Assembly: GCF_000024005.1 (NCBI RefSeq) | Contig: NC_013132.1 | Span: 4,830,001-4,894,000 of the forward strand | Length of the DNA: 64,000 nt | Reading direction: 5' to 3' | Source: Chitinophaga pinensis DSM 2588 | GTDB taxonomy: Bacteria; Bacteroidota; Bacteroidia; Chitinophagales; Chitinophagaceae | Shown here: one piece after another, positions 1 through 64,000 of the stretch | Position numbering within the stretch: the stretch's first letter is position 1 | Layout: each line of letters opens with the position of its first letter | The notes under the pieces: model-generated | Told to the model about the DNA's origin: nothing | What the model saw: only the letters and a program-made list of their open reading frames with translations | Databases searched by the model: none | Program-made: the position numbers and the translations under genes

Positions 1-125
1 ATAGTCAGGGCCATGAACTTAACCAGCTTGCCCCAGGGAGCCAGTATTGCTATCAGGGTAACCACCGTGACGAATGCGCCTACAACCAGTGGTGCCGTTT
101 TAAGTAGAGATAAAAGCGTTATCAT
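1..125 (-). CDS. Small phage membrane protein (3' part outside window)
   Basis: Only the first 41 codons are inside the window. The start ATG overlaps the stop of the next upstream gene in an ATGA arrangement at 122-125, which supports this start and translational coupling. The visible N-terminus is strongly hydrophobic (about residues 10-30) and flanked by Lys, so it is probably a single membrane-spanning segment. No family is recognised; small membrane proteins are common in phage early operons. Confidence 0.55.
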   Translation of the reverse strand, partial: MITLLSLLKTAPLVVGAFVTVVTLIAILAPWGKLVKFMALT

Positions 126-310
126 TTGGTAAGAGGTTTATTACGTAAAGTTTTATCTGTGGACTTAATGACAACCCGGTGCTTTCTGGTGTCGTAATAG
201 AGGCAATCATCAGTTTGAAAATTGAACAGGTCGAATACCTCTAACACAGTGCCTTTATTTGTGAGCATCCCTGGCTTTAGTTCTAATGTGTCATTTATTT
301 TTTTCGCCAT
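122..310 (-). CDS. Small phage protein, unknown
   Basis: A 62-residue product beginning MAKKINDTLELKPG and ending in a basic tail (about 11 Lys/Arg). Longer in-frame starts exist upstream, but the segment before this ATG is low complexity and lies in the gap to the preceding gene, so the internal ATG is preferred. The start of the next gene overlaps its stop codon. Function is unknown; it is part of the leftward operon. Confidence 0.5.
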   Translation of the reverse strand: MAKKINDTLELKPGMLTNKGTVLEVFDLFNFQTDDCLYYDTRKHRVVIKSTDKTLRNKPLTK

Positions 311-356
311 GTAGGTAAGAGTAAAAGGTGAATGAATGTGGTTTAAAGGAACCGGA

Positions 357-695
357 CTATGCGACCAGAGTCCGGGTTTGGCTGTGATTGTCCTGTGAAT
401 GTTCGAGAATGCAATAACTTTTCTCCTGCTCCGCTTGAATGGCCTTTGCACGTCTATACCCGTTAATGAAGTCTGATTCCTCAACCTCTGTCAGTGTGCT
501 GTAGGAGCCAAGAGCTAGGTCAGATGGAACGTAGCTAAGCCATGAACTTGTGCCGTCGTAGGATATAGATACCGATATAGCGCGTTCAGGATCTAATATG
601 CCGATAAAGTGATTTTCGAAGTACCGGAAGTAGGTAGGGTATTTGGTAACCAGCTTCCCGTTCTTTTCTGCTGAAACAGCGAATGAGTTTGCCAT
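357..695 (-). CDS. Phage hypothetical protein, 112 aa
   Basis: Begins MANSFAVSAEKNGKLV and ends with a Gln/Ser-rich hydrophilic tail. The middle contains several Tyr, Phe and Trp residues in a mixed alpha/beta pattern, so a small folded domain is likely. No motif is recognised. It lies in a leftward operon of tiny genes that faces away from the repressor, the usual place for early lytic genes, but no function can be assigned. Confidence 0.5.
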   Translation of the reverse strand: MANSFAVSAEKNGKLVTKYPTYFRYFENHFIGILDPERAISVSISYDGTSSWLSYVPSDLALGSYSTLTEVEESDFINGYRRAKAIQAEQEKSYCILEHSQDNHSQTRTLVA

Positions 696-706
696 GGTAA
701 TAGGTT

Positions 707-835
707 TTAGAAAAGGTTGAGTAGTAGTAGAAAGAGTTTAAATCCAGCGTGAATGAGGTCGTTTATGCCTAGGTATATCATCCAGCACAGTAGCAGTGCC
801 ATTGAGACCAGCAGGGCGAAGATTACCTTAATCAC
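707..835 (-). CDS. Tiny membrane protein, 42 aa
   Basis: Begins with GTG, which overlaps the TGA stop of the upstream 41-residue gene (GTGA at 832-835), so the two are probably translationally coupled. The product is almost entirely hydrophobic, with one long segment at the N-terminal side and a Leu-rich segment at the end, consistent with one or two membrane passes. No family is recognised. Confidence 0.4.
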   Translation of the reverse strand: MIKVIFALLVSMALLLCWMIYLGINDLIHAGFKLFLLLLNLF

Positions 836-957
836 TTGCCGTATCTTGAGAAGTGACGGCCAAGGCCTTTAATGAAGGCTACGATTGCCAGAACTACCGC
901 CCCTGCTGCCAGGGTGAGCATAATGCCAAGGAATATCTGAGGAATAATCGTGTTCAT
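832..957 (-). CDS. Tiny membrane protein, 41 aa
   Basis: Begins MNTIIPQIFLGIM and contains a single hydrophobic stretch (about residues 5-29) followed by a basic cytoplasmic-type tail (KGLGRHFSRYGK). Its stop overlaps the GTG start of the next gene. The pair of overlapping tiny membrane genes is typical of phage early or host-takeover operons, but no activity can be inferred. Confidence 0.45.
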   Translation of the reverse strand: MNTIIPQIFLGIMLTLAAGAVVLAIVAFIKGLGRHFSRYGK

Positions 958-1017
958 TGCTGTATTTTGATAAGGTGAATGAAAGGTTTGAAAGGGTGGG
1001 GCCGAAGCCCCGGTGAA

Positions 1018-1266
1018 TTACTCGATTCCGATTTCTTCAGGTCTGAAATTCATTTCCTGAAAGGCTCCGTCGCATTCAAGCCATAGCTGGTCAGGTGTAA
1101 TTCCGTTAACCTTTGCAAGTTCAACCACATCAAGCGCTGACGCCTTTAATTCTTTACGAGTCAAGAATCCGAACACACGGTTCGTGTTCTTGTACTGAAT
1201 GGACAACTGTCTAATCTTGTCAATGAAACTGTCGATTTTCAGATTGTAGGAAAGTGGATTTGTCAT
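1018..1266 (-). CDS. Phage hypothetical protein, 82 aa
   Basis: Begins MTNPLSYNLKIDSFIDKI and is mostly helical by pattern, acidic at the C-terminus (FRPEEIGIE). A longer reading extends upstream into another gene in a different frame, so the internal ATG at 1266 is chosen. Function unknown. Confidence 0.55.
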   Translation of the reverse strand: MTNPLSYNLKIDSFIDKIRQLSIQYKNTNRVFGFLTRKELKASALDVVELAKVNGITPDQLWLECDGAFQEMNFRPEEIGIE

Positions 1267-1301
1267 TTTAAATAGGTATTTGAAGGTTTGAAAATGAATG
1301 A

Positions 1302-1445
1302 TTAAGCTTCGTAGATGCCGGCAACCTCTGTTTCCTTGAATTCTGTCACCTGGCCGGTTGGGAACTGAGCCTGTACGCTCTCTTTGCTCTCTGCAAATCC
1401 TTCCCAAGAAAGGTCTGTTCCGTTTGATACACTGTAGTACTTCAT
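1302..1445 (-). CDS. Small phage protein, 47 aa
   Basis: Begins MKYYSVSNGTDLSWEGFAES and ends EVAGIYEA. It lies between two other leftward genes with short gaps and occupies the only sensible frame in the interval. No homology is recognised; support is gene density and coding-like composition. Confidence 0.45.
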   Translation of the reverse strand: MKYYSVSNGTDLSWEGFAESKESVQAQFPTGQVTEFKETEVAGIYEA

Positions 1446-1457
1446 GATCGTGGATGT

Positions 1458-1706
1458 TTATTTGGTTAAGAGTGATTGTTTCTTTTCCTTGGCCTCCTTC
1501 TTCTTCTCGGCAATCATCTCAGCGGCCAGATCAATCAGTGACTGGTTCCAGTGCTTATGTTCTGGGTCGAACGCCGTCACAACTGTGTTATAATGATACT
1601 CACTGCGCTCTTTGACATCTTTCAGAATGATACCCATGTTTTTAAGCTGCTTGCGGATCGCTCTCTTTGCTGCTTTGCGTTCTGTTAGTGATTCTGCGAT
1701 TATCAT
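1458..1706 (-). CDS. First gene of leftward phage operon, basic protein of 82 aa
   Basis: Starts MIIAESLTERKAAKRAI and is rich in Lys, Arg and Glu, ending in a run of basic residues (KKKEAKEKKQSLLTK). The N-terminal part (residues 8-30) is a strongly basic helix, so nucleic-acid binding is possible but unproven. It is the gene nearest the divergent operator region and would be the first transcribed from the leftward promoter. An upstream in-frame ATG near 1808 would place the operator inside the coding region, so the internal start is preferred. Confidence 0.5.
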   Translation of the reverse strand: MIIAESLTERKAAKRAIRKQLKNMGIILKDVKERSEYHYNTVVTAFDPEHKHWNQSLIDLAAEMIAEKKKEAKEKKQSLLTK

Positions 1707-1766
1707 TTTGCGTATATTTACTGTTGTTATTACCGTGTCAATCACTGTATCTTTGCGTTGACAATA

Positions 1767-1839
1767 CAATATTACAGAAAAATATCGGTAACATCCAAGT
1801 ATTTTCACAGAAAGTTTTCTATATTTTTCAGTATAATTG
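1767..1839. promoter_or_regulatory. Divergent early promoters with two related operator dyads
   Basis: A 20-bp site at 1772-1791 is symmetric at 7 of 10 positions (TTACnGAnAnnTnTCnGTAA). A second site at 1815-1834, on the other strand, matches it at 15 of 20 positions. On the minus strand, a -7-like box TAATATTG (1774-1767) lies 21 bp from CTTG (1799-1796), so the first dyad fills the spacer. On the plus strand TATAATTG (1832-1839) overlaps the second dyad. The arrangement fits a phage repressor controlling leftward early genes and its own gene. Binding by the adjacent XRE protein is inferred. Confidence 0.55.
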
Positions 1840-1898
1840 ATAACTAATTGAAAAAGAGGTGTTAATTGCAGGAGTAGACGTCCTGTAAAATCAAACCA

Positions 1899-2276
1899 AT
1901 GAGCGTAAAAGACAGGTTAATTAAGTTTCTTGAGCAGGAGAATATCAGCCAGGGAAAGTTCGAAAAGCATGTTGGCCTTTCGAATGGGTTTGTTAATAAC
2001 ATAGGTGCCGGGATAAGTACTACTTCTCTGACTAAGATCAGAAGTAAATATCCCAGCTTGAATGTTCAATGGCTATTAAAAGGTGAGGGGGAGATGTTAC
2101 AGAAAAATACAGAAGATTTTAACCTTGGGGAAGCAGTTAAAAAGACGGAGGCAACAGTGGAAGTCATTCTGGCTGCTGTCGCGGAACTACTGGCGCGATC
2201 AACTGGTCAATCTTCGACGATTGTGAAAGAGCAATTGGAAGACCTGGTAAACAAACGGTTAAACCCTTCCGAATAG
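1899..2276 (+). CDS. XRE-family repressor (CI-like)
   Basis: A 125-residue protein with an N-terminal helix-turn-helix (about residues 4-60): recognition region around GKFEKHVGLSNGFVNNI, followed by the WLLKGEGEML motif common in Bacteroidota phage repressors. The C-terminal half is a helical segment that may dimerise; there is no LexA-type Ser-Lys protease domain, so induction is probably not by RecA-stimulated self-cleavage. It is transcribed away from the leftward early genes, across a region with two operator-like dyads, which is the classical repressor position. Confidence 0.75.
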   Translation: MSVKDRLIKFLEQENISQGKFEKHVGLSNGFVNNIGAGISTTSLTKIRSKYPSLNVQWLLKGEGEMLQKNTEDFNLGEAVKKTEATVEVILAAVAELLARSTGQSSTIVKEQLEDLVNKRLNPSE

Positions 2277-2479
2277 ACACAATTAACGGGAATGGTTGAG
2301 GCTGGATGGTGATTTGCTTTCTTTTTCTGTTCTTCATGACGTTCAGTTGTATGGTAATGGACAAATAGATAAGGGGGTTCGTGTAAGTACACCGAAGTTG
2401 ACCGATATTCACGCAGTATATCTGCGTTGTAACATGTGATGTTGTGCCATTAACCAGCAGTTAACAATATATACCACAT

Positions 2480-3010
2480 ATGAAACTATTCACATTACTA
2501 TTATTTGTTGTTATACCTATTATAGCCCAAGCTCAGGAGGGGCCATATAGTCACCTTGTAATACAAGATGGGCAGGTATTGTTCGAGGAGATCTATAAAT
2601 TGGACAGTGTAGCATCGGAAGACGTGAAACTAAGATTATCCCAGTATGTGCCTGGCATAAAAAACCTTGTTGATTACCATTTAGAAGGGGATGTTATTAC
2701 CGCTAGGTTTTCTGGTGCGATGATAGATTATAGGAAATATGGTGGCAAGTGGGGTAATACTGCTGTTTATTTGAATCATCCCTTCAGTGCTAATATTAAC
2801 ATAGTTTGGAAGGAAGGAAAATATAAGGCGGCCGTAACCAATATAGTGTTTCATACGGCAGGATTCGGAGATGTATATGCAACAGAGCTATTATCTAAAG
2901 GTAAGTCCGAAAGAAAGTGGTTGACAGGGAAGATGGCCGTACAAGCTGGGACATATATAAATGACTATCTATACGATCAGTTTGTGCTTAAGGAGAATAA
3001 AAAATGGTAG
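2480..3010 (+). CDS. Secreted protein, possibly DUF4468-like
   Basis: A 176-residue protein with a clear signal peptide (MKLFTLLLFVVIPIIAQAQ) and likely cleavage after AQA. The mature part alternates beta-strand-like stretches with Tyr and Gly, and a segment around residues 75-125 resembles the DUF4468 fold seen in Bacteroidota secreted proteins; this match is from memory and weak. The 203-bp region upstream contains two small inverted repeats (ACGCAG/CTGCGT at 2411-2427 and TTAAC/GTTAA near 2453-2467). A secreted lysogenic conversion protein is possible. Confidence 0.5.
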   Translation: MKLFTLLLFVVIPIIAQAQEGPYSHLVIQDGQVLFEEIYKLDSVASEDVKLRLSQYVPGIKNLVDYHLEGDVITARFSGAMIDYRKYGGKWGNTAVYLNHPFSANINIVWKEGKYKAAVTNIVFHTAGFGDVYATELLSKGKSERKWLTGKMAVQAGTYINDYLYDQFVLKENKKW

Positions 3011-3093
3011 TTATCTCCTCTGCGCACCCGGTATCTGTGATGTATGACAAGTAGTATTTACCCGCAACGTTGTATTGAGATATAATAAGAGAT

Positions 3094-3858
3094 ATGTATT
3101 TAATGTATATAGACGAGAGCGGCGATATAGGATTGCCGCCATCAAGCCCCACACGTTATTTTATATTATCAGCCATTATCATTCATGAGTTAAGGTGGAA
3201 GGACACTTTAAAGGATTTGGTATCCTTCAGGAGAGATCTACGGGATAAGAAGGGGCTCAAATTAAAGGAGGAGATACACTGTACCGACTTCATTAATCGG
3301 CCAGGTCCTTTGGTTAGGATAAAGCGAAATGATCGACTAGATATAATCAAACAGAGCATAGATTGGCTAAATTCGCAGCCCGATCTTAGCGTATTTTCTG
3401 TGGTGGTAGATAAGCAAGGCAGGGCGCTTGGATATGATGTATTTGAAGCGGCTTGGAATGTTCTTCTTATGAGGTTCGAGAATACCCTTAGTTATAAGAA
3501 TTTCCCTGGCCCCCGTAATCCAGACGATCGGGGCATCGTATTATCTGATAATACAGATGGAGGCAAGCTTAGGTCACTTATTAGGAAAATGAGGCATTTC
3601 AATATGATACCCAGCATGTATGGGACAAAGGCGCGGAACCTGCAACTACAATACGTTATTGAAGACCCTGTACTAAGAGACTCCCAGTATTCTTTTATGC
3701 ACCAGATGAATGATGTAGTGGCCTACTGTGCCAAGCAGATGTATGAGCCGAACAGCTATATGAGAAAGAAGGGAGGGCATAACTTTTACAAGAGGCTGAG
3801 TAACGTCTCTTTAAAGGTCGTGAGTAGAAAGAATTCGTTTGGGATAGTGGAGATATAA
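3094..3858 (+). CDS. DUF3800 domain protein
   Basis: A 254-residue protein starting MYLMYIDESGDIG, the hallmark of DUF3800, where Asp6 and Glu7 belong to an RNase H-like acidic centre; further acidic residues appear around LSDNTDGG (about 150-156) and MHQMNDVVAYC (about 208-218). Family members are found near mobile elements and defence genes and are suspected nucleases, without proven activity. It is single-gene, ends just before a hairpin, and sits in the accessory interval between repressor and terminase, so it may be a lysogeny-expressed cargo gene. Confidence 0.7.
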   Translation: MYLMYIDESGDIGLPPSSPTRYFILSAIIIHELRWKDTLKDLVSFRRDLRDKKGLKLKEEIHCTDFINRPGPLVRIKRNDRLDIIKQSIDWLNSQPDLSVFSVVVDKQGRALGYDVFEAAWNVLLMRFENTLSYKNFPGPRNPDDRGIVLSDNTDGGKLRSLIRKMRHFNMIPSMYGTKARNLQLQYVIEDPVLRDSQYSFMHQMNDVVAYCAKQMYEPNSYMRKKGGHNFYKRLSNVSLKVVSRKNSFGIVEI

Positions 3859-3860
3859 AA

Positions 3861-3940
3861 AAGGGGGCCAAAAGGTCCCCGGGGGAATCCTACTTGCTTA
3901 GGGGGCGTCAGCCCGGCCACTAGGGCGTTTCAGATTCCTC
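3861..3940 (+). ncRNA. Structured intergenic element after DUF3800 gene
   Basis: Two structures are visible. A 7-bp hairpin (GGGGGCC/GGTCCCC with AAAA loop, 3863-3880) starts almost at the stop codon and could act as a terminator, with an A/T tract on its left that suits leftward termination better. Then 3882-3940 can form an outer 8-bp stem (3882-3889 with 3933-3940, one G-U) enclosing small hairpins such as GGGC/GCCC with a GTCA loop (3903-3914). The sequence is markedly more GC-rich than its surroundings. It could be a REP-like repeat or a small RNA; no family is recognised. Confidence 0.35.
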
Positions 3941-3964
3941 GTGAATTTACAACTTTAGTATAAA

Positions 3965-3982
3965 TTGGCAAAAATATCTTCG
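3965..3982 (+). promoter_or_regulatory. Promoter with operator half-site before second XRE gene
   Basis: TATCTTCG at 3975-3982 differs from the Bacteroidota -7 box TAnnTTTG at one position. Just before it lies TTGGCAA (3965-3971), identical to one arm of the palindrome found in the promoters at 11.3 and 14.4 kb. This suggests that the same regulator acts here, perhaps as autoregulation by the XRE protein encoded immediately downstream. Confidence 0.35.
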
Positions 3983-3990
3983 AATAAAAT

Positions 3991-4326
3991 ATGATGAAAG
4001 AGGATTTCAAGATAGGCTTACGCCGGCGTTATCTGGCGGTATTTGATGAGGTAGTCAGGGATAAGGGTGTCACAGATAAGGAGATTTGCCGGGTCATCGG
4101 AATAGCGGCTACCCAGGTATCACAGATGCGATCAGGAAACAGGTTTCCTACAACGGAGCAGGTAATGGACCTGTGCGATGCTTTTGGTTACGATCTGGCA
4201 TTCATCATAAGGGGGAAGGATAAGAAAGCCGATAGATTGCCGGCGGATGGTGTAACATTGGAAGATGTATACAAAGAGCTGCAGGAAGTCAAGCAGGCAC
4301 TAAGCGGCGCGAAAGGTAAGAAATAG
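3991..4326 (+). CDS. XRE-family transcriptional regulator
   Basis: A 111-residue protein with a helix-turn-helix at about residues 20-65 (KEICRVIGIAATQVSQMRSG), followed by a short helical acidic/basic tail (EELQEVKQALSGAKGKK-like). It has no protease or ligand domain. It is the last gene before the packaging module, and palindrome half-sites TTGGCAA and TTGCCAA lie on either side (3965, 4361), so it is a candidate for the regulator that recognises the full palindromes upstream of 11409 and 14538. That assignment is inference. Confidence 0.65.
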   Translation: MMKEDFKIGLRRRYLAVFDEVVRDKGVTDKEICRVIGIAATQVSQMRSGNRFPTTEQVMDLCDAFGYDLAFIIRGKDKKADRLPADGVTLEDVYKELQEVKQALSGAKGKK

Positions 4327-4360
4327 GGGTGGAGGGCCTCTATATTTTTTTGCCTATAAG

Positions 4361-4393
4361 TTGCCAAATAGTTAATTAATTGCCATATCTTAG
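4361..4393 (+). promoter_or_regulatory. Probable promoter of packaging module with TTGCCA repeats
   Basis: Two TTGCCA direct repeats (4361-4366 and 4380-4385) and the stretch TTAATTAATTGCCA share the right arm of the phage palindrome. TATCTTAG at 4386-4393 is one base off the TAnnTTTG box. It lies just before the small genes that lead into the terminase, so it may start the late transcript. The left arm of the palindrome is missing, so regulation may differ from the other copies. Confidence 0.35.
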
Positions 4394-4457
4394 CATGAGT
4401 TTGACCGGTATTTACCGGGCGGTTCGGATATATAGTTGTTACGAGTATCTGCTACAG

Positions 4458-4694
4458 ATGTCGATGATTAAGAAAATTCGCGCATGTTATCTCCGTTGGG
4501 CCAAGTATGACCACGGATTATCCTCCACTGATATTGACTTTACTGTTAAAGTCGACGAATTCATCAAAGAACTTAATGCGGCCAAAGAACTGGGCTTAGT
4601 CGATGGAAACGGCTGGCTGAGTCTCCGTATTGTCGAAAATTCGCAACCGGAGGGTCTTGGGAAGTATTCCCATAAGTTAAAGATTGTATCCTGA
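4458..4694 (+). CDS. Phage hypothetical protein, 78 aa
   Basis: Starts MSMIKKIRACYLRWAKYD. A longer in-frame reading exists, but its first codons lie inside the predicted promoter, so the ATG at 4458 (or 4464) is preferred. The product is basic with a helical pattern and no recognised motif. It precedes the terminase genes by two genes. Confidence 0.45.
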   Translation: MSMIKKIRACYLRWAKYDHGLSSTDIDFTVKVDEFIKELNAAKELGLVDGNGWLSLRIVENSQPEGLGKYSHKLKIVS

Positions 4695-4697
4695 TGC

Positions 4698-4928
4698 ATG
4701 TGTAAGAAGCAGCGACATCCGCACAAATTGGAGGCGCATGGCCATATACTCAGCCTAAACAAGAGTTTCGGCATACCAGAGAAATGGATGCGCGTTTACT
4801 GGTGTGCGGAGTGCGAGTCTTACCATATAGCACGGAAGAAGGAGTATCGCAAGCGGATATCCATATTGATGAATCAGTTCAAAGCGATGTTTTATGGCAA
4901 AAGGGAAAATAAAGGCACCGGGGATTAA
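4698..4928 (+). CDS. Small Cys/His protein upstream of terminase
   Basis: A 76-residue protein with an N-terminal CKKQRHPH segment and a WCAECESYH segment near residues 35-43, so a single zinc-ribbon-like knuckle is possible. The C-terminus is basic. It overlaps the terminase small-subunit start by 35 bp. Small zinc proteins of this kind are frequently next to phage terminase genes; whether it takes part in packaging is not known. Confidence 0.5.
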   Translation: MCKKQRHPHKLEAHGHILSLNKSFGIPEKWMRVYWCAECESYHIARKKEYRKRISILMNQFKAMFYGKRENKGTGD

Positions 4929-5538
4929 AATTGCTGATTTACCCCCCATGTCAACCCCTGATTTTGAAACCGAAGACATTCTCAAGGTAGAGCATAAATA
5001 CTCGATCAAAGGTGCCGGCGGACGTCCGCCTTTATATGAAACCCCTGAAGAATTATCTGCCGCAGTTGATGCCTATTTCATCTATTGTGAGGGAGAATTC
5101 CATATAGAGACTGAAGTAACCGTAAAGAAGAAGAAAGGCAAATCCGACAATGACGAAGACGACGACCAGGATGTGTCGACCCATGAGAAAAAGGTTTGGG
5201 ATCGTTGGCCGGAAGCTCCTACCGTGACAGGGCTTACCTTGTTCTTGGGGTTTGCGCATCGTCAGAGTTTGGATGATCAGGAGGAGCGCGGCGCAGAGTT
5301 TTCTGACATAATTAAAAGGGGGCGCCTTAGAGTAGAGCATGGATATGAAAAGCGTCTTTTCCATGACAGGCCTACCGGGGCAATTTTCGCTTTGTCAAAT
5401 ATGGGGTGGAAGAACCAACATCAGTTTGACCACACCACGAAGGGGGATAAGATATCATCTCAAATGGATGTGTCGAAGCTGTCCGAAGACGATCTGGTGA
5501 AACTGGCGGAATTACAATCAAAAGTACGTGGCGAATGA
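4894..5538 (+). CDS. Terminase small subunit
   Basis: A 214-residue protein of the DNA-packaging gp3-like family: GGRPPLYETPEEL near residues 42-54, a variable acidic insert (Lys-rich then Asp/Glu-rich, about 75-100), PTVTGLTLFLGF with a helix-turn-helix-like context, and PTGAIFALSNMGWK near 160-173. It recognises the phage packaging site and regulates the large subunit. It overlaps both neighbours, consistent with coupled translation. The charged insert of about 25 residues is longer than I would expect and may be lineage-specific. Confidence 0.85.
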   Translation: MAKGKIKAPGIKIADLPPMSTPDFETEDILKVEHKYSIKGAGGRPPLYETPEELSAAVDAYFIYCEGEFHIETEVTVKKKKGKSDNDEDDDQDVSTHEKKVWDRWPEAPTVTGLTLFLGFAHRQSLDDQEERGAEFSDIIKRGRLRVEHGYEKRLFHDRPTGAIFALSNMGWKNQHQFDHTTKGDKISSQMDVSKLSEDDLVKLAELQSKVRGE

Positions 5539-6943
5539 TTTACTCCATATCCCAAGAATAGATATACTGGTCGAACTCTTCAAAAGGAGGAGGTTCGACC
5601 CTTTTGTTATTAAGGATGGTAAAAAACACCTGAAGCAGGAGCAGTCTCTTTTCATTTTGACCGACAAAGAAACAAAGGAGTTTGCCTACGGAGGTGCTGC
5701 AGGTGGTGCTAAATCGTGGACTGGTTGTGTATGGTTGGTAATGGCCTGTTTGGCTTATCCTGGTACCAGGTGGTTCATAGGCAGGGAAGAGCTAAAGCGT
5801 TTGAGGGCATCCACCTATCAGACCTTTCTGAAGGTATGTAAGGCTTACGGGGTGAACAAAGATAATCACTGGGACTATAACGGTCAGGATCACTTCATCC
5901 AGTTTCATAATGGGAGTAGGATAGATATGCTGGACCTGAAGTTTGTGCCGCGTGACCCTTACTACGAGCGGTATGGTTCGGTAGAGTACACCGGCGGATG
6001 GATCGAAGAGGGCGGAGAGGTGAATTTCGGGGCATACGATACGCTAAAGTCCAGGGTGGGTCGTCATCTGAATGATAAGTATGGATTGCTGGGTCGGATA
6101 TTCGTTACACTTAACCCGAAGAAGAACTGGTGTCACACTGTATTCTGGAAGCCATTTAAGGCGGGGCAGCTGCCGGACAAGGTGAAGTTCCTCCAGGCTT
6201 TGGTACAGGATAATCCGTTCATCGATCCTGGCTACATAGATAATCTCATGTCAATCACTGATAAGGTGAAGAAGCAGAGGTTGCTGTATGGAAACTTTGA
6301 CTATGATGATGATGATAATGCACTGATGGAATATGACTCAATTAATGACATATTCACCAATGAGTTTGTTGTTGAGGGTAAGAAGTACATCACAGCTGAT
6401 ATAGCTCGCTTCGGTAGTGATAAATCGGTGGTAATGGTGTGGAACGGCCTTCGTGTAGTTGAGATTCGGAAGTTTGAGAAGATGCGGACCACTAAGGTCG
6501 CTGACGAGATTGAGAAGATACGGAATAAGTACGGCATACCTCTATCTCATGTTGTTGTGGATGAAGATGGCGTCGGGGGCGGTGTGGTAGACAAACTGGA
6601 TGGCTGTCATGGGTTCGTTAATAACAGTGCTCCGATTGATAATCCACAGGATCAGCAACAACAGAATTATAAGAACCTGAAGAGTCAGTGTTACTACATG
6701 CTGGCAGAGAGGATAAACGATCATAAAATATTCGTCCGCTGTGATGACTATGAAATGCGAGAGCTCCTATCAGAGGAGTTGGAACAGGTGAAGAAGTGGG
6801 ACGCTGATAACGATAAAAAGCTGGAGGTTATGCCAAAGAAAGTGGTGAAAGAGCTGCTGGGCAGGTCACCGGACTATTCTGATACATTGATGATGCGGAT
6901 GTTTTTTGAGCTTAAACCAGAGCAAAGGTGGCAAATATTCTAA
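5528..6943 (+). CDS. Terminase large subunit
   Basis: A 471-residue packaging motor. Walker A is GGAAGGAKS (residues 55-63), Walker B ends in WIEE (about 158-161), and the RNase H-like nuclease begins around YITADIARFGSDKS with a second acidic site in VVVDEDGVGGG. It cuts concatemeric DNA and drives it into the prohead through the portal. The predicted start is GTG at 5528, overlapping the small-subunit gene by 11 bp. Both ATPase and nuclease motifs look intact. Confidence 0.93.
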   Translation: MANDLLHIPRIDILVELFKRRRFDPFVIKDGKKHLKQEQSLFILTDKETKEFAYGGAAGGAKSWTGCVWLVMACLAYPGTRWFIGREELKRLRASTYQTFLKVCKAYGVNKDNHWDYNGQDHFIQFHNGSRIDMLDLKFVPRDPYYERYGSVEYTGGWIEEGGEVNFGAYDTLKSRVGRHLNDKYGLLGRIFVTLNPKKNWCHTVFWKPFKAGQLPDKVKFLQALVQDNPFIDPGYIDNLMSITDKVKKQRLLYGNFDYDDDDNALMEYDSINDIFTNEFVVEGKKYITADIARFGSDKSVVMVWNGLRVVEIRKFEKMRTTKVADEIEKIRNKYGIPLSHVVVDEDGVGGGVVDKLDGCHGFVNNSAPIDNPQDQQQQNYKNLKSQCYYMLAERINDHKIFVRCDDYEMRELLSEELEQVKKWDADNDKKLEVMPKKVVKELLGRSPDYSDTLMMRMFFELKPEQRWQIF

Positions 6944-8367
6944 CTAGGCTATTGGGTCCCTCCCAGAAGGATCTCGCCGAGATGGCAAATTCATATATGC
7001 AGCAATGGCTGAATAATCGTGGTCCGGTGTTTACGCCTGTTATGCCAATATACCCCAAGGTTGGCCAAAAAGAGGCTGTACAAAAGGGGTACTGCGATAA
7101 TACAGACATATTCTCCATAGTGAGCAGAAAGGCCCGCATGGCCGCCGGAATTCCGTTCTATGTGTACAAGGTAAAGAAAGAAGGAAAGAAGGCTTTCAGG
7201 GAGTACAAAGCCTTGATGTCTGGGGAAAAGATGACCATGGAGTCATTGGCTATGGCAAATGTGCTGAAAATAAAGGCAATGGAGGAGGTGGAGGATACCA
7301 ATGGCATAAGTCAGCTTCTGCAGCGACCTAACAAAGACCAGAGTCAAACGGAGTTTCTTGAGCAGGTTTATGGCTTTCTGGAAATCACTGGGAACAGTTA
7401 TATCTGGAAGGAAAAGTTATCAATGGGAGCTAACGAGGGTAAGCCTATAAGTATGCACTCGGTGGCCAGTCAATACATGACCGTAGTTCCAGATGGGACA
7501 TTCCCGGTTTCTGTATTGGGATATATGTACTTTCTCTGGGGGGAAATGGGACTGCAGAAGAGTGAGATTATCCATATGAAGTACCCAAACTATGATTACC
7601 AGCCAGATGGTTCTCATTTAATGGGCCTTTCCCCATTGCAGGCCGGACATAAGACGATGGCGCGATCTGATAGTGAAGAGGATAGCGCTACCGCTCAATT
7701 CCAGCATGGAGGACCAGCCGGTATGTTTTATAATGAATCCATGGCGCCTACAGAACAGAACATGTCTCTGGTGGGTGGATTGAAGAAGAAGTGGGAGGCA
7801 GAAACGTGGGGCAACAAGAATCGGGGTAAAATTCTATTCTCACCTGGTAAGGTGGGCTATGTACAGGCTGGATTATCTCCGGTCGATCTTCAGATACTGG
7901 AATCTGGAAAGTGGACCTTCCATAGACTGTGCAATCTATGGCATATGCCGGCGGCCATCTTCAATGAGACTGAGCACGCTACTATGAGCAATATGGAGCA
8001 GTTCTATAAGGCTGCTTATACAGATGGCGTTATCCCATTGGTCATCAAGCTAAGAGACGCCCTCAATGCATCATTACTACCTGACTTTGGTGATCCTGGG
8101 GAATACTTCATTGATGCCGACTTTTCTAATATACCTGTTCTCCAGCAGGACATGAAGACGCTCACGGAGTGGATGACAAACTCTTGGTGGATCACTCCAA
8201 ATGAGAAGAGGGAAGCGCAGAAGTTCGGCCGACTGCCTGATCCAAATATGGATAAAGTGTGGATGCCAACAGGGCTGGACATGATGGATAATATGTCAGC
8301 AACACCGGATCAGATTGATCAGGATGTTATCGATTTGGCGAAGTCAGGGCTAAATCCATATAAGTAA
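6928..8367 (+). CDS. Portal protein (HK97/SPP1 type)
   Basis: A 479-residue protein starting at GTG and overlapping the large terminase by 16 bp. The sequence shows the typical portal order: N-terminal helix, RKARMAAGIPFYVYK strand region, a long central segment with GNSYIWKE, the MGLSPLQAG stretch, and a C-terminal WMTNSWWITPNEKREAQKFG helix. It forms the dodecameric ring through which DNA passes. In most HK97 phages the MuF and protease genes follow immediately, but here 5 kb of cargo intervenes. Confidence 0.9.
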   Translation: MANILTRLLGPSQKDLAEMANSYMQQWLNNRGPVFTPVMPIYPKVGQKEAVQKGYCDNTDIFSIVSRKARMAAGIPFYVYKVKKEGKKAFREYKALMSGEKMTMESLAMANVLKIKAMEEVEDTNGISQLLQRPNKDQSQTEFLEQVYGFLEITGNSYIWKEKLSMGANEGKPISMHSVASQYMTVVPDGTFPVSVLGYMYFLWGEMGLQKSEIIHMKYPNYDYQPDGSHLMGLSPLQAGHKTMARSDSEEDSATAQFQHGGPAGMFYNESMAPTEQNMSLVGGLKKKWEAETWGNKNRGKILFSPGKVGYVQAGLSPVDLQILESGKWTFHRLCNLWHMPAAIFNETEHATMSNMEQFYKAAYTDGVIPLVIKLRDALNASLLPDFGDPGEYFIDADFSNIPVLQQDMKTLTEWMTNSWWITPNEKREAQKFGRLPDPNMDKVWMPTGLDMMDNMSATPDQIDQDVIDLAKSGLNPYK

Positions 8368-8428
8368 TACTTTTCTGTTTATTCTTACGCTGTAACAATA
8401 TCATTTTTTGTTTAGATAGTATTGATGT

Positions 8429-9913
8429 ATGATAGGATATGAAGCTACTCCCAGGATCACTAGTCACCATTCCTGGCAATCTGCACTACCTAAAGTCGGG
8501 ATAGGGATCACGACTCACAACCGATATGATACTTTTCTGAAGTCTTACCAACAGATCAAGCGGATGTCGCCGTTACTGTTTAAGATAATTGTAGTGGATG
8601 ACGCCAGTAGTCAAAGAGTGCCGGAAGCAAACTACCGATTTGATAAGAACGTAGGTATTGCAGTAGCAAAGAATAAGTGCTTTGAGCTATTGGATGATTG
8701 TGATCATATCTTCCTATTTGATGACGATACTTACCCGGTAGATCCTTCCTGGTGGGTACCTTATGTGGAATCTGGACAACCTCACCTGATGTACATATTC
8801 CCTGACTTTGCTACCGGTAAGAAGCTAAATGACACTGCTCTGATCTATGAGGATAGTAAACTGCGTGCCTGGTCTCATGCTAGGGGAGTAATGTGCTACT
8901 TCCGAAAGGAGTGTCTGGATAAAGTGGGTGGCATGGACCCTGTGTTTGGTCGGTGGGGATGGGAGCATCCGGATCTCAGCAATCGTATATTCAATGCTGG
9001 CCTGACCAAGTTCAAATATGCAGATGTTGCCGGCAGTGAGAAACTGTTTTATTCGGCTGATGAACACCAGGCTGTAAAGAGTACGGTAACTGGGGCAGAC
9101 AGGACAGCACAGATCAAGCGTAATGAGGCTATTTACGAACAGCGCAAATCGTCTGCGCAGTATGTGCCATATAAAGATAAGCGCAATGTAGTGCTCACGT
9201 CTTACTTTACAACGTTGGCTGATCCTCAGCGAGGAGTAACCTGGGAGTTTGATAGCTCTCAGATTGTGCCATTGGCTATTTCGTGCGCAGGTGAGGCCTC
9301 GTTAGTGATACTGTATGATGCCCTACCAGGTACAGCCAACAAAGCAGGTGGCGCTATCGGTGATGATAACTCACCGATACATCACCTGCTTTGGCGCCGT
9401 GTTAAAACATCCATTAATCCGTATTTCCAGCGCTGGCTTTCTTACTATGAATACCTGGTAGATCACCGCGAGGAGATAGACAAAGTGTTCTGTGTGGATG
9501 CGACTGATGTGGAGATGCTGAAGAACCCATTCCCACATATGCAGCCTGGCATCCTGTATACTGGGGACGAACCCGGACAGATAGCCTGCGAGTGGATGTT
9601 ACGCCACCATCGTGCACCGGTGCTTATTGACTTCTTCAAGCAGTATGCAACCAGGCAGATTGCGAATGCTGGGCTTCTTGGTGGCGACGTGGAGACTGTG
9701 ATCAAATTCTGCAAGGCCATGGTTGATTTTTACTGTGAGTGTGCCTCTGACGCTTTCCACAAAAAGCAGGAGGGACCCGGAGACACTGATATGGGCGCAT
9801 TCAATTACATCGTATACACAAAGTTTGGCTCGATATCTCGCCATGGCCGGCAAGTGAACACCCGGTTCAAGGCGAACGAGCGTAATGATATTTCTTGGTG
9901 GAAACATAAGTAG
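8429..9913 (+). CDS. Two-domain phage glycosyltransferase
   Basis: A 494-residue protein. The N-terminal domain is a GT-A family 2 fold: VGIGITTHNRYDT (23-35), IIVVDDAS (53-60), and the metal-binding DDD at 98-100, followed by WGWEHPDLSNR acceptor-side residues. A second domain from about residue 254 also looks GT-A-like, with a DATD motif near residue 355 that could be its DxD. It has no signal peptide or membrane segment, so it acts in the cytoplasm, perhaps on virion proteins, phage DNA or a sugar carrier. It sits alone after a 61-bp gap downstream of the portal, with a second transferase next. Confidence 0.75.
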   Translation: MIGYEATPRITSHHSWQSALPKVGIGITTHNRYDTFLKSYQQIKRMSPLLFKIIVVDDASSQRVPEANYRFDKNVGIAVAKNKCFELLDDCDHIFLFDDDTYPVDPSWWVPYVESGQPHLMYIFPDFATGKKLNDTALIYEDSKLRAWSHARGVMCYFRKECLDKVGGMDPVFGRWGWEHPDLSNRIFNAGLTKFKYADVAGSEKLFYSADEHQAVKSTVTGADRTAQIKRNEAIYEQRKSSAQYVPYKDKRNVVLTSYFTTLADPQRGVTWEFDSSQIVPLAISCAGEASLVILYDALPGTANKAGGAIGDDNSPIHHLLWRRVKTSINPYFQRWLSYYEYLVDHREEIDKVFCVDATDVEMLKNPFPHMQPGILYTGDEPGQIACEWMLRHHRAPVLIDFFKQYATRQIANAGLLGGDVETVIKFCKAMVDFYCECASDAFHKKQEGPGDTDMGAFNYIVYTKFGSISRHGRQVNTRFKANERNDISWWKHK

Positions 9914-9915
9914 TG

Positions 9916-10452
9916 ATGATCTGGTACAGCAACCCATATAGCCGTCAGAAGAACTTCGGTCGCGCACTCAACGAGTTCTGCGATCGGGTGCCCAATGACG
10001 CCTGGATCTGCATTCAGGATGGTGATATCATGTATCTGACTGACTATTGGGGTAGCCAGATAGAAGATATTACTTTGAATAACCCTGAATACTCGCTGAT
10101 CGGCTGCCTAACTAACCGGTTGCGCAGTCCGCATCAGCTGTATAAGGGCGAGTTCTGCGACAAAGACTCGGTGTTCTACCATCAGGTCATAGCGGAACGG
10201 CTTTATCAAGACCATTACAGCCAAGTGCAGCCGACCGAAAAGGGTATTGCCGGCATGTTCATGCTATTTCCTAAAAAGGTATGGAACCGGGTGCAGTTCC
10301 GGGAGCAATCAGCGGCTTTTGATACGTTCTTCTGCCGGGATTTAGCCAAGATAGGCGGTAAGATCGGAATAGCACAAGGTCTTTACGTCTTCCACCGCTA
10401 CCGGCTGGGTAAGGAGAATCCCAAGACGAATAATAAACATCTTTATATATGA
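9916..10452 (+). CDS. Small GT2-like glycosyltransferase
   Basis: A 178-residue protein with a QDGDIMYL motif near residues 34-41, the usual position of a DxD-type metal site, and a RSPHQLYKGEF / GIAGMFMLFPKKVW acceptor-side pattern typical of family 2 members. A GTG three bases earlier could also start translation. It follows the two-domain transferase by 2 bp and ends overlapping the WDGH gene by 4 bp, so the three are one unit. The short length suggests a minimal catalytic domain. Confidence 0.6.
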   Translation: MIWYSNPYSRQKNFGRALNEFCDRVPNDAWICIQDGDIMYLTDYWGSQIEDITLNNPEYSLIGCLTNRLRSPHQLYKGEFCDKDSVFYHQVIAERLYQDHYSQVQPTEKGIAGMFMLFPKKVWNRVQFREQSAAFDTFFCRDLAKIGGKIGIAQGLYVFHRYRLGKENPKTNNKHLYI

Positions 10453-10832
10453 CAATTGATCAAATTAACAGCAACATACATGATCGCAGGGCTGGCGGTT
10501 ATCCTGAGGGTATTGGAAGGATCTCTGATGGGTACCACACTTTTGACGAGCTGTATGCACATCGCATAGCGCTGTTCAAGGCATTGTCTCGCGCGCTTTT
10601 CGGCCTTACTGTGTATGAGGCAGACTTCCCTTGGAAATCCAAATTACAGTCGAATGGCACAATGGAAGAAGGGTGGTTTATCGCTGGTATCGGCAGCGCT
10701 ACTGGTAAACAGATAACCTACCATATTCCCATTTCTGAGTGGGATGAATGGTGCGCAAACGAAATACCGTATGCACCGGCTTGGGATGGACACACATCAG
10801 CTGACGTTATTAAAAGACTTAAATCGCTTTAA
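10449..10832 (+). CDS. WDGH-domain phage protein
   Basis: A 127-residue protein with YHTFDELYAHRIALFKAL (about 29-46), WKSKL and EEGWFIAGIG, ITYHIPISEWDEW, and the terminal PAWDGHTSADVIKRL motif that gives this phage family its name. Members occur in many phages and prophages without known function. The gene overlaps the upstream glycosyltransferase by 4 bp. No catalytic motif is evident. Confidence 0.7.
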   Translation: MTIDQINSNIHDRRAGGYPEGIGRISDGYHTFDELYAHRIALFKALSRALFGLTVYEADFPWKSKLQSNGTMEEGWFIAGIGSATGKQITYHIPISEWDEWCANEIPYAPAWDGHTSADVIKRLKSL

Positions 10833-10833
10833 T

Positions 10834-11100
10834 ATGCTACCTATTACATTCCCGGAACATAATACAGTTTACGGTAAGCCAGAAGAAATGACCGATGATC
10901 AATGTATGGCATTGCCGGCATGGAAAGGAGAGGCTCCAATTGATGAAGAAGGCAGTAGAGTACCAGTAATTATTTCTTGTTGGCAACTGTCAAAGGAAGA
11001 TCTGGATGAAATTAATAAGAACGGGTGTATATGGTTGTCGGTTAGCGGTACGCAACTTCCGCCTGTCTCTGTTTTCACAGAAAATCCTTTTCATCCATGA
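10834..11100 (+). CDS. Phage hypothetical protein, 88 aa
   Basis: Starts MLPITFPEHNTVYGKPEEM, two bases after the stop of the WDGH gene. The sequence includes CWQLSKEDLDEINKNG and ends TENPFHP. The pattern PxxxxVPVIISCWQLS..DLxEIxxxGxIWL is common in small phage proteins near capsid genes, but I cannot attach a name. Its stop overlaps the next start (ATGA). Confidence 0.6.
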   Translation: MLPITFPEHNTVYGKPEEMTDDQCMALPAWKGEAPIDEEGSRVPVIISCWQLSKEDLDEINKNGCIWLSVSGTQLPPVSVFTENPFHP

Positions 11101-11273
11101 CTCTGGACGACATTATCCGCAGGGCCATTCCCGACGATCCGAAAGACTGCCGGATAAAGAAGGCACAGAAAGAGGCCATGCGCCTTGAAACTAAACGGGA
11201 TCTGTTATACTTGATCAGTAAGAACTTCACGCCCAAGGAAAACGAAAATACCCGGCCAAAATTGACCGGGTAA
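11097..11273 (+). CDS. Small basic phage protein, 58 aa
   Basis: ATGA overlap with the preceding gene supports the start. The product (MTLDDIIRRAIPDDPKDC...) is strongly charged, with Lys/Arg-rich helices and no recognised motif. Its last codons form part of an inverted repeat that may act as a weak terminator. Confidence 0.5.
   Translation: MTLDDIIRRAIPDDPKDCRIKKAQKEAMRLETKRDLLYLISKNFTPKENENTRPKLTG
11250..11271 (+). terminator. Hairpin at end of glycosyltransferase/WDGH unit
   Basis: ACCCGG (11250-11255) pairs with CCGGGT (11266-11271), and the inner CAA/TTG can extend the stem across one mismatch. It overlaps the stop codon. There is no T tract, so it would be a weak or factor-dependent terminator, or a 3'-end stabiliser. 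A new promoter follows at 11.33 kb, consistent with a transcription unit boundary. Confidence 0.35.
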
Positions 11274-11328
11274 TATCATAACATCACTATGCCCTGTGAT
11301 AAATAATACGTCATGGCGAAAATATGAT

Positions 11329-11359
11329 TTTGGCAATTAATTGCCAAATTGTACATTTG
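11329..11359 (+). promoter_or_regulatory. Bacteroidota promoter fused to a 20-bp palindrome
   Basis: TTTG (-33 box, 11329-11332) and TACATTTG (exact -7 box TAnnTTTG, 11352-11359) are separated by 19 bp. A perfect 20-bp palindrome TTTGGCAATTAATTGCCAAA spans 11329-11348, starting on the -33 box itself and filling most of the spacer. A bound dimer would block polymerase, so it is a likely repressor operator. The promoter drives the small membrane gene, the Acb2-like gene, the tRNA-like element and the RNA ligase. Confidence 0.7.
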
Positions 11360-11408
11360 TAGAGATAGACCTCAATGGCAGGAACGGATAACTTACAGGA
11401 ACAATGAA

Positions 11409-11537
11409 ATGAGCTACAGGGGTTATTGGCTGCTGTGGCTTTTGTTATTTATGGGCATAGTATATCAGTTTATCGCATCTCTCGTCATTATACTGCTTCT
11501 GGCGTATGCGATCAAAAAGGGATCATCTAAATACTAA
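11409..11537 (+). CDS. Tiny membrane protein, 42 aa
   Basis: Begins MSYRGYWLLWLLLFMG; one long or two short hydrophobic segments (about residues 7-35) precede a basic tail KKGSSKY. The ATG at 11409 lies about 50 nt after the predicted -7 box. It overlaps no other gene and ends 4 bp before the Acb2-like gene. Small membrane proteins next to anti-defence genes are frequent in phages, but no function can be assigned. Confidence 0.5.
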   Translation: MSYRGYWLLWLLLFMGIVYQFIASLVIILLLAYAIKKGSSKY

Positions 11538-11541
11538 TTAT

Positions 11542-11751
11542 ATGAGTGAACAATTAACAGTCGGCGAACAGCGGGTTCGCACGCAATTCAACCCTGGAAA
11601 CAATTCGGTAGTTGATCAAATCAAGCAAAAGACAGCTGAACTGATCAATCTTTGCGAAGAACTGAAGACGAAGGAACCGCGTCTGTCTTCCTTGGCTCAG
11701 ACAGAGTATGAAACAGCGGCCATGTGGGCGGTAAAAGCAGCAACTGCATAA
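11542..11751 (+). CDS. Acb2/Tad1-like cyclic-nucleotide sponge
   Basis: A 69-residue protein with the pattern GEQRVRTQFNP (8-18), DQIKQKTAELINLCEEL (25-41), RLSSLAQTEYETAAMWAVKAATA at the C-terminus. This two-helix hairpin pattern, with the ending AMWAVKAAT, is what I recall for the Acb2/Tad1 family of phage proteins. Known Acb2 proteins form oligomers that bind cyclic di- and trinucleotides and so block CBASS; Tad1 proteins bind Thoeris signals. The assignment is by recalled family pattern. The gene is in a repressible operon with a tRNA-like RNA and an RNA ligase, which fits an anti-defence cassette. Confidence 0.75.
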   Translation: MSEQLTVGEQRVRTQFNPGNNSVVDQIKQKTAELINLCEELKTKEPRLSSLAQTEYETAAMWAVKAATA

Positions 11752-11759
11752 GAGCGTAG

Positions 11760-11823
11760 CCGGGCAACTCAGGTTCGATCCCTGATGCGGATTCCCCGTA
11801 TGGCATAGTGGCGGTGCGCCCGG
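11760..11823 (+). ncRNA. Circularly permuted tRNA-like RNA
   Basis: Read in order 3' half then 5' half, 64 nt give every arm of a tRNA: anticodon 3' strand CCGGG (11760-11764), 4-nt variable region, T stem TCAGG/CCTGA (11769-11773/11781-11785) with canonical 7-nt loop TTCGATC, acceptor 3' strand TGCGG (11786-11790), a 5-nt connecting loop ATTCC, acceptor 5' strand CCGTA (11796-11800), the two linker bases TG, D stem GCAT/GTGC (11803-11806/11814-11817) with loop AGTGGCG, one linker base, anticodon 5' strand CCCGG (11819-11823). All spacings equal those of a canonical tRNA. The acceptor is only 5 bp and closed by the loop; the break is in the anticodon loop. Normal-order folding is not possible. 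It starts 9 nt after the acb2-like stop. Confidence 0.6.
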
Positions 11824-11877
11824 TGATTTTTAGCCATTGTCCAATTGATATTTCTTGTCAAAGACAAATCTACATTT

Positions 11878-12219
11878 ATGACCGAACAGTTGAACTGGGA
11901 TTCAGAGATTGCCATGCTTCTTGAGTCTGGATTCGAACTTAATTTATCGCCTGATCAGGATGACGGGTATCCAGTAGAAATATTAAATGAGGGCGATGTA
12001 GTATTCTATCACAAATCATGGACGCGACAGAATATAGCGGTAATGCTTCATGGCATATCAGAAGGGGATTATCAAAAGAATTTTTCAGTCTACGTTCGCC
12101 AGAATATCGGATGCGGTTGGCTTCTGATGCCATACCTCTGGTCCAGACTGGAATATTGGTTTTTAGAACTGCTCAAGCTGTCTCTGGATGGCTGTGGGCT
12201 AAAAGGTGCCAGAATATGA
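11878..12219 (+). CDS. Phage hypothetical protein between tRNA-like RNA and ligase
   Basis: A 113-residue protein starting MTEQLNWDSEIAMLLESG; an in-frame upstream ATG at 11845 lies in the leader and is less likely. The C-terminal part is Leu/Trp-rich (GWLLMPYLWSRLEYWFLELLKL), possibly amphipathic or membrane-associated. No motif is recognised. Its stop overlaps the ligase start (ATGA at 12216-12219), so the two proteins are probably made together and may work together. Confidence 0.55.
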   Translation: MTEQLNWDSEIAMLLESGFELNLSPDQDDGYPVEILNEGDVVFYHKSWTRQNIAVMLHGISEGDYQKNFSVYVRQNIGCGWLLMPYLWSRLEYWFLELLKLSLDGCGLKGARI

Positions 12220-12866
12220 AGAAAATACCATCCCTCTTTGTAAGGGACTACGAAAGAATCATTACTGATTATGAACCGCATTCAGTACATACAATGGATG
12301 ATGGTAGCGTTTCCATGGCATACACGATTACAGGCAGTCAGAAAGGCCGTTTCCTGGCAACCAAGGAGGTGACTCCTGGCTGTGAATGGGTAGTCGCCGG
12401 TGAGGGCAAGGCTACTCGCAAATGGGATGGCACGGCTGTCCTTAAAGAGGGCGCTGAACTGTTTAGGCGTTATGACGCTAAACATGGCAAGACACCGCCT
12501 GATGGCTTCAGGCCGTGCCAAGATCCTGACCCTATTACTGGGCATTGGCCGGGATGGGTGCCGGTAGATCCACATAATCCAGCGGACAAGTACATCTGCG
12601 AGGCGTTCGGTATATCGCAGAGTGATTGCATTATGGATGGGACTTACGAGGCGATTGGCCCCAAGATAAACGGCAATCGTGAAAAGGGCAACCATCACCG
12701 AATGGTGCGGCATGGTAGCCATGTCTTCCCGGAGGTGCCAAGAGATTATGACGGATTAAAAAGGTGGTTTGAGGAAGTTAATGCGAATTGCGAGGGCATT
12801 GTGTTTCACCACCCAGACGGCCGGATGTGCAAGGTTAAACGCTCTGACTTCGGATTGCCATGGTAG
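12216..12866 (+). CDS. ATP-dependent RNA ligase (Rnl-like, DUF5565-type)
   Basis: A 216-residue nucleotidyltransferase. Motif I KWDG places the AMP-accepting Lys at 69 (RKWDGTAVL); RRYD follows at 84-87; YEAIG (144-148) fits motif III, EGIVF (193-197) motif IV, and KVKR (206-209) motif V. There is no C-terminal OB or other domain, so it is a minimal catalytic ligase. The family joins 3'-OH and 5'-phosphate RNA ends and in T4-like phages repairs tRNA cut in the anticodon loop. No kinase/phosphatase partner is visible in the window. The start is fixed by the ATGA overlap with the upstream gene. Confidence 0.78.
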   Translation: MKKIPSLFVRDYERIITDYEPHSVHTMDDGSVSMAYTITGSQKGRFLATKEVTPGCEWVVAGEGKATRKWDGTAVLKEGAELFRRYDAKHGKTPPDGFRPCQDPDPITGHWPGWVPVDPHNPADKYICEAFGISQSDCIMDGTYEAIGPKINGNREKGNHHRMVRHGSHVFPEVPRDYDGLKRWFEEVNANCEGIVFHHPDGRMCKVKRSDFGLPW

Positions 12867-13087
12867 TTTTCAATATTGAGGGATTCAGTGTAGAAGTTCT
12901 CAACCTTCTTGAGGATGATAATACAGTGATAATATCGAAGGATTTGAGAAAGATTTTTGTTAAGTCTGAGCCAGTAGGGTATCTTGTTTTATGGCTATAT
13001 ACAAAAAGGATTGAGGACTATATCGAATGGAGGGTTGCTTGTCACTCCCACCGGATAGACATAAAATTTAAATTGGGCAATGCGTAA
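12860..13087 (+). CDS. Phage hypothetical protein, 75 aa
   Basis: Overlaps the ligase gene by 7 bp and the next gene by 8 bp, so it is translated as part of the same unit. The product begins MVVFNIEGFSVEVLNLL and is beta-rich with alternating hydrophobic residues. No family is recognised. Confidence 0.5.
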   Translation: MVVFNIEGFSVEVLNLLEDDNTVIISKDLRKIFVKSEPVGYLVLWLYTKRIEDYIEWRVACHSHRIDIKFKLGNA

Positions 13088-13454
13088 CGAATCATGCAGG
13101 GTGCTTGTCGCCAGAGTGGAAGAGAGGTTAAGCCAGCCTTTTCAGTGGCAGATAGATATAGCGGGCCTCAATATACATGAATCAGTGAAGCAGCTGATCA
13201 TAAACTGCTACCTAAAGAAGGCTCCATTCGCTTTGGCAACAGAGGAAGGGAAAAACATTGTCTATTTCCTTCCAGACAATGGTTGTGCCGTATGGTATGA
13301 CGATGGGAAGGTGACACTAAACATGTTTGAGACTGATCAACAGTTTCAGGACTGCATTAAGCTCGTATTGGTTGCACATCGGTTGTTTAAAAGCAGCTGG
13401 CAGATTGAAAGTGATGAAATGTACAAGGAAATTGTAAAGCAGCTAACGGCATGA
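13080..13454 (+). CDS. Phage hypothetical protein, 124 aa
   Basis: Begins MRNESCRVLVARVEERL. Contains WQIDIAGLNIHESVKQL and VYFLPDNGCAVWYDDGKV, a mixed alpha/beta pattern without a recognised motif. It overlaps the MuF gene by 4 bp, so the cargo operon reads directly into the head module. Confidence 0.5.
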   Translation: MRNESCRVLVARVEERLSQPFQWQIDIAGLNIHESVKQLIINCYLKKAPFALATEEGKNIVYFLPDNGCAVWYDDGKVTLNMFETDQQFQDCIKLVLVAHRLFKSSWQIESDEMYKEIVKQLTA

Positions 13455-14413
13455 CCAGTAAAGAACTGACAGAGGCATCCCGCGCCTGGGAGCGAAATCA
13501 TATCAAGCTGGAGAAGCGCTGGCAAAAGAAGATAAAACGGGCTATGGATGTTAACCTCAACAACTTCATTGACTACGCCCGAAAGAACAGCATTACTTCC
13601 GCTGTGAAGGTGATCGATACCCTAATGGACGCAAAGCCAATTAGCGATGTGCTAAAACAGCTATACTTGTCTGTTGGGATGGCCCAGGCGGTGAAAATTA
13701 AGAAGGCCGTGGAAGCCGACAGCAAAAAGTCATTATTTGACGAGTTCCTTTCAACGATGGCGGATAGCCTAGCCCAGTTCTTCCTCACCTTTGCTATCAC
13801 AGATTTCATATACAAGATATTGGCTTCCCAGAAACGCCGAACGCTCATTATACTGAAACAGTTGATGGAAGAAGCGAACGGAGGCCAGCCGGTATTACCA
13901 TCCATTCCTGATGATTTGATAACCCCTGAACAGTTGATTTCGGAGATAGAGGACCTGGATAGAGGTCATCAGAAGGAAATACAAATACTAAAGTCGCTGT
14001 ATGTAGCCGCCTCTGATCGCGGTACCGGTGCAATTGCTCGGACTGAAGTAACCCGTGCACTCAACTTTGCATCTTTCACTGCTGCCGGCAATCTTCCCAT
14101 TTATGTTGATAAGACATGGATATGTTGTTTGGACAAGAGGGTAAGAAGAGCACATAAAAATATTCCATGGGATCACAGGGAGCCTCATGGGCAAACAGTG
14201 CCACTTGAAGAGGCATATATAGTGTCAGGAGAGAGACTCATGTATCCAGCTGATCCAGCTGCGAGTGCTTCTAACGTCATTGGCTGCCGGTGCGGACAGA
14301 CATTTGCTGCCCGAAGAGATGCTAATGGTAGAGTAATACGGAAGCCGACAGGAACCAGTGTAACCGTTATTCTGCCCAATAATCAGCCTACGCTGCCAAC
14401 GATAACTATCTGA
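13451..14413 (+). CDS. MuF-like head morphogenesis protein (SPP1 gp7 family)
   Basis: A 320-residue minor capsid protein. The N-terminal 150 residues are helical; the C-terminal MuF domain shows ARTEVTRALNFASF (about 198-211), WICCLDKRVRRAHK (about 224-237), GERLMYPADPAASASNVIGCRCG (about 258-280) with Cys pairs that may bind zinc. Such proteins contact the portal inside the prohead and are sometimes injected. No toxin domain is attached here. Its usual neighbour, the portal, is 5 kb upstream. Confidence 0.85.
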   Translation: MTSKELTEASRAWERNHIKLEKRWQKKIKRAMDVNLNNFIDYARKNSITSAVKVIDTLMDAKPISDVLKQLYLSVGMAQAVKIKKAVEADSKKSLFDEFLSTMADSLAQFFLTFAITDFIYKILASQKRRTLIILKQLMEEANGGQPVLPSIPDDLITPEQLISEIEDLDRGHQKEIQILKSLYVAASDRGTGAIARTEVTRALNFASFTAAGNLPIYVDKTWICCLDKRVRRAHKNIPWDHREPHGQTVPLEEAYIVSGERLMYPADPAASASNVIGCRCGQTFAARRDANGRVIRKPTGTSVTVILPNNQPTLPTITI

Positions 14414-14424
14414 TAAAAAAAATG

Positions 14425-14455
14425 TTTGGCAATTAATTGCCAATTCGTACATTTG
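14425..14455 (+). promoter_or_regulatory. Second copy of palindrome-promoter, before prohead protease
   Basis: TTTG (14425-14428), 19-bp spacer, exact TAnnTTTG box TACATTTG (14448-14455), with the 18-bp perfect palindrome TTGGCAATTAATTGCCAA at 14426-14443. The layout is base-for-base the same as at 11329-11359 apart from the outer pair of the palindrome and two spacer bases. It would start a transcript for protease, capsid and tail genes with a leader of about 75 nt. Confidence 0.7.
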
Positions 14456-14537
14456 TCAACAATAAGCGGGCTGTTTTATAGATTTATTCTCTTCACTGAT
14501 TTTTCGCTTCGACCGCTATGTAACCAACTGACAGCCC

Positions 14538-15287
14538 ATGCAGTCGGCATTAGAGCGGAAGCAATTCAATTTAAAAGCACTTGACGTTGACACTAAGACT
14601 CGTAGTGTCAAGATAGCTATTGCGGAGCTTGAGAGTGTAGACCGCGATAATGAAATATTCTCCCCTACAGCATTCGATAAGACTATAGCTGAACGTGGTC
14701 CTAAAGGAACCAATGAGGTTTGGCACATGGCCGACCATGGCTGGTCTCTTAACTCTGCCCTAAGCAAATTCAAAGAACTATATAAAGAAGGCAAGTACAT
14801 AGTGGGAATCTCTGATTATAGGGATACGAAGCTATGGCGTGACACCATATGGCCGCTATATGAAGCCGGTGACATCAACCAGCACTCTGTGGGCTTCCGT
14901 ACCGTTAAGTCTATATCCAGTGAAGACGGTTCGCCAAGAGAAATACTGGAAGTGACCTTGTGGGAAGGTAGTGCTGTACTATGGGGCGCAAACCCATACA
15001 CCCCTGTTATGGGTATCACCAAATCTGCATTTAAACAGGAAGACGTCGACGACGCTATTTCCAGATACGATAAACTCATTAAAGCTGTCAAATCCGGTCG
15101 ATTTGAAGAGGATGATAGCCTACTGATGCTGGAGCTTAAACGCCTCCAGCAATTTACGATTGACCTTTCGAGGATATCCACTCAGCCGGAACCTGGTTCC
15201 ACTGAGCCGGTGAAAGCAAAGGACCTGGTTGAAATGATTCAACTCGAATCAGAACTGAAAAACACAGTCGCAGGACTTTTCAAGTAA
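14538..15287 (+). CDS. HK97-family prohead protease
   Basis: A 249-residue serine protease of the herpesvirus-assemblin fold. The catalytic His is in HMADHGWS (H67) and Ser in NQHSVGF (S117), the positions usual for HK97 gp4. VDRDNEIFSPTAFDKTI near 34-50 is also typical. It digests scaffold and capsid delta domains during head maturation. The C-terminal 70 residues are helical and may be scaffold-like. The capsid gene follows after 4 bp. Confidence 0.9.
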   Translation: MQSALERKQFNLKALDVDTKTRSVKIAIAELESVDRDNEIFSPTAFDKTIAERGPKGTNEVWHMADHGWSLNSALSKFKELYKEGKYIVGISDYRDTKLWRDTIWPLYEAGDINQHSVGFRTVKSISSEDGSPREILEVTLWEGSAVLWGANPYTPVMGITKSAFKQEDVDDAISRYDKLIKAVKSGRFEEDDSLLMLELKRLQQFTIDLSRISTQPEPGSTEPVKAKDLVEMIQLESELKNTVAGLFK

Positions 15288-15291
15288 TCCC

Positions 15292-16557
15292 ATGGATATC
15301 AAAGAAATTAAAGGCGCGGTGCAGGAAGTAGTTGCTCCCGTTGCCACTGAAGTCAAAGAAGTAAAGGCCGCCGCTGAAGCCGCCAAAACAGCATCCGAAA
15401 CCGCAGTTCAAAAAGCCGAAACGCTTTCCAGCGAGGTTACCAAAGTCAATGACGAGGTGAAAGGCTTGAATGACTGGAAGGTGAAGAAGGACGAAGCGGA
15501 CAAGAAAAACCAGGAAGCTCTGGATAAATTAATCCAGGACAGCGATAAGAAGAACGTTCGCGTCGGCACTGAGCAGAAACACTTCCGCGATTTGCTGGCT
15601 GAGTCTATCGAAGAACAGAAAGATAACATCGCCAAATTTGCCCGCAAGGAAATTCGTGAGACGTCTTTTCAGATGAAGGCGGTGGGTGATATGACCCTGA
15701 ACAGTGCAACCACATTTCCAACGGCAAATGTGTCAATCACCGACCTGAGGCCGGGTATTATCGAACAACCTAAACGTAGGTTACACATTAGGCAGCTGCT
15801 TTCCGGTGGTGCAATGAGTGGCTCTCACTACAACTTCGTCAAGGAAATTGCTGGTGAAGGTAATCCGGCACCTGTCGCTGAAGGCGCACTGAAACCTCGA
15901 CTGGATCTTCGCTTACAGGAAATGAGCGTACCAGCTGAAACTATCGCTGGTATTGTGAAGGTATCCCGTAAGATGCTGAATGACGTACCTGGTCTGATTA
16001 CGTTCCTTCAGTCTCGCCTACCTGAAAAGCTGCTGAGAGTAGAAGACAATCAGATCCTTAATGGTAACGGCGTATCGCCAAACTTATCTGGTATCACCCA
16101 CACTGGCAACTATACTCCAGTAGTTAACGAGTCTACTGTATGGATAGAACAGCTGGTAGAAGCAATTACCCAAGCAGAAGAAGCCGAGCGCGATGTGAAC
16201 GGTATCCTTTTGCGTCCAGCACAGTATGCACATCTTCTGCTAAACCGTGCTGCAGGTGGAGCTGGTACATACGATCTGCCTCGTGAACTGGTTACCTATA
16301 CAAATGGTCAACTGTATGTAATGGGCGTTCCTGTATTCAAATCTACAGCAGCAAATCCTGGTCAGTTTATCGTTGGTGACTGGGTGATGGGCGCTAACCT
16401 GATCGTGAAAGAACCACCTATCCTTCAGTTCTTCGAACAGGATGAAGACAACGTACAGAAAAACATGGTGACAGTCCGTATCGAAGAAACTATCGCACTG
16501 CCTATTTATGGCAATGACTATTTCTTCGTTGGCGAATTCGAACCAGTCACAACCTGA
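15292..16557 (+). CDS. HK97-fold major capsid protein
   Basis: A 421-residue protein. Residues 1-105 form an Ala/Lys/Glu-rich coiled coil (delta domain) expected to be removed by the protease. The HK97 fold follows: ITDLRPGIIEQPKRRLHIRQLL, a G-loop region, KVSRKMLNDVPGLITFLQSRLPEKLLRVEDNQILNG typical of the spine helix, and the C-terminal IVGDWVMGANLIV / VRIEETIALPIYGNDYFFVGEF. Codon choice and an expected high level fit a strongly expressed structural gene. Confidence 0.93.
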   Translation: MDIKEIKGAVQEVVAPVATEVKEVKAAAEAAKTASETAVQKAETLSSEVTKVNDEVKGLNDWKVKKDEADKKNQEALDKLIQDSDKKNVRVGTEQKHFRDLLAESIEEQKDNIAKFARKEIRETSFQMKAVGDMTLNSATTFPTANVSITDLRPGIIEQPKRRLHIRQLLSGGAMSGSHYNFVKEIAGEGNPAPVAEGALKPRLDLRLQEMSVPAETIAGIVKVSRKMLNDVPGLITFLQSRLPEKLLRVEDNQILNGNGVSPNLSGITHTGNYTPVVNESTVWIEQLVEAITQAEEAERDVNGILLRPAQYAHLLLNRAAGGAGTYDLPRELVTYTNGQLYVMGVPVFKSTAANPGQFIVGDWVMGANLIVKEPPILQFFEQDEDNVQKNMVTVRIEETIALPIYGNDYFFVGEFEPVTT

Positions 16558-16578
16558 TTTATCGGTTAGTAATATACT

Positions 16579-16604
16579 GAAGGGAAGATTACGGCCTTCC
16601 CTTC
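16579..16604 (+). terminator. Hairpin after capsid gene (attenuator)
   Basis: GAAGGGAAG (16579-16587) pairs perfectly with CTTCCCTTC (16596-16604) across an 8-nt loop. It lies 22 nt after the capsid stop and before the next gene. Only a short T-containing tail follows (TTCAAAAG), so partial termination or mRNA end protection is likely, giving more capsid mRNA than downstream mRNA. Confidence 0.5.
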
Positions 16605-16620
16605 TTCAAAAGCTTATGAT

Positions 16621-16965
16621 ATGAAAGTAAAGATCAAAAAGCGCTTTCGCGACATTGAGTCTAAAGAGATCATGCAGATAGGACAGGTAGTTGACTATGA
16701 TAAGGAACGCGCGGTGAGCTTGTCTTTAGGTGGTTTCGTTGAGATCCTCGACCAAGCCGCAGAGCCAGAAGATACACAGCCTGGAGAAACATCCGGTCCC
16801 AGTGATAATGCCATCCATGATGACAACGATGATACAGTGGAATCAGAGGAAGACACTGAGAAACCCGATGTCAACCCTGATATCGAGAAATTTGAAACGT
16901 CTCACATACCGAAGGCTGAAACTGCCCATCCGACAGGTAAGGGCCGGGGCGCTAAAAAGAAATAA
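16621..16965 (+). CDS. Small acidic protein following capsid
   Basis: A 114-residue protein: an N-terminal domain of about 45 residues (MKVKIKKRFRDIESKEIMQIGQVVDYDKERAV...GGFVEIL) followed by a long disordered tail rich in Asp, Glu, Pro and Thr and ending in GKGRGAKKK. The N-terminal pattern is common in proteins coded just after HK97 capsids, with unproven roles in head completion or decoration. Confidence 0.6.
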   Translation: MKVKIKKRFRDIESKEIMQIGQVVDYDKERAVSLSLGGFVEILDQAAEPEDTQPGETSGPSDNAIHDDNDDTVESEEDTEKPDVNPDIEKFETSHIPKAETAHPTGKGRGAKKK

Positions 16966-16968
16966 GCA

Positions 16969-17499
16969 ATGTGCAGCAATAAGCTACTGGATAAGAAACC
17001 GCTATCTGTTCCTGACCAGGAACCAGTTGATCTGGAGTCTGTGAAGGAGTTCATGAATGTAGATTTTGACGAAAAGAATAACACTATTTCGTCTCTTATC
17101 ATAGCAGCCCGCACATTGTTGGAGGATAAGTATGATATCGGGATAGTGAAGAAGCGCCTGCAGGTAGTGGTTGATAATTCATGTGGAGGGATAGAGTTGC
17201 CTGGCTTCCCTGTTTCGAATATTTCAGCTGTTGATAAGGACGGAGCTGTAGTTGACCTTAATACGATAGGTGGTGATGTGGTATATGTAGAGTCCCCGTG
17301 CAGTTGTTACCTGAAGATCTCTTACGACAGTGGATATGAAATAGCGGACGTGCCGGAAGTGTACAAGACAGCAATCAAGGAGCAGGTAACCTGGATGTTT
17401 TCGAATCTGAACGACGTCGAGGTAGCCAAAACCATAGCTCCACTGGCGGAAGTTAACTTATTACCCTATCGTAGAAACGGATTCGGAGTGTTCTTATGA
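16969..17499 (+). CDS. Head-tail connector (gp6-like)
   Basis: A 176-residue protein. VDLESVKEFMNVDFDEKNNTISSLIIAARTLLEDKY is the helical signature of the HK97 gp6/SPP1 gp15 adaptor family, followed by a strand-rich middle and IKEQVTWMFSNLND. It forms the ring below the portal. Its stop overlaps the next start (ATGA), as is usual in this cluster. Confidence 0.78.
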   Translation: MCSNKLLDKKPLSVPDQEPVDLESVKEFMNVDFDEKNNTISSLIIAARTLLEDKYDIGIVKKRLQVVVDNSCGGIELPGFPVSNISAVDKDGAVVDLNTIGGDVVYVESPCSCYLKISYDSGYEIADVPEVYKTAIKEQVTWMFSNLNDVEVAKTIAPLAEVNLLPYRRNGFGVFL

Positions 17500-17834
17500 G
17501 TAAGATAAAACCGCAGGGGCAGTTTAACCGCCGTATCCAGGCGCAGAAGCTCTCAGTGACACAGAACGAAGCTGGAGGAATGGTTGAAACTTGGTCGTCT
17601 TTGTTTGAAACATGGGCATACGTAGGACCGGTTAAATCCTGGCGGCATTTGGAGATTATGAAGAATACACAAAGCGCATCCTACGAAGTCCAGATCAGAT
17701 ATACTCCGAGTAGACAGATTGATAATAATGTGCGATTTGTTTATGAAGGCAAGGTATTGGTCATAAACAGTATAGAAGAAGATGTGGAAGGCAACAAACG
17801 GTTTTACGTACTCATATTAACAGAGCAAGTGTAA
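17496..17834 (+). CDS. Head closure protein (SPP1 gp16-like)
   Basis: A 112-residue protein with a QGQFNRRIQAQKLSVTQNEAGGMVETWSSLFETWAYV start, then EVQIRYTPSRQIDNNVRFVYEGKVLVINSIEE, which is the head-closure family pattern. It forms the stopper under the connector that keeps DNA in the filled head. It overlaps both neighbours by 1-4 bp. Confidence 0.8.
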   Translation: MSKIKPQGQFNRRIQAQKLSVTQNEAGGMVETWSSLFETWAYVGPVKSWRHLEIMKNTQSASYEVQIRYTPSRQIDNNVRFVYEGKVLVINSIEEDVEGNKRFYVLILTEQV

Positions 17835-18319
17835 TGGCGCGTCCATTTATCGGTATACGTCTCGATGGTGCCAAAGGACTTATAAAGGACTTGAAAAAGG
17901 TGCAGAAGGAAGTCAAGAGAAATATCGAGGCTGAGATAGAGGATACCGCAAAGATGATAGTTGCTGCTGCGCAGGCAGATGTACCAAGCAAGACCGGGGC
18001 CTTGAGGAACTCTATAAAGTGGAGGAAGATCGGGGAATTAAGATACGAGATAGTGGCAGAGGAGCATTATGCGCCTTATGTCGAATTCGGGACCGGTAAG
18101 CTGGTCGTTGTGCCGAAAGGACTGGAAGATTATGCAATCCAGTTTAAAGGGTTGGGTATAAAGGAAGTCAATCTGCACGCCCATCCGTACCTGTTCCCTG
18201 CCTATGAAAGGCATCGTGTGGAACTGGTAAGACGTATAAAGGCCCTACTTGAAATTGAGCGATATATCTCAGTGACAAGACCTGGACCATCAAACATAAC
18301 AGGGGTTACAACAATATGA
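17834..18319 (+). CDS. HK97 gp10-like neck/tail protein
   Basis: A 161-residue protein with IEAEIEDTAKMIVAAAQADVPSKTGALRNSIKWRKI and HYAPYVEFGTGK, the hallmark of the HK97 gp10 family, and HAHPYLFPAYERHRVEL at the C-terminal side. It links neck and tail during assembly. The C-terminal tail of about 20 residues after the helix is unlike the core family and could be variable. Confidence 0.83.
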   Translation: MARPFIGIRLDGAKGLIKDLKKVQKEVKRNIEAEIEDTAKMIVAAAQADVPSKTGALRNSIKWRKIGELRYEIVAEEHYAPYVEFGTGKLVVVPKGLEDYAIQFKGLGIKEVNLHAHPYLFPAYERHRVELVRRIKALLEIERYISVTRPGPSNITGVTTI

Positions 18320-18759
18320 TAGATGCCAATTACCATATCAGAAAGGGATATTTTCAGCGGTTAAACGGCTCTGTCATTATTAATAGTGTAGCGGTTCCTG
18401 TCTATGATGGAATGGCACCAAACCAGGCCGTTTGCCCATATATCATATTGTCTACACAAACGTCAGTAGATCGAAGCGCCAAACGCTGTCAGTCCCAAGA
18501 GTGCACCATGCTTCTTGATATAGTGACGGAAGCCACTGGTGGTGTTGATAGATCGCAGGCAGACGCTATAGTCAATCAGATATACCAACTTATTTACCCT
18601 GTTGATGCTGCCGGATACATTGATGCCGGACCAGATTTAACAGTGATATCAACAAGATTAATCTCGGATACGACGATGGAGATGCAGGACGATACGTTCA
18701 AGATCCTCCGCCGGCTGATAAGGTTTACACACCAAGTACACGAACAAGTAAACATTTAA
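18316..18759 (+). CDS. Tail completion/terminator protein (DUF3168-like)
   Basis: A 147-residue protein with SVIINSVAVPVYDGMAPNQAVCPYIILSTQT near residues 18-48 and a CTMLLDIVTE strand, then a helix around VDRSQADAIVNQIYQLI. This matches the DUF3168/gp17 tail completion fold. It caps the tail tube and joins it to the head. Position between the gp10-like gene and tube gene agrees. Confidence 0.75.
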   Translation: MIDANYHIRKGYFQRLNGSVIINSVAVPVYDGMAPNQAVCPYIILSTQTSVDRSAKRCQSQECTMLLDIVTEATGGVDRSQADAIVNQIYQLIYPVDAAGYIDAGPDLTVISTRLISDTTMEMQDDTFKILRRLIRFTHQVHEQVNI

Positions 18760-18761
18760 TC

Positions 18762-19220
18762 ATGGCTGAAAGAAAACCGGCGGCGGGGTCAGTGGGCGTA
18801 TTCGTAAAAGCTGGTCCACAGTATCTTATCCTTGTTTGCCAGACCGACCTCACCTTCGATCGTTCCCGTGATACTATCAATGCGAATAGTAAGTGCGGCC
18901 CCGATCAGATCCCGGCTAATACTGCCACATACGAAATCTCCGGCACTGCACAGGTGTGGTTATTCGATAATGATGATCCACAGTCTTCTACCAAACTATC
19001 GGAAGCAGCGGCAGATCGCCTACTGGTGAACAAAACCACCTTTGATTGGAAGATTGGTCCATTGAGCGGCCTGTCTGTGCCTGGCGATGTAGTCTATGAT
19101 GGATCAGGCTTTTTCAGTAATCTGTCTACATCATGGCCCAACGAGGATGTCGCCACCTTTGACTTTACGATCGCCGTACAGGGCGACTATAACCAAGTAA
19201 TTGAGCCTGAAACAACCTGA
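18762..19220 (+). CDS. Major tail tube protein (TP901-1 family)
   Basis: A 152-residue protein with GQ-like LVCQTDLTFDRSRDTINANSKCGPDQIPANTATYEISGTAQVW, the pattern of TP901-1/phi13 tube proteins. It polymerises around the tape measure. It is followed by the chaperone pair, as expected. Confidence 0.85.
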   Translation: MAERKPAAGSVGVFVKAGPQYLILVCQTDLTFDRSRDTINANSKCGPDQIPANTATYEISGTAQVWLFDNDDPQSSTKLSEAAADRLLVNKTTFDWKIGPLSGLSVPGDVVYDGSGFFSNLSTSWPNEDVATFDFTIAVQGDYNQVIEPETT

Positions 19221-19239
19221 TAATCAATTCTGATAAGAT

Positions 19240-19659
19240 ATGAACGGTAGGATCGAGATAACGCTGGGCGGAAAGCTCCGCCAGTTGAGATTTAATAACT
19301 ATGCTAAAGAGGAACTTGGTAATTTTTTGTCAAAAGACCCCGTAGAAGGTACCAAGGAGCTAATTGAACTCTTGCAGTCTAATCCGCTAAAAGCTATAAA
19401 AAATCTTACATACTGCGGACTCGTTGGTCATTACGAAGCCCGAGAGATGGAAAGGGATTTTACGAAGCAGGATGTAGCGGAATGGGTTGGAGATGCAGAT
19501 GATAAAGATTTGTCGGATGTGTTCAACTGCTGGCTTAATACTACTCAGTGGCGCTCAATCATTCCAGAGCAGAAGGCGACCGAAGAAGTGAATGTGCACA
19601 GTGAGGATGTTGAAAAGGCAAAAAAAAAGGCTGGGAGGAAATCAAGGATTTCGCAATAG
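19240..19659 (+). CDS. Tail assembly chaperone, short form (gpG-like)
   Basis: A 139-residue product in frame 0, beginning MNGRIEITLGGKLRQLRFNNYAKEELG. The ending KKKAGRKSRISQ is reached only if ribosomes do not slip at the A-rich site (19620-19628). It binds the tape measure with the frameshifted longer form during tail assembly. The first part resembles Bacteroidota siphophage chaperones. Confidence 0.78.
   Translation: MNGRIEITLGGKLRQLRFNNYAKEELGNFLSKDPVEGTKELIELLQSNPLKAIKNLTYCGLVGHYEAREMERDFTKQDVAEWVGDADDKDLSDVFNCWLNTTQWRSIIPEQKATEEVNVHSEDVEKAKKKAGRKSRISQ
19623..19629 (+). other. Programmed -1 ribosomal frameshift site
   Basis: The heptamer A AAA AAG lies in the correct phase (frame-0 codons AAA 19624-19626 and AAG 19627-19629), preceded by further A residues. 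It is the same slippery heptamer as in E. coli dnaX. Slipping back one base continues into an open frame without a stop to 19940. No clear downstream stem-loop was found by eye; the nine-A run may suffice. Confidence 0.8.
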
Positions 19660-19940
19660 GAGAGATGGGTCTTTTGCCTCATGAGTTCTACTGCATGACG
19701 TGGGTTGATTATGGAAGAGCAGTCCAGGGTTATTGGTTAAGACATGCCAGATACCTTGAGGGTGTAAGAAGATCTTCATTCTTTACAGTTATGGCTAATG
19801 CTGACCCTAAGAAAGCACGTTCACTTAAAGAGGAGAAGCTTTTTAGGCTCATAACGGATGAAATAAAAGAACAACCAAAACCGGTTAAACTTACGCCAGA
19901 TCAAATGAGGGCTCTTTTCAACCGATATAAACTTAATTGA
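19629..19940 (+). CDS. Tail assembly chaperone, frameshifted C-terminal part (gpT-like)
   Basis: In the -1 frame the sequence continues GWEEIKDFAIGEMGLLPHEFYCMTWVDYGRAVQGYWLRH, the pattern of gpT parts of G-GT chaperones. Joined to the first 130 codons of the frame-0 gene the fusion would have about 233 residues. An ATG at 19665 exists but is probably not used, because the essential domain starts upstream of it. Confidence 0.75.
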   Translation, partial: GWEEIKDFAIGEMGLLPHEFYCMTWVDYGRAVQGYWLRHARYLEGVRRSSFFTVMANADPKKARSLKEEKLFRLITDEIKEQPKPVKLTPDQMRALFNRYKLN

Positions 19941-22840
19941 TGGCAAGCAACGCAGGACTAAATATTCAGATCGGGGCAACCGTTACGGCGCTGAATAATG
20001 CGTTGAATGCCGCTATCAATGGAATAACTAATTTCAGTAACACAGTAAATAGGTTATCTCCACAGTCTGGTGCCGCCGCAGCTGGCATTACGAATTTAGC
20101 CAATGCGGTCAACAGTGGTGCAGCGTCATTCAATTACTTGAGTGGGTCTGCAATTAATGCTAATAGTGCCATTAATAATACAACGAACGCAGTAAATGGA
20201 CTATCTCCTGTCACAGGAGCAGCTGCTGCGGGAATAACAAATCTTGCTAATGCTATAAACACCGGTAACGCGTCGTTCGTCAGTCTCAGTAACACAGCCT
20301 CTCAGGCTTCAGCAAATATTAGTGGCACGTCCACCAGCATTAATAATCTTTCGCCTATAACAAGTGCAGCTGCTGCTGGTATCACAAACTTGGCGAATGC
20401 TATTCAAAATGGGCAGGCGTCATTTATTAATCTCGGCAATGCCGCAACGCAGGCTAACAACTCATTACAAAATACTAATAGTACTGCACAGCGCTCAGGG
20501 GCATCCTTTAACGCTGTGATCCTTGATTATTACTCTGCCGCCGGTGCCCTGAACCGGCTGTCCCCAGCAACTACTGCTGCGGCTTTAGGGATAACCAATC
20601 TTGGTGCTGCATTTTCAAACAGTAGAGCAAGTATAAGGTCGTTTTATACCGGTTATGCCAGTGATATTCAAGGGTTAACAAGGAATACACAGGATGTAGT
20701 TAATACGTTCGGCCGGCTGCCACTAGCGACAAGTGCCACGTCTGTGGGAATCACGAATCTGACTAGGGCCGTAAATTCTGGAAATGCCTCACTTGTAGGC
20801 ATGAGTCGTACTGCTCAGTATGCAGTCCAGGCAAACGCGAGGCTTGCTACATCAACTCAAAGTTTGGTTAGGCCAGCAGCTAATGCAACGGGAGCTATAG
20901 CTGGATTAAACAACATTATCCGAGATGCGCCGTTCGGTGTAATCGGTATTGGTAACAACATTACCCAGTTAATAGACGCTTTCGGTCAGTTGCAGCGTCA
21001 AACAGGTAGCACTGGTGCGGCGTTACGCACACTTGCCGGTTCTGTGTTTGGTCCCGCAGGTATATTCACATTGGGGTTATCTGCTGCAATATCTTTATGG
21101 ACTGTGTACTCAATGAGGCAATCCCAGGCCAAATCCAAGGCAGAGGAGGCAGCCAAGGCTATAAAAACAACAGGCCAAGTTATAAAAGAGGCGGCAGCTA
21201 CCCTGCAACAGTATAATGCAGAAGCCCTTGGGGAGATAGCAACTCTTAATCGTCTATTTGAAATAGCAACTGATGATGTGAGGTCCAGGAAGGACAGGGT
21301 GGCAGCCCTAAAAGAACTGAAGAAGCAGACAAATGGTTATCTTGACGATCTTAAACTTGAGACGCTTCAGACCGATGCTGCTAGGAAGGCTTTAGATGAA
21401 TATAATGCATCGTTATTCAACTCTGCACTGATAAAAGCGTATCAAGGGCAACTCGAAGAGCTTGCGAAAGTCTATGCATTCAATAAAGATAATGCAGACA
21501 AGGCTCGTAAGGCATTAGATGAATTTGATGCAGCACAAATCAGGCAACGTAAGCGTATTCAAAACGGACAGTTGACTGGTAGGCAAATCGATGAAGCGCA
21601 GTCAAAAATAATGGCCAATGAAGCAGCAAGGGCAAAATTGGTTGAAAATACCAACGGCTTCATAAATAAGCAAAATCAAGCGTACGACGAAATACTAAAT
21701 ACGGGTAAGAAGATAGCTGATCTGCAAGTTAAGGTAAATCCTTTTGGTAAGCAGGATGCAGACACCAAAAGTGCGGGAGAGTCAATCTCTAAGGTTCTGG
21801 AAATAATGAATGCACAATTGGCGGCATCTGACGCTCAGTTTAAAAATACAGGAGGAGCACTTGACTTCCTTGCAAAGGATAAGATACAAATCCTTCAGTC
21901 AGCTTTTGATAAGCTTGTGAACTTGGGTCTTAAGCCCACATCTCCTGAGCTGGAGAATATACAGAAGCATATCAATGATCTTGAGGGTAGCATTATTGGC
22001 AAGCAGGATTTATTCGGTGCTCAACTTTTCAATTTTGATGGCAAGTCAATTATAACTGCAGAAGAACAAATAATTAGCCTTCGGCAGCAGATGGAGTCAT
22101 TAAAAAAGTTGGGCGTTGATCCAGCAAGCAACAGCTTTAAAGAACTTAGTAAAAAGTATGATTCCTTGACTGCTAAAACGAGCAGTTCGGCTTTATTCGA
22201 TACAAGCAGCTTTAGGTTAGTTAACGGTCAGCTACAAGCAATTAATACATCCTTAGTAAATGCAGCCACTGCGCAACAAAGGTTTAATAACACGGTTTCG
22301 GATTTGTCTGATAAATATGCTGCCAGTAAGTTAAAGTTAGAGGCGTTCCTTGCGACAATCAATGACTCTTTTCAGAGTCTAGCATTAGATATTGCCGGTT
22401 CTTTAGGAGACGCAATAGCTGGCGCCTTTATGGGGAATGGATTTAAGGGAGCCATACAATCGTTTGCTGGAATATTTGGTTCTTACTTGCAAAGTCTTGG
22501 TAAGCAATTAATTGCTTATAGCGGGATATTAAAGGGAGTGCAGATTGCAATTAAGACTTTCAGCCCAGTAGCTGCCGCAGTAGCAGGGGCTGCAGCGCTT
22601 GTAGCTGGCAGCGCTCTTAAAGCCTATGCTTCTAAGGTGCCATCTTTCGCCACTGGCGGTGTTGTAACAGAGCCTACCCTTGCAATGGTGGGCGATAACC
22701 CAGGTAGAAAGGAAGCGATTATTCCATCAGAGTTATGGGACAAAATAGGCGGTGGCGGTTTTGGTATCGCTAGTATAGACTTCGACTACGATAAATTGAG
22801 GATAAGAATTGACCAGTCGCGCAGGAGGGGCGGATACTGA
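19940..22840 (+). CDS. Tail tape measure protein with internal repeats
   Basis: A 966-residue protein (ATG at 19940; an upstream TTG is possible). Residues 39-290 hold five copies of a motif AAAAGITNLANAxxxGxASF, beginning near residues 40, 89, 138, 208 and 261; the first three are 49 residues apart. The middle is long coiled coil (about 380-780), and Ala/Gly-rich hydrophobic stretches lie near 320-385 and 855-925. FATGGVVTEPTLAMVGDNPGRKEAIIPSEL near the end is the standard tape-measure terminal motif. It sets tail length and probably forms an inner-membrane channel. Confidence 0.9.
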   Translation: MASNAGLNIQIGATVTALNNALNAAINGITNFSNTVNRLSPQSGAAAAGITNLANAVNSGAASFNYLSGSAINANSAINNTTNAVNGLSPVTGAAAAGITNLANAINTGNASFVSLSNTASQASANISGTSTSINNLSPITSAAAAGITNLANAIQNGQASFINLGNAATQANNSLQNTNSTAQRSGASFNAVILDYYSAAGALNRLSPATTAAALGITNLGAAFSNSRASIRSFYTGYASDIQGLTRNTQDVVNTFGRLPLATSATSVGITNLTRAVNSGNASLVGMSRTAQYAVQANARLATSTQSLVRPAANATGAIAGLNNIIRDAPFGVIGIGNNITQLIDAFGQLQRQTGSTGAALRTLAGSVFGPAGIFTLGLSAAISLWTVYSMRQSQAKSKAEEAAKAIKTTGQVIKEAAATLQQYNAEALGEIATLNRLFEIATDDVRSRKDRVAALKELKKQTNGYLDDLKLETLQTDAARKALDEYNASLFNSALIKAYQGQLEELAKVYAFNKDNADKARKALDEFDAAQIRQRKRIQNGQLTGRQIDEAQSKIMANEAARAKLVENTNGFINKQNQAYDEILNTGKKIADLQVKVNPFGKQDADTKSAGESISKVLEIMNAQLAASDAQFKNTGGALDFLAKDKIQILQSAFDKLVNLGLKPTSPELENIQKHINDLEGSIIGKQDLFGAQLFNFDGKSIITAEEQIISLRQQMESLKKLGVDPASNSFKELSKKYDSLTAKTSSSALFDTSSFRLVNGQLQAINTSLVNAATAQQRFNNTVSDLSDKYAASKLKLEAFLATINDSFQSLALDIAGSLGDAIAGAFMGNGFKGAIQSFAGIFGSYLQSLGKQLIAYSGILKGVQIAIKTFSPVAAAVAGAAALVAGSALKAYASKVPSFATGGVVTEPTLAMVGDNPGRKEAIIPSELWDKIGGGGFGIASIDFDYDKLRIRIDQSRRRGGY

Positions 22841-24792
22841 TGGCTTTATATGGTACCATATATAGAATGCAGTTTCGCGATAAGAAAGATCTTCTTTGGC
22901 GCGTTGATCTTCAGCTGAAGAATGCAGCCGATTCGGCGTCTCCTTTAATGCTCACATACGGTGGTGGCACTCCTATTTCGATCACCTGGGATGGGGACGA
23001 AAACGATCAGTTCAAGCCGATCATATCCAGTAAGGCTGAACTGGTGTATTACTACACCGGGTCTGACATGCCAGATCCAGAAACTTTCATAGACATAGAA
23101 GAGGATCAGTGGCTCATGGTGGTAAGCAAGCTGCCGGATAATACTACACCTGTACTTTACTGGAAAGGTTTTGTAACGCCTTCAAGCAACCGTTATCCAT
23201 GGCTGGCGCCTCCATTCACTTATACTATAAATGCTGTCGACTTCTCGTTCAGCAAGGGGAAGTATGTTGACCTCAATAAAAACGGGTTGTTCCTATATGA
23301 CTTTGTGACGTTAGGGGAGTTGTTAAAGCGGGCACTGTTTGCCTCTGTGGGCTATGAAGACAGTATCCTATCTATTTTATTCAATATTAAGCCAGCAGCA
23401 ATAGGCACCGGTAGGGTTACAGATTCGCTGTATGCACATACAGATTCGGTATTCGACTTCACAGACGGCGCCAAATTTTGTTATGACGCACTTGAGCAGA
23501 TATTATCAAGTACTGGATCAAGGATGCTTTATTCATCAGGGAAGTACTGGCTACAGCGGTTCCAAGACCTAAATGATGAAGTTCAAAGCATCACAACGAT
23601 TACTCCTGATGATACAGAAGGCGTTGATTCAATTAATTACGATGTTCAGCAGCCTCTAGGGAATTCAGTGTCTGATACTGTAATCTACCTGAATAAGTCA
23701 CAGTATTTGGTGGTGAACCCTGGACTGAAGAAGCAGACGGTTAACTATGATCTGAAAGTTATCAATCAGGTACGAAATTTCGACTGGAGGACTGATGCGG
23801 AGGGGCCGTTTGATGAATGGGATGGAGTTAACACCGATATATATACTCGACTTGGCTCTGGGAGTGTAGAAGATCCGTATAGGCTATTTGTGCCAGGTGA
23901 CCTCGGCCAAACGATGTATCAAGGTATACCAGTAGTGCCAGGGAAACGTATTAGAGTAGAGCTGAAGGTTAAAGGATACTTGACTCTTCCATCTCCGACG
24001 ACAACCGAATACCAGGTTTCCTGTAAGTGCGTCGTAACGCTAGTTGACCCACCAACAGCACTGATTTATGGCTATACTCTTGGCCAAGACGGCAAATGGA
24101 ACGATTATTCAACTATTGGAGGCTTCGGAGAAGCTGATTATTACTTCATCTCTACGAAAGGCAAGGGCGATAGCGGCACTTTGGAGATAACCAGCGAACC
24201 GATACCAAGTGCTTTGGATTCTGATAATCTAGAGGTAAGGCTCTATATTATCTATTCAGAGGTTACACCAACTAATACCGATGACCCTGTGGCGCCTGGT
24301 GGAACAATATATTATACGCATTTCTTCCCGCCATATATAGGAGTTTATAACGATATCTATATAAAAGTGAAAGAAGATGTAGTGAATAGCAAGACGTTCA
24401 GTTTAAAGCCTGATGATAAAGATCGGTTCTATTTGGACAGATCAGATGACGGACTGTCAAACTGTTTGTTCTATGACGATGCCGGAAGAAAGCGCGCCTT
24501 GCCACAAAATGACTGGAATGGGAGAAATATAGATGAAGTGGTGCTGCGAGGGGAGCTTGACCAGCAATATAAGGCTGGATACAGCTTTGATGGTGATGTG
24601 TTGAGTAATGAGCTTTCATTCCATCATGTGATTACTTTAACAGACAAAGACGCAAAAAAAATGATGCTGATCCGTGATAAATACGACATCAAGGCCTGCA
24701 CTCATTCAATATATGCTACTGAGATAATGCCGATAGGCAGCGGGATTGGTGATTATACATTGACGCCACTGGCTAAGAAGGAGGAAGACTGA
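22840..24792 (+). CDS. Tail tip/baseplate hub protein (Bacteroidota siphophage)
   Basis: A 650-residue protein directly after the tape measure (1-bp overlap, ATGA-type). The start MALYGTIYRMQFRDKKDLLWRVDL and strands with YWKGFVTPSSNRYPWLAPPFTYTINAVDF are typical of the distal tail/hub protein in Bacteroidota phages. The central part contains a jelly-roll-like segment (about 320-510). No catalytic motif is recognised. The role is inferred mainly from position. Confidence 0.65.
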   Translation: MALYGTIYRMQFRDKKDLLWRVDLQLKNAADSASPLMLTYGGGTPISITWDGDENDQFKPIISSKAELVYYYTGSDMPDPETFIDIEEDQWLMVVSKLPDNTTPVLYWKGFVTPSSNRYPWLAPPFTYTINAVDFSFSKGKYVDLNKNGLFLYDFVTLGELLKRALFASVGYEDSILSILFNIKPAAIGTGRVTDSLYAHTDSVFDFTDGAKFCYDALEQILSSTGSRMLYSSGKYWLQRFQDLNDEVQSITTITPDDTEGVDSINYDVQQPLGNSVSDTVIYLNKSQYLVVNPGLKKQTVNYDLKVINQVRNFDWRTDAEGPFDEWDGVNTDIYTRLGSGSVEDPYRLFVPGDLGQTMYQGIPVVPGKRIRVELKVKGYLTLPSPTTTEYQVSCKCVVTLVDPPTALIYGYTLGQDGKWNDYSTIGGFGEADYYFISTKGKGDSGTLEITSEPIPSALDSDNLEVRLYIIYSEVTPTNTDDPVAPGGTIYYTHFFPPYIGVYNDIYIKVKEDVVNSKTFSLKPDDKDRFYLDRSDDGLSNCLFYDDAGRKRALPQNDWNGRNIDEVVLRGELDQQYKAGYSFDGDVLSNELSFHHVITLTDKDAKKMMLIRDKYDIKACTHSIYATEIMPIGSGIGDYTLTPLAKKEED

Positions 24793-25556
24793 TGTATGTA
24801 AATGGTAGTGACTTCAAGTTTTATATCCTCCGTGATGGCATACCGATCGCGATATGTCATTCTACCGACTGCGTCATAGAGACGTCTACGGAAGAACTGG
24901 AGACTACTGGCCCGAATAATGGCCGTTGGGCGTCATATATCCCAGGAATCAACTCTTACACCATCAGCGCGCCAGGCCTTACTGTGTATCAGGACGATAT
25001 GAATGTAATCGATCTGCGGGATTTTCAAGATGCTGGGACCATTATAGAGTGGAGAGCTGGGATAGACCCCACAGGAGGATTGCAGTACAGAGGGTACATG
25101 TTTATCACAAGCTTGTCTGAGTCCAGTCCAGCCGCAGAGATTCTGAGATACGAAATGTCAGCAAGGGGAACTGGTCCGCTCCAGGTGGTTAAAAATCCAC
25201 TGGTTCGTACTGTTTACCTGTCGGATATATACGGCGTTCGCTTGGCAGGCTGTCCGAATCCATATCCGGTGACAGTATTGTGGTACGACGGCAGTGTGAT
25301 TGGGCTGGCAAACAATCCCGATGAAGTAGTGACACAGTTCAACGAATATCCATTCAATCAATATTATCAATTGAGCAGCCCAGATAACAGCTGCAATTTC
25401 ACAATGACAATAGCCTGGAATGCTCCAGAGACTCCAGAGTGGGTTCCTGCAGAACAAGGCGGATTAACAGGATTATGGGTAGGAGCCGGTGATGGCGGTA
25501 TCAGCCCGACAGATGATGGGAATGAATTATTGACGCCATTTGAAGTAGGACCATGA
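24792..25556 (+). CDS. Tail tip protein, unknown fold
   Basis: A 254-residue protein overlapping both neighbours by 1-4 bp. The first 130 residues (NGSDFKFYILRDGIPIAICHSTDCVIETSTEELETTGPNNGRWASYIPGINSYTISAPGLTVYQD) resemble a tail-tube-like beta barrel, so it may be a second tube-like or distal tail protein. The remainder is Pro/Trp-rich without a motif. Confidence 0.55.
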   Translation: MYVNGSDFKFYILRDGIPIAICHSTDCVIETSTEELETTGPNNGRWASYIPGINSYTISAPGLTVYQDDMNVIDLRDFQDAGTIIEWRAGIDPTGGLQYRGYMFITSLSESSPAAEILRYEMSARGTGPLQVVKNPLVRTVYLSDIYGVRLAGCPNPYPVTVLWYDGSVIGLANNPDEVVTQFNEYPFNQYYQLSSPDNSCNFTMTIAWNAPETPEWVPAEQGGLTGLWVGAGDGGISPTDDGNELLTPFEVGP

Positions 25557-26872
25557 GGCCAGATGTAGATAAGGTCGATCTCTATAGTATACGGGAGCTA
25601 TCCCCCGCTGAGCCGCTAACGCCTGATGAAGATTGGCTTGTAGCGCTGTGTAATCCGAATACCGGAGTATCATATAAGGCAGGGCTGGAATTGTTGGGTT
25701 ATATCATATCCAATATGATTGGTAGCGGCATAGTCCTACCTGAAAGAGTATACCGTATTGGAGAATTACTTCCATCCGGAGTTACAGTGGGTACCTACAT
25801 GGATACAGATGGTTTGGAGAAAGGATACATAAACGATCCATATTTGGATGGTAAAGTGTATAGCGTCAATAGACGTGGTATCGAGTTGATGGTTAAGGGC
25901 TTGGAGTGGGACAATGACCAACCATCAAGACAGGTGCGTCTGTTGCGTACAGATGCTAATGGTGAAGGAGATGTATTCAATGATGGAGAGATAATCACTC
26001 TCCAGTTTCAGCCTCAGATCAGTCCTATTATATCGGCGCCGGATGCTATCGGAAGGTTTGTTTCTGGCGTGTATCCCGTTGCTGGGAATACCTTTCTAAC
26101 AGCATCCAGTCACAGGAAACATATCACGATACAAAGTGCTGGCACTATAACATTGAGCAGTAGTTATCCTGAAAATGTCATCTGCTCTATATCTCAGAAT
26201 ACCTTGACTGATGCACAGTCTACTATTAACGCGCCACTTGGCCAGGTCATAGGATTTAATGGTACTGGTGTACAGGGTGTTTGGCTTGGCAGGAATGAGC
26301 GTATAAGCTTGATCAGGTCGGGAGTATCGTGGTATATCGTGGATGATAATATCGGGTATTATAGAGTAGGACAAATAGTCGCTGGTAGGCTCAGAGGGCC
26401 GAATCAGCTGATTGCCCAAGGGCAAACAGTATTGCGATCCGACTATCCAAGGTTACTTGATTACCTAAACAGGCTAAACGCAGCCTATCCTGGAGTTGTT
26501 CTTAATGCTGCCAGCTGGGGATCAGCGAAGACCTACTGGGGATGGGGAGACGGGGTAAACACACTACAAGTGCCCGACCTGCGTGGGTACTTTCCAAGAT
26601 GGCTCGATCTCGGGGCCAACATAGATGCAGACAGAGTTGCTTCCTCTCTTCAAAATAAACCCGGTTCTGCACAATCAGATGAATTTAAATCACATACCCA
26701 CACATGGAGAGCTGAGACGAGTAATGATAGTCTTGGCGGTACAGGTTGGGTGACAAGTTCAAGCGGCAATGGTGGTGCAGGCACGAATACCCTACATGCA
26801 GCGAACGATGCAACCGGAGGATCAGAAACAAGACCTAAAAACATAGGCGAACTGCCTTTAATATATGTATAA
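25553..26872 (+). CDS. Tail fibre with collar domain
   Basis: A 439-residue fibre. The C-terminal third carries the phage tail collar signature: GRLRGPNQLIAQGQTVLRSDYPRLLDYL, VPDLRGYFPRWLDLG, SHTHTW and ETRPKNIGELPLIYV. The N-terminal part attaches to the tip, with KAGLELLGYI near the start. It overlaps the preceding gene by 4 bp. The collar domain in T4-like phages binds fibres or receptors; the last residues IYV are the usual end. Confidence 0.82.
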   Translation: MRPDVDKVDLYSIRELSPAEPLTPDEDWLVALCNPNTGVSYKAGLELLGYIISNMIGSGIVLPERVYRIGELLPSGVTVGTYMDTDGLEKGYINDPYLDGKVYSVNRRGIELMVKGLEWDNDQPSRQVRLLRTDANGEGDVFNDGEIITLQFQPQISPIISAPDAIGRFVSGVYPVAGNTFLTASSHRKHITIQSAGTITLSSSYPENVICSISQNTLTDAQSTINAPLGQVIGFNGTGVQGVWLGRNERISLIRSGVSWYIVDDNIGYYRVGQIVAGRLRGPNQLIAQGQTVLRSDYPRLLDYLNRLNAAYPGVVLNAASWGSAKTYWGWGDGVNTLQVPDLRGYFPRWLDLGANIDADRVASSLQNKPGSAQSDEFKSHTHTWRAETSNDSLGGTGWVTSSSGNGGAGTNTLHAANDATGGSETRPKNIGELPLIYV

Positions 26873-26874
26873 CA

Positions 26875-27120
26875 ATGGCGCAACAGATTAATACAGCGGG
26901 AGCGGATTACATACATCCAGGTGAGTCAAAGTTCACTGGGGGTCTTTATATACCAACTCTGGCGAATATAACAGACCCGCCAAAGGACCAGGGTAAGGTT
27001 GCGCTGGGGGCATATAATGGGATTCAATATCAGTGGGATACGGTAAATCAACAATGGATTGCTACAGGATCAGGTGAAGAAGGTAGCGATTGGACACCAG
27101 GAAACAGTTTTGCATCATGA
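26875..27120 (+). CDS. Small tail-associated protein, 81 aa
   Basis: Begins MAQQINTAGADYIHPGESKFTGGLYIP. Gly/Trp-rich (NGIQYQWDTVNQQWIATGSGEEG), probably a short fibre cap or attachment tag. The stop overlaps the tailspike start (ATGA at 27117-27120). No family recognised. Confidence 0.55.
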   Translation: MAQQINTAGADYIHPGESKFTGGLYIPTLANITDPPKDQGKVALGAYNGIQYQWDTVNQQWIATGSGEEGSDWTPGNSFAS

Positions 27121-29897
27121 AATTAGTATCGCCAGGAGGAGGAGTTCCAAACACGTTAGTGCAGGGTTTTGACCCCAATATCGGCACCTATCTTGGTTGG
27201 CAGAAGGCTACAACTAAGATAGACGGGACATCCATTGTGGACGCAGATGCAACTGGTAAGATGTTCCTTAAGGATACTACAACTGGTGAGTATTACCGTC
27301 GTGGGATCGAGCGTTCAATATCCGTATTGATGTTTGGCGCAGATCCTTTCGGGGTAAGTGATTCGACCCAGGCATTCCGTGACGCTGCAAACGTGAGTAA
27401 CCTTACTGGTGAGGTGTGGGTGCCTAATGGCAACTATAAGATCACTGGAACAATCAATCTCCCTTTCGATGGGATACGGTTCATTTGTGACACCAACGCC
27501 ATCATTAAACCGGTCGGCACCTTTAATGTATTTACCTGCTCGTCAAACTACTGTGAGTTCATGGTGAATATAGACGGAACGGCGACTAAACCAACCGGAG
27601 GCACTGCTGCATACGTCGCTTCGATAGTATTATTTGGCACAAACAGATGTTGGATACATGACTGCCGCATAACCAACTTCCAGGGTGGCGGTATATCCCT
27701 GCTTCAGCGGAGTTCCACTATTGGCTGTACCTATAACGTGGTTGAAAACAACTACATTGAGAATTGCGTAGGCAAGGACGGGAGTGGATCACTGCAGGAT
27801 ATGTCCCATATCCGCATCGGCTATGCTGGAGATGGCTATTTCCACGTTGGCAATAAGATATTGCGCAACACCCTGTTGGGTAATCACAACATGGAAATCG
27901 GCATCGGTGCTATATGTCATGGATATGATAACCTGTTTGAGGGGAATACGATCAAAGATTTTGATGCCTACGGGATTGCTGCTTACGAAGCATCTTATGG
28001 CGATGGTACTGTTCCATTGCTTTATCGTTGTGGTATTGCTTTCAATCATATATCCGGTATTGGCGTTCTGTCAGGCACGACAGCAAAAGGGATGGGGATC
28101 TACATGCAGAAATGCCACTATTCTTCCATAGTAGGTAACTGCCTGGATAATACTATGTTGGGATCGAACCTGTCTGGGTCATTGTCAGAGGCTGCAATCG
28201 GATTGGGTCAGTCTATAGGAACAACGGTAACCAGTAATGTACTAATGAGAAATAACAGGCACGGCATACGTGCGGTCGCTTGTTTTAATGGGAATATCAG
28301 TGGGAATACCATAGACACTACCGGAGGATTCGGTATTTATATAACTGACTGTTCGGATTTTTCTGTGACAGATAATAACATTTATAAGGCTACCGCCACC
28401 GGTATAAATGGACTTTTCCGTAGTACATTGGATAGCGATGTTGCGGCAAATGGTTTGATGGCAGATTACGCTGGCCGTCCTACAGGTACGGGCCTGGTGA
28501 TAACCGGAAACACTATTGAGAAGTCACAGAACGCGAACCCTGCCATAAGCCTCACTGGAACCGCTGCCGGTCTCCAAGGTGGCATAAACAGGAATTATAA
28601 CCCGATTGATGGCCTGATCATAGCAGATAACACAATACGGGTGTCTACTACGGGCATCAACCTGGCATTGACTATAAACAGTAATGTTAGTCGTAATATA
28701 ACAAGACACTTTGCCACAAATGCTACCGGTATAATTATCGGTTCTACTTGCGACAATGTAATACTAACACAGAACGACATCAAGCCAGATAGTTCCATCG
28801 CCAGTATGGCTCAGGGGATCGTTTACTCCGGGACCAACCCTATTTTTGGCCAGAACATCATCGGGGCTACCAGTGGGTTGCGAATTTCTTACAATGGTAT
28901 AAACATCCTGGCATCTAAGTTTGTCGGATACAGCACGGCCGCACCTGGCGCAGGAACGTGGGCAACTGGTGACCATATTGTCAATACGAATCCTTCAATA
29001 GTCGGAACTGACCCTGATCGGCAATATTTCATAGAAGGCTGGACTTACATAGCTAGTTCTTGGAGAGAATGCCGCTTTTACCCAACTCTTAGAGTAACCG
29101 ATAGGGCCGTAAGATCGGTTTCCGCTAATACGACACTGACCCTTGACGACGAGTACGTTGAGGTAGATGCCACGTCTGGTAATGTGACTATCACTCAACC
29201 GGCCGCTCTATCAGGGAAGCGATTTATCATCAAGAAAATAGACAGCACGCTGAACACAGTAACTGTCATCAATTCTGGTGGCCTAACATTCGACCAGAAT
29301 GGTACCAGCCGGTCTATGAATATAGGTCGGGGGATGCTTCATAGTGAATTCAACGGCACATATTGGTCAATATTAATGCTCAGCACTCCATCTGGCGCAT
29401 TATCCCCAAGACTTGCTACATACACAAATGCAAATGGTGTGCAAGTTGTTGACCAGGGGTGTGCTTCATTTTCTACTGGAAACACTAACAGAACATACCA
29501 ATTGCTTGCCGCAAATCTGTGGACGAATAAATTTGCTTTAGTAAAAAAGACTGATTCTGGTACTGGCACAGTACAGACACTGCCGGCGTCCGGCGAGAAT
29601 ATAGACGGTGCTAATGGAAAGACGATTCGGGGACAAGGTGGATACCTCTTATTATACTCTGATGGAACCAATGTAATGGTAGTATCCATATCAAGTATAG
29701 GGGAACAGTATTCAGGAGTATCTACAAATTCAACTGATCTGCTTTCAACATCATTCCTTGATGCGAACTTCCCAACAGCCAATTTCGGGGACGAAGTATG
29801 GTTTACCAGTCTTGCAGACGCCCCTTCAAATATAGGATGGGCAAAGAAAAACTCAGGTTATTGGATTACAAAAACAGACTATGTTAAGACTTCTTAA
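27117..29897 (+). CDS. Tailspike with right-handed beta-helix (pectate-lyase type)
   Basis: A 926-residue protein. After an N-terminal anchoring region, ISVLMFGADPFGVSDSTQAFRDAANV begins the Pectate_lyase_3-type beta-helix (about residues 75-610), with repeated N-x-I/x-G-N-x-I turns such as NISGNTIDTTGGFGIYITDC. Asp/Glu residues in the helix could form a hydrolytic site on capsular sugar, as in known depolymerase spikes. The last 250 residues are a beta-rich trimer domain. A longer in-frame start upstream lies in the previous gene and is not used. Confidence 0.82.
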   Translation: MKLVSPGGGVPNTLVQGFDPNIGTYLGWQKATTKIDGTSIVDADATGKMFLKDTTTGEYYRRGIERSISVLMFGADPFGVSDSTQAFRDAANVSNLTGEVWVPNGNYKITGTINLPFDGIRFICDTNAIIKPVGTFNVFTCSSNYCEFMVNIDGTATKPTGGTAAYVASIVLFGTNRCWIHDCRITNFQGGGISLLQRSSTIGCTYNVVENNYIENCVGKDGSGSLQDMSHIRIGYAGDGYFHVGNKILRNTLLGNHNMEIGIGAICHGYDNLFEGNTIKDFDAYGIAAYEASYGDGTVPLLYRCGIAFNHISGIGVLSGTTAKGMGIYMQKCHYSSIVGNCLDNTMLGSNLSGSLSEAAIGLGQSIGTTVTSNVLMRNNRHGIRAVACFNGNISGNTIDTTGGFGIYITDCSDFSVTDNNIYKATATGINGLFRSTLDSDVAANGLMADYAGRPTGTGLVITGNTIEKSQNANPAISLTGTAAGLQGGINRNYNPIDGLIIADNTIRVSTTGINLALTINSNVSRNITRHFATNATGIIIGSTCDNVILTQNDIKPDSSIASMAQGIVYSGTNPIFGQNIIGATSGLRISYNGINILASKFVGYSTAAPGAGTWATGDHIVNTNPSIVGTDPDRQYFIEGWTYIASSWRECRFYPTLRVTDRAVRSVSANTTLTLDDEYVEVDATSGNVTITQPAALSGKRFIIKKIDSTLNTVTVINSGGLTFDQNGTSRSMNIGRGMLHSEFNGTYWSILMLSTPSGALSPRLATYTNANGVQVVDQGCASFSTGNTNRTYQLLAANLWTNKFALVKKTDSGTGTVQTLPASGENIDGANGKTIRGQGGYLLLYSDGTNVMVVSISSIGEQYSGVSTNSTDLLSTSFLDANFPTANFGDEVWFTSLADAPSNIGWAKKNSGYWITKTDYVKTS

Positions 29898-30909
29898 AAC
29901 AATATTACTGCTCCTCATTGTGTCAATGGGTTACGCACAGACGCCACGCGCTATCAGCTTCACGCCACAAAACTTCTATTACAGGGAAAAAGGCCGTATA
30001 GAGGATAGTGTGCTCAGAACCCCGAATTTGGGGTTATGGTATGTGTTATATAATAACGTGGATAGCTCCGGCTCAATATGGCATGACACCCGTGTAGGTA
30101 AATTTATTGGTAAATGGGGTACTGTTACTAGGTACTTCGCCAGTGAAGATTATGTAAGCACGAACTTCGCGCCCATTACCGGATCAGGTAATTATATTCA
30201 AAACCAAGTGTCCAGCCCACAATCAGGATCTGGTATTTACACTGCTGGTGCTATCTATGCTTTGGGTAGGGTCGGTATTGGCAGTGCTTCTCCATCGTAC
30301 AAACTGGGCATAAGGGACACCTCGACATCTGTGTACACATCAACCAGTATAGTTAATAATCGACCGGCGGCAATAGGAGTAAACATGTTTAATGCAAGCA
30401 TGGCAAATGGTGTAGGTAACTGGTATGTTTTCAGCAGCCAAAATAGCGCTAATAATTCACAGCAGATTTTTATGGGTTCTGTTACCAGCACTACCGGTAA
30501 TACACCGGTGTTTGTGTTGGGACAATCTACTGGGCCGAATAGCTATGCTGAAAGGTTGCGCATAGACAGCGCAGGTAACTTTGGCCTTGGTACTACTACT
30601 CCCAACAGTAGCGTGACGGTTAACGGGACTTATTCTCACCCCACGATACTCACTACAAACGGCGGGGTGACGATAGGAGATCATTTCTATGTAAAGGTCA
30701 CTAATACGGCTAATACCACTATAACACTGCCGCTTGCAACTAATATAGTTGGGAGGGAGTACACGATAGTTAAAACGAGCAACAATGCGTTTACGGTGAC
30801 TATTCAAGGCACCTCTGGTATGGTCGCCGGGGCAAGTACATATGTTTTGTCTACATATCCCGCCTCTGTCACGGTGTGGACAGATGGAACGGATTGGTGG
30901 ATCAAATAA
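29881..30909 (+). CDS. Tail fibre-like protein with signal peptide
   Basis: A 342-residue protein overlapping the tailspike by 17 bp. The first 20 residues (MLRLLKTILLLLIVSMGYAQ) are a textbook signal peptide, unusual for a virion part. The rest is Ser/Thr/Gly-rich, with GRVGIGSASPSYKLGIRD and LGTTTPNSSVTVNG, the pattern of fibre proteins that often end in an S74-type chaperone; no chaperone is present. It may be exported during infection, or the segment may be a hydrophobic anchor. Confidence 0.6.
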   Translation: MLRLLKTILLLLIVSMGYAQTPRAISFTPQNFYYREKGRIEDSVLRTPNLGLWYVLYNNVDSSGSIWHDTRVGKFIGKWGTVTRYFASEDYVSTNFAPITGSGNYIQNQVSSPQSGSGIYTAGAIYALGRVGIGSASPSYKLGIRDTSTSVYTSTSIVNNRPAAIGVNMFNASMANGVGNWYVFSSQNSANNSQQIFMGSVTSTTGNTPVFVLGQSTGPNSYAERLRIDSAGNFGLGTTTPNSSVTVNGTYSHPTILTTNGGVTIGDHFYVKVTNTANTTITLPLATNIVGREYTIVKTSNNAFTVTIQGTSGMVAGASTYVLSTYPASVTVWTDGTDWWIK

Positions 30910-30930
30910 CCCTCAAAATAAAACAAAGAC

Positions 30931-31338
30931 ATGGCATTTACTCCGGATTCGGTTTTAGTAAGAAGCGCAATAGTTAGCCCTGTAGACTTTCTGGTCCCGG
31001 GTACTACCTTTTTGTTCAGTATCCCTCAAGGATACATTTTTACCGCTGTTGCAGGCGCTCAGTTAACAATAGTGGATTCGGCTGGAACTGGTGTAGGCGT
31101 CTTTAGTGTAAGTGCAGGGACCAATGCTACATCATACAATAACCTTTATAGTTCATTGAGTCCTAGTTTGGCGCAACTGACTGGCAACACGGTGATTCCT
31201 CTAACTGCACAACCTAGGGCTGTAAATGCAACCTCTGGATCAGTAAATATTTATATCAGCATAGTAGGGATAGCCACAGGATTCACGACACTGAAAGGTA
31301 TATTCTATATGCCATACGCTTTAATCAAATACCCATAA
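30931..31338 (+). CDS. Small beta-rich phage protein, 135 aa
   Basis: Begins MAFTPDSVLVRSAIVSPVDFL. The composition (Ser, Thr, Val, Gly) and strand pattern suggest a beta-sandwich attached to the fibre. No family is recognised. It lies between the fibre gene and the lysis genes. Confidence 0.5.
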   Translation: MAFTPDSVLVRSAIVSPVDFLVPGTTFLFSIPQGYIFTAVAGAQLTIVDSAGTGVGVFSVSAGTNATSYNNLYSSLSPSLAQLTGNTVIPLTAQPRAVNATSGSVNIYISIVGIATGFTTLKGIFYMPYALIKYP

Positions 31339-31346
31339 AATACAAC

Positions 31347-31646
31347 ATGGCAACGACCGTATTTAACAATCTGAAACAAGCAAGCCCGCCATGGCTCGTA
31401 AACCTGACAGCTATTTTTGCTTTGGCGGCACCGTTACTACCTGAGCTTATTGACACAATGCCTGGTACGGTATCCAATTTGACAAAGGAATGGCTTCACT
31501 GGATTTTGCAATTGTTGGCAGCAGCATTCGCTATTGCAACTGCATTAACCAGGGCAAGCACCGCCTTGCAGATAAGAACGTATTCCGATGCGCCCCCTGA
31601 TGGACCTGGAGGAACAGATCCTAATAAACCGCGTGGGCCGAAATGA
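31347..31646 (+). CDS. Holin-like membrane protein, 99 aa
   Basis: Two hydrophobic segments (about residues 18-40 and 48-68) and a Pro/Gly-rich hydrophilic C-terminus ending PNKPRGPK, with both size and topology like a class II holin. It is the first of several membrane genes in the lysis block. Function is assigned by position and topology only. Confidence 0.5.
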   Translation: MATTVFNNLKQASPPWLVNLTAIFALAAPLLPELIDTMPGTVSNLTKEWLHWILQLLAAAFAIATALTRASTALQIRTYSDAPPDGPGGTDPNKPRGPK

Positions 31647-32050
31647 GACGCAAACACTACATACTGATACTTCTTTTCCTCTGGTGGCCGATTAATAATC
31701 TTCACCGGTTGTGGAATTCTGCACCTGCGCAATGGGTACACTGGTATCTGTTCAATGATGCAGCGGAAGATATTCAGTGGTACGTACATGACCTGGCTCA
31801 AACGCTGTCATATGCTTTGATCTTCTGGGCTGTCTGGTTAAAAATGACCATTACGACTAGGAGATCAGACGCTGATTATGAGATAATGGTTACTGCGATT
31901 GCCATTATCCAGGCTATAGACATTTTCCATTACATCGGCTGGCATAGAAGGAGCGAAGTTGTTCTGGCGATAGAAGGGCTAATCCTGTGTGCAGCTGCTC
32001 TCAAAATATTCATTAAGTACAGAAAATCAATACACCACAAACATGGATAG
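31643..32050 (+). CDS. Membrane protein of lysis block, 135 aa
   Basis: Four hydrophobic segments can be seen (about residues 4-18, 46-66, 74-95 and 104-122) with a basic His-rich tail IHHKHG. It overlaps the holin-like gene by 4 bp and the next gene by 8 bp. It may be a holin or antiholin. No named family is recognised. Confidence 0.5.
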   Translation: MRRKHYILILLFLWWPINNLHRLWNSAPAQWVHWYLFNDAAEDIQWYVHDLAQTLSYALIFWAVWLKMTITTRRSDADYEIMVTAIAIIQAIDIFHYIGWHRRSEVVLAIEGLILCAAALKIFIKYRKSIHHKHG

Positions 32051-32303
32051 GCCGCTGAAAATATGGCAATTTCTTGCAGGATTGATGGGTATGGCCGTTA
32101 TGTTCGGTACGATCATCTATAATGCCGGCACAATGAATGCAAAGAATGAATTAAGGATTACCACTCTGGAGAACAATTTTAGTGAGTTCAAAAAGGACGC
32201 GAAAGAACAGGCAGTAGAAACCTCGCAGAAGTTAGACAAGATAGACAATACTTTATTCGATATAAAGTTGATGCTCCAGCAGAAGGAAGACCGTAAAAAA
32301 TAA
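32043..32303 (+). CDS. Single-pass membrane protein with coiled coil
   Basis: An 86-residue protein: N-terminal membrane segment (about 8-28), then a long charged helix that looks like a coiled coil (NELRITTLENNFSEFKKDAKE to QQKEDRKK). The topology is that of phage spanin inner-membrane subunits or haemolysin XhlA-like proteins; position in the lysis block agrees. The lipoprotein partner is not obvious. Confidence 0.5.
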   Translation: MDRPLKIWQFLAGLMGMAVMFGTIIYNAGTMNAKNELRITTLENNFSEFKKDAKEQAVETSQKLDKIDNTLFDIKLMLQQKEDRKK

Positions 32304-32307
32304 TTGT

Positions 32308-32529
32308 ATGAGAAACTTTCTTTATTCGCCGGTAGGTATCAATCAGGCAATGCGCCTTACATTTTTATGCTTTCTGTCATTTGTGGCAACACTATGTTTA
32401 TTTACCTACGTAGGAGCCAAGGTGTCAGAGCTTGAAACAGTGAACAAAATAAAAGAGAAACATGAAAAAATTAATCTGGCTGCTTATAGCCTTACCCGTT
32501 CTGGCATTCGGCCAGATGAAGCAGATTAA
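32308..32529 (+). CDS. Small membrane protein, 73 aa
   Basis: One hydrophobic segment (about residues 17-36) preceded by MRNFLYSPVGINQAMR and followed by a charged helix. Its 3' end overlaps the start of the secreted hydrolase by 68 bp in another frame, so the two are translated from overlapping sequence like Rz/Rz1 pairs, although the second gene is not a lipoprotein. Weaker support than its neighbours. Confidence 0.4.
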   Translation: MRNFLYSPVGINQAMRLTFLCFLSFVATLCLFTYVGAKVSELETVNKIKEKHEKINLAAYSLTRSGIRPDEAD

Positions 32530-33322
32530 GTATGATGCGCCGGCAGGTACTGGTGTCAGGATAGACCAGTGGGGGCATGTGCTCAGCGCCTCTGTATTCT
32601 TACCAAAGAATTACGACAGTCAGGCTACCTGGCCTACAATTCTATGGTTTCATGGCGCCGGTGAGGCGTCACGTACATCATCTTATAATACGCTGCTGAA
32701 CAATGGCCTGCCGAGGTACATCAATTCCGGCCTTGAGATCCCGTTCATTGTGATCGCTATTCAGGATCAATGGAGCACTCCCTCTCCATCAGTCATAGAC
32801 TATACGCTACAAAATCAGTTCTTCTCTCAGTATAATATAGATAAGAATAGGATATATACAACCGGTCTCTCGTATGGCGGTGGCGGATCGCTTGCGATGG
32901 CCATTGCACATCCTGAATACGTTTCTGCTGTGGTCAGCGCTTCGCCGGCTGCGCTCCAGCCTGCAGAGGTGGCGAATATCACTACATTGGCAAAAAACAA
33001 AATACCTGTTTGGTTCTGGGCTGGCACGGTAGATAAATCAGGCCCTTTCCTGGAGAATGCGAAGGATTACATGTCAAAGATACTGGCGACCGGAGGCCAG
33101 GCATGGCTGACTACGGAACCGGTAGGACATGGCCCTTGGGACAACCTTTATAAGTCAAAAACCCTGCTCAATGGCCAGGACGTGTATACATTCTTCAGCA
33201 AGTACAGTAAGGGTATTACAGCCCCCGAACCGCCAAAAGATACACCGGTCGTTAAGAAACCGTTGTTCACCTATACAGTGAAAGTCTATAACGACGGATC
33301 ATATGATATCATTAAAAACTAA
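32462..33322 (+). CDS. Secreted alpha/beta hydrolase (esterase) of lysis block
   Basis: A 286-residue protein with a signal peptide (MKKLIWLLIALPVLAFGQ). The catalytic triad is visible: Ser137 in GLSYG, Asp191 in TVDKSG, His223 in VGHGPWDN; HGAGE (64-68) forms the oxyanion region. It resembles the PHB-depolymerase/LpqC-like esterases. In mycobacteriophages a different alpha/beta hydrolase (LysB) breaks the outer envelope; here a periplasmic esterase could attack outer-membrane lipids or acylated polysaccharide. It lies directly before the endolysin. Confidence 0.72.
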   Translation: MKKLIWLLIALPVLAFGQMKQIKYDAPAGTGVRIDQWGHVLSASVFLPKNYDSQATWPTILWFHGAGEASRTSSYNTLLNNGLPRYINSGLEIPFIVIAIQDQWSTPSPSVIDYTLQNQFFSQYNIDKNRIYTTGLSYGGGGSLAMAIAHPEYVSAVVSASPAALQPAEVANITTLAKNKIPVWFWAGTVDKSGPFLENAKDYMSKILATGGQAWLTTEPVGHGPWDNLYKSKTLLNGQDVYTFFSKYSKGITAPEPPKDTPVVKKPLFTYTVKVYNDGSYDIIKN

Positions 33323-33327
33323 CGGTA

Positions 33328-33849
33328 ATGAAGAACTATTATGAAGATAAGCCGTTAGTGCCATACCGGAAGAGTATAGTTGAAATGGGGCTTGTCGTAG
33401 ACTACCTTAAAAAGGTAGATGCTCCAGTGGAGGTGAAACGTGCCGCATATATAATGTTCCGGTTTGAGTCTGGTAACGGGCAGAAGGGATTGAATAATAA
33501 TTTCATTGGTGCTCAGGCTGACAGCGGCAGGTGGCCAGCGAAGTTTGACACGGTGATCACCGGTGTCGTTCGGAAGCAGGAGAACGGTACGAATGCCGAC
33601 CGGCTGTTTTTACAGTTTAATTCCTGGTCAAACAGTCTTGATTTCCTGATTGATCGTGTAGAGCAGCGTGGTTTATACGTCGGCGGCTTCGAGTCGAGAG
33701 TAACAAAGACACAGATTACCGACTCACGTGACCTTGCTATCGCCTATAAGCGCAGCTGGGTGACCGGAAATAAGAGGTACAACCCCAGCGAGGCAGAAAT
33801 ATCATCGTTTCTTTCAATGTACCGCCAGGCGGCAAAAATATTTGTATGA
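33328..33849 (+). CDS. Probable endolysin (lysozyme-like)
   Basis: A 173-residue protein starting MKNYYEDKPLVPYRKSIVEM. FRFESGNG contains a Glu (E47) in the position of the catalytic acid of lysozyme-like glycosidases, followed by NNNFIGAQADSGRW. No signal peptide is present, so release would need a holin. The assignment comes from motif and position after the holin-like genes. Confidence 0.6.
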   Translation: MKNYYEDKPLVPYRKSIVEMGLVVDYLKKVDAPVEVKRAAYIMFRFESGNGQKGLNNNFIGAQADSGRWPAKFDTVITGVVRKQENGTNADRLFLQFNSWSNSLDFLIDRVEQRGLYVGGFESRVTKTQITDSRDLAIAYKRSWVTGNKRYNPSEAEISSFLSMYRQAAKIFV

Positions 33850-34208
33850 CATCATCCAACGTGATCGCCGCGAGGCATGATATCAGGGTCCAGCGTAATG
33901 CCTCCTTCTCATTCTTCTTTCAGTTGGTTGACGCTGACGGTAATATCCTTGGTCCCAATGACGTGTTTCGCGTACGCGCGCAGGTGCGGAACATCGCCGG
34001 GAAAGTGGTGACAGCATTTGAGATGGGAGACGGCATGGAATGGTTTGAACATACGACTGGCTGGGTTCTGGTCATGTCAAAGAGTGACAGTGAAAAGAAC
34101 ATCTCTCCTGGTTCATATGATTGGGATCTGATGGTAGCAGTAACCGAAGGCAATAACCAATATCCATTACGAGGACCATACGTGATGGTAAATAATATCA
34201 CAGAATAA
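33846..34208 (+). CDS. BppU-like immunoglobulin-fold tail protein
   Basis: A 120-residue protein, overlapping both neighbours. IRVQRNASFSFFFQLVDADGNILG, RVRAQVRN and SPGSYDWDLMVA with YPLRGPYVM match the N-terminal domain of baseplate upper (BppU) proteins. It probably anchors the SGNH hydrolase encoded next to the tail. Confidence 0.62.
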   Translation: MTSSNVIAARHDIRVQRNASFSFFFQLVDADGNILGPNDVFRVRAQVRNIAGKVVTAFEMGDGMEWFEHTTGWVLVMSKSDSEKNISPGSYDWDLMVAVTEGNNQYPLRGPYVMVNNITE

Positions 34209-35776
34209 TGAGAGACATTGTACAGGTTATAGTAGGAGGGGTCATTCGCGTTCCGGCTTCCGGTGGTGCTGTATCAATTGGTGGAGAGGCGCCAGCTATC
34301 AGCGTCTATGCTGAAGGAGATAACCAGGTTATCAGCGTCGGAGCGGCGCCGTATTACCTTACAGGGAAGATAGGAGTGATCGGTGACAGCCAGGGAACAG
34401 GCCAGTACCAATCCCCCGGGGCAGGAATTGTCGATCTACTGGAGACTGCATTTCCAAACGCTGAGTTTACCAACTATTGTGTTGTGAACTACAACAGCCG
34501 CCGGCTGATGCCAGACGGGAATAATGCCTATGTAGACACAGCGCATAATATCACCAAGGCCCTGAGCGACGGGAACAAGGTAATTATAGTTTGTGATACC
34601 AGTAACGACAGTGACAGCACGAACCCCGCCGGCGGCTTGGTTCCTCTGTCTGAGTGGCAAGACAATTTGCTCACCATGCAGGAGGCGGCATTGGGCTCAG
34701 GGGCCAGGATACTATTTATATCCACCTTCCCAAGAGCGCAACTATCCTCCGGTGGCCAGCAGCAGCAGAAAGATATGGCGGAGTTCCAGCTGCGCACATT
34801 CCCCAACAACCTGGTATACGCCTATACTGCGCTGGGTAATCCGGCGAACAGTAACCAGCTGCGCCCGCAGTATAACTACGGGGATAATATTCACCTGAAC
34901 GATCCAGGTGCAGCTGCTTTGGCCCAGTTGATAATAGCGAAGATGACGGAGATGTTCGTTACCGAACCAGGAAAGCGAATCTCCATTCCAATACAAAAGG
35001 CAGATACCGCAAACGGCCCATGGTCTGACACAGCAATAATCACAGACACAACTGACAACAACCTGATTGTTTCGCAGGATAATAAGTTCTACCGGGGCCG
35101 CATAAAATATGCTGGCGGTTACGTCTCTCCCTGGTCCGCGACCGTTCAAGGGCTTTCCGGAAATACGCCGGCCCCTGATCCTGAGCTGCAGGTGGCTGGT
35201 TTCCGGTTCTCGCTGAGCAATACCGATACTATTTCAGGGTTTTTGAATGTAACCGGTGGAGGTTTGGACCCTAACAATTACAGCCGGGTATGGACGCATC
35301 CGAGTGGTGTCACACTTACTCACTTGGTAACAGACGGAACCACAGCTACTCAAAAGTGGGGTGCTCAATTCGTTCCAGGGAATGCTGGAAATGATTCAGG
35401 TGAAACCACAAACGACGGAGGCGGGATACTTCCGGCAGCTGGTGCACAAGTTGGAGCATTTTTTAATAATGGCGCCACAACACCCGGGTATCAATTTATC
35501 TTAAAGGGAATACCTGGTGCAAGTTATGAGGTAGATGTTTATGGTTCGTTGAATTCTGGATTTGGATTAGATGCGGACCCCATGGTAGTTTCCTTCACCG
35601 GGAAAACTCCTATAGAGTTCAATGCCGTTGGATCTACCAGTAGAAAGGCAACATTTACTGGTATCACAGCAGACGGTACCGGTGTGATCGGATCTTATTC
35701 TGTTGCGCCCAAGGCTGGGCAGTCGCAATTTGGAATGAATAACGCACTCGTCGTAAGACAAGTGGAGATCTCATAA
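34208..35776 (+). CDS. SGNH hydrolase tail protein
   Basis: A 522-residue protein. Residues 1-50 form an attachment segment; the SGNH hydrolase has block I GVIGDSQ (Ser61), an Asn in TSND (N133), and the DxxH pair D226/H229 in GDNIHLNDPG. It probably removes acetyl groups from host surface sugar. Residues 255-305 look like a fibronectin-like segment, and the C-terminal 200 residues are a beta-sandwich with PGYQFILKGIPGASYEVDVYG. The stop is followed by the late terminator. Confidence 0.78.
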   Translation: MRDIVQVIVGGVIRVPASGGAVSIGGEAPAISVYAEGDNQVISVGAAPYYLTGKIGVIGDSQGTGQYQSPGAGIVDLLETAFPNAEFTNYCVVNYNSRRLMPDGNNAYVDTAHNITKALSDGNKVIIVCDTSNDSDSTNPAGGLVPLSEWQDNLLTMQEAALGSGARILFISTFPRAQLSSGGQQQQKDMAEFQLRTFPNNLVYAYTALGNPANSNQLRPQYNYGDNIHLNDPGAAALAQLIIAKMTEMFVTEPGKRISIPIQKADTANGPWSDTAIITDTTDNNLIVSQDNKFYRGRIKYAGGYVSPWSATVQGLSGNTPAPDPELQVAGFRFSLSNTDTISGFLNVTGGGLDPNNYSRVWTHPSGVTLTHLVTDGTTATQKWGAQFVPGNAGNDSGETTNDGGGILPAAGAQVGAFFNNGATTPGYQFILKGIPGASYEVDVYGSLNSGFGLDADPMVVSFTGKTPIEFNAVGSTSRKATFTGITADGTGVIGSYSVAPKAGQSQFGMNNALVVRQVEIS

Positions 35777-35804
35777 AAGTTGATTTTGGTTGATATTGTG
35801 AGCG

Positions 35805-35830
35805 GCCGGGTGATCACACCCGGCTTTTTT
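35805..35830 (+). terminator. Rho-independent terminator of phage late operon
   Basis: GCCGGGTG (35805-35812) and CACCCGGC (35817-35824) form an uninterrupted 8-bp stem with an ATCA loop, followed by six T. It is the strongest terminator in the prophage and ends the structural transcript 29 bp after the last tail gene. Confidence 0.92.
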
Positions 35831-35871
35831 ATTTGCCAAATATTGTAGTAGTTTGTACTAAAATAGTGTCC

Positions 35872-36180
35872 ATGTGTGCGATTGATTTTACCGTGTGTAT
35901 AGGAGATAAGTCCACTTTAGGTAAAGCTTATATAGCTGGAACCGGTAATTCGATCGGAGTTACTGTTGGTGTACACCAGGGCTATATAGTAAAGTATAGA
36001 GACGGCTGGGGATATTCTCCTAACTCACCTCATAGTATTATATACTCTCATGATGTCTTCATAATATTGGATATGTTCAGGGAGAAATTTCCAAAACTTG
36101 ATATCTTCAAAACCGACTATAAGTTCTGCGATTATTTTTTCTACTACAACCCATATAGACATAGGAATAGACATACTTAA
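35872..36180 (+). CDS. Possible moron gene, 102 aa
   Basis: After the late terminator, an AT-rich gene begins MCAIDFTVCIGDKSTLG (a TTG start at 35833 would place the first codons on the promoter-like region). It contains GYIVKYRDGWGYSP and a Tyr/Phe-rich basic end. No family is recognised. The TTTGCCAAA at 35832-35840 resembles an operator half-site of the phage palindrome, so it may be expressed separately in the lysogen. Confidence 0.4.
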   Translation: MCAIDFTVCIGDKSTLGKAYIAGTGNSIGVTVGVHQGYIVKYRDGWGYSPNSPHSIIYSHDVFIILDMFREKFPKLDIFKTDYKFCDYFFYYNPYRHRNRHT

Positions 36181-36418
36181 ATATTCTGTGTATTGAAATG
36201 CAGTGTGGATAAGGGTAGATTTTAAAATTCGTACACAGTGCAGGTAATGCAGATTGTGTAAATCAGGTTTCCTTTCATCTGCAGGATATCTCTAACTTTA
36301 TCCATGACAAAAAGATTTAAGGAATGCATTCTACTATTAAGTTATGCCTTTTTTAGCAAAAAAACATGAAGTCCCCCTGAAAACAATATTATTCGCTCCC
36401 GGATGGACGAAAACAGAA
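36181..36418. other. Non-coding right junction of the prophage
   Basis: An AT-rich stretch of about 240 bp without a credible gene. It holds the change from phage gene density and composition to the chromosomal pattern. The attachment core must lie near here if the prophage ends at this side, but no tRNA gene or inverted repeat marks it, and the matching left copy is outside the window. Confidence 0.4.
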
Positions 36419-36444
36419 AAGCCGCCTTATGGAGGAGGCGGCTT
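36419..36444 (-). terminator. Terminator of PepSY-like gene
   Basis: AAGCCGCCT (36419-36427) pairs with AGGCGGCTT (36436-36444) across an 8-nt loop. In the leftward direction the stem is followed by TTTTCTGTTTTC. It lies 21 bp past the stop of the leftward gene. Confidence 0.8.
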
Positions 36445-36465
36445 GTAGTCATATCGGTGAGGGGC

Positions 36466-36927
36466 TTACTTCTTCCCTTCTTTTTTGTCTTTCTTATCTT
36501 TCTTATCCAGTACGTTTTCCAGTACTTTACCATCAGGGCTGAAAGTTACCTTTCTTTCTTCCGGTTTCTTCTGCAGTTCTACCTTATAGGTAACAGCGCT
36601 GCCGGCAGTGTGTTTGTCAACGTCATGGATAGTATATCCGGCAAATTGCTGCTGAACGGCCTGTTTAACGGCAGCAGGCAGATCTGCGTCTTTGATGTCT
36701 TCCTTCTGTTTTACCAGTTTACCGCTGGCGTCGTACCAAACGTCATGTTTGTGAAACTCGGCTTTGTACTGGTTATCTTTCAACTTCCATTTAACACCTG
36801 TTGCAGCGGGAAACTGCTGCTGAAAACTTTTGGTAACGGCGGCAGGTACATTGACCGGTTGATCGCTTTTCTGCGCATAAGTGGCGATACCGGTTCCCAA
36901 TAAGAAAATGAAAATGAGATGTTTCAT
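36466..36927 (-). CDS. PepSY-like periplasmic protein
   Basis: A 153-residue protein with a signal peptide (MKHLIFIFLLGTGIATYAQ, cleavage after YA/Q). The mature part has the PepSY-like pattern: VPAAVTKSFQQQFPAATGVKWKL near 26-49, YKAEFHKHDVWYDASGKLV, then a second AAVKQAVQQQFAGYTI half, so two tandem PepSY-like lobes. The C-terminus is Lys/Asp-rich. Members bind proteins or sense the envelope; no function is established. It is monocistronic with its own promoter and terminator. Confidence 0.78.
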   Translation of the reverse strand: MKHLIFIFLLGTGIATYAQKSDQPVNVPAAVTKSFQQQFPAATGVKWKLKDNQYKAEFHKHDVWYDASGKLVKQKEDIKDADLPAAVKQAVQQQFAGYTIHDVDKHTAGSAVTYKVELQKKPEERKVTFSPDGKVLENVLDKKDKKDKKEGKK

Positions 36928-36951
36928 GAATGCGTGTTTTAATTAACAGGC

Positions 36952-36984
36952 CAAAATTAATGAAAGAATCAGCACCTTGGCAAA
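36952..36984 (-). promoter_or_regulatory. Promoter of PepSY-like gene
   Basis: On the minus strand TAATTTTG (36959-36952) is an exact TAnnTTTG -7 box, and TTTG (36984-36981) lies 21 bp upstream. The leader to the ATG is about 20 nt. Confidence 0.55.
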
Positions 36985-37100
36985 AAGACCGCAGATTCAC
37001 AACAAAATCCGTCATTTGTAAAAGTAAATCCTTGTTTCCTGCTAATTGACCGGATCTCCGTAACTTTACAGTATCGTTTTTCTCCCCATAATATAGGTTT

Positions 37101-37400
37101 ATGATACAATTCCGCGCAATTAAAAGGTCGCTTGTACCTGACAACACTATGGCCGACTACATTAACAATCTTCCTGCCCGCTTTAACAACTCGAAAGCAG
37201 AGAGAATAGCCGCCTACCTGACACACCAGTTCGGCCAGGAATGCTGTAAATCACATCCTGATCATACGGTGGAAATGAATATCGAATCCCGGTCAGAAGA
37301 TGGAGACGTGGTGCTTTACGCTTATAGCAAAAGCTGCTGCGATACCTTTACCCTCCGCCTGAAGCAGATCATCGACAAGAGTAAAGATTTATTTCCCTGA
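37101..37400 (+). CDS. Hypothetical protein, 99 aa
   Basis: Starts MIQFRAIKRSL; an internal ATG at 37149 (MADYINNLPARFNN) is an equally good start. Contains HQFGQECCKSHPDHTVEM and SKSCCDTFTLRLKQ with two Cys pairs, so metal binding or disulfides are possible. A TAACTTTA box at 37061-37068 is one base off the Bacteroidota -7 consensus. It is divergent from the PepSY gene. No family recognised. Confidence 0.6.
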   Translation: MIQFRAIKRSLVPDNTMADYINNLPARFNNSKAERIAAYLTHQFGQECCKSHPDHTVEMNIESRSEDGDVVLYAYSKSCCDTFTLRLKQIIDKSKDLFP

Positions 37401-37456
37401 TCGTATACAATGCGGCGAAAAAGCCGTAACTTTTCCCGATCCTTAACCCTTTATTT

Positions 37457-38062
37457 ATGACACAAACTTATCATAGCGAGCGCGAACAATCATCTACCCG
37501 CGCTAATGCCGCTAACATGTCTTCACAAGGTATCCAGCGTAAAGCAGTGGAAGCCCGTCTGAAGAGCGAACCTGTGCAGCAACAGTCACTTCCGGAAGAA
37601 GAAATGCCTGCCCAACTGGCGGCAATAGAAGAGGTATTACCGGCCCAGATGGCTGCTATTGAGGATGAATTGCCGGCGCAGATGGCCGCCATGGATGAAG
37701 AAGAATTACCGGTTCAGGCTAAATCAGCCGTTCAGCTGAAAGCCAATCAGACGGGTATGCCCGACCAGCTCAAGTCGGGTGTAGAAAGTCTGTCTGGTAT
37801 AGATATGTCAGACGTGAAAGTGCACTATAACTCCTCCCAGCCCGCACAGCTGAATGCCCATGCATATGCACAGGGGACGGATATTCACGTAGCCCCCGGA
37901 CAGGAACAGCACCTGCCCCATGAAGCCTGGCATGTTGTACAACAGAAACAAGGCAGGGTACAGGCCACTACCCAGTTAAAGGAAAGCGTGCCTGTCAATG
38001 ATGATGTTGCGCTCGAAACAGAAGCCGACGTCATGGGACAGAAAAGCCTTCAACAGGGTTAA
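37457..38062 (+). CDS. DUF4157 protein linked to eCIS
   Basis: A 201-residue protein. The DUF4157 domain (about 100-180) has SGVESLSGIDMSDVKVHYNSS, HAYAQGTDIHVAPGQE and HEAWHVVQQKQG; HEAWH (155-159) has the HExxH zinc-protease form. Residues 48-88 hold three 11-residue acidic repeats of the type EEVLPAQMAAI plus a degenerate copy. The end DDVALETEADVMGQKSLQ is also usual in the family. DUF4157 domains are a known marker of eCIS effectors and often head toxins; here the toxin part is missing, so it could be a self-contained protease or a chaperone-like partner. Confidence 0.78.
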   Translation: MTQTYHSEREQSSTRANAANMSSQGIQRKAVEARLKSEPVQQQSLPEEEMPAQLAAIEEVLPAQMAAIEDELPAQMAAMDEEELPVQAKSAVQLKANQTGMPDQLKSGVESLSGIDMSDVKVHYNSSQPAQLNAHAYAQGTDIHVAPGQEQHLPHEAWHVVQQKQGRVQATTQLKESVPVNDDVALETEADVMGQKSLQQG

Positions 38063-38255
38063 GGCTTATCCTCGTGTATCAGTAAAGGACGTATCAATAG
38101 TCTCATAATCAGCATACCAAGGCATATGCTTGCGGCAGCAGCCGACGTCATGAGACAGAAAAGCCTTCGACAGGGTTAAGGCTTATCCTCGTGTGTCAGT
38201 AAAGGACGTATCAGTAGTCTCATAATCAGCATACCAAGGCATATACCTGCGGCAA
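38024..38255. repeat. 117-bp direct tandem duplication over two convergent gene ends
   Basis: The unit starting GCCGACGTCATG at 38024 recurs at 38141, a period of 117 bp, and runs to about 38255. Six substitutions, all transitions, are seen in about 110 aligned bases, then similarity ends. Unit 1 covers the true C-terminus of the DUF4157 gene and a copy of the last codons of the leftward gene; unit 2 covers a copy of the DUF4157 end and the true C-terminus of the leftward gene. Thus a fossil gene end lies in each direction. Confidence 0.9.
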
Positions 38256-40263
38256 AGATCAGTAATGCATCCAGCATAGGGATGGTGACGCATCTGGCCC
38301 CGGCACTCATGTTCGGCGTAATACCAAATGGAACGTCCCTGTTCAGAAATCCTGCCGCAATAGCAAAGAATGCCGTTACAAATACAGACCCAACCAGTAT
38401 ACGGAGCATCATTTTTCTCCATTTCCAGCTAGTTCCCTTCATTCTTAGATTATATGCATACAGGAACCCGATCAGCAGTGTAGTGATCAGCAGGAATACT
38501 GTAAGCCATACAAAGAAGGTATCGTCGTTATGTCCGTGCCTGTTTTCAATATCCAGCTGACAGGGATCCGTAAACATCAGCTTCAGGACATGTGCCTCAT
38601 GGCGTAGCTTTTTTACCAGTCTGCCCCACCAGGACAAGGTAGGTTCCGTCTGAGGAACCAGCGGGACCGTTGCCAGGAAAGTGGTATCGATGCTTACAAA
38701 CTTGTCTGTCAGTACATCCCATAATTCTCCATAACCATCATCTGCACCCAGTGGCCATACTGCCACGCCGCCAAGACCCATATTCAGGATAAAGTCATAT
38801 TTCACGTCAAGCGTACTGGCATCGTCAAACCAGATCTCCGACGTCACCGTACCCGGTGCATCTTTCTCCCTGATCAATGCTGCTACCGCATCTTCGTCAT
38901 AATTCACCGAGGTATCGGAAGGGAATCGTTTTTTGATATCGCTGTAAGAAACATAGCGGGTGAACAGGTCTCTGCCATCAGCGCCTTTCTTCCATTCGGT
39001 ACCATAATAAGATAAGAGCAGGATGAATTTAGCAGGCGGAATCTGTTGATTTAGCAGGCGGGAAATCACTGGTTCAATCGCTCTCCGGGCATCTCCTTTC
39101 ATGGGAGACAGAGGTCCGGCAGCTGTTCCGCCGGCCTTTGTAAAGTCGACCAGGAAATGTGTGGTAAAGCTGTTCAATGCCCGCAGGTCGTAAGCCGCTG
39201 CTTCGTCAAACGGCGGCACTGTAACCGTTAAACGGTATTGTGGATTGGCAATGTTCAGGTTGTTATGCAGCAGACCGATAAAATGGGTAAAGGCCGTTCT
39301 TTGTTTTCCATTCAATGCAGCCAGCCATACATTCACACCTTCCGCCTGGTATTGCCTTAATAAAAGCAGGAGGGAGTCTACACAGTGTAATTGTGAACTT
39401 TCATCCTTTAGCAATGCTTCTATACGGGAGGCATCGGTTTCATAAAAAGTGAAGGTGCGGTTATTCGCCAGGTTGAAGAACTGTAGTGAATCCGGTATGC
39501 GGGTTGCGTTTACAGCAGTCGTATAACCGTAATAGTTTGCCTCACTGATCGTCGTATAATTGTAATGCAGAAACTTATCGCTCATCCAATAAGGATGGAT
39601 GCCGATAACCGCCGCTTTATGTCCTAATTGTAAGGTATACGTCTTGCCGATAGAGTCATTGACGGGCAACGTATCTATCTTATCGGGGTCGCGGCCGTAT
39701 AGTTCGCGGACCTTCTGTAATCTTTGCTGCTGGGCGGCGCTGTTCCTTTCTTCTGCTTCTTTCTGTTGCAGGATGGGAATGATCTTGTTAATGAGCGCTG
39801 TGACATCTGCTTCAGAAACGGGCGCAACGGGCGTATCGATTACTTCTTCTGCCGGATCGTCTGGAGCAGGTGTTGGTTCGGGCCGCGACATGATCTTATC
39901 TATCAGTGCACGCAGTGAATCAAAATGCTGGTTCTGCTGTAGTGATAACTCAGCATTCAGTTTTTTGATATCTGCGGAGGTGGCGACCATGGAATCGGCC
40001 ATCACCGTTCTGATGATGGTGATCACACGTTGTTGCTCACGCGCCCGGGCATTTCGCCTGAACTGTAACGCGGAAACAATTTTCTGCAGCAGTTTTACCT
40101 TTCCTGTGGTGTCTTTCTGGAAGGCCGGCAGATTGATTGTCTTTGGTTGCGTGGTATCATACCTGTAGGTATGTACATCATTGGCGTATATTTTCGTCCC
40201 GGTAAATGAAAAGATAAGAAGGAACAAAAATATCCCAGTGATATTTTTGAAAAGGGAGTACAT
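38176..40263 (-). CDS. Membrane-anchored GH18-like protein, probably inactive
   Basis: A 695-residue protein. N-terminal hydrophobic segment (about 9-27), coiled coil with Gln/Glu-rich stretches (60-190), then a TIM-barrel-like region of the glycoside hydrolase 18 kind (about 215-540): GHKAAVIGIHPYWMSDKF, EANYYGYTT, and GVNVWLAALNG (309-319), where family members carry DxxDxDxE. The acidic residues are replaced, so chitinase activity is unlikely. Three further membrane segments lie near 580-602, 617-640 and 660-684. It is divergent from the eCIS operon and may anchor or regulate the particle. Confidence 0.6.
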   Translation of the reverse strand: MYSLFKNITGIFLFLLIFSFTGTKIYANDVHTYRYDTTQPKTINLPAFQKDTTGKVKLLQKIVSALQFRRNARAREQQRVITIIRTVMADSMVATSADIKKLNAELSLQQNQHFDSLRALIDKIMSRPEPTPAPDDPAEEVIDTPVAPVSEADVTALINKIIPILQQKEAEERNSAAQQQRLQKVRELYGRDPDKIDTLPVNDSIGKTYTLQLGHKAAVIGIHPYWMSDKFLHYNYTTISEANYYGYTTAVNATRIPDSLQFFNLANNRTFTFYETDASRIEALLKDESSQLHCVDSLLLLLRQYQAEGVNVWLAALNGKQRTAFTHFIGLLHNNLNIANPQYRLTVTVPPFDEAAAYDLRALNSFTTHFLVDFTKAGGTAAGPLSPMKGDARRAIEPVISRLLNQQIPPAKFILLLSYYGTEWKKGADGRDLFTRYVSYSDIKKRFPSDTSVNYDEDAVAALIREKDAPGTVTSEIWFDDASTLDVKYDFILNMGLGGVAVWPLGADDGYGELWDVLTDKFVSIDTTFLATVPLVPQTEPTLSWWGRLVKKLRHEAHVLKLMFTDPCQLDIENRHGHNDDTFFVWLTVFLLITTLLIGFLYAYNLRMKGTSWKWRKMMLRILVGSVFVTAFFAIAAGFLNRDVPFGITPNMSAGARCVTIPMLDALLIFAAGICLGMLIMRLLIRPLLTHEDKP

Positions 40264-40564
40264 AAGAATTGAGATTTACCTGACAACGCAAGCGCAAGAG
40301 TAATAATAATTTTTAAAAAATAGCTAATTATTCAGTTAAATAAAATTTTTTTCATTTCATTTAACTGCTATCTTGTGCTTCAATAGGAAAAACATTATCC
40401 GTTAAAAGATCCTGGCACCCTAACTATCCGCCCGGTATATCCGGAGATCAGACCAACGTAAAGAACGAACGTTGCATCATTTATAAAGAAAACATTGTGC
40501 ATTGCCTCTGGTAACACATGTGCGCCTCAGCTGAGCTGAGAACTTCCTGAGAAAATTTAGCCAT
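40264..40564. promoter_or_regulatory. Divergent intergenic region before the eCIS operon
   Basis: A 300-bp AT-rich region without a gene, lying between the leftward GH18-like gene and the rightward eCIS operon. It must hold both promoters. TATCTTG near 40370 loosely resembles a -7 box for the eCIS operon but lacks one base; no convincing -33 box or hairpin is seen. Confidence 0.35.
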
Positions 40565-41137
40565 ATGATTTACGAAACCCTTTCATGCATCACTGAAGTG
40601 ATCAACAATCACTTTCGCAGGCAGTTGCATGTAAACGAGGACAAAGTCATACTATCCGGTATAGTAAACCAGGATGGTAGTGTCGCTGTGCAGGGTGAAA
40701 ATAAGGTACTTGTAACGCTGATCAACATTGAGAAGGAGGCGTTAGGGAAAAGTGTGCCCGGCTACAACGCAGGACTGGTACAGGCAAAGACAACGCCGCC
40801 TGTATGCATCAACCTGTATGTGCTGTTTTCGGCATATTTTACCGCGAACAACTATGCGGAAGCATTGCGGTTTATCTCCTTTATCATGGCTTATTTCCAG
40901 TCGCGCAATGTGCTTACATCCGACAACACACCATCACTGGATCCACGTATCGATAAGCTTGTCTTTGAGATGGAGAGTATGGGTACAGATCGCTTAAACA
41001 ATCTGTGGGCCACACTTGGCGCGAAGTATATGCCTTCGGTCGTATACAAGATGCGTATGCTCACTTTCGACGACAGTATTATCAGAGAATACAGGCCATC
41101 TGTATCGGACATTTCAACTAACGATAAACTTCTGTAA
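40565..41137 (+). CDS. eCIS tail terminator/cap protein (Pvc16-like, DUF4255)
   Basis: A 190-residue protein with MIYETLSCITEVINNHF, VLVTLINIEKEALGKS, INLYVLFSAYFTANNYAEALRFISFIMAYFQSR and LDPRIDKLVFEMESM, the DUF4255/Pvc16 N-terminal pattern. In related particles it closes the sheath-tube end opposite the baseplate. It is the first gene of the operon; the same position is usual in Bacteroidota clusters. Confidence 0.85.
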   Translation: MIYETLSCITEVINNHFRRQLHVNEDKVILSGIVNQDGSVAVQGENKVLVTLINIEKEALGKSVPGYNAGLVQAKTTPPVCINLYVLFSAYFTANNYAEALRFISFIMAYFQSRNVLTSDNTPSLDPRIDKLVFEMESMGTDRLNNLWATLGAKYMPSVVYKMRMLTFDDSIIREYRPSVSDISTNDKLL

Positions 41138-41149
41138 ACAGTTACAGTA

Positions 41150-41959
41150 ATGGGATTTGCTTTGCTGACGGAGATTTATTTCCGTCACAGCTACTTTGCT
41201 GATAATTGTTTCAGGGACCTACGCTTGCTGCTGCCTCAACAAACAGTCACAGAAATGCGGCGTTATGGGTTACTATTCCGCAGATTGCCGGACAGGATCG
41301 TCGTGCTCTTCAATGCCGCCGGTACTGATCGGCAGACCCTGTTACAGGAGCGTATTACGCTGCTTTTCGAGTTACATCTTCAGGATAGAAACTTCTATAA
41401 CTACACCGCATTAGAGCAAACAGACGTCCCCGGAACAATGCTATTGTTCAGCAATCAGCGTGAATATGCTTCGGGTAAATTGCACAGGCAGGCGCTTGTT
41501 TCTGCGGATGATCTCATCCCTGCGGAGACAAGCAATGGAGGTATCTCTGCCCGTCCGTTTGCCAGGATGGTATTAACATTCACGCCCGATCTGCTGCCGG
41601 TATATGAAATCAGCTTCGCCGCAAAGGCAACAAGGTGGTCTTACTTCCTGATGAGCAACGATCTTGCATCGCTTGCCAAACCATCCATTGTAGATGCCCG
41701 TGGTCGTATACAATTTGCTGCACCGCAACTGATAGATCTGCCTGACGGTAAACGCGTTTATGCACTTATATCCGAACAGGCGTTAACGTTATCTCAGCGA
41801 CCGGCATATACCTTTCAGCTATTAGAAGGCGGAGGTGACAGTGAGCCATACCGGACCATCATCCAGGCATTACCATCTCCTGATATCACCGCCGTTTCCG
41901 CAGCTGGTATAGCTGTATACGACCGCACCCAGGCATACTCTGAAATCTTTTTATACTAA
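41150..41959 (+). CDS. eCIS-associated protein of unknown function, 269 aa
   Basis: Follows the cap gene by 12 bp. Pattern: FALLTEIYFRHSYFADNCFRDLRL, then ELHLQDRNFYNYT, a beta-rich middle, and WSYFLMSNDLASLAKPSIVDARGRIQFAAPQ. No catalytic motif, signal peptide or membrane segment. Proteins of this form are, as I recall, present only in Bacteroidota eCIS operons at this place; the role may be cap-side or membrane attachment. Low similarity to any family I can name. Confidence 0.7.
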   Translation: MGFALLTEIYFRHSYFADNCFRDLRLLLPQQTVTEMRRYGLLFRRLPDRIVVLFNAAGTDRQTLLQERITLLFELHLQDRNFYNYTALEQTDVPGTMLLFSNQREYASGKLHRQALVSADDLIPAETSNGGISARPFARMVLTFTPDLLPVYEISFAAKATRWSYFLMSNDLASLAKPSIVDARGRIQFAAPQLIDLPDGKRVYALISEQALTLSQRPAYTFQLLEGGGDSEPYRTIIQALPSPDITAVSAAGIAVYDRTQAYSEIFLY

Positions 41960-41977
41960 ACTCAAATCCGCACAGCT

Positions 41978-43480
41978 ATGGCTTCAACACTCATGACTCC
42001 GGGCGTTTATATAGAGGAAAAAAACGCCTTCCCCAGTTCTGCCGTCGCCGTCGAAACAGCAGTTCCCGTCTTTATCGGCTACACACAGAAAGCCGAACGG
42101 TTTGGTAAGTCGCTTCTGCAAAAGCCAACCCGTGTAACTTCCTTCGCGGAATTTGTGGAACTCTTCGGCGCAGGCTTCCAACCAAAGTTCAGCATCGCTG
42201 ATCCGGCCGCTGACTATAAAGGTGAAACCTTTATTATCAACGGCGCTTCAAAAGTTGTACAGATCAAGGAAAAAAACACCTTCTACCTGTACAACAGTAT
42301 CCGCCTGTTTTACGCCAATGGCGGCAGTAACTGTTACATTGTTTCTGTAGGCACCTACGGCGATAAGCCGGATGGTCTGGAAATCTCCCTGGATGACTTC
42401 ATCGGGTCTGATACCAAACCAGACATCCTGCTGTTGCTGGAGAAAGAGTTTGAGCCGACCCTGGTAGCGATTCCTGATGCGATCGCACTGGGTGAAGCCG
42501 CCTACAACACCGTCTACACAAAAGTCCTGGCACACTGCGCAAAAACGCAAAGCCGTTTCGGCATCTTCGATCTTGCCAAACAAGGTCCTACCGATACGAC
42601 TGACGCTGTTGTGGCCAGTTTCAGAGACAAGATCGGTATCAATGCACTGAACTACGGCGCAGCTTACTACCCATGGTTGAAAACAGCTATCGTACAGAAC
42701 ACGGAAGTTGACTTCGAAAACCTGGATGCAGCTGTTGATCTGGGTGCTTTATTACCGGAAGACCTGGCGAAACAGGTAGTGAAAGCATACAAAGCCATCG
42801 CTACGCCTGATGCTAATGCCAAGAAGAATTATCATCAGTCCCTGAAGGCCTCCAGCCCGGTATACAACAGTATCCTGGAAGAGATCCGTTCTACACTGAA
42901 TGAATTGCCTCCGAGCGGCGCTATCGCCGGTATTTATACACTGGTAGACAGCTCCCGCGGCGTATGGAAATCACCCGCCAACGTATCTATCAGCATGGTG
43001 AATGCACCTGCAGTGAACATTTCTGCCGATGAACAGAAACAACTGAACGTAGACGTACTCGCTGGTAAATCCATCAACGTGATCCGTCCTTTCCCAGGTA
43101 TCGGCACACTGATCTGGGGTGGCAGAACACTGGACGGTAACAGCCAGGACTGGCGTTATATCAACGTACGCCGTACGCTCATCATGATCGAACAGTCCAT
43201 TAAACTGGCTGCACGTACTTATGTGTTCGAGCCAAATGATGCGACTACCTGGGTGACTGTAAAAGCAATGATCGACAACTTCCTGAACAACCTCTGGAAA
43301 CAGGGCGCACTGGCAGGAGCTGCTCCTGAACAGGCTTATGACGTGCAACTGGGTCTTGGTTCTACCATGACGCCACAGGACATCCTGGATGGTAAAATGC
43401 TGATCACCGTAAGAGTCGCTATCGTAAGACCTGCGGAGTTTATCGTGATCACATTCCAGCAGATGATGCAGCAATCTTAA
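41978..43480 (+). CDS. eCIS sheath protein
   Basis: A 500-residue sheath subunit. N-terminal MTPGVYIEEKNAFPSSAVAVETAVPVFIGYTQKA is the classical sheath start; the C-terminal WRYINVRRTLIMIEQSIKLAARTYVFEPNDATTWVTVKAMIDNFLNNLWKQGAL and MLITVRVAIVRPAEFIVITFQQ are the tube-facing and handshake parts. It contracts to push the tube. Only one sheath gene is present, whereas Pvc operons have three. Confidence 0.95.
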   Translation: MASTLMTPGVYIEEKNAFPSSAVAVETAVPVFIGYTQKAERFGKSLLQKPTRVTSFAEFVELFGAGFQPKFSIADPAADYKGETFIINGASKVVQIKEKNTFYLYNSIRLFYANGGSNCYIVSVGTYGDKPDGLEISLDDFIGSDTKPDILLLLEKEFEPTLVAIPDAIALGEAAYNTVYTKVLAHCAKTQSRFGIFDLAKQGPTDTTDAVVASFRDKIGINALNYGAAYYPWLKTAIVQNTEVDFENLDAAVDLGALLPEDLAKQVVKAYKAIATPDANAKKNYHQSLKASSPVYNSILEEIRSTLNELPPSGAIAGIYTLVDSSRGVWKSPANVSISMVNAPAVNISADEQKQLNVDVLAGKSINVIRPFPGIGTLIWGGRTLDGNSQDWRYINVRRTLIMIEQSIKLAARTYVFEPNDATTWVTVKAMIDNFLNNLWKQGALAGAAPEQAYDVQLGLGSTMTPQDILDGKMLITVRVAIVRPAEFIVITFQQMMQQS

Positions 43481-43528
43481 TCGGACAATCTGAATAACCT
43501 ATTATTTTACTATTAAAAGCTTTTAACT

Positions 43529-43984
43529 ATGGCAGATGACGGCTCTACCCAGGCCCAGTCCACGTGGCCTCTTGTCAAATTTTCGTTCAAGGTCATGTGG
43601 GACGGTGCTGAACTGATATTCCAGGAAGTAACCGGATTATCTTCAGAAACCCAGATCATAGAATACCGTGGTGGCAGCAGCCCTGTTTATTCAACGGTGA
43701 AAATGCCCGGTATCCAGAAATTCTCCAACGTTACTCTCAAGAAAGGTATTTTCAAAGGAGACAAAGCGCTGTGGGATAAGTATAAAGGTATCACCATGAA
43801 TACCTACAAACGTATCAATATCGTTGTGAGCCTGCTCGATGAGAAACAGGATATCGCAATGAGCTGGACGCTGAAGAATGCATTCCCATGCAAGATCACA
43901 GTGACTGACATGAAATCTGACGCTAACGAAATAGCTGTAGAAACTATGGAAGTAGCGCATGAAGGTTTAACCATTTCTGAATAA
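43529..43984 (+). CDS. eCIS inner tube protein 1 (Pvc1/Hcp-like)
   Basis: A 151-residue tube subunit (gp19 family): WPLVKFSFKVMWDGAELIFQEVTGLSSETQIIEYRGGSSPVYSTVKMPGIQKFSNVTLKKGIFKGD, ending NEIAVETMEVAHEGLTISE. It stacks in hexameric rings inside the sheath. The acidic N-terminal extension ADDGSTQAQST is short. Expected to be highly expressed. Confidence 0.92.
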   Translation: MADDGSTQAQSTWPLVKFSFKVMWDGAELIFQEVTGLSSETQIIEYRGGSSPVYSTVKMPGIQKFSNVTLKKGIFKGDKALWDKYKGITMNTYKRINIVVSLLDEKQDIAMSWTLKNAFPCKITVTDMKSDANEIAVETMEVAHEGLTISE

Positions 43985-43990
43985 TAAGCT

Positions 43991-44434
43991 ATGGATCCCG
44001 CATACCCACCGGTGGGGTTTTACTACAAAGTAAACTTCATCAGCTATCCAGGTAAGCAGGAAGGCAATTTTCAGGATGTTACCGGTATTTCCGTCAGCAT
44101 ATCGCCGGAAGAGGTCAGGGAAGGGGGAGAAAACCAATTCGTTTATAAACTCCCTTCCCCTCCTAAATACAGTAACCTGGTATTACGGAGAGGAATGCTT
44201 ATTGGCTCGGTCGTAACAGAATGGGTCACCAAGAGCCTCTCCACTTTTACCTTCAAGCCAACCACCGTTGTGGTGATGCTGCTTGATGAAAAAGCCAAAC
44301 CGCTTTCTTCCTGGAAATTCTACGGCGTCTACCCGGTCAAAATGGAAGTCTCCGGCCTAAAAGCGATGGGCGCCGGGGAGATCGTTATAGAGACGCTGGA
44401 ACTGGCGTATAAATATTTTGAAACAACGAAATGA
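43991..44434 (+). CDS. eCIS tube protein 2 (Pvc5-like initiator)
   Basis: A 147-residue paralogue of the first tube protein: PPVGFYYKVNFISYPGKQEGNFQDVTGISVSISPEEVREGGENQFVYKLPSPPKYSNLVLRRGML, ending GEIVIETLELAYKYFETTK. In Pvc and Afp the corresponding protein lies between tube and baseplate hub. Six base pairs separate it from the first tube gene. Confidence 0.88.
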   Translation: MDPAYPPVGFYYKVNFISYPGKQEGNFQDVTGISVSISPEEVREGGENQFVYKLPSPPKYSNLVLRRGMLIGSVVTEWVTKSLSTFTFKPTTVVVMLLDEKAKPLSSWKFYGVYPVKMEVSGLKAMGAGEIVIETLELAYKYFETTK

Positions 44435-44440
44435 TCTGTC

Positions 44441-44611
44441 ATGCCGCTTGAAATAAGGGAACTTGTCATTAAAGTGACCATCTCTTCGGATGCTGCAAAA
44501 ACATCGTCCGTACTGCCTGATGAAAAGAGCCTCCGGCACTGGAAAGAAGGCATCATCAAAGAGTGTGTAGAAAATATCCTGAACAGGATGAAAACCGAAG
44601 CCGAACGATAA
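44441..44611 (+). CDS. DUF5908 small eCIS protein
   Basis: A 56-residue protein, MPLEIRELVIKVTISSDAA..., matching the start MPIEIRELVIK that I recall for the DUF5908 family in contractile injection operons, and ending in a helix KEGIIKECVENILNRMK. It corresponds in place to Pvc6. Function is unknown; it may be a chaperone or wedge adapter. Confidence 0.78.
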   Translation: MPLEIRELVIKVTISSDAAKTSSVLPDEKSLRHWKEGIIKECVENILNRMKTEAER

Positions 44612-44614
44612 ACT

Positions 44615-45283
44615 ATGGGACAGATCAAAAAACTGCAGATAGCGGCTTACGCCGATCCTGCGGGTGTGAACCAATTGCTCGGTACTATCGCCGCAACAAT
44701 CAATCCGTCCAGCTACTCGCTGAGCTATACCGCGCAGTACGAGTTATCCAAGGAAGACGGTTCCAGCAGCCCTACCCAGATCTTTAAGGGAATGGGCCAG
44801 TCTGATTTTAACCTGGATCTCCTGGTAGATGGTACGGGTATCATCCCTATTCCGGATGGTATGTCGGTCGATCGTTATATTGACCGCCTGAAATACCTGA
44901 TGTTTTCTTACCAGGGAAATGTACACCGGCCCAATTATCTGAAAATAAGCTGGGGCAACCTCGTATACAGGGGTGTATGCACCAGCTTTACGACCAACTA
45001 TAAACTCTTTAACGCTGATGGTACTGCCCTGCGGGCAGAAGTGAAACTGGTAGTCGCCCAGTCAACAGACTTCAAAGGCAAAAAGCAGAAGGCAGCCAAA
45101 CAATCGCCTGACCTGACGCATATCAGAACCGTGAAAGCCGGCGATACCCTGCCTATGATGGCTTATCGTATCTATGGCGATGCTTCCTATTATATGGAAG
45201 TGGCAAGGGTGAATGGCCTGAACAGTATTCATGCCATCCGTCCGGGAGATGAGTTGTATTTTCCACCTTTAAAGAAAGTATAA
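44615..45283 (+). CDS. eCIS baseplate hub adapter with LysM (Pvc7-like)
   Basis: A 222-residue protein. The first 150 residues bind the tube-initiator/spike (LQIAAYADPAGVNQLLGTIAATINPSSYSLSYTAQYEL); the C-terminus has a LysM-type segment, RTVKAGDTLPMMAYRIYGDASYYMEVARVNGL followed by IRPGDELYFPP. In T4 terms it is gp53-like. It overlaps the spike gene region by only a 1-bp gap. Confidence 0.87.
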   Translation: MGQIKKLQIAAYADPAGVNQLLGTIAATINPSSYSLSYTAQYELSKEDGSSSPTQIFKGMGQSDFNLDLLVDGTGIIPIPDGMSVDRYIDRLKYLMFSYQGNVHRPNYLKISWGNLVYRGVCTSFTTNYKLFNADGTALRAEVKLVVAQSTDFKGKKQKAAKQSPDLTHIRTVKAGDTLPMMAYRIYGDASYYMEVARVNGLNSIHAIRPGDELYFPPLKKV

Positions 45284-45284
45284 T

Positions 45285-47099
45285 ATGCCCGCACAAAGCC
45301 CGACAAATCTGACTGATCCTACATTGAAATTCACCGTCTCTGTGGAAGGCGTCGCCGTCCAGGAGGCTGTTTTTATATCTTCCATCGATGTGACGCATGA
45401 GATCAATAAAATCTCATTTGCGGAAATCGTCTTTGTGGAAGGCACCGGAGATATCGGTTCCGCCGGTGATGCGGGAGACTTTCCCGCCAGCGCGCGGAAG
45501 GACTTTGTTCCCGGTGGTAAAATCGCCATCACCGCCGGGTACGGTGATGATACCGAACAGTCCATTTTCAAAGGTGTCATTGTCAAACAGGCTTTACGTA
45601 TTAATAAGTCCACCGGGTTTGAACTGATCCTGACCTGTAAACACGAAGCCGTTAAGATGACACTGGGGCAGAAGGAGGGAGAATTCTCCGAAATGACCGA
45701 CAGTGACGTGATGACAAAAGTGATCGGTGTTTATGGTCTGAGTAATAAGATAGACAGTACTGCTGCACAGCAGGAGATGTTATTTCAGAAGGTGGCGACG
45801 GACTGGGACTTTATACTGGCCCGTGCTTCATTCAATGGTTTTATTACCACGATGGGCGACGACGGTATCACAATCGGAAAACCAAACTTCACTGCCGATC
45901 CGGTGTTGAATATTACTTACGGTGATTCGATCATCTCCTTTAATGCGGAGATCAATGCGGAAAAACAGCCGCCTTCCCTGGACGCTTACGCATGGGATCC
46001 ACAGACGCTTGCATTGATCACCTCGGCAGGAGCAGAGCCAACCCTGAATACCCAGGGCGCCATCACGGCTAAATCCCTCTCAGAAAAACTCGGGCAGACC
46101 GGGCTGAAAATGATCTCCAGCGCCCCGCTGGCACAGGCGGATCTGAAAGTATGGGCGGACGGTACGCTGCTGCGTATGCGTATGAATGCGATTAGAGGAA
46201 ATGTATCTTTCATCGGGAACGCTTTACCTCAACCGGGTAAGACGATAAAGCTGGAAGGCGTAGGACCGCAGTTTGAAGGCAACGCTTTTATCAATAAAGT
46301 CCGGCATGTGCTGGAAGACGGTCAATGGACCACTCATGTGCAGTTTGGTGTGCCGGACAAACCGATCTTTGAAAAGGAATTGTTTTCCAGTACAGCGGCT
46401 AACGGACAGATGCCGGCTATCCACGGTCTGCAACTGGCTACGGTGTCTAAGATCTCTGAAGATCCGGGAGCTGTATACCGTATACAGGTAAAGCCGGCTG
46501 CCAATGTCGACGTACAGAAAGGTATCTGGGCGAGACTGGCTAGTTTCTATGCTACTTCAGGTGCTGGAGGGGTGTTTTGTCCGGAGGTAGGTGATGAGGT
46601 GATTCTCGGTTTCCTCGAAAGTGACCCGCGTTTCCCGGTCGTATTAGGTAGTCTGTTCAGCAAAGGGAAAGTGCCGCCGGTGACGCAGGCCGACGAAAAG
46701 AATAACACCAAGGCATTCTATAGCCGCAGTAAACTGGAGATCAATTTTGACGACGATAAAAAGATCCTGAAGATCACTACACCGGGTAATAATATGATTA
46801 CCCTGAGCGACGACGGGAAGTCCATAGAAATAAAAGATCAGAATAATAATAGTATAAAACTCGACGATAGCGGTATATTGCTGAATTCTCCGAAAGATAT
46901 TACCCTGAAAGCGACCGGTAACATTACCTTAAATGCAACCGGTAAGGCAGAACTGAAAGCCACACAGGATATGGAGATCAGTGGCATGAATATCAAACAG
47001 ACCGCCCAGGTGGGCTTTACGGCTAAAGGGACAGCCAATGCTGAACTTTCCGCCTCCGGCCAGACAGTCGTCAAGGGCGGTATGGTGATGATCAACTAA
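45285..47099 (+). CDS. VgrG-like spike protein (Pvc8-like)
   Basis: A 604-residue protein with hub domains (FTVSVEGVAVQEAVFISSIDVTHEINKISFAEIVFVEG; WDFILARASFNGFITTMGDDGITIGKPNF), an OB domain (GIWARLASFYATSGAGGVFCPEVGDEVILGFLESDPRFPVVLGSLFSKGK), and a C-terminal beta-helix of short repeats such as DITLKATGNITLNATGKAEL. It forms the trimeric tip and receives the PAAR protein encoded next. Confidence 0.93.
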   Translation: MPAQSPTNLTDPTLKFTVSVEGVAVQEAVFISSIDVTHEINKISFAEIVFVEGTGDIGSAGDAGDFPASARKDFVPGGKIAITAGYGDDTEQSIFKGVIVKQALRINKSTGFELILTCKHEAVKMTLGQKEGEFSEMTDSDVMTKVIGVYGLSNKIDSTAAQQEMLFQKVATDWDFILARASFNGFITTMGDDGITIGKPNFTADPVLNITYGDSIISFNAEINAEKQPPSLDAYAWDPQTLALITSAGAEPTLNTQGAITAKSLSEKLGQTGLKMISSAPLAQADLKVWADGTLLRMRMNAIRGNVSFIGNALPQPGKTIKLEGVGPQFEGNAFINKVRHVLEDGQWTTHVQFGVPDKPIFEKELFSSTAANGQMPAIHGLQLATVSKISEDPGAVYRIQVKPAANVDVQKGIWARLASFYATSGAGGVFCPEVGDEVILGFLESDPRFPVVLGSLFSKGKVPPVTQADEKNNTKAFYSRSKLEINFDDDKKILKITTPGNNMITLSDDGKSIEIKDQNNNSIKLDDSGILLNSPKDITLKATGNITLNATGKAELKATQDMEISGMNIKQTAQVGFTAKGTANAELSASGQTVVKGGMVMIN

Positions 47100-47109
47100 A
47101 ATTTGTACA

Positions 47110-47412
47110 ATGGGAACACCAGCAGCAAGACTGACTGATATGCATACGTGTCCGATGCAGACGCCAGGACTACCACCTATACCACATGTCGGCGGACCGA
47201 TAGTAGGTCCCGGCGTTCCAACGGTATTAATAGGGAAAATGCCTGCCGCCGTGGTAGGTGATAACTGCGTTTGTGTAGGTCCTCCTGACGCAATCGTTAA
47301 AGGCTCCGCCACAGTAATGATCGGTGGAAAGCCTGCCGCCCGTATGGGCGATACGACCGCGCATGGCGGCAGTATAGTACTCGGTTGCCCCACCGTATTG
47401 ATAGGAGGTTAA
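47110..47412 (+). CDS. PAAR tip protein
   Basis: A 100-residue single-domain PAAR protein: GTPAARLTDMHTCPMQTPGLPPIPHVGGPIVGPGVPTVLIGKMPAA, with His/Cys residues that bind one metal ion (H12, C14, H27 and C57 are candidates). No effector extension is attached, so cargo must load in other ways. It sharpens the spike. Confidence 0.92.
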   Translation: MGTPAARLTDMHTCPMQTPGLPPIPHVGGPIVGPGVPTVLIGKMPAAVVGDNCVCVGPPDAIVKGSATVMIGGKPAARMGDTTAHGGSIVLGCPTVLIGG

Positions 47413-47423
47413 ACATTCGTAAA

Positions 47424-47852
47424 ATGGCGATTCACTCTTTTCTCGGCACGGGATGGTCATTCCCCCCGTCATTCGATAAAGCCGGCAGCAGCGCTCTGAT
47501 GAGCCATGCCGTTATTGATATAGAAGAAAGCATCCGTATCATCCTGGGTACCATTCCGGGAGAGCGGCTGATGCAACCTACTTTTGGCTGTAACCTGCAC
47601 CGGCTGGTGTTTGAACCTGCCGACACGGAAATGCTGACAGAGATCAACGATCTGATCTCTCACGCCCTGCTCGATTTTGAACCAAGGGTGAACTTCTCCG
47701 GTGTCGATATACTGATGCAGGACGAGGCAGCCGGTAAGCTGCACCTTCAGATCAATTACACCATCATTGCCACCAACACCAGACATAATATGGTCTATCC
47801 GTTTTATTTCCTGGAAGGCACCAACATTGCGTCTCCCAATCTGCTGCCGTAG
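47424..47852 (+). CDS. gp25-like baseplate wedge (GPW family)
   Basis: A 142-residue protein; the start at 47424 (MAIHSFLGTGWSFPP) follows an upstream in-frame TTG that lies inside the PAAR gene and is rejected. VIDIEESIRIILGTIPGERLMQPTFGCNLHRLVFEPAD is the GPW/gp25 signature, including EESI and RLM..FGC. It ties sheath to baseplate. Confidence 0.92.
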   Translation: MAIHSFLGTGWSFPPSFDKAGSSALMSHAVIDIEESIRIILGTIPGERLMQPTFGCNLHRLVFEPADTEMLTEINDLISHALLDFEPRVNFSGVDILMQDEAAGKLHLQINYTIIATNTRHNMVYPFYFLEGTNIASPNLLP

Positions 47853-47864
47853 CGCGTACAAGCG

Positions 47865-50800
47865 ATGAATAAACTATTCGATTATATGAGGGATGGCATC
47901 AGCCAGTCAGAGCGCAAACTGGAAGCGCTGCTGCCGTCCTATGTGAAGATTGATGAACGCAGTCGGGAAGACCTGTTGCTGTTTCTCTCCGAGCTGGCAA
48001 CGCAATTCAACTACTATAATTTCCAGGATGAGATAGAGGGCGACTGGAGGGAATTCCTCCAGGCCGATATGCTCATCATGATTACGGCTATTTCCCGCCT
48101 CGATTTCACCCGCTGGCAGGAAAGACAGTCGCGTATACAGGAAGCCCTGGAATCTGTGAGCGGAGACGCTAAACTATATTCACTGCTGGCAGAACTGTTT
48201 AACCTGATATTTGCAATTGCCAATCAGCTGGCTGTACACCTGCAACAGCTAAAGAAAGCCGACCAGCAGGCCCTGACCTGGATCTATACCGATCAGATCA
48301 TGGAAAGTATCGCAGAAGACGTACTGAAAATGCTTCAGTATGAAGAGCAGGCCATCCTGTTGTTTACACCTGCCACGCATTTCCGTACTATCGCCGTTAC
48401 TGATGAACTGGCGCTTAACTTTCCTTCATTAGCCAAAAAGACAAACAGGGCGCCGGCCGTATTCCTGGGCTACCAGTCCCTGAATGAAGTCTACAATGAC
48501 CTGCGGACGAAATTCTACCAGGTAACCAGCGCCGCACAGTTTTACCTGCGCAGACGTCCCGATTCCCTGCAACACCATCCGCATATCGGTATGCTGATGG
48601 CGTTTACGCAATTATACAGTCATTTACAGGAGAAGCTGAATAAACTGACCGGACAGCACCAGGATTACTACTACCGGAATGTGCTGGGACTGAAACAGAA
48701 ACCCGCCATTCCCGATCAGGTACATATCTTCCTGGATGCACAACCACAGAGTATGCCGGTCACTGTCCCCAAGGGAACAGCGATGGTCGTGGAGACAGGT
48801 GCAGGCGCTGCCCCGGTGACCTACCGGATGGCGCATGACCTTCGTGTCAGCCATACCAGCATCCGCTCACTCAGAAGTGTATACGTCAACAGATACCGGC
48901 AGATAGCCACGGAAAATCCGCACCTGTCAGATATTATGGAAGCGCAGGTCTATACTGCCACCCATGAGGTACCAGCGCCTGCAGCTTATATACCGGGGTC
49001 ATTGCCGGTAACTTCCTGGCCGATGCTGGGAGAACCGCAGCAGGAATTGCCCCGGGATAAACGTACCATGGAGGAAACAGAGATGGGGATGATACTGGCT
49101 TCTCCCTTGTTATATCTGACAGAAGGGCAACGGACTGTTGAACTGGATTTCTACTTCGAACCGGCTTCTTATGAGAAGCTGCTGGCCTACATACAGAACT
49201 TCGCAGCAGTGACCAATAAGCAGGAAACGCTGGTGATGAATGAGCTGTTATCGTCCGCATTTGTCATTTCTTATACAACGGCTACCGGCTGGCATAAACT
49301 GCCGAAACACAGTATTCGCAGCAGCAATCGTGCGGGTGGCGCTAACGCCTTCTTTATAACCCTCCTGTATGACGTGAATGCACCTGCAGCTGCACTTTAT
49401 GACCCTGTCATACATGGTGGCGCTTACCAGAGCAAACTGCCTTTGTTACGGCTGATGCTTAATAATAACAGTTTCCATCATCCTTATTCCTACCTGCCGA
49501 TGTTATGGCTGGAAAGGGTGAGCCTCCGCGCACAGGTAAAGGGGTATCGTTCCGTAAAACTGTTTAATAACGCCGGGCCATTAAGTCCGGCCAATCCGTT
49601 TCAGCTGTTTGGTCCGCAGCCAACTATCGGCTCTTTCCTCGACATTCGCGACAGCAATGTTTTTAACGCCTATACAAAGACTTTTCGCATCCAGCTGGAA
49701 TGGCTGGAGCTACCACATGTAGAAAACGGTTTTGACGAGCATTATGCCGCTTATAATGCCGGTATGACCAACGACTCTTTTGTAGCCGGTATCAGTGCCT
49801 TTGAGAACGGAGAAATACATCCGGAGAGAAATCAGCAACAACTATTACCGCTGTTTAAAACATACACCGACGAAAAAGGAAGGGTTATTCTTTCCGATAA
49901 GTCTACGCTTAAAAATATCGATCTCAAAAAAATCCATTTCCCCAACCGGCCTTTGATGGATAAAGAGCCTTTCATTGCCGACGGGTTTTATAATGATGGT
50001 GCGATCAGACTGGAACTGGCAGGGCCGCAGGACGCTTTCGGACATAAGACATACATGAAGCTCTTCCCTGAAGTGATGGCCCATAACGCCAGCAGATGGG
50101 GGCGGAAGAAGCCTATCCCGAATATGCCCTATACGCCGCTGGTAAAGTCTATTTCCATCGACTATGTACTGGAACAGGCCGAGATCCTGAAGCCGGAAAA
50201 AGCAGGTGAAGAAGCGCAGACACTACAGATCTTCCACCTGTATCCTTTTGGTCACCGGCAGGCATATCCATCCTCCTTCCAGGGTGATTTTACCTTGTTG
50301 CCTACCTTCGAAGACAGATCCAGTCTGTATATAGGACTCGACGGTATGCAGCCACAGGAGGAAATCTCCCTGCTCTTCCAGCTGGAAGAAAAACATCGCA
50401 ATCATACACGTATCAATAAAAAACCCGACCTGCACTGGAGTTATCTCTACAATGACCGTTGGGTGCCTTTCAATAGTTCGCATATTCTGACAGATACGAC
50501 CCAGTTGTTTCTCAATAGCGGGGTGGTAAGTCTGAAGACGCCGCCAATCAATTGTTCAGGTAACACCAGACTGGATAAACAGCTCCAATGGCTGCGACTC
50601 TCATCTCCGGAAGAGATGCAGTTTCGTCCTATGATAAAGGGACTTTTCGTGAATGCCGCTATTGCCTGTCGCGATCAGTCAGATACCATCGTATCGACTT
50701 CATTGCCTTCTATGTCCATCAAGGCATTACAGCATGAATTAAAGGGCATACAGCGCGTATGGCAGTTGTTCCCTTCCTTTGGCGGCAGACCGGCAGAAAC

Positions 50801-51626
50801 CACAGAGGAATATTATGTACGCGTCAGCGAACGGCTACGGCACAAGAACCGTCCGATGTATGCCATGGATATTATTCAGCTGATCCTGGAGGCATTCCCG
50901 GATATCCTGATTGTGAAATGCGCGACAAACATCGCCGCTTCAGATATACAACTGGTAATCGTACCGAAACCATTTAACGGTAAATACGAGAATACAGAGC
51001 CACATGTAGACATTGTAACACTATACCGTATTCATGGTTTCATTGCCAACCTGCTGCCGCCTTTTATCAAAGTGACAGTCCATCACCCGGTATATGAAAA
51101 AGTGAAGATCGTATGTGATGTACGGTTTATTGATAAGGCCAGTCTGACGGACAAAAACTACTACCTGACCCAGTTACAGAATGATATCAGCCGTTATCTC
51201 ACCCCCTGGTTGTTTGATACGCATACGGAAGTGAAGATGGGTGGCACGCTGTATACAGCCGATGTATTGAGCTATATCAAAAAGCTGCCTTATATCTCTT
51301 ATGTAACCGGTTTCTCTATGGTACACTTTTTTGAAGAAGACGATCCGAATGGCGATTATATCCATTGTATGCTGGACACGGCTGTCAGCAATACTGAATA
51401 TGTCAGGGCATCCACAGCAGAAGCCGTACTGATCCCTGCACCACATCATTCTATCAGTGTGATTGACGAATGGGGTTACCGCGAACCGGAGCCTATCGGT
51501 ATCAGCGGTGTGATCACAGGAGAAGAGATGATCATCGGACAACATGAGCGCAGCAGCTACAAGGACGACGATGACTCGCATTATGCAGAAGGAGAAATTA
51601 TTTCACTCACCATACAATCTAAATAA
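47865..51626 (+). CDS. eCIS baseplate protein (Pvc11-like, gp6/J family)
   Basis: A 1253-residue protein. N-terminal helices (DYMRDGISQSERKLEALLPSYVKIDERSREDLL), then HIFLDAQPQSMPVTVPKGTAMVVETGAGAA, long beta-rich insertions, and a C-terminal J-like region FPSFGGRPAETTEEYYVRVSERLRHKNRPMYAMDIIQLILEAFPDI with VVIPKPF-type strands. It is the main wedge protein. Family members are 900-1300 residues, so the length is usual. Confidence 0.87.
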   Translation: MNKLFDYMRDGISQSERKLEALLPSYVKIDERSREDLLLFLSELATQFNYYNFQDEIEGDWREFLQADMLIMITAISRLDFTRWQERQSRIQEALESVSGDAKLYSLLAELFNLIFAIANQLAVHLQQLKKADQQALTWIYTDQIMESIAEDVLKMLQYEEQAILLFTPATHFRTIAVTDELALNFPSLAKKTNRAPAVFLGYQSLNEVYNDLRTKFYQVTSAAQFYLRRRPDSLQHHPHIGMLMAFTQLYSHLQEKLNKLTGQHQDYYYRNVLGLKQKPAIPDQVHIFLDAQPQSMPVTVPKGTAMVVETGAGAAPVTYRMAHDLRVSHTSIRSLRSVYVNRYRQIATENPHLSDIMEAQVYTATHEVPAPAAYIPGSLPVTSWPMLGEPQQELPRDKRTMEETEMGMILASPLLYLTEGQRTVELDFYFEPASYEKLLAYIQNFAAVTNKQETLVMNELLSSAFVISYTTATGWHKLPKHSIRSSNRAGGANAFFITLLYDVNAPAAALYDPVIHGGAYQSKLPLLRLMLNNNSFHHPYSYLPMLWLERVSLRAQVKGYRSVKLFNNAGPLSPANPFQLFGPQPTIGSFLDIRDSNVFNAYTKTFRIQLEWLELPHVENGFDEHYAAYNAGMTNDSFVAGISAFENGEIHPERNQQQLLPLFKTYTDEKGRVILSDKSTLKNIDLKKIHFPNRPLMDKEPFIADGFYNDGAIRLELAGPQDAFGHKTYMKLFPEVMAHNASRWGRKKPIPNMPYTPLVKSISIDYVLEQAEILKPEKAGEEAQTLQIFHLYPFGHRQAYPSSFQGDFTLLPTFEDRSSLYIGLDGMQPQEEISLLFQLEEKHRNHTRINKKPDLHWSYLYNDRWVPFNSSHILTDTTQLFLNSGVVSLKTPPINCSGNTRLDKQLQWLRLSSPEEMQFRPMIKGLFVNAAIACRDQSDTIVSTSLPSMSIKALQHELKGIQRVWQLFPSFGGRPAETTEEYYVRVSERLRHKNRPMYAMDIIQLILEAFPDILIVKCATNIAASDIQLVIVPKPFNGKYENTEPHVDIVTLYRIHGFIANLLPPFIKVTVHHPVYEKVKIVCDVRFIDKASLTDKNYYLTQLQNDISRYLTPWLFDTHTEVKMGGTLYTADVLSYIKKLPYISYVTGFSMVHFFEEDDPNGDYIHCMLDTAVSNTEYVRASTAEAVLIPAPHHSISVIDEWGYREPEPIGISGVITGEEMIIGQHERSSYKDDDDSHYAEGEIISLTIQSK

Positions 51627-51632
51627 CCGACT

Positions 51633-52421
51633 ATGGCGACGAAAAATAACACCAAAATATATGGCAGGGAAGAGCTGAAGGAGCATTTCCGCAATGGGAA
51701 ACTGCCCACAGAGCACCACTTCGCACACCTGATTGATTCTACTATCAATAAACAGGAAGACGGCTTTTCGAAAGACGAAGAGAACGGGATGCTGGTGGCC
51801 GCATTGGGCAGTTCTAAACGCCTGGTGTCTTTCTATCGTACCAACGATGACCTGGAACCTTTCTTTCTGATGGAGAAAGACGAGCGGGAGAATCCCGGTT
51901 TCCGGATGCAGCCGCATACCAATGGGGCCGATGAACCTTCCACAGATGCCAGGAGCTTCTTCCTGCATCAGAACGGAAATATGGGCGTAGGTACCCGGTG
52001 TAACCCCTGTTATAAAATGGAGGTAACCGGTTTCATTGCCATGGAAGGAAGGGTAGGTACCTACCGGATAGGGAAGGTGCCTGCGGATGGGAAGTGGCAT
52101 GAGATTATCGGCGGACTGGATAACTGTCAGGCATTTGAAGTGATTGCCAGAACCGGCCGACGTAACTCCGGCCGTTTTGCCATTATGCACGCCTATGCGG
52201 TAAGCGCTTTTAATAAATGGTCCTGGGGAAGGATCAGGAAGACTTCTGCACATTATGGTTTCTTCTGGAACCGCCTGCGTTTGCGCTGGAAAGGAAGTAC
52301 CCATCATTATGGCTTACAGCTGCGTACCAACAGCAATTATGGACCTGATGTAGAAATCTATTACCGTATCACCCGTCTCTGGGACGATACCGCATTTATG
52401 CCGAAGGAATACTACCACTAA
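51633..52421 (+). CDS. Putative eCIS fibre or adhesin, 262 aa
   Basis: Lies between the two baseplate genes. Contains FFLHQNGNMGVGTRCNPCYKMEVTGFIAMEGRVGTYRIGKVPADGKWHEIIGGLDNCQAFEVIARTG, the fibre-to-head transition seen in tail fibres, followed by a beta-rich, aromatic and basic C-terminus that could be a receptor domain. There is no obvious Pvc13-type long fibre in the operon, so this may be the receptor-binding part. Confidence 0.55.
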   Translation: MATKNNTKIYGREELKEHFRNGKLPTEHHFAHLIDSTINKQEDGFSKDEENGMLVAALGSSKRLVSFYRTNDDLEPFFLMEKDERENPGFRMQPHTNGADEPSTDARSFFLHQNGNMGVGTRCNPCYKMEVTGFIAMEGRVGTYRIGKVPADGKWHEIIGGLDNCQAFEVIARTGRRNSGRFAIMHAYAVSAFNKWSWGRIRKTSAHYGFFWNRLRLRWKGSTHHYGLQLRTNSNYGPDVEIYYRITRLWDDTAFMPKEYYH

Positions 52422-52430
52422 GTTTTGTCA

Positions 52431-55196
52431 ATGAAGCAAATTCCCCTACAGATCAGCCGTGACAAAGAAAGGGATAATACCCTTGACTTTACCAGACTCA
52501 GAGCGGAAGCACTGACCCTGGTACAGGAACTGTCCGGTCATGTCTGGACAGATTATAACCTGCATGATCCCGGTGTTACGATACTGGAACAGCTTTGTTT
52601 TGCGCTGACGGACCTGGCTTATAAAACAGATTTTCCCATCAATGAAATTCTGGCGGATAAAGAAGGTAGGATCAATCCGCGGGATAACGTATTCTTCAGC
52701 AAAGCAGATATATTGAATTCCGGTCCGATCAGCATATCCGACTTCCGGAAACTGGTCCTTGACCAGGTAGATCGTATTGAAAACGTCTGGATCGAACCGG
52801 TTATGTCCGACTATACGCCCGGCGCCTCCAAAGGGGTGTTCAGGGTACTGATTCAGCCGGATGATGCATTGACCAGGGAACTGGAAACCAATATCGCAGC
52901 TGCGGAGAAGATGGTGGAAGTAGTGAGAAACTGTCTGATGCGGAACCGGAACCTGGGTGAGAATTTTGAAGAGATTTCCATTCTCAAGGCACAGCATATT
53001 TCCATCAAGGCGACGATCATGGTGGATGCGCATTACCCGGTAAAAGAAACACTGGCGTATATCTGTAATGCCATAGAACAGGTCGTACATCCGCCGGTAC
53101 GTTTTATTTCAGAAGCAGAATTGCTGGAAGCCGGTTATGCCACAGAAGATATTTACCAGGGCCCCGAACTAAGCAAAGGATTTGTGCCGGATGAAGACCT
53201 GCGGGAAAGAAAACCACAGGTAGATCCTTCTGAAATGGTGAAGGCGATTTCCCAGTTGCCCGGCGTGATCCAGGTGAAGTTTCTGCATGTTTCTTCTGAC
53301 GGGGTGAATTTCAGCAGTAAACCTATTATCATACAACCCGGTTATTATCCTTATGTCGATATCACCGACGCGAGGAATGATATCGGGATATTCAGCGATC
53401 AGTTTGAACAGCATTCCCGTGATGCCGTGTTCTGGAATGTGTTCCGTAAGATCAGGGAGACGCGTAAAAGGCATTATACGGCACAGGAAAAGGGGCTGGC
53501 AGATCATTCACTGGAAGGTGCTTATCGCAATAGTACCCAGTATTATTCCTTACAGCATTTCTTCCCGGCGATTTATGGTACCGGAGAAGAACAGTTGTCC
53601 AGGCACGAACCTCCGATACGAATTGCGCAGGCAAAGCAATTAAAGGCTTATTTGTTGTTCTTCGAACAGATTCTGGCCGACTACCTGGCGCAGCTGGGGA
53701 ATCTCTCTGCTATCTTTTCCCCGGATATTGACAGCGTTCCTGCTTCCACTTATTTCTCACAACCGCTATATGATGTACCGCATGTAAAACACCTGCTGAA
53801 GGCATTTACAGAAAGCGGTAAAACATGGGAAGATTTCAAGAAAGATAAAGACAACGACTATGTAAGCGCCCTGCGCGAAATGGCCGAAGGCGATGCCTTA
53901 TACCAGCAAAGAAAGATCCGCATTTTTGATCATTTGCTGGCACGTTTCAACATTGTCGTGCCGAGATATCCTGTGAGTCTGTATGATCTCTTATATCATC
54001 CACCGGATGAAAAGATCCGTATCAACTGCGAACTACGCTGGAAAGCGGGTATCCTGCAACAGCTACCGGTATTGCTGAAAGGGAAGATTCAGGGTTACAA
54101 CTATATGATGGATCCGGAAATGAGTGGTGTGTTTTCCGGTTATCAGCAGTGGATCTATAAGATGCTGCATATCGAGCGTGATGTAAAACAACCGCTGACA
54201 GCAGTATTTGACAGAGATCACCTTGATATGAGCGTATCCGGCGCCTGGCATCCGGTACCGATCGCAAAGCAATTGCAGGTAAACGGGGAGAGCATCTGGT
54301 TCAACGATGATATTCCGGATACGGCGATCGACACAAAACAATATCACTTTGGTCACCAACCGATTTCTTTACTGAAGTTTGGTACGGATCAGTCTCACTA
54401 CCGTATTGTAGAGGATGAAGGGAATGGGTATTACGTCGTGTTGTACAAAGCTCCTGGTCAGCATACCTGGCACGCCGCGGCCAAACACAGGGACCGGGAA
54501 GCCGCCATTACAGCAATGCACCAGATGATCCGCCATCTGCAGGTAATCAGCGCTGATTCGGAAGGATTTTATATCGTAGAACATACCTTACTGAAACCAA
54601 CACTGCGCATGAGAGCCTATGGTTTCCGGCTATTATCCTTTGGCGGTAAATTATTGCTGGAATTAAGGTTGATGCGCACTTTTGAAGAGCGCGAAAATAT
54701 CCTGAAACGCCTGTTGGAAACAAACTGGGAGGCGATGTCTCCTGCTGATATGTACCAGCAGCTGACCACTGACTGCCTGCTCTATACACAGACAGCCAGC
54801 TTTGACAACGATATGCAGGAGATTGCCCGTATGCTGGCAATGATTGCTGCAGGACATGATGCACAGTATCCTAAGATGGAATACTATATAGATTCCGGAA
54901 ACGGACAGGCATTGCCTGATTCATTTTACCGTCCTGCTATTACAATCGTGCTGCCTTCCTGGCCGGCAAGATTTCAATATGCGGAGTTCAGGAAATTTAC
55001 AGAAGATCTGATCCGCGAACAGACACCCGTATACTATAAAGTCTCCTTCCGCTGGCTGGGGATTGCCGATATGCGCCATTTTGAGAATATCTATTTCCCC
55101 TGGCTAAAAGCAGTGCCTGATCTTTACCTGCGCGGAACAATACCGGCACAACGATCCAGGTTGCTGGACTTTCTGACTAAAAACAGGAAACCATAG
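52431..55196 (+). CDS. eCIS second baseplate protein (Pvc12-like)
   Basis: A 921-residue protein (ATG at 52431; an upstream TTG is possible). VWTDYNLHDPGVTILEQLCFALTDLAYKTDFPINEIL near residues 36-72 is the recognisable family motif, analogous to gp6/gp7-type wedge starts. Conserved RIAQAKQLKAYLLFFEQILADYLAQLGNLSAIF lies in the middle and YIVEHTLLKP toward the end. It completes the wedge with the Pvc11-like protein. Confidence 0.85.
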   Translation: MKQIPLQISRDKERDNTLDFTRLRAEALTLVQELSGHVWTDYNLHDPGVTILEQLCFALTDLAYKTDFPINEILADKEGRINPRDNVFFSKADILNSGPISISDFRKLVLDQVDRIENVWIEPVMSDYTPGASKGVFRVLIQPDDALTRELETNIAAAEKMVEVVRNCLMRNRNLGENFEEISILKAQHISIKATIMVDAHYPVKETLAYICNAIEQVVHPPVRFISEAELLEAGYATEDIYQGPELSKGFVPDEDLRERKPQVDPSEMVKAISQLPGVIQVKFLHVSSDGVNFSSKPIIIQPGYYPYVDITDARNDIGIFSDQFEQHSRDAVFWNVFRKIRETRKRHYTAQEKGLADHSLEGAYRNSTQYYSLQHFFPAIYGTGEEQLSRHEPPIRIAQAKQLKAYLLFFEQILADYLAQLGNLSAIFSPDIDSVPASTYFSQPLYDVPHVKHLLKAFTESGKTWEDFKKDKDNDYVSALREMAEGDALYQQRKIRIFDHLLARFNIVVPRYPVSLYDLLYHPPDEKIRINCELRWKAGILQQLPVLLKGKIQGYNYMMDPEMSGVFSGYQQWIYKMLHIERDVKQPLTAVFDRDHLDMSVSGAWHPVPIAKQLQVNGESIWFNDDIPDTAIDTKQYHFGHQPISLLKFGTDQSHYRIVEDEGNGYYVVLYKAPGQHTWHAAAKHRDREAAITAMHQMIRHLQVISADSEGFYIVEHTLLKPTLRMRAYGFRLLSFGGKLLLELRLMRTFEERENILKRLLETNWEAMSPADMYQQLTTDCLLYTQTASFDNDMQEIARMLAMIAAGHDAQYPKMEYYIDSGNGQALPDSFYRPAITIVLPSWPARFQYAEFRKFTEDLIREQTPVYYKVSFRWLGIADMRHFENIYFPWLKAVPDLYLRGTIPAQRSRLLDFLTKNRKP

Positions 55197-55197
55197 G

Positions 55198-57726
55198 ATG
55201 TCGGATGCTGGACATATCATCCGCCGCTGGACTTTTGATATCCAGTACGCTGACAAAGACAGCGCAAAGGGCTTACAGGATAAAGTCAGCAGCCTGTTCA
55301 ATCTTCATTTATCTGCCGCAGCAGAAAAGGTCATAAACGAGGTGTTGTCTCCCGGAGAGAGCGTCTGGGTACATCAGTTAGAACTGGACCTGGGCATATT
55401 GCCGTACAGCAACTTTGAGCAGGATCTTCTGCGCATATTGCCGGAGGCCCTGGAAAAAGCATTACGGGAGCGCATCGCACAATCCGGGCAGTATGATGGG
55501 ACTGCAGGAAGACCTTTGTACTTCCGCACGGAGCAGGAACGACATTATGCTTTACTGGCGCATTACCTCCTGAGCGGCAGTATGCCCTGGTGGTCTACCC
55601 TGGAAGAAAGTAATACGTTAGAAGCCATCGTCCTGCAACTGATCGCGGCTTCACACTCACAGTTTGCGACCTTCATCGTACAGGTAGCGCAGCAGGAATA
55701 TGTACTGAGAAGGATTGCCTGGCATTTCTCCAAACAGACGGTACAGCAGATCATCACTTCCCTGGAAGAAGAACAGGCCACTTTTATATTAGGCTATATT
55801 ACCGGCGTCATCACCCTGCATCAGAAACAGGCGCTGGTCGCCCACGCGCAGAATGAGTTTGAACGTGCCGTTTGGTTGTTTGTACTGACTTACCTGGTGA
55901 CAGACAATAGCGGACAATTCAACCGTAAACAGTTCATCCGGCGTCATCTTGAAAGACTGGCGCGTCACTTCAACGCTGACTATATTCACCTGTTGTATAT
56001 TTTCCGGAAAGCAATAGATCTTTACAGGCAATACATTCCTTCCGATTCTTTTGTCACCTTCATCCAGGTATTGTACGAAGAAAATGCGGCTTTGGGTATT
56101 CATCCCGAGAATGCACAGGACTTCGCCGTATTGCCTTTTAACGGCAATGAAAACGTCAACGTACCAAGACTGCTTCCCCTGAGAGGAGTGCCACATACGG
56201 ATGTGCCCCTGCCTTTATTGTGGATCAACTATGACACCATCCCTATCAGGGAAGACCGGGAAGAGGTATGGCAACAGGCGGTGAATCTGTTCCGTTCTTT
56301 TATTGTCGGACAACCCTTGCCGGTATGGTTCAGCAGACTACAAAAAGGCCGGCAGGATATCCTGCTGAAACAGGCTGTTATCCTGCTTTTCCGTAAGCGC
56401 CCTATGTTATTGGCCGACTTATTGGATCAGAAGCCACCTGTCATACAGGCACGTTTGCATGTACACCAGTTATTTGATAAACCGGTTACGCCACTGGAAG
56501 AGAATATCCGGCATCAGCTGCAACGTTATGCAGAACAGGATACCATCCAGTTCCTGCAGCAGGCTTTACCGCATACTTTTATTCAACACAGGGATAGTTT
56601 CAGGGAGATCTGGCTGCAATATAAACAACGCTCTCATAGTGAACGACTGTCTTTCTACCGTAGTGTATTGTCGCCGGTAGCAGTACTACAACAGGTAGCC
56701 ATACATACCACGGAAGATGATTTCTGGACGATGATGCGCGACGCGATGCCTTTGTTGTGGGGTAACCATACGATTGTAGCTTTACAGCAATGGCAGCAGT
56801 TACTGGAAACCCTGGTGAGCGATAACCTGGAAAGAGAGCGGGTGAAATTATTGTTCCGTCGTTTCAATCTTTTGTGGTTATCAGGCAGGATCCAGATCAA
56901 TAACAGCGAATCTTATATCAATCAGCTGGCGCAGTTTCTGACCGGTTACGGAGAAACAACTGTGCAGAAGCTGTTACAGCATATTGTGCAGTACGATATG
57001 GCTTCGGTCACCTCATTGACACAGATCCGGAGTGCACTGCCAGTACTGCAACAGGTAACTGCGGCCCTGATTAAGGCAGAGAAACAGCCAGTCGTACCTG
57101 CGCCGGAGGAAACAACGCGTCCGGCAGTAGTTTCACCAGAAAAGGCATTGTCGCCAACAGCGCCGCAACCCTATGAAAGTCTGTTTGGGCGCCCTTTAGA
57201 ACCAGCGGCTTCAGAGCGGGAGGCGATTACGGTACAGAATGCAGGTCTGGTGTTATTACATCCTTTCTTTTCCACTTACTTCTCCCGGTTGGAACTGCTG
57301 ACGAAAGGTAAGTTCAATGATGAAAAAGCCCGTCAGAAAGCGATACGTTTATTACAATTGCTGGTAGATGGACAAACCGGACATGCGGAACATAGCCTGA
57401 TGCTGAACCGCGTGTTGTGTGAGGCGCCCTGGGAACAACCTTTAGATCCGGATATCGAAATCAGTGATGCAGATAAGCAGATGGCACAAGGTCTTTTAGG
57501 CGCTGCGATGCAGCAATGGTCTAAAATGAAGAACAGCAGTGTGGAGGGCTTCCAGGCTTCCTTTTTGCAGCGGGAAGGACAGCTATGGCAGACCGACGAA
57601 GCCTGGATATTGCGTGTAAAACAACGCAGTTATGATATTATTTTACAGACATTACCATGGAGCTATGGACAAATGCGTTTCTCCTGGCTTTCTAAACCTT
57701 TATACACCGAATGGACACTCACCTGA
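55198..57726 (+). CDS. Contractile injection system tape measure protein
   Basis: An 842-residue protein beginning MSDAGHIIRRWTFDIQYADKDSAKGLQDKVSSLFN with LSPGESVWVHQLELDLGILP, the start typical of the Pvc14-like tape measures. The rest is helical with Leu/Gln-rich repeats, then a Pro-rich linker (about 620-660), and a C-terminal conserved part (NAGLVLLHPFFSTYFSRLELL, WILRVKQRSYDIILQTLPWSYGQMRFSWL). Its length would set particle length. It overlaps the ATPase gene by 16 bp. Confidence 0.85.
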   Translation: MSDAGHIIRRWTFDIQYADKDSAKGLQDKVSSLFNLHLSAAAEKVINEVLSPGESVWVHQLELDLGILPYSNFEQDLLRILPEALEKALRERIAQSGQYDGTAGRPLYFRTEQERHYALLAHYLLSGSMPWWSTLEESNTLEAIVLQLIAASHSQFATFIVQVAQQEYVLRRIAWHFSKQTVQQIITSLEEEQATFILGYITGVITLHQKQALVAHAQNEFERAVWLFVLTYLVTDNSGQFNRKQFIRRHLERLARHFNADYIHLLYIFRKAIDLYRQYIPSDSFVTFIQVLYEENAALGIHPENAQDFAVLPFNGNENVNVPRLLPLRGVPHTDVPLPLLWINYDTIPIREDREEVWQQAVNLFRSFIVGQPLPVWFSRLQKGRQDILLKQAVILLFRKRPMLLADLLDQKPPVIQARLHVHQLFDKPVTPLEENIRHQLQRYAEQDTIQFLQQALPHTFIQHRDSFREIWLQYKQRSHSERLSFYRSVLSPVAVLQQVAIHTTEDDFWTMMRDAMPLLWGNHTIVALQQWQQLLETLVSDNLERERVKLLFRRFNLLWLSGRIQINNSESYINQLAQFLTGYGETTVQKLLQHIVQYDMASVTSLTQIRSALPVLQQVTAALIKAEKQPVVPAPEETTRPAVVSPEKALSPTAPQPYESLFGRPLEPAASEREAITVQNAGLVLLHPFFSTYFSRLELLTKGKFNDEKARQKAIRLLQLLVDGQTGHAEHSLMLNRVLCEAPWEQPLDPDIEISDADKQMAQGLLGAAMQQWSKMKNSSVEGFQASFLQREGQLWQTDEAWILRVKQRSYDIILQTLPWSYGQMRFSWLSKPLYTEWTLT

Positions 57727-59063
57727 TATCCAATAATGCAGCGGCATTACATGATGAACTGTTATGGTTTGCACAGATCCTGCAATTGCGGATGAAACAG
57801 TATTTTGAAGAAGCACATACGCAGGTGGGAGAGGAACCGGCGCCACCGGCATTGCATAACGATGCCGTCTACTCGCAGATTGTAAGGCATTATAGTATGC
57901 AGGTTCCCGAGCGACTGGTACTGTTGCTGGCATTGTGTCCGCACCTGCAACCGCAATTGCTGGATATCTTCTTTGTAAAGAACAGCACTTATGACCGTGG
58001 CTTTACAGAGTTTGGCGGGATCAAAGGAAATCAGCACGGCGGCTTTCTGCCTACGGGAGAAACAGCCGCGTTTTTATTGGCAGCGAATGACCTGCAACAA
58101 CGTCTGCAATTGCAGCAAATGTTTACGCCGGATCACTTTTTTGTAAGAGATAATATATTGAAGCTGGCCTCTGCACATGCAGATGAACCTTTGCTGAGCG
58201 GTGGTCTACAGGTGACACCGGAATACCTGAGTTATTTCACGACGGGAAGGGCTTATCAACCGCAATATAGCACACAGTTTCCCGCTAAGCAGATACGTAC
58301 CGCACTTGATTGGAGCGATCTAGTCTTAGATCCGCATACTATGCTGGAGGTAGAAGAAATCCGTACCTGGATAGAACATGGCCCCGCATTATTGCGCGAG
58401 TGGAAAATGGAAAACAGGATCAAACCCGGCTACAGAGCACTGTTTTATGGTCCGCCGGGAACAGGTAAATCATTCACGGCCTGTCTGCTGGGGAAGACGT
58501 TTAATATGGACGTTTATCGTATCGATCTGTCCATGATCGTATCCAAATATATCGGTGAAACAGAAAAGAACCTGGCGGGTGTATTTGATCAGGCAGCTAA
58601 TAAAAACTGGATCCTTTTCTTTGACGAAGCAGATGCTTTATTCGGAAAAAGAAGTGCGACCAACTCATCCAATGACCGCTATGCAAACCAGGAAGTAGCT
58701 TATCTCTTACAGCGTATAGAAGACTTTCCTGGCCTGGTGATCCTGGCTACGAACCTGAAAGCGAATATCGATGAAGCATTCGGCAGAAGGTTTCAGTCTA
58801 TGATCTATTTCCCTGTACCGGCTCCGGCACAACGCCAGCGTTTATGGCAACAGTCATTTCCTGAGGAAGCAGCGCTTGATCAGGATGTGAGCCTCGAAGA
58901 GATTGCCAGGAAACATGAGCTGGCAGGTGGCGCAATTATCAATGTAGTGCAGTATAGTTGTTTGTCGGCGTTGAAAAGAAAAAGCCGGACTATTCTCCTG
59001 AAAGACATACAGACGGGCATTCGCAAGGAATTTAGTAAAGAAGGAAAGACATTGAATCTATAA
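57711..59063 (+). CDS. eCIS AAA+ ATPase (Pvc15-like)
   Basis: A 450-residue protein. An N-terminal helical domain (1-200) precedes an AAA core with Walker A GPPGTGKS (247-254), Walker B LFFDEA (302-307), and sensor/arginine-finger context NLKANIDEAFGRRFQSMIYFPVPAP. It is a FtsH/CDC48-like unfoldase that in Pvc helps load effectors or assemble particles. Last gene of the operon. Confidence 0.92.
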   Translation: MDTHLISNNAAALHDELLWFAQILQLRMKQYFEEAHTQVGEEPAPPALHNDAVYSQIVRHYSMQVPERLVLLLALCPHLQPQLLDIFFVKNSTYDRGFTEFGGIKGNQHGGFLPTGETAAFLLAANDLQQRLQLQQMFTPDHFFVRDNILKLASAHADEPLLSGGLQVTPEYLSYFTTGRAYQPQYSTQFPAKQIRTALDWSDLVLDPHTMLEVEEIRTWIEHGPALLREWKMENRIKPGYRALFYGPPGTGKSFTACLLGKTFNMDVYRIDLSMIVSKYIGETEKNLAGVFDQAANKNWILFFDEADALFGKRSATNSSNDRYANQEVAYLLQRIEDFPGLVILATNLKANIDEAFGRRFQSMIYFPVPAPAQRQRLWQQSFPEEAALDQDVSLEEIARKHELAGGAIINVVQYSCLSALKRKSRTILLKDIQTGIRKEFSKEGKTLNL

Positions 59064-59165
59064 TTTGTTGCGCTTTGTGTGAAGTTTTTTCTACAAAAAA
59101 GCGGGTTTGCAGTCCGGTCTGCCTAGTGTAAATGCAGAGGCACGTCTTTTGCAACCGGGGTTAGC

Positions 59166-60770
59166 ATGAAGAATAATGTTTTATTGATCTTAACTACTTT
59201 TACTATAGCTACCTTTTCTTATAGCTGTGAAACCAGTACAAAGCGAGCAGAAAAGGAGGCAATCGTTATTACCCCAAGAAATACAGAGATAACAGCAGCG
59301 AATGCTTACAATAATCTCTTTCTTGATACGAGCGCCATCAATAAATTCATTACTACACAAAAACTAAATGATACGATGGCGGCAAGATTGCGTAGTTTCT
59401 ATAATGCGCGCAATTTCGAGTTCGCCTGGTTTGATAATACCGGTCTCAACGAACAGGCATACGGTTTTCGTAGTCTGTATGATTATAGCATAGACACCAG
59501 CGAGGGCAATAAATCATTAGAATACCGCCTCAATGCACTAATGAACGGGGATGTTGATTCTGCGGTTTCTTCTAAAGATGCCAATATTGTAAAAACAGAA
59601 TTACAGTTAACACAACGTTTCATAGATTATTATCTGAGCAATAGTGAAGGCAATATAGAGGGCCTGGAACATGCAGTACCACTGACTAAATCGGAGGTGC
59701 TGAAAAAGGCATCCGCTGTGTTAGCCGACAAGGAAACGAATATGAGAGGACAGAGTTATGCTGCCTTGCATAAATCCCTGCAACGGTACGTTGACATTGC
59801 AGAAAAGAACTCCTGGGACACGATTAGGATAGAAAAGAAGAAGAGATATAAGAAAGGAGATAGTACGGCTGTGATAGCATGGGTGAAAAAGCGTTTACAG
59901 GCGACAGGTGAGTACAGTGACAAGGATACGTCTACGGTCTTCAATGATGCACTGGAAACGGCTGTAACCGCTTTCGAAGCAACACATGGTCATACACCAA
60001 AAGGAGTAATCACAGATACTTTATTACGGGAGATGAATATGCCGGCTATCAAACTGGTGCAGCGTATACTGATCAACCTGGAAAGAATGCATTGGGCGCC
60101 GGCTAATCCGGAAGGCCGTCTGATTCTCGTAAATATTCCTGAATTCGGTTTGCATGTCTGGAATGGCAGTAAGAAGGAATTTGATATGCCGGTTGTAGTG
60201 GGTAAGGAAGGTAAGAGTACTACGATGTTTTCCGGTAAACTGGATCAGATTGTGTTCAGTCCTTACTGGAACCTGCCGAACAGTATTGTAAAAGAAGAAA
60301 TCTTGCCTGCCTTGGCGCGTAATAAGAACTATATCAGCAGTAAGAATATGGAGATTACGGGAGAGCGCAATGGTTTACCTATTGTGCGTCAGAAGCCAGG
60401 GAAGGACAATCCTTTGGGACAGGTGAAATTCCTTTTCCCGAATAGCTTTAATATCTATTTCCACGATACCAATCAGAAGTATCTTTTCGACAGAGATCAG
60501 CGTGCATTCAGTCATGGTTGTATCCGTCTGGGAGATCCGGTGAAGATGGCCAATTATTTACTGGCAGATAATCAGAACTGGTCCGCAGAGCGTATTGACA
60601 GTGCGATGAACAGTGGTAAGGAAAAGTATGTGAGAGTGAAAGATCCGGTGCCGGTACTGATTACGTATTATACAGCCTGGGTAGATGAGGCAGGGAAATT
60701 ACAGTTCAGGGAAGATATTTATGATCATGATACCTATATGGCGGGTAAGCTGTTTACCGACGCTAAATAA
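59166..60770 (+). CDS. L,D-transpeptidase (YcbB-like), lipoprotein
   Basis: A 534-residue protein. The N-terminus (MKNNVLLILTTFTIATFSYSC) has a lipoprotein-type Cys at position 21. A peptidoglycan-binding-like segment (KKGDSTAVIAWVKKRLQATGEYSD, about 230-280) is followed by the YkuD domain with IPEFGLHVW and the catalytic SHGCIRLGDP (Cys452). It makes 3-3 crosslinks or attaches partner proteins. It stands 103 bp after the eCIS ATPase and may be separate from that operon; a link with particle release is speculative. Confidence 0.85.
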   Translation: MKNNVLLILTTFTIATFSYSCETSTKRAEKEAIVITPRNTEITAANAYNNLFLDTSAINKFITTQKLNDTMAARLRSFYNARNFEFAWFDNTGLNEQAYGFRSLYDYSIDTSEGNKSLEYRLNALMNGDVDSAVSSKDANIVKTELQLTQRFIDYYLSNSEGNIEGLEHAVPLTKSEVLKKASAVLADKETNMRGQSYAALHKSLQRYVDIAEKNSWDTIRIEKKKRYKKGDSTAVIAWVKKRLQATGEYSDKDTSTVFNDALETAVTAFEATHGHTPKGVITDTLLREMNMPAIKLVQRILINLERMHWAPANPEGRLILVNIPEFGLHVWNGSKKEFDMPVVVGKEGKSTTMFSGKLDQIVFSPYWNLPNSIVKEEILPALARNKNYISSKNMEITGERNGLPIVRQKPGKDNPLGQVKFLFPNSFNIYFHDTNQKYLFDRDQRAFSHGCIRLGDPVKMANYLLADNQNWSAERIDSAMNSGKEKYVRVKDPVPVLITYYTAWVDEAGKLQFREDIYDHDTYMAGKLFTDAK

Positions 60771-61057
60771 AATAGATAAAAGGACAATTGTCAGCATCAG
60801 ATAAATAAGGGACAAATCATGCACTACGAATGTAGACCATTACAACATGGCGGCTGTGCAGCTTTGCACAAAGTAATTGCCAGTAACATTACAGTCAGCT
60901 AAACTTATTATATGTCATCTTAACATTCCCCTTGCCCTTTTCGGTACGCGCGTTATCACCATGCAGAGGCGATAATGTTATAGGCGTGAGAATTTATTTA
61001 ATTGAGCGCATTTTGTGTGTATTGAAAGGGGGCCAGGGGAAGTTGGGATACAAAAGG
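60771..61057. other. Intergenic region between transpeptidase genes
   Basis: About 290 bp with no credible gene. Short open frames lack motif and start signals. The rightward Ldt gene ends here and the leftward one approaches from the right. A few weak inverted repeats (TTATC/GATAA near 60953-60975) are visible, but nothing with clear function apart from the palindrome that follows. Confidence 0.4.
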
Positions 61058-61089
61058 AAAGGGCGTTTACCAGCTGGTAAACGCCCTTT
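61058..61089 (-). terminator. Perfect 32-bp palindrome, terminator of leftward transpeptidase
   Basis: AAAGGGCGTTTACCAG (61058-61073) is followed directly by its exact complement to 61089, a 14- to 16-bp stem that would form with an AGCT tip. Read leftward it ends in TTTCCTTTTG; read rightward it ends in CTTTCGC. It sits 33 bp past the stop of the leftward gene and may work in both directions. Confidence 0.75.
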
Positions 61090-61121
61090 CGCTTATAGAA
61101 ATATTAATGCTTTTATGATCA

Positions 61122-61880
61122 TTATGCGATCGTCGTATCGATCTCCGGTGTTGCCAGCATTTTAGAGTTGGCCATGTACGCCTTATCCGGACTATATAAA
61201 AACAGGCAGGTGCCGTTTTTAATCGCCTCAATAATCTGGCGGTGTATCTTCTCCGGAATCGCAGGGCATCCCAGGCTACGGCCGATATACCCCTGTAATT
61301 TTGCGATCTGTTCGTTTACATAAGCTGCGCTGTGCATTACAATGCCGCGGCTCATCGCGTTGTCATTGATGCCTTTTTCTTCCCCTTCCAGGCGCAGCGA
61401 GTAACCATGTTCGCCTTTATAGGTAGCGCCGGTTACATAAAATCCTAAACTGCTTTTAAAGCTCTCCGGCGCATTGGAAAAGTTAGTTGCCAGTTCGGTA
61501 CCGGAATTCCTTCCATGAGATACCAATGTGTTGAACAATACTTCTCCTTTTGCCAGGTCGATCACAAACAGTCTTTTCTTGCTGGAGGGCAAACTGAAGT
61601 CGGCAATGGTCAGTAGATCCGGATTGCTGAGTTTACCTTCCTTAGCGAGTTTTTCCATTCCTGCCAGCGCAAAAGCAAATGCTTCTTTAGACAATCCGAG
61701 GGAGTCAAGTTTGAGCTGTGAGAACAGGGCCATTCTGGCGCCCACTTTATTCTCTGTCAATGCGACTACTCTGGTACGATTGCCCGCGGTGGGGGATGCA
61801 ACTGCGAAAAGGATACCTGAAAACAGGCCAGCGGCAAGGGTAAGTCTGAAAACGGTTTTAAATACAGGTTTCTTCATCAA
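61122..61880 (-). CDS. Murein L,D-transpeptidase catalytic-domain protein (YkuD_2)
   Basis: A 252-residue protein with a signal peptide (about 1-30). The catalytic part has RLFVIDLAKGEVLFNTLVSHGRNSG, MHSAAYV and GRSLGCPAIP (Cys205), the pattern of the murein L,D-transpeptidase catalytic-domain family. Two ATG codons at the start (61880 and 61877) are possible. Substrate is peptidoglycan in the periplasm. A TAAATTTG box upstream could be its promoter. Confidence 0.88.
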   Translation of the reverse strand: MMKKPVFKTVFRLTLAAGLFSGILFAVASPTAGNRTRVVALTENKVGARMALFSQLKLDSLGLSKEAFAFALAGMEKLAKEGKLSNPDLLTIADFSLPSSKKRLFVIDLAKGEVLFNTLVSHGRNSGTELATNFSNAPESFKSSLGFYVTGATYKGEHGYSLRLEGEEKGINDNAMSRGIVMHSAAYVNEQIAKLQGYIGRSLGCPAIPEKIHRQIIEAIKNGTCLFLYSPDKAYMANSKMLATPEIDTTIA

Positions 61881-61911
61881 CGGAAATGGCTTAGGTTTTA
61901 TTTAAAAATAA

Positions 61912-61967
61912 GCCGGGCTGATGGTTAGTCCGGCGATTTTCTCTTTTGAAATACTGATGCAAATTTA
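61912..61967 (-). promoter_or_regulatory. Promoter box and leader hairpin of transpeptidase gene
   Basis: TAAATTTG on the minus strand (61967-61960) is an exact -7 box; no clear -33 TTTG is found. In the leader, GCCGG (61934-61930) can pair with CCGGC (61916-61912) and is followed by TTATTTTTAAA, so an attenuator-like hairpin lies about 30 nt before the start codon. The stem is only 5 bp, so the regulatory role is uncertain. Confidence 0.4.
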
Positions 61968-62423
61968 ACCCTGAAAATGCTAAAGAAATGTGAAAGGGGG
62001 TATTTTAAGCTCGTCTGTTGCCGGTATTTTAACAGTTCTATGACACTTAATCGATTGATTAGCAGGCGCTGCGGTAATATAGGGCGCATGTTCGCAGTGA
62101 CGACCTTGGTACTAGGGTTCGGATTGCATCAGAAAAAAGAAGTTTGTAAACCAGTCACAAGATCAGAAAAATGGTTGTAAACCTTTATAAGGATTAAAAG
62201 CCATGCTGGCAGTGATTGTGGTCATCACCGGATAGTGCTGCCAGGTGTTGTTATCGCGGGACAGCAGGTATGCCTTTTACAGCCATCAACCCTGGTCAAT
62301 ACTACCCGTATACATGCTTCATACACGACGTATAGGTGGACTTGATACCTGGAATACACATTGGGAGGGTGTTTCAGGGTGGTTTTATTAGGGGGATGAC
62401 CGGATGATACGTACCAATAAAAA
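61968..62423. other. Intergenic region with possible gene remnant
   Basis: About 450 bp without an intact gene. On the minus strand, around 62285-62172, an open stretch of about 35 codons reads like protein (YLLSRDNNTWQHYPVM... NPYKGLQPFF) and ends at a stop, but an in-frame stop lies just upstream and no start fits, so it may be the end of a decayed gene. The rest holds no recognised signal. Confidence 0.3.
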
Positions 62424-62452
62424 AACCAGCACCATTGAAAATGATGCTGGTT
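62424..62452 (-). terminator. Terminator of aguA-aguB operon
   Basis: AACCAGCA (62424-62431) pairs with TGCTGGTT (62445-62452), extended inside by CATT/AATG across one mismatch. In the leftward direction it is followed by a run of T (TTTTTTTATTGG). It lies 27 bp after the aguA stop. Confidence 0.88.
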
Positions 62453-62478
62453 TATATAAAAAGTAAGCTTTACGTGTC

Positions 62479-63528
62479 TTATACCGCTGGTTCCTGCTGG
62501 CTCAGACAGTGGAAGCTGCCCAATCCCCAGATAATCTCGGTAGAATCGATACCTACCACGTCGCGGTCTTTAAAACACTCGCTGATGATACGTAGGGCCT
62601 TATCGTCATTTTTGCAATTGAAAACAGGCACGATTACGTGTTTATTGCTGATGTAGAAGTTTGCATAAGAAGCCGGCAGACGCTGGTCTTCATATACAAC
62701 TGCATCCGGCATCGGGAGTTCTACTACGTTCAGCTGTTTACCATTCAGCAGACGCATCTGCTTCAGTTGCTGCAGGTTCTGTTGTAATAGTTCGTAGTTT
62801 TCGTCCTGTTTATTGGTTTCTATGACGGTCAGGACGGTATCTTCATTAACGAAGCGTACGGTATCATCGATATGACCGTCGGTATCGTCGCCGATAATGC
62901 CTTCATCTACCCATAATACCTGGTCTACACCGTAGAAATCCTGCAGGTAACCTTCGATCTGCTCCCTGTTCAGGTGTGGATTGCGGTTTTCATTCAGGAG
63001 GCAGCAGCCGGAGGTCAGTACGGAACCTTTACCGTTGAATTCCACGGAACCACCTTCCATGATGATGCCAGGGTGATATACCGGCAGATTAAAGTGTTCA
63101 GCGATACGGGTAGGTACTACGTCATCCTTGTCAAAAGGAGGGTATTTACCGCCCCAGGCGTTATAATTCCAGTCTACAATCACTTTTTTCTGTGCAGCGG
63201 CCGGATTGATCAGAAAAGCCGGACCGTGGTCGCGGCACCAGGCGTCGTTGGTCGGGTTGAGATGAAATTCCACCTTATCCAGGTTTACGCCTGCTTTCTG
63301 GAGGTGACCAGTTGCGAAAGCCTTCATGGCTTCATCATTCACATTGATACGGACGATTTCACTTTCCGCCAGGTATTTAATGAACTGGCTGTAGTAAGGG
63401 TAGATCGTATGGATCTTTCCGGGCCAGCTAGCTTCTTTATGCGGCCAGCTCAGCCAGGTGGCGACATGCGGATGGAATTCGGCAGGGAAGAAGTATCCCT
63501 GCTGTTTCAGAGTAGGTTGTCCGTTCAT
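62479..63528 (-). CDS. aguA: Agmatine deiminase
   Basis: A 349-residue enzyme of the guanidino-group-modifying fold that converts agmatine to N-carbamoylputrescine and ammonia. Visible motifs are WLSWPHKEASWPGK, WCRDHGPAFL, GGSVEFNGKGSVL, DDTDGHIDDTVRFV (His and Asp of the active site) and the catalytic Cys341 in WGLGSFHCLSQQ. The start overlaps the stop of aguB by 1 bp. With aguB it makes putrescine from arginine-derived agmatine. Confidence 0.95.
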   Translation of the reverse strand: MNGQPTLKQQGYFFPAEFHPHVATWLSWPHKEASWPGKIHTIYPYYSQFIKYLAESEIVRINVNDEAMKAFATGHLQKAGVNLDKVEFHLNPTNDAWCRDHGPAFLINPAAAQKKVIVDWNYNAWGGKYPPFDKDDVVPTRIAEHFNLPVYHPGIIMEGGSVEFNGKGSVLTSGCCLLNENRNPHLNREQIEGYLQDFYGVDQVLWVDEGIIGDDTDGHIDDTVRFVNEDTVLTVIETNKQDENYELLQQNLQQLKQMRLLNGKQLNVVELPMPDAVVYEDQRLPASYANFYISNKHVIVPVFNCKNDDKALRIISECFKDRDVVGIDSTEIIWGLGSFHCLSQQEPAV

Positions 63529-64000
63529 TATGCTTCGTCGATAAATCTTTTGGTGATAGGAGCGTAAGAATCAATTCTTCTGTCACGCATGAACGGCCAA
63601 TGTGTACGATATCTGTCGGTCTGACCCAGGTCCAGTTCCTGTACGAACACTTCCTCGTTTTCGTGGGAAGCCTGGTAGATGATAGAACCGAATGGATTGG
63701 CGATGAATGAGCCACCCCAGAATTTCATAGCGCCTTCCTGCTCGAAACCTACACGGTTTACGCTTACCACGTGGATACCGTTGGCAACGGCGTGGCTGCG
63801 CTGGATGGTCTGCCATGCGTTGTATTGCTCAACGTTGGTCGCTTCATCCTGGCTGGTCGCCCAACCGATAGCAGTCGGATAGAAGAGGATTTCCGCTCCC
63901 ATGAGGGCAGTGATCCTTGCTGCTTCCGGATACCACTGATCCCAACAGATCAGTACACCGAAAGTGGCGAATTTTGTTTTGAATACTTTATAGCCAAGGT
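63528..64000 (-). CDS. aguB: N-carbamoylputrescine amidase, 5' part outside window
   Basis: The C-terminal 157 residues of a nitrilase-family amidase. Catalytic Cys is in GVLICWDQWYPEAAR, followed by GAEILFYPTAIGW, YNAWQTIQRSHAVANGIHVVSVNRVG, KFWGGSFIANPFG and the end RDRRIDSYAPITKRF. It hydrolyses N-carbamoylputrescine to putrescine, CO2 and ammonia. The start lies beyond the window edge. Confidence 0.95.
   Translation of the reverse strand, partial: LGYKVFKTKFATFGVLICWDQWYPEAARITALMGAEILFYPTAIGWATSQDEATNVEQYNAWQTIQRSHAVANGIHVVSVNRVGFEQEGAMKFWGGSFIANPFGSIIYQASHENEEVFVQELDLGQTDRYRTHWPFMRDRRIDSYAPITKRFIDEA

Follow-up and report, generated by a model that had tools for sequence, protein, structure and literature searches.

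A putative Y-RNA-type tRNA-mimic module without a Ro handle in a phage operon of Chitinophaga pinensis

Introduction

What kind of RNA is encoded by a short prophage sequence that carries the stems of a tRNA in rotated order, and what might a phage gain from it? The sequence lies at positions 11760-11823 on the + strand of the window, by which is meant the whole 64-kb stretch that was analysed (C1:4830001-4894000 of the 9,127,347-base host genome); unprefixed positions are those of the window, and loci taken for comparison carry L numbers. That the window contains a prophage, as the original prediction held, is supported by its recurrence in the 48,907-base viral record IMGVR_UViG_644736340_000002 and by terminase and head-morphogenesis genes. 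Permuted tRNA genes are known from algae and archaea, and tmRNA, with its reduced D arm and tag frame, exists in a permuted, two-piece form. It was among these two kinds that kinship had originally been sought; the anatomy described was right, and the closest comparison, the bacterial Y RNA YrlA, was missed. According to PMC8394870, YrlA possesses D, T and acceptor arms, its basal stem binds Rsr, and its tRNA-like domain binds PNPase and is the part that tethers this enzyme to Rsr; a solved Y RNA structure superposes on tRNA by way of a circular permutation (PMC11472068).

Structure of the module

The rotated tRNA-type arrangement is real. By direct reading, a closing stem at the anticodon position joins CCGGG (11760-11764) to CCCGG (11819-11823); CAAC leads from its first strand into the T arm (11769-11785), where TCAGG (11769-11773) and CCTGA (11781-11785) enclose the loop TTCGATC; the acceptor-position hairpin (11786-11800) follows, with five pairs between TGCGG (11786-11790) and CCGTA (11796-11800) around the 5-nt loop ATTCC; and beyond TG lies the D arm (11803-11817), GCAT (11803-11806) and GTGC (11814-11817) around AGTGGCG, from which a single G leads to 11819. 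All 19 pairs are standard, two of them G-U (5/5 at the anticodon position, 5/5 in the T stem, 5/5 in the acceptor, 4/4 in the D stem), and C11765-G11818 lengthens the closing stem. The shape is thus that of a tRNA opened at its anticodon end and shut at its acceptor end, and the reading bears out what had been described beforehand: four tRNA stems and a TTCGATC T loop with the 3' half ahead of the 5' half, perfect CCGGG/CCCGG pairing extendable by one pair, and acceptor ends joined by a 5-nt loop in an RNA open at the anticodon side. With tRNA position names as assigned by our own reading, the tertiary letters T8, A14, G15 with C48, G18, G19, T54, T55, C56, A58 and G53-C61 all fit, and the sole misfit among those checked is a G at position 21, where tRNA has A. 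The module has a GC content of 0.66, compared with 0.46 for the whole window, and none of the ORFs of at least 60 aa listed for the window overlaps it.

Minimum-energy folding returns the rotated cloverleaf with one shift: it gains a sixth acceptor pair at the cost of the outermost T-stem pair, which the centroid fold keeps. The folding energy itself is unremarkable for this base composition (z -1.15 and -1.20). A mechanical descriptor scored the module at 21.5, its sole match in the window at the control settings, with two further, lower-scoring matches at looser ones. When 600 dinucleotide-shuffled sequences were searched on both strands (38.4 Mb), none contained a match of 21.5 or more, and two matches fell at 21-21.5. 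ARAGORN, whose model does not extend to permuted genes, calls neither a tRNA nor a tmRNA anywhere in the window, Rfam finds nothing there at gathering score, and within 11650-11950 the Rfam YrlA and tRNA models have no match even at E<=10. A gene for permuted tmRNA would likewise link its two acceptor ends through a loop, but tmRNA was rejected as a candidate, since neither ARAGORN nor Rfam finds one and the D arm of the module is full.

Relatives of the module

Three covariance models were compared: R1, built from 11760-11823 alone; R2, built from alignment A4 of 12 modules neighbouring TROVE (Ro60/Rsr) genes; and R3, built from alignment A6 of 13 modules, namely nine viral pattern hits, L120 and three chromosomal modules. 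The prophage module was left out of both alignments; L171, L193, L212, L219 and L248 were left out of A6 as tRNA-rich, odd or longer, alignment A1, which misplaced the D arm of the prophage module, was unused thereafter, and A3, A5 and A7 do not enter the counts. R1 matched L120 at 29.0 bits (E 6.7e-6; 92 sources, 778 kb); this module belongs to another genome of the genus and lies in a locus that was fetched for its TROVE gene and in which ARAGORN calls no tRNA. The prophage module in turn was matched by R2 at 18.1 bits (E 0.0013), the sole match at E<=10 in the 64 kb, and by R3, nine of whose 13 rows had been preselected by a pattern sharing loop letters with it, at 32.6 bits (E 1.4e-7; runner-up in the window 6.7 bits). 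R2 gave 46 matches at E<=1 in 21 TROVE loci, training rows included. In preliminary scans across the host genome, R2 scored 64 of 1793 candidates and R3 150 of 2050, and the resulting lists, which are incomplete, omit the prophage module. The pairs of A6 are filled in 92.7% of cells and their covariation score is 0.80, against 0.21 in shuffles, none of 500 of which reaches it, and against at most 0.20 with slid partners, a comparison that favours the assumed structure, which was set from the same sequences; two-sided change in 14 of 19 pairs, equally reached by 51 of 500 shuffles, is not special.

The models also respond to ordinary tRNAs. R2 scores 24.6 and 19.6 bits at ordinary tRNA places in L092/L093, above the prophage module, and R1 scores 31.9 and 31.7 bits at junctions between tandem tRNAs (L206:233-305 and L185:2037-2108). 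As far as sequence can, the module scores establish the permuted tRNA form and, together with the absence of tRNAs from the window, they exclude tandem tRNAs at 11760-11823. We regard the feature with good confidence as a permuted module of Y RNA type that is under selection, a confidence lowered to this level because tandem junctions can score as high under R1. Common descent with Y RNAs is likely and falls short of proof, since ordinary tRNAs and tandem junctions score as high; an independent origin from tRNA genes is also possible. Direct DNA homologues were absent from the phage collection (701 bases queried in distant mode), matches in 294 genomes of the family, other than the module's own copy, extended over about 18-30 bases, and within viral_contigs the prophage's own record is the sole one with an exact copy of a 19-base core.

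YrlA (RF02553) and the module share the T arm, the looped acceptor hairpin, the T-purine, the D arm and the closing stem at the anticodon position, as well as T and D loops of tRNA type. The module thus has the permuted layout of D, T and acceptor arms that defines this kind of RNA, within the limits of model specificity. It differs in lacking the Ro-side stem and motifs, in having no Rsr gene in its record and in being missed by the Rfam model, which gives no match at E<=10, let alone one at its gathering cut-off. The host's own Y RNA, one of the RNAs of rotated layout that follow its TROVE gene (C1:8945213-8945971), scores 33.8 bits (E 7.7e-5) with the same model, under the gathering score of 69. 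A second Y RNA was seen by eye behind the host Rsr gene (L033:2754-2900, T loop TTGAAAT), and R3 matches the host's second Y RNA at L315:4032-4093 with 27.7 bits. TROVE is present in 21 of the 294 family genomes examined. The kind of RNA is therefore a known one, the Y RNA module; what is new here is its Ro-free form in a phage operon.

Genomic setting and possible function

The module is the third element in a series that runs 3' from a Bacteroidota-type promoter match (11329-11359, + strand), TTTG-N19-TACATTTG around the palindrome GGCAATTAATTGCC, in what we take to be the consensus of such promoters: a small ORF, an Acb2/Tad1 gene, the RNA module, an orphan ORF and an RNA ligase gene. This promoter pattern has four matches in the window, compared with a mean of 1.0 in shuffles, and four or more in one of 100 shuffles. 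A near-identical pattern match at 14425-14455, by the same presumed consensus, also contains GGCAATTAATTGCC, and the two sites are perhaps operators of a single phage regulator. The Acb2/Tad1 protein (11542-11751, + strand), directly 5' of the module, carries the hairpin domain of this anti-CBASS sponge family over the cut-off (PF24729, 46.5 bits versus 27), and sequence comparison gave no related solved structure for it. The orphan ORF (11878-12219, + strand) has no Pfam or PHROG match, and its close relatives in viral_contigs are confined to the prophage's own record. The ligase (12216-12866, + strand) is of RLIG1 type, with an RNA ligase profile (PF17720, 41.1 bits versus 25, scored on the longer frame 12018-12866) and the KxDG motif in the form KWDGT; it matches phrog_14301, RNA ligase, at 1e-64 and solved RNA ligase 1 at E 1e-5, and has 6282 protein relatives at E<=0.001. 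A WDGH-domain protein (PF25311) is encoded at 10449-10832; in L137 and L074, too, ligase genes have a relative of it in their vicinity.

The order Acb2-RNA-ligase is a single case among the loci examined. No match at the module's score under R1 or R3 turned up in 29 further Acb2 loci, in 37 further viral ligase loci or in three ligase loci of the genus (the best others reach 19.0 bits with R1 and 20.8 bits with R3), the best match in 14 ligase loci of named genomes is 11.0 bits, below the module, and in 54 ligase loci besides this one tblastn gave no match to Acb2 or to the orphan ORF. Weaker matches in Acb2 and ligase neighbourhoods reach 24.6 bits with R2 and 20.8 bits with R3. ARAGORN places tRNAs over or next to those in L091 and L092/L093, and a match near 1313 of L065 has the look of an ordinary tRNA that was not called; among the others, L004:6106-6165 scores 17.7 bits under R2 at a place where no tRNA is called.

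An anti-CBASS sponge and an RNA ligase as neighbours indicate a counter-defence setting. On balance, the best explanation of the locus is somewhat in favour of a stand-alone tRNA-mimic module of Y RNA type that serves a putative counter-defence operon as a decoy. Within that explanation the decoy mechanism itself is tentative; it is favoured by these neighbours together with the suggestion, in PMC7790460, that the tRNA-like domain of YrlA, itself uncut, could be a competitive inhibitor of the anticodon nuclease. We infer expression, a target and an effect along the following lines. The module would be transcribed within the operon and perhaps excised, and the transcript would fold into a tRNA-like body unable to be charged or to decode, presenting the elbow and body of a tRNA with neither an anticodon loop to cut nor an end to charge. 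Such a body could draw off host enzymes whose substrate is tRNA, with a tRNA-cleaving defence nuclease or PNPase as the likeliest targets, and the neighbouring ligase might mend tRNAs that had been cut. A phage module that sits among counter-defence genes and has no Rsr handle would mean that the tRNA-like body has an independent use, and it would offer a simple test system for the suggested inhibition of tRNA nucleases by that body.

Alternative explanations

The alternative that survives best is a cis-acting one, in which the tRNA-like fold would steer processing, stability or translation of the operon mRNA between acb2 and the downstream genes. The module occupies most of the gap between the end of acb2 (11751) and the ORF start at 11878, and a single upstream promoter match with no terminator-like site on the + strand within 11200-12000 is what such an element would have around it. 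The tRNA tertiary letters, however, would be superfluous in a cis hairpin, and nothing comparable scored in the 29 other Acb2 loci, so that this explanation is judged unlikely, if worth keeping in mind.

Less probable still is that the phage makes a true Y RNA, which would bind the host Rsr (Ro60) and redirect the Rsr-PNPase machine. The host does encode TROVE with Y RNAs behind the gene, and other viral records pair such modules with TROVE or with a DUF2828 protein. In a sample of 25 TROVE-neighbour RNAs scoring at least 29 bits under R2, two of whose downstream flanks end with the locus, GYCGTA is found upstream in 24 of 25, a YACTTC-type motif upstream in 20 and TYRCC downstream in 21; at the prophage module none of the three is present. 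CGTAG, part of the local Ro-side motif, does occur in the 5' flank, but it was rejected as a Ro motif for its distance, being directly at the module rather than some 20 nt or more away, and for the absence of its partners. Longer minimum-energy folds show weak, interrupted pairing between the flanks, yet the flanks pair no more strongly than 500 mononucleotide-shuffled versions of them (z +0.95 with 30-nt and +0.46 with 45-nt flanks), whereas the flanks of seven TROVE-locus Y RNAs give z -1.3 to -4.4 at 45 nt and are mostly unremarkable at 30 nt. The prophage's own record has no TROVE match. Judged by its sequence, the module is a bare tRNA mimic without an Rsr handle and not a full Y RNA.

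Chance, or a permuted-looking remnant of two tandem tRNAs, the latter having been raised in the original prediction, is very improbable: junctions of tandem tRNAs do match R1 at up to 31.9 bits, but the descriptor score is reached in no shuffle, ARAGORN calls no tRNA in the window, the acceptor strands pair with each other as do the strands at the anticodon position, and no CCA or spacer lies between them. Hardly credible at all is a permuted gene whose transcript the neighbouring ligase would join into a working tRNA, since, although the 3' half precedes the 5' half as in the genes of algae and archaea and an RNA ligase gene lies two ORFs downstream, the acceptor has five pairs instead of seven, the 5-nt loop has no room for an excisable spacer and CCA, the halves of an anticodon loop are missing with G in place of U33, and ARAGORN, which does not model permuted genes, finds none; "tRNA mimic", an alternative offered from the start, is the better label.

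Related modules in viruses and bacterial chromosomes

With the tRNA-mimic module of Y RNA type thus preferred, its occurrence elsewhere is of interest. A pattern scan of viral sequences yielded at least 120 stretches, 80 of which were made into loci, and 14 pattern matches in these loci are clear of ARAGORN tRNAs. Among 14 records searched, the prophage's own counted and some perhaps fragments, TROVE is found over cut-off in two and weakly in one. The highest R1 match among the 80 loci (L196, 36.1 bits) comes from a record in which two modules immediately follow a 470-aa DUF2828/DUF7788 protein. At L316:6987-8637 a viral record has two permuted modules, with a DUF2828/DUF7788 protein immediately before them; this may be a Ro60-like RNP of a phage, on our presumption that such proteins are Ro60-like. 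Predicted Y-type modules in viral records are thus not unique to this prophage. TROVE proteins occur in jumbo phages according to PMC7824862, where such Ro60-type sets share with the present locus a phage setting with RNA ligases and where the tRNA-like partner RNA is named for cellular organisms; the prophage differs in that its record has no TROVE match and its module no basal stem.

A broader proposal is that phages employ Ro-free minimal Y RNA modules as decoys, uncharged mimics of tRNA that would counter immunity by tRNA cleavage, that the present operon combines such a module with an anti-CBASS sponge and a ligase that mends tRNA, and that chromosomal SPFH (Band 7) loci use the same Ro-free module; in this general form it is speculative and rather doubtful. 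Neither a Ro-free phage Y-type RNA nor the SPFH link is described in the titles and abstract openings among the literature matches listed, a weak sample mostly without subscription papers.

The host itself has two tandem modules at C1:696692-696830 (L314:4693-4831), which also lack Ro-side motifs and flank pairing. In 8 of 30 loci from 79 genomes of the genus, permuted modules have a divergent WYL regulator on one side and an SPFH/Band 7 gene on the other (L314, L139, L147, L148, L152, L158, L159 and L167), and a tandem pair is seen in L143/L314; the other loci have SPFH with no WYL in the fetched stretch (13, all 13 near tRNAs), TROVE (7) or neither (2). On L143 the matches from Rfam are confined to tRNA and to parts of YrlA, and by eye the flanks of the SPFH-locus modules look conserved, as if each module lay within a longer RNA.
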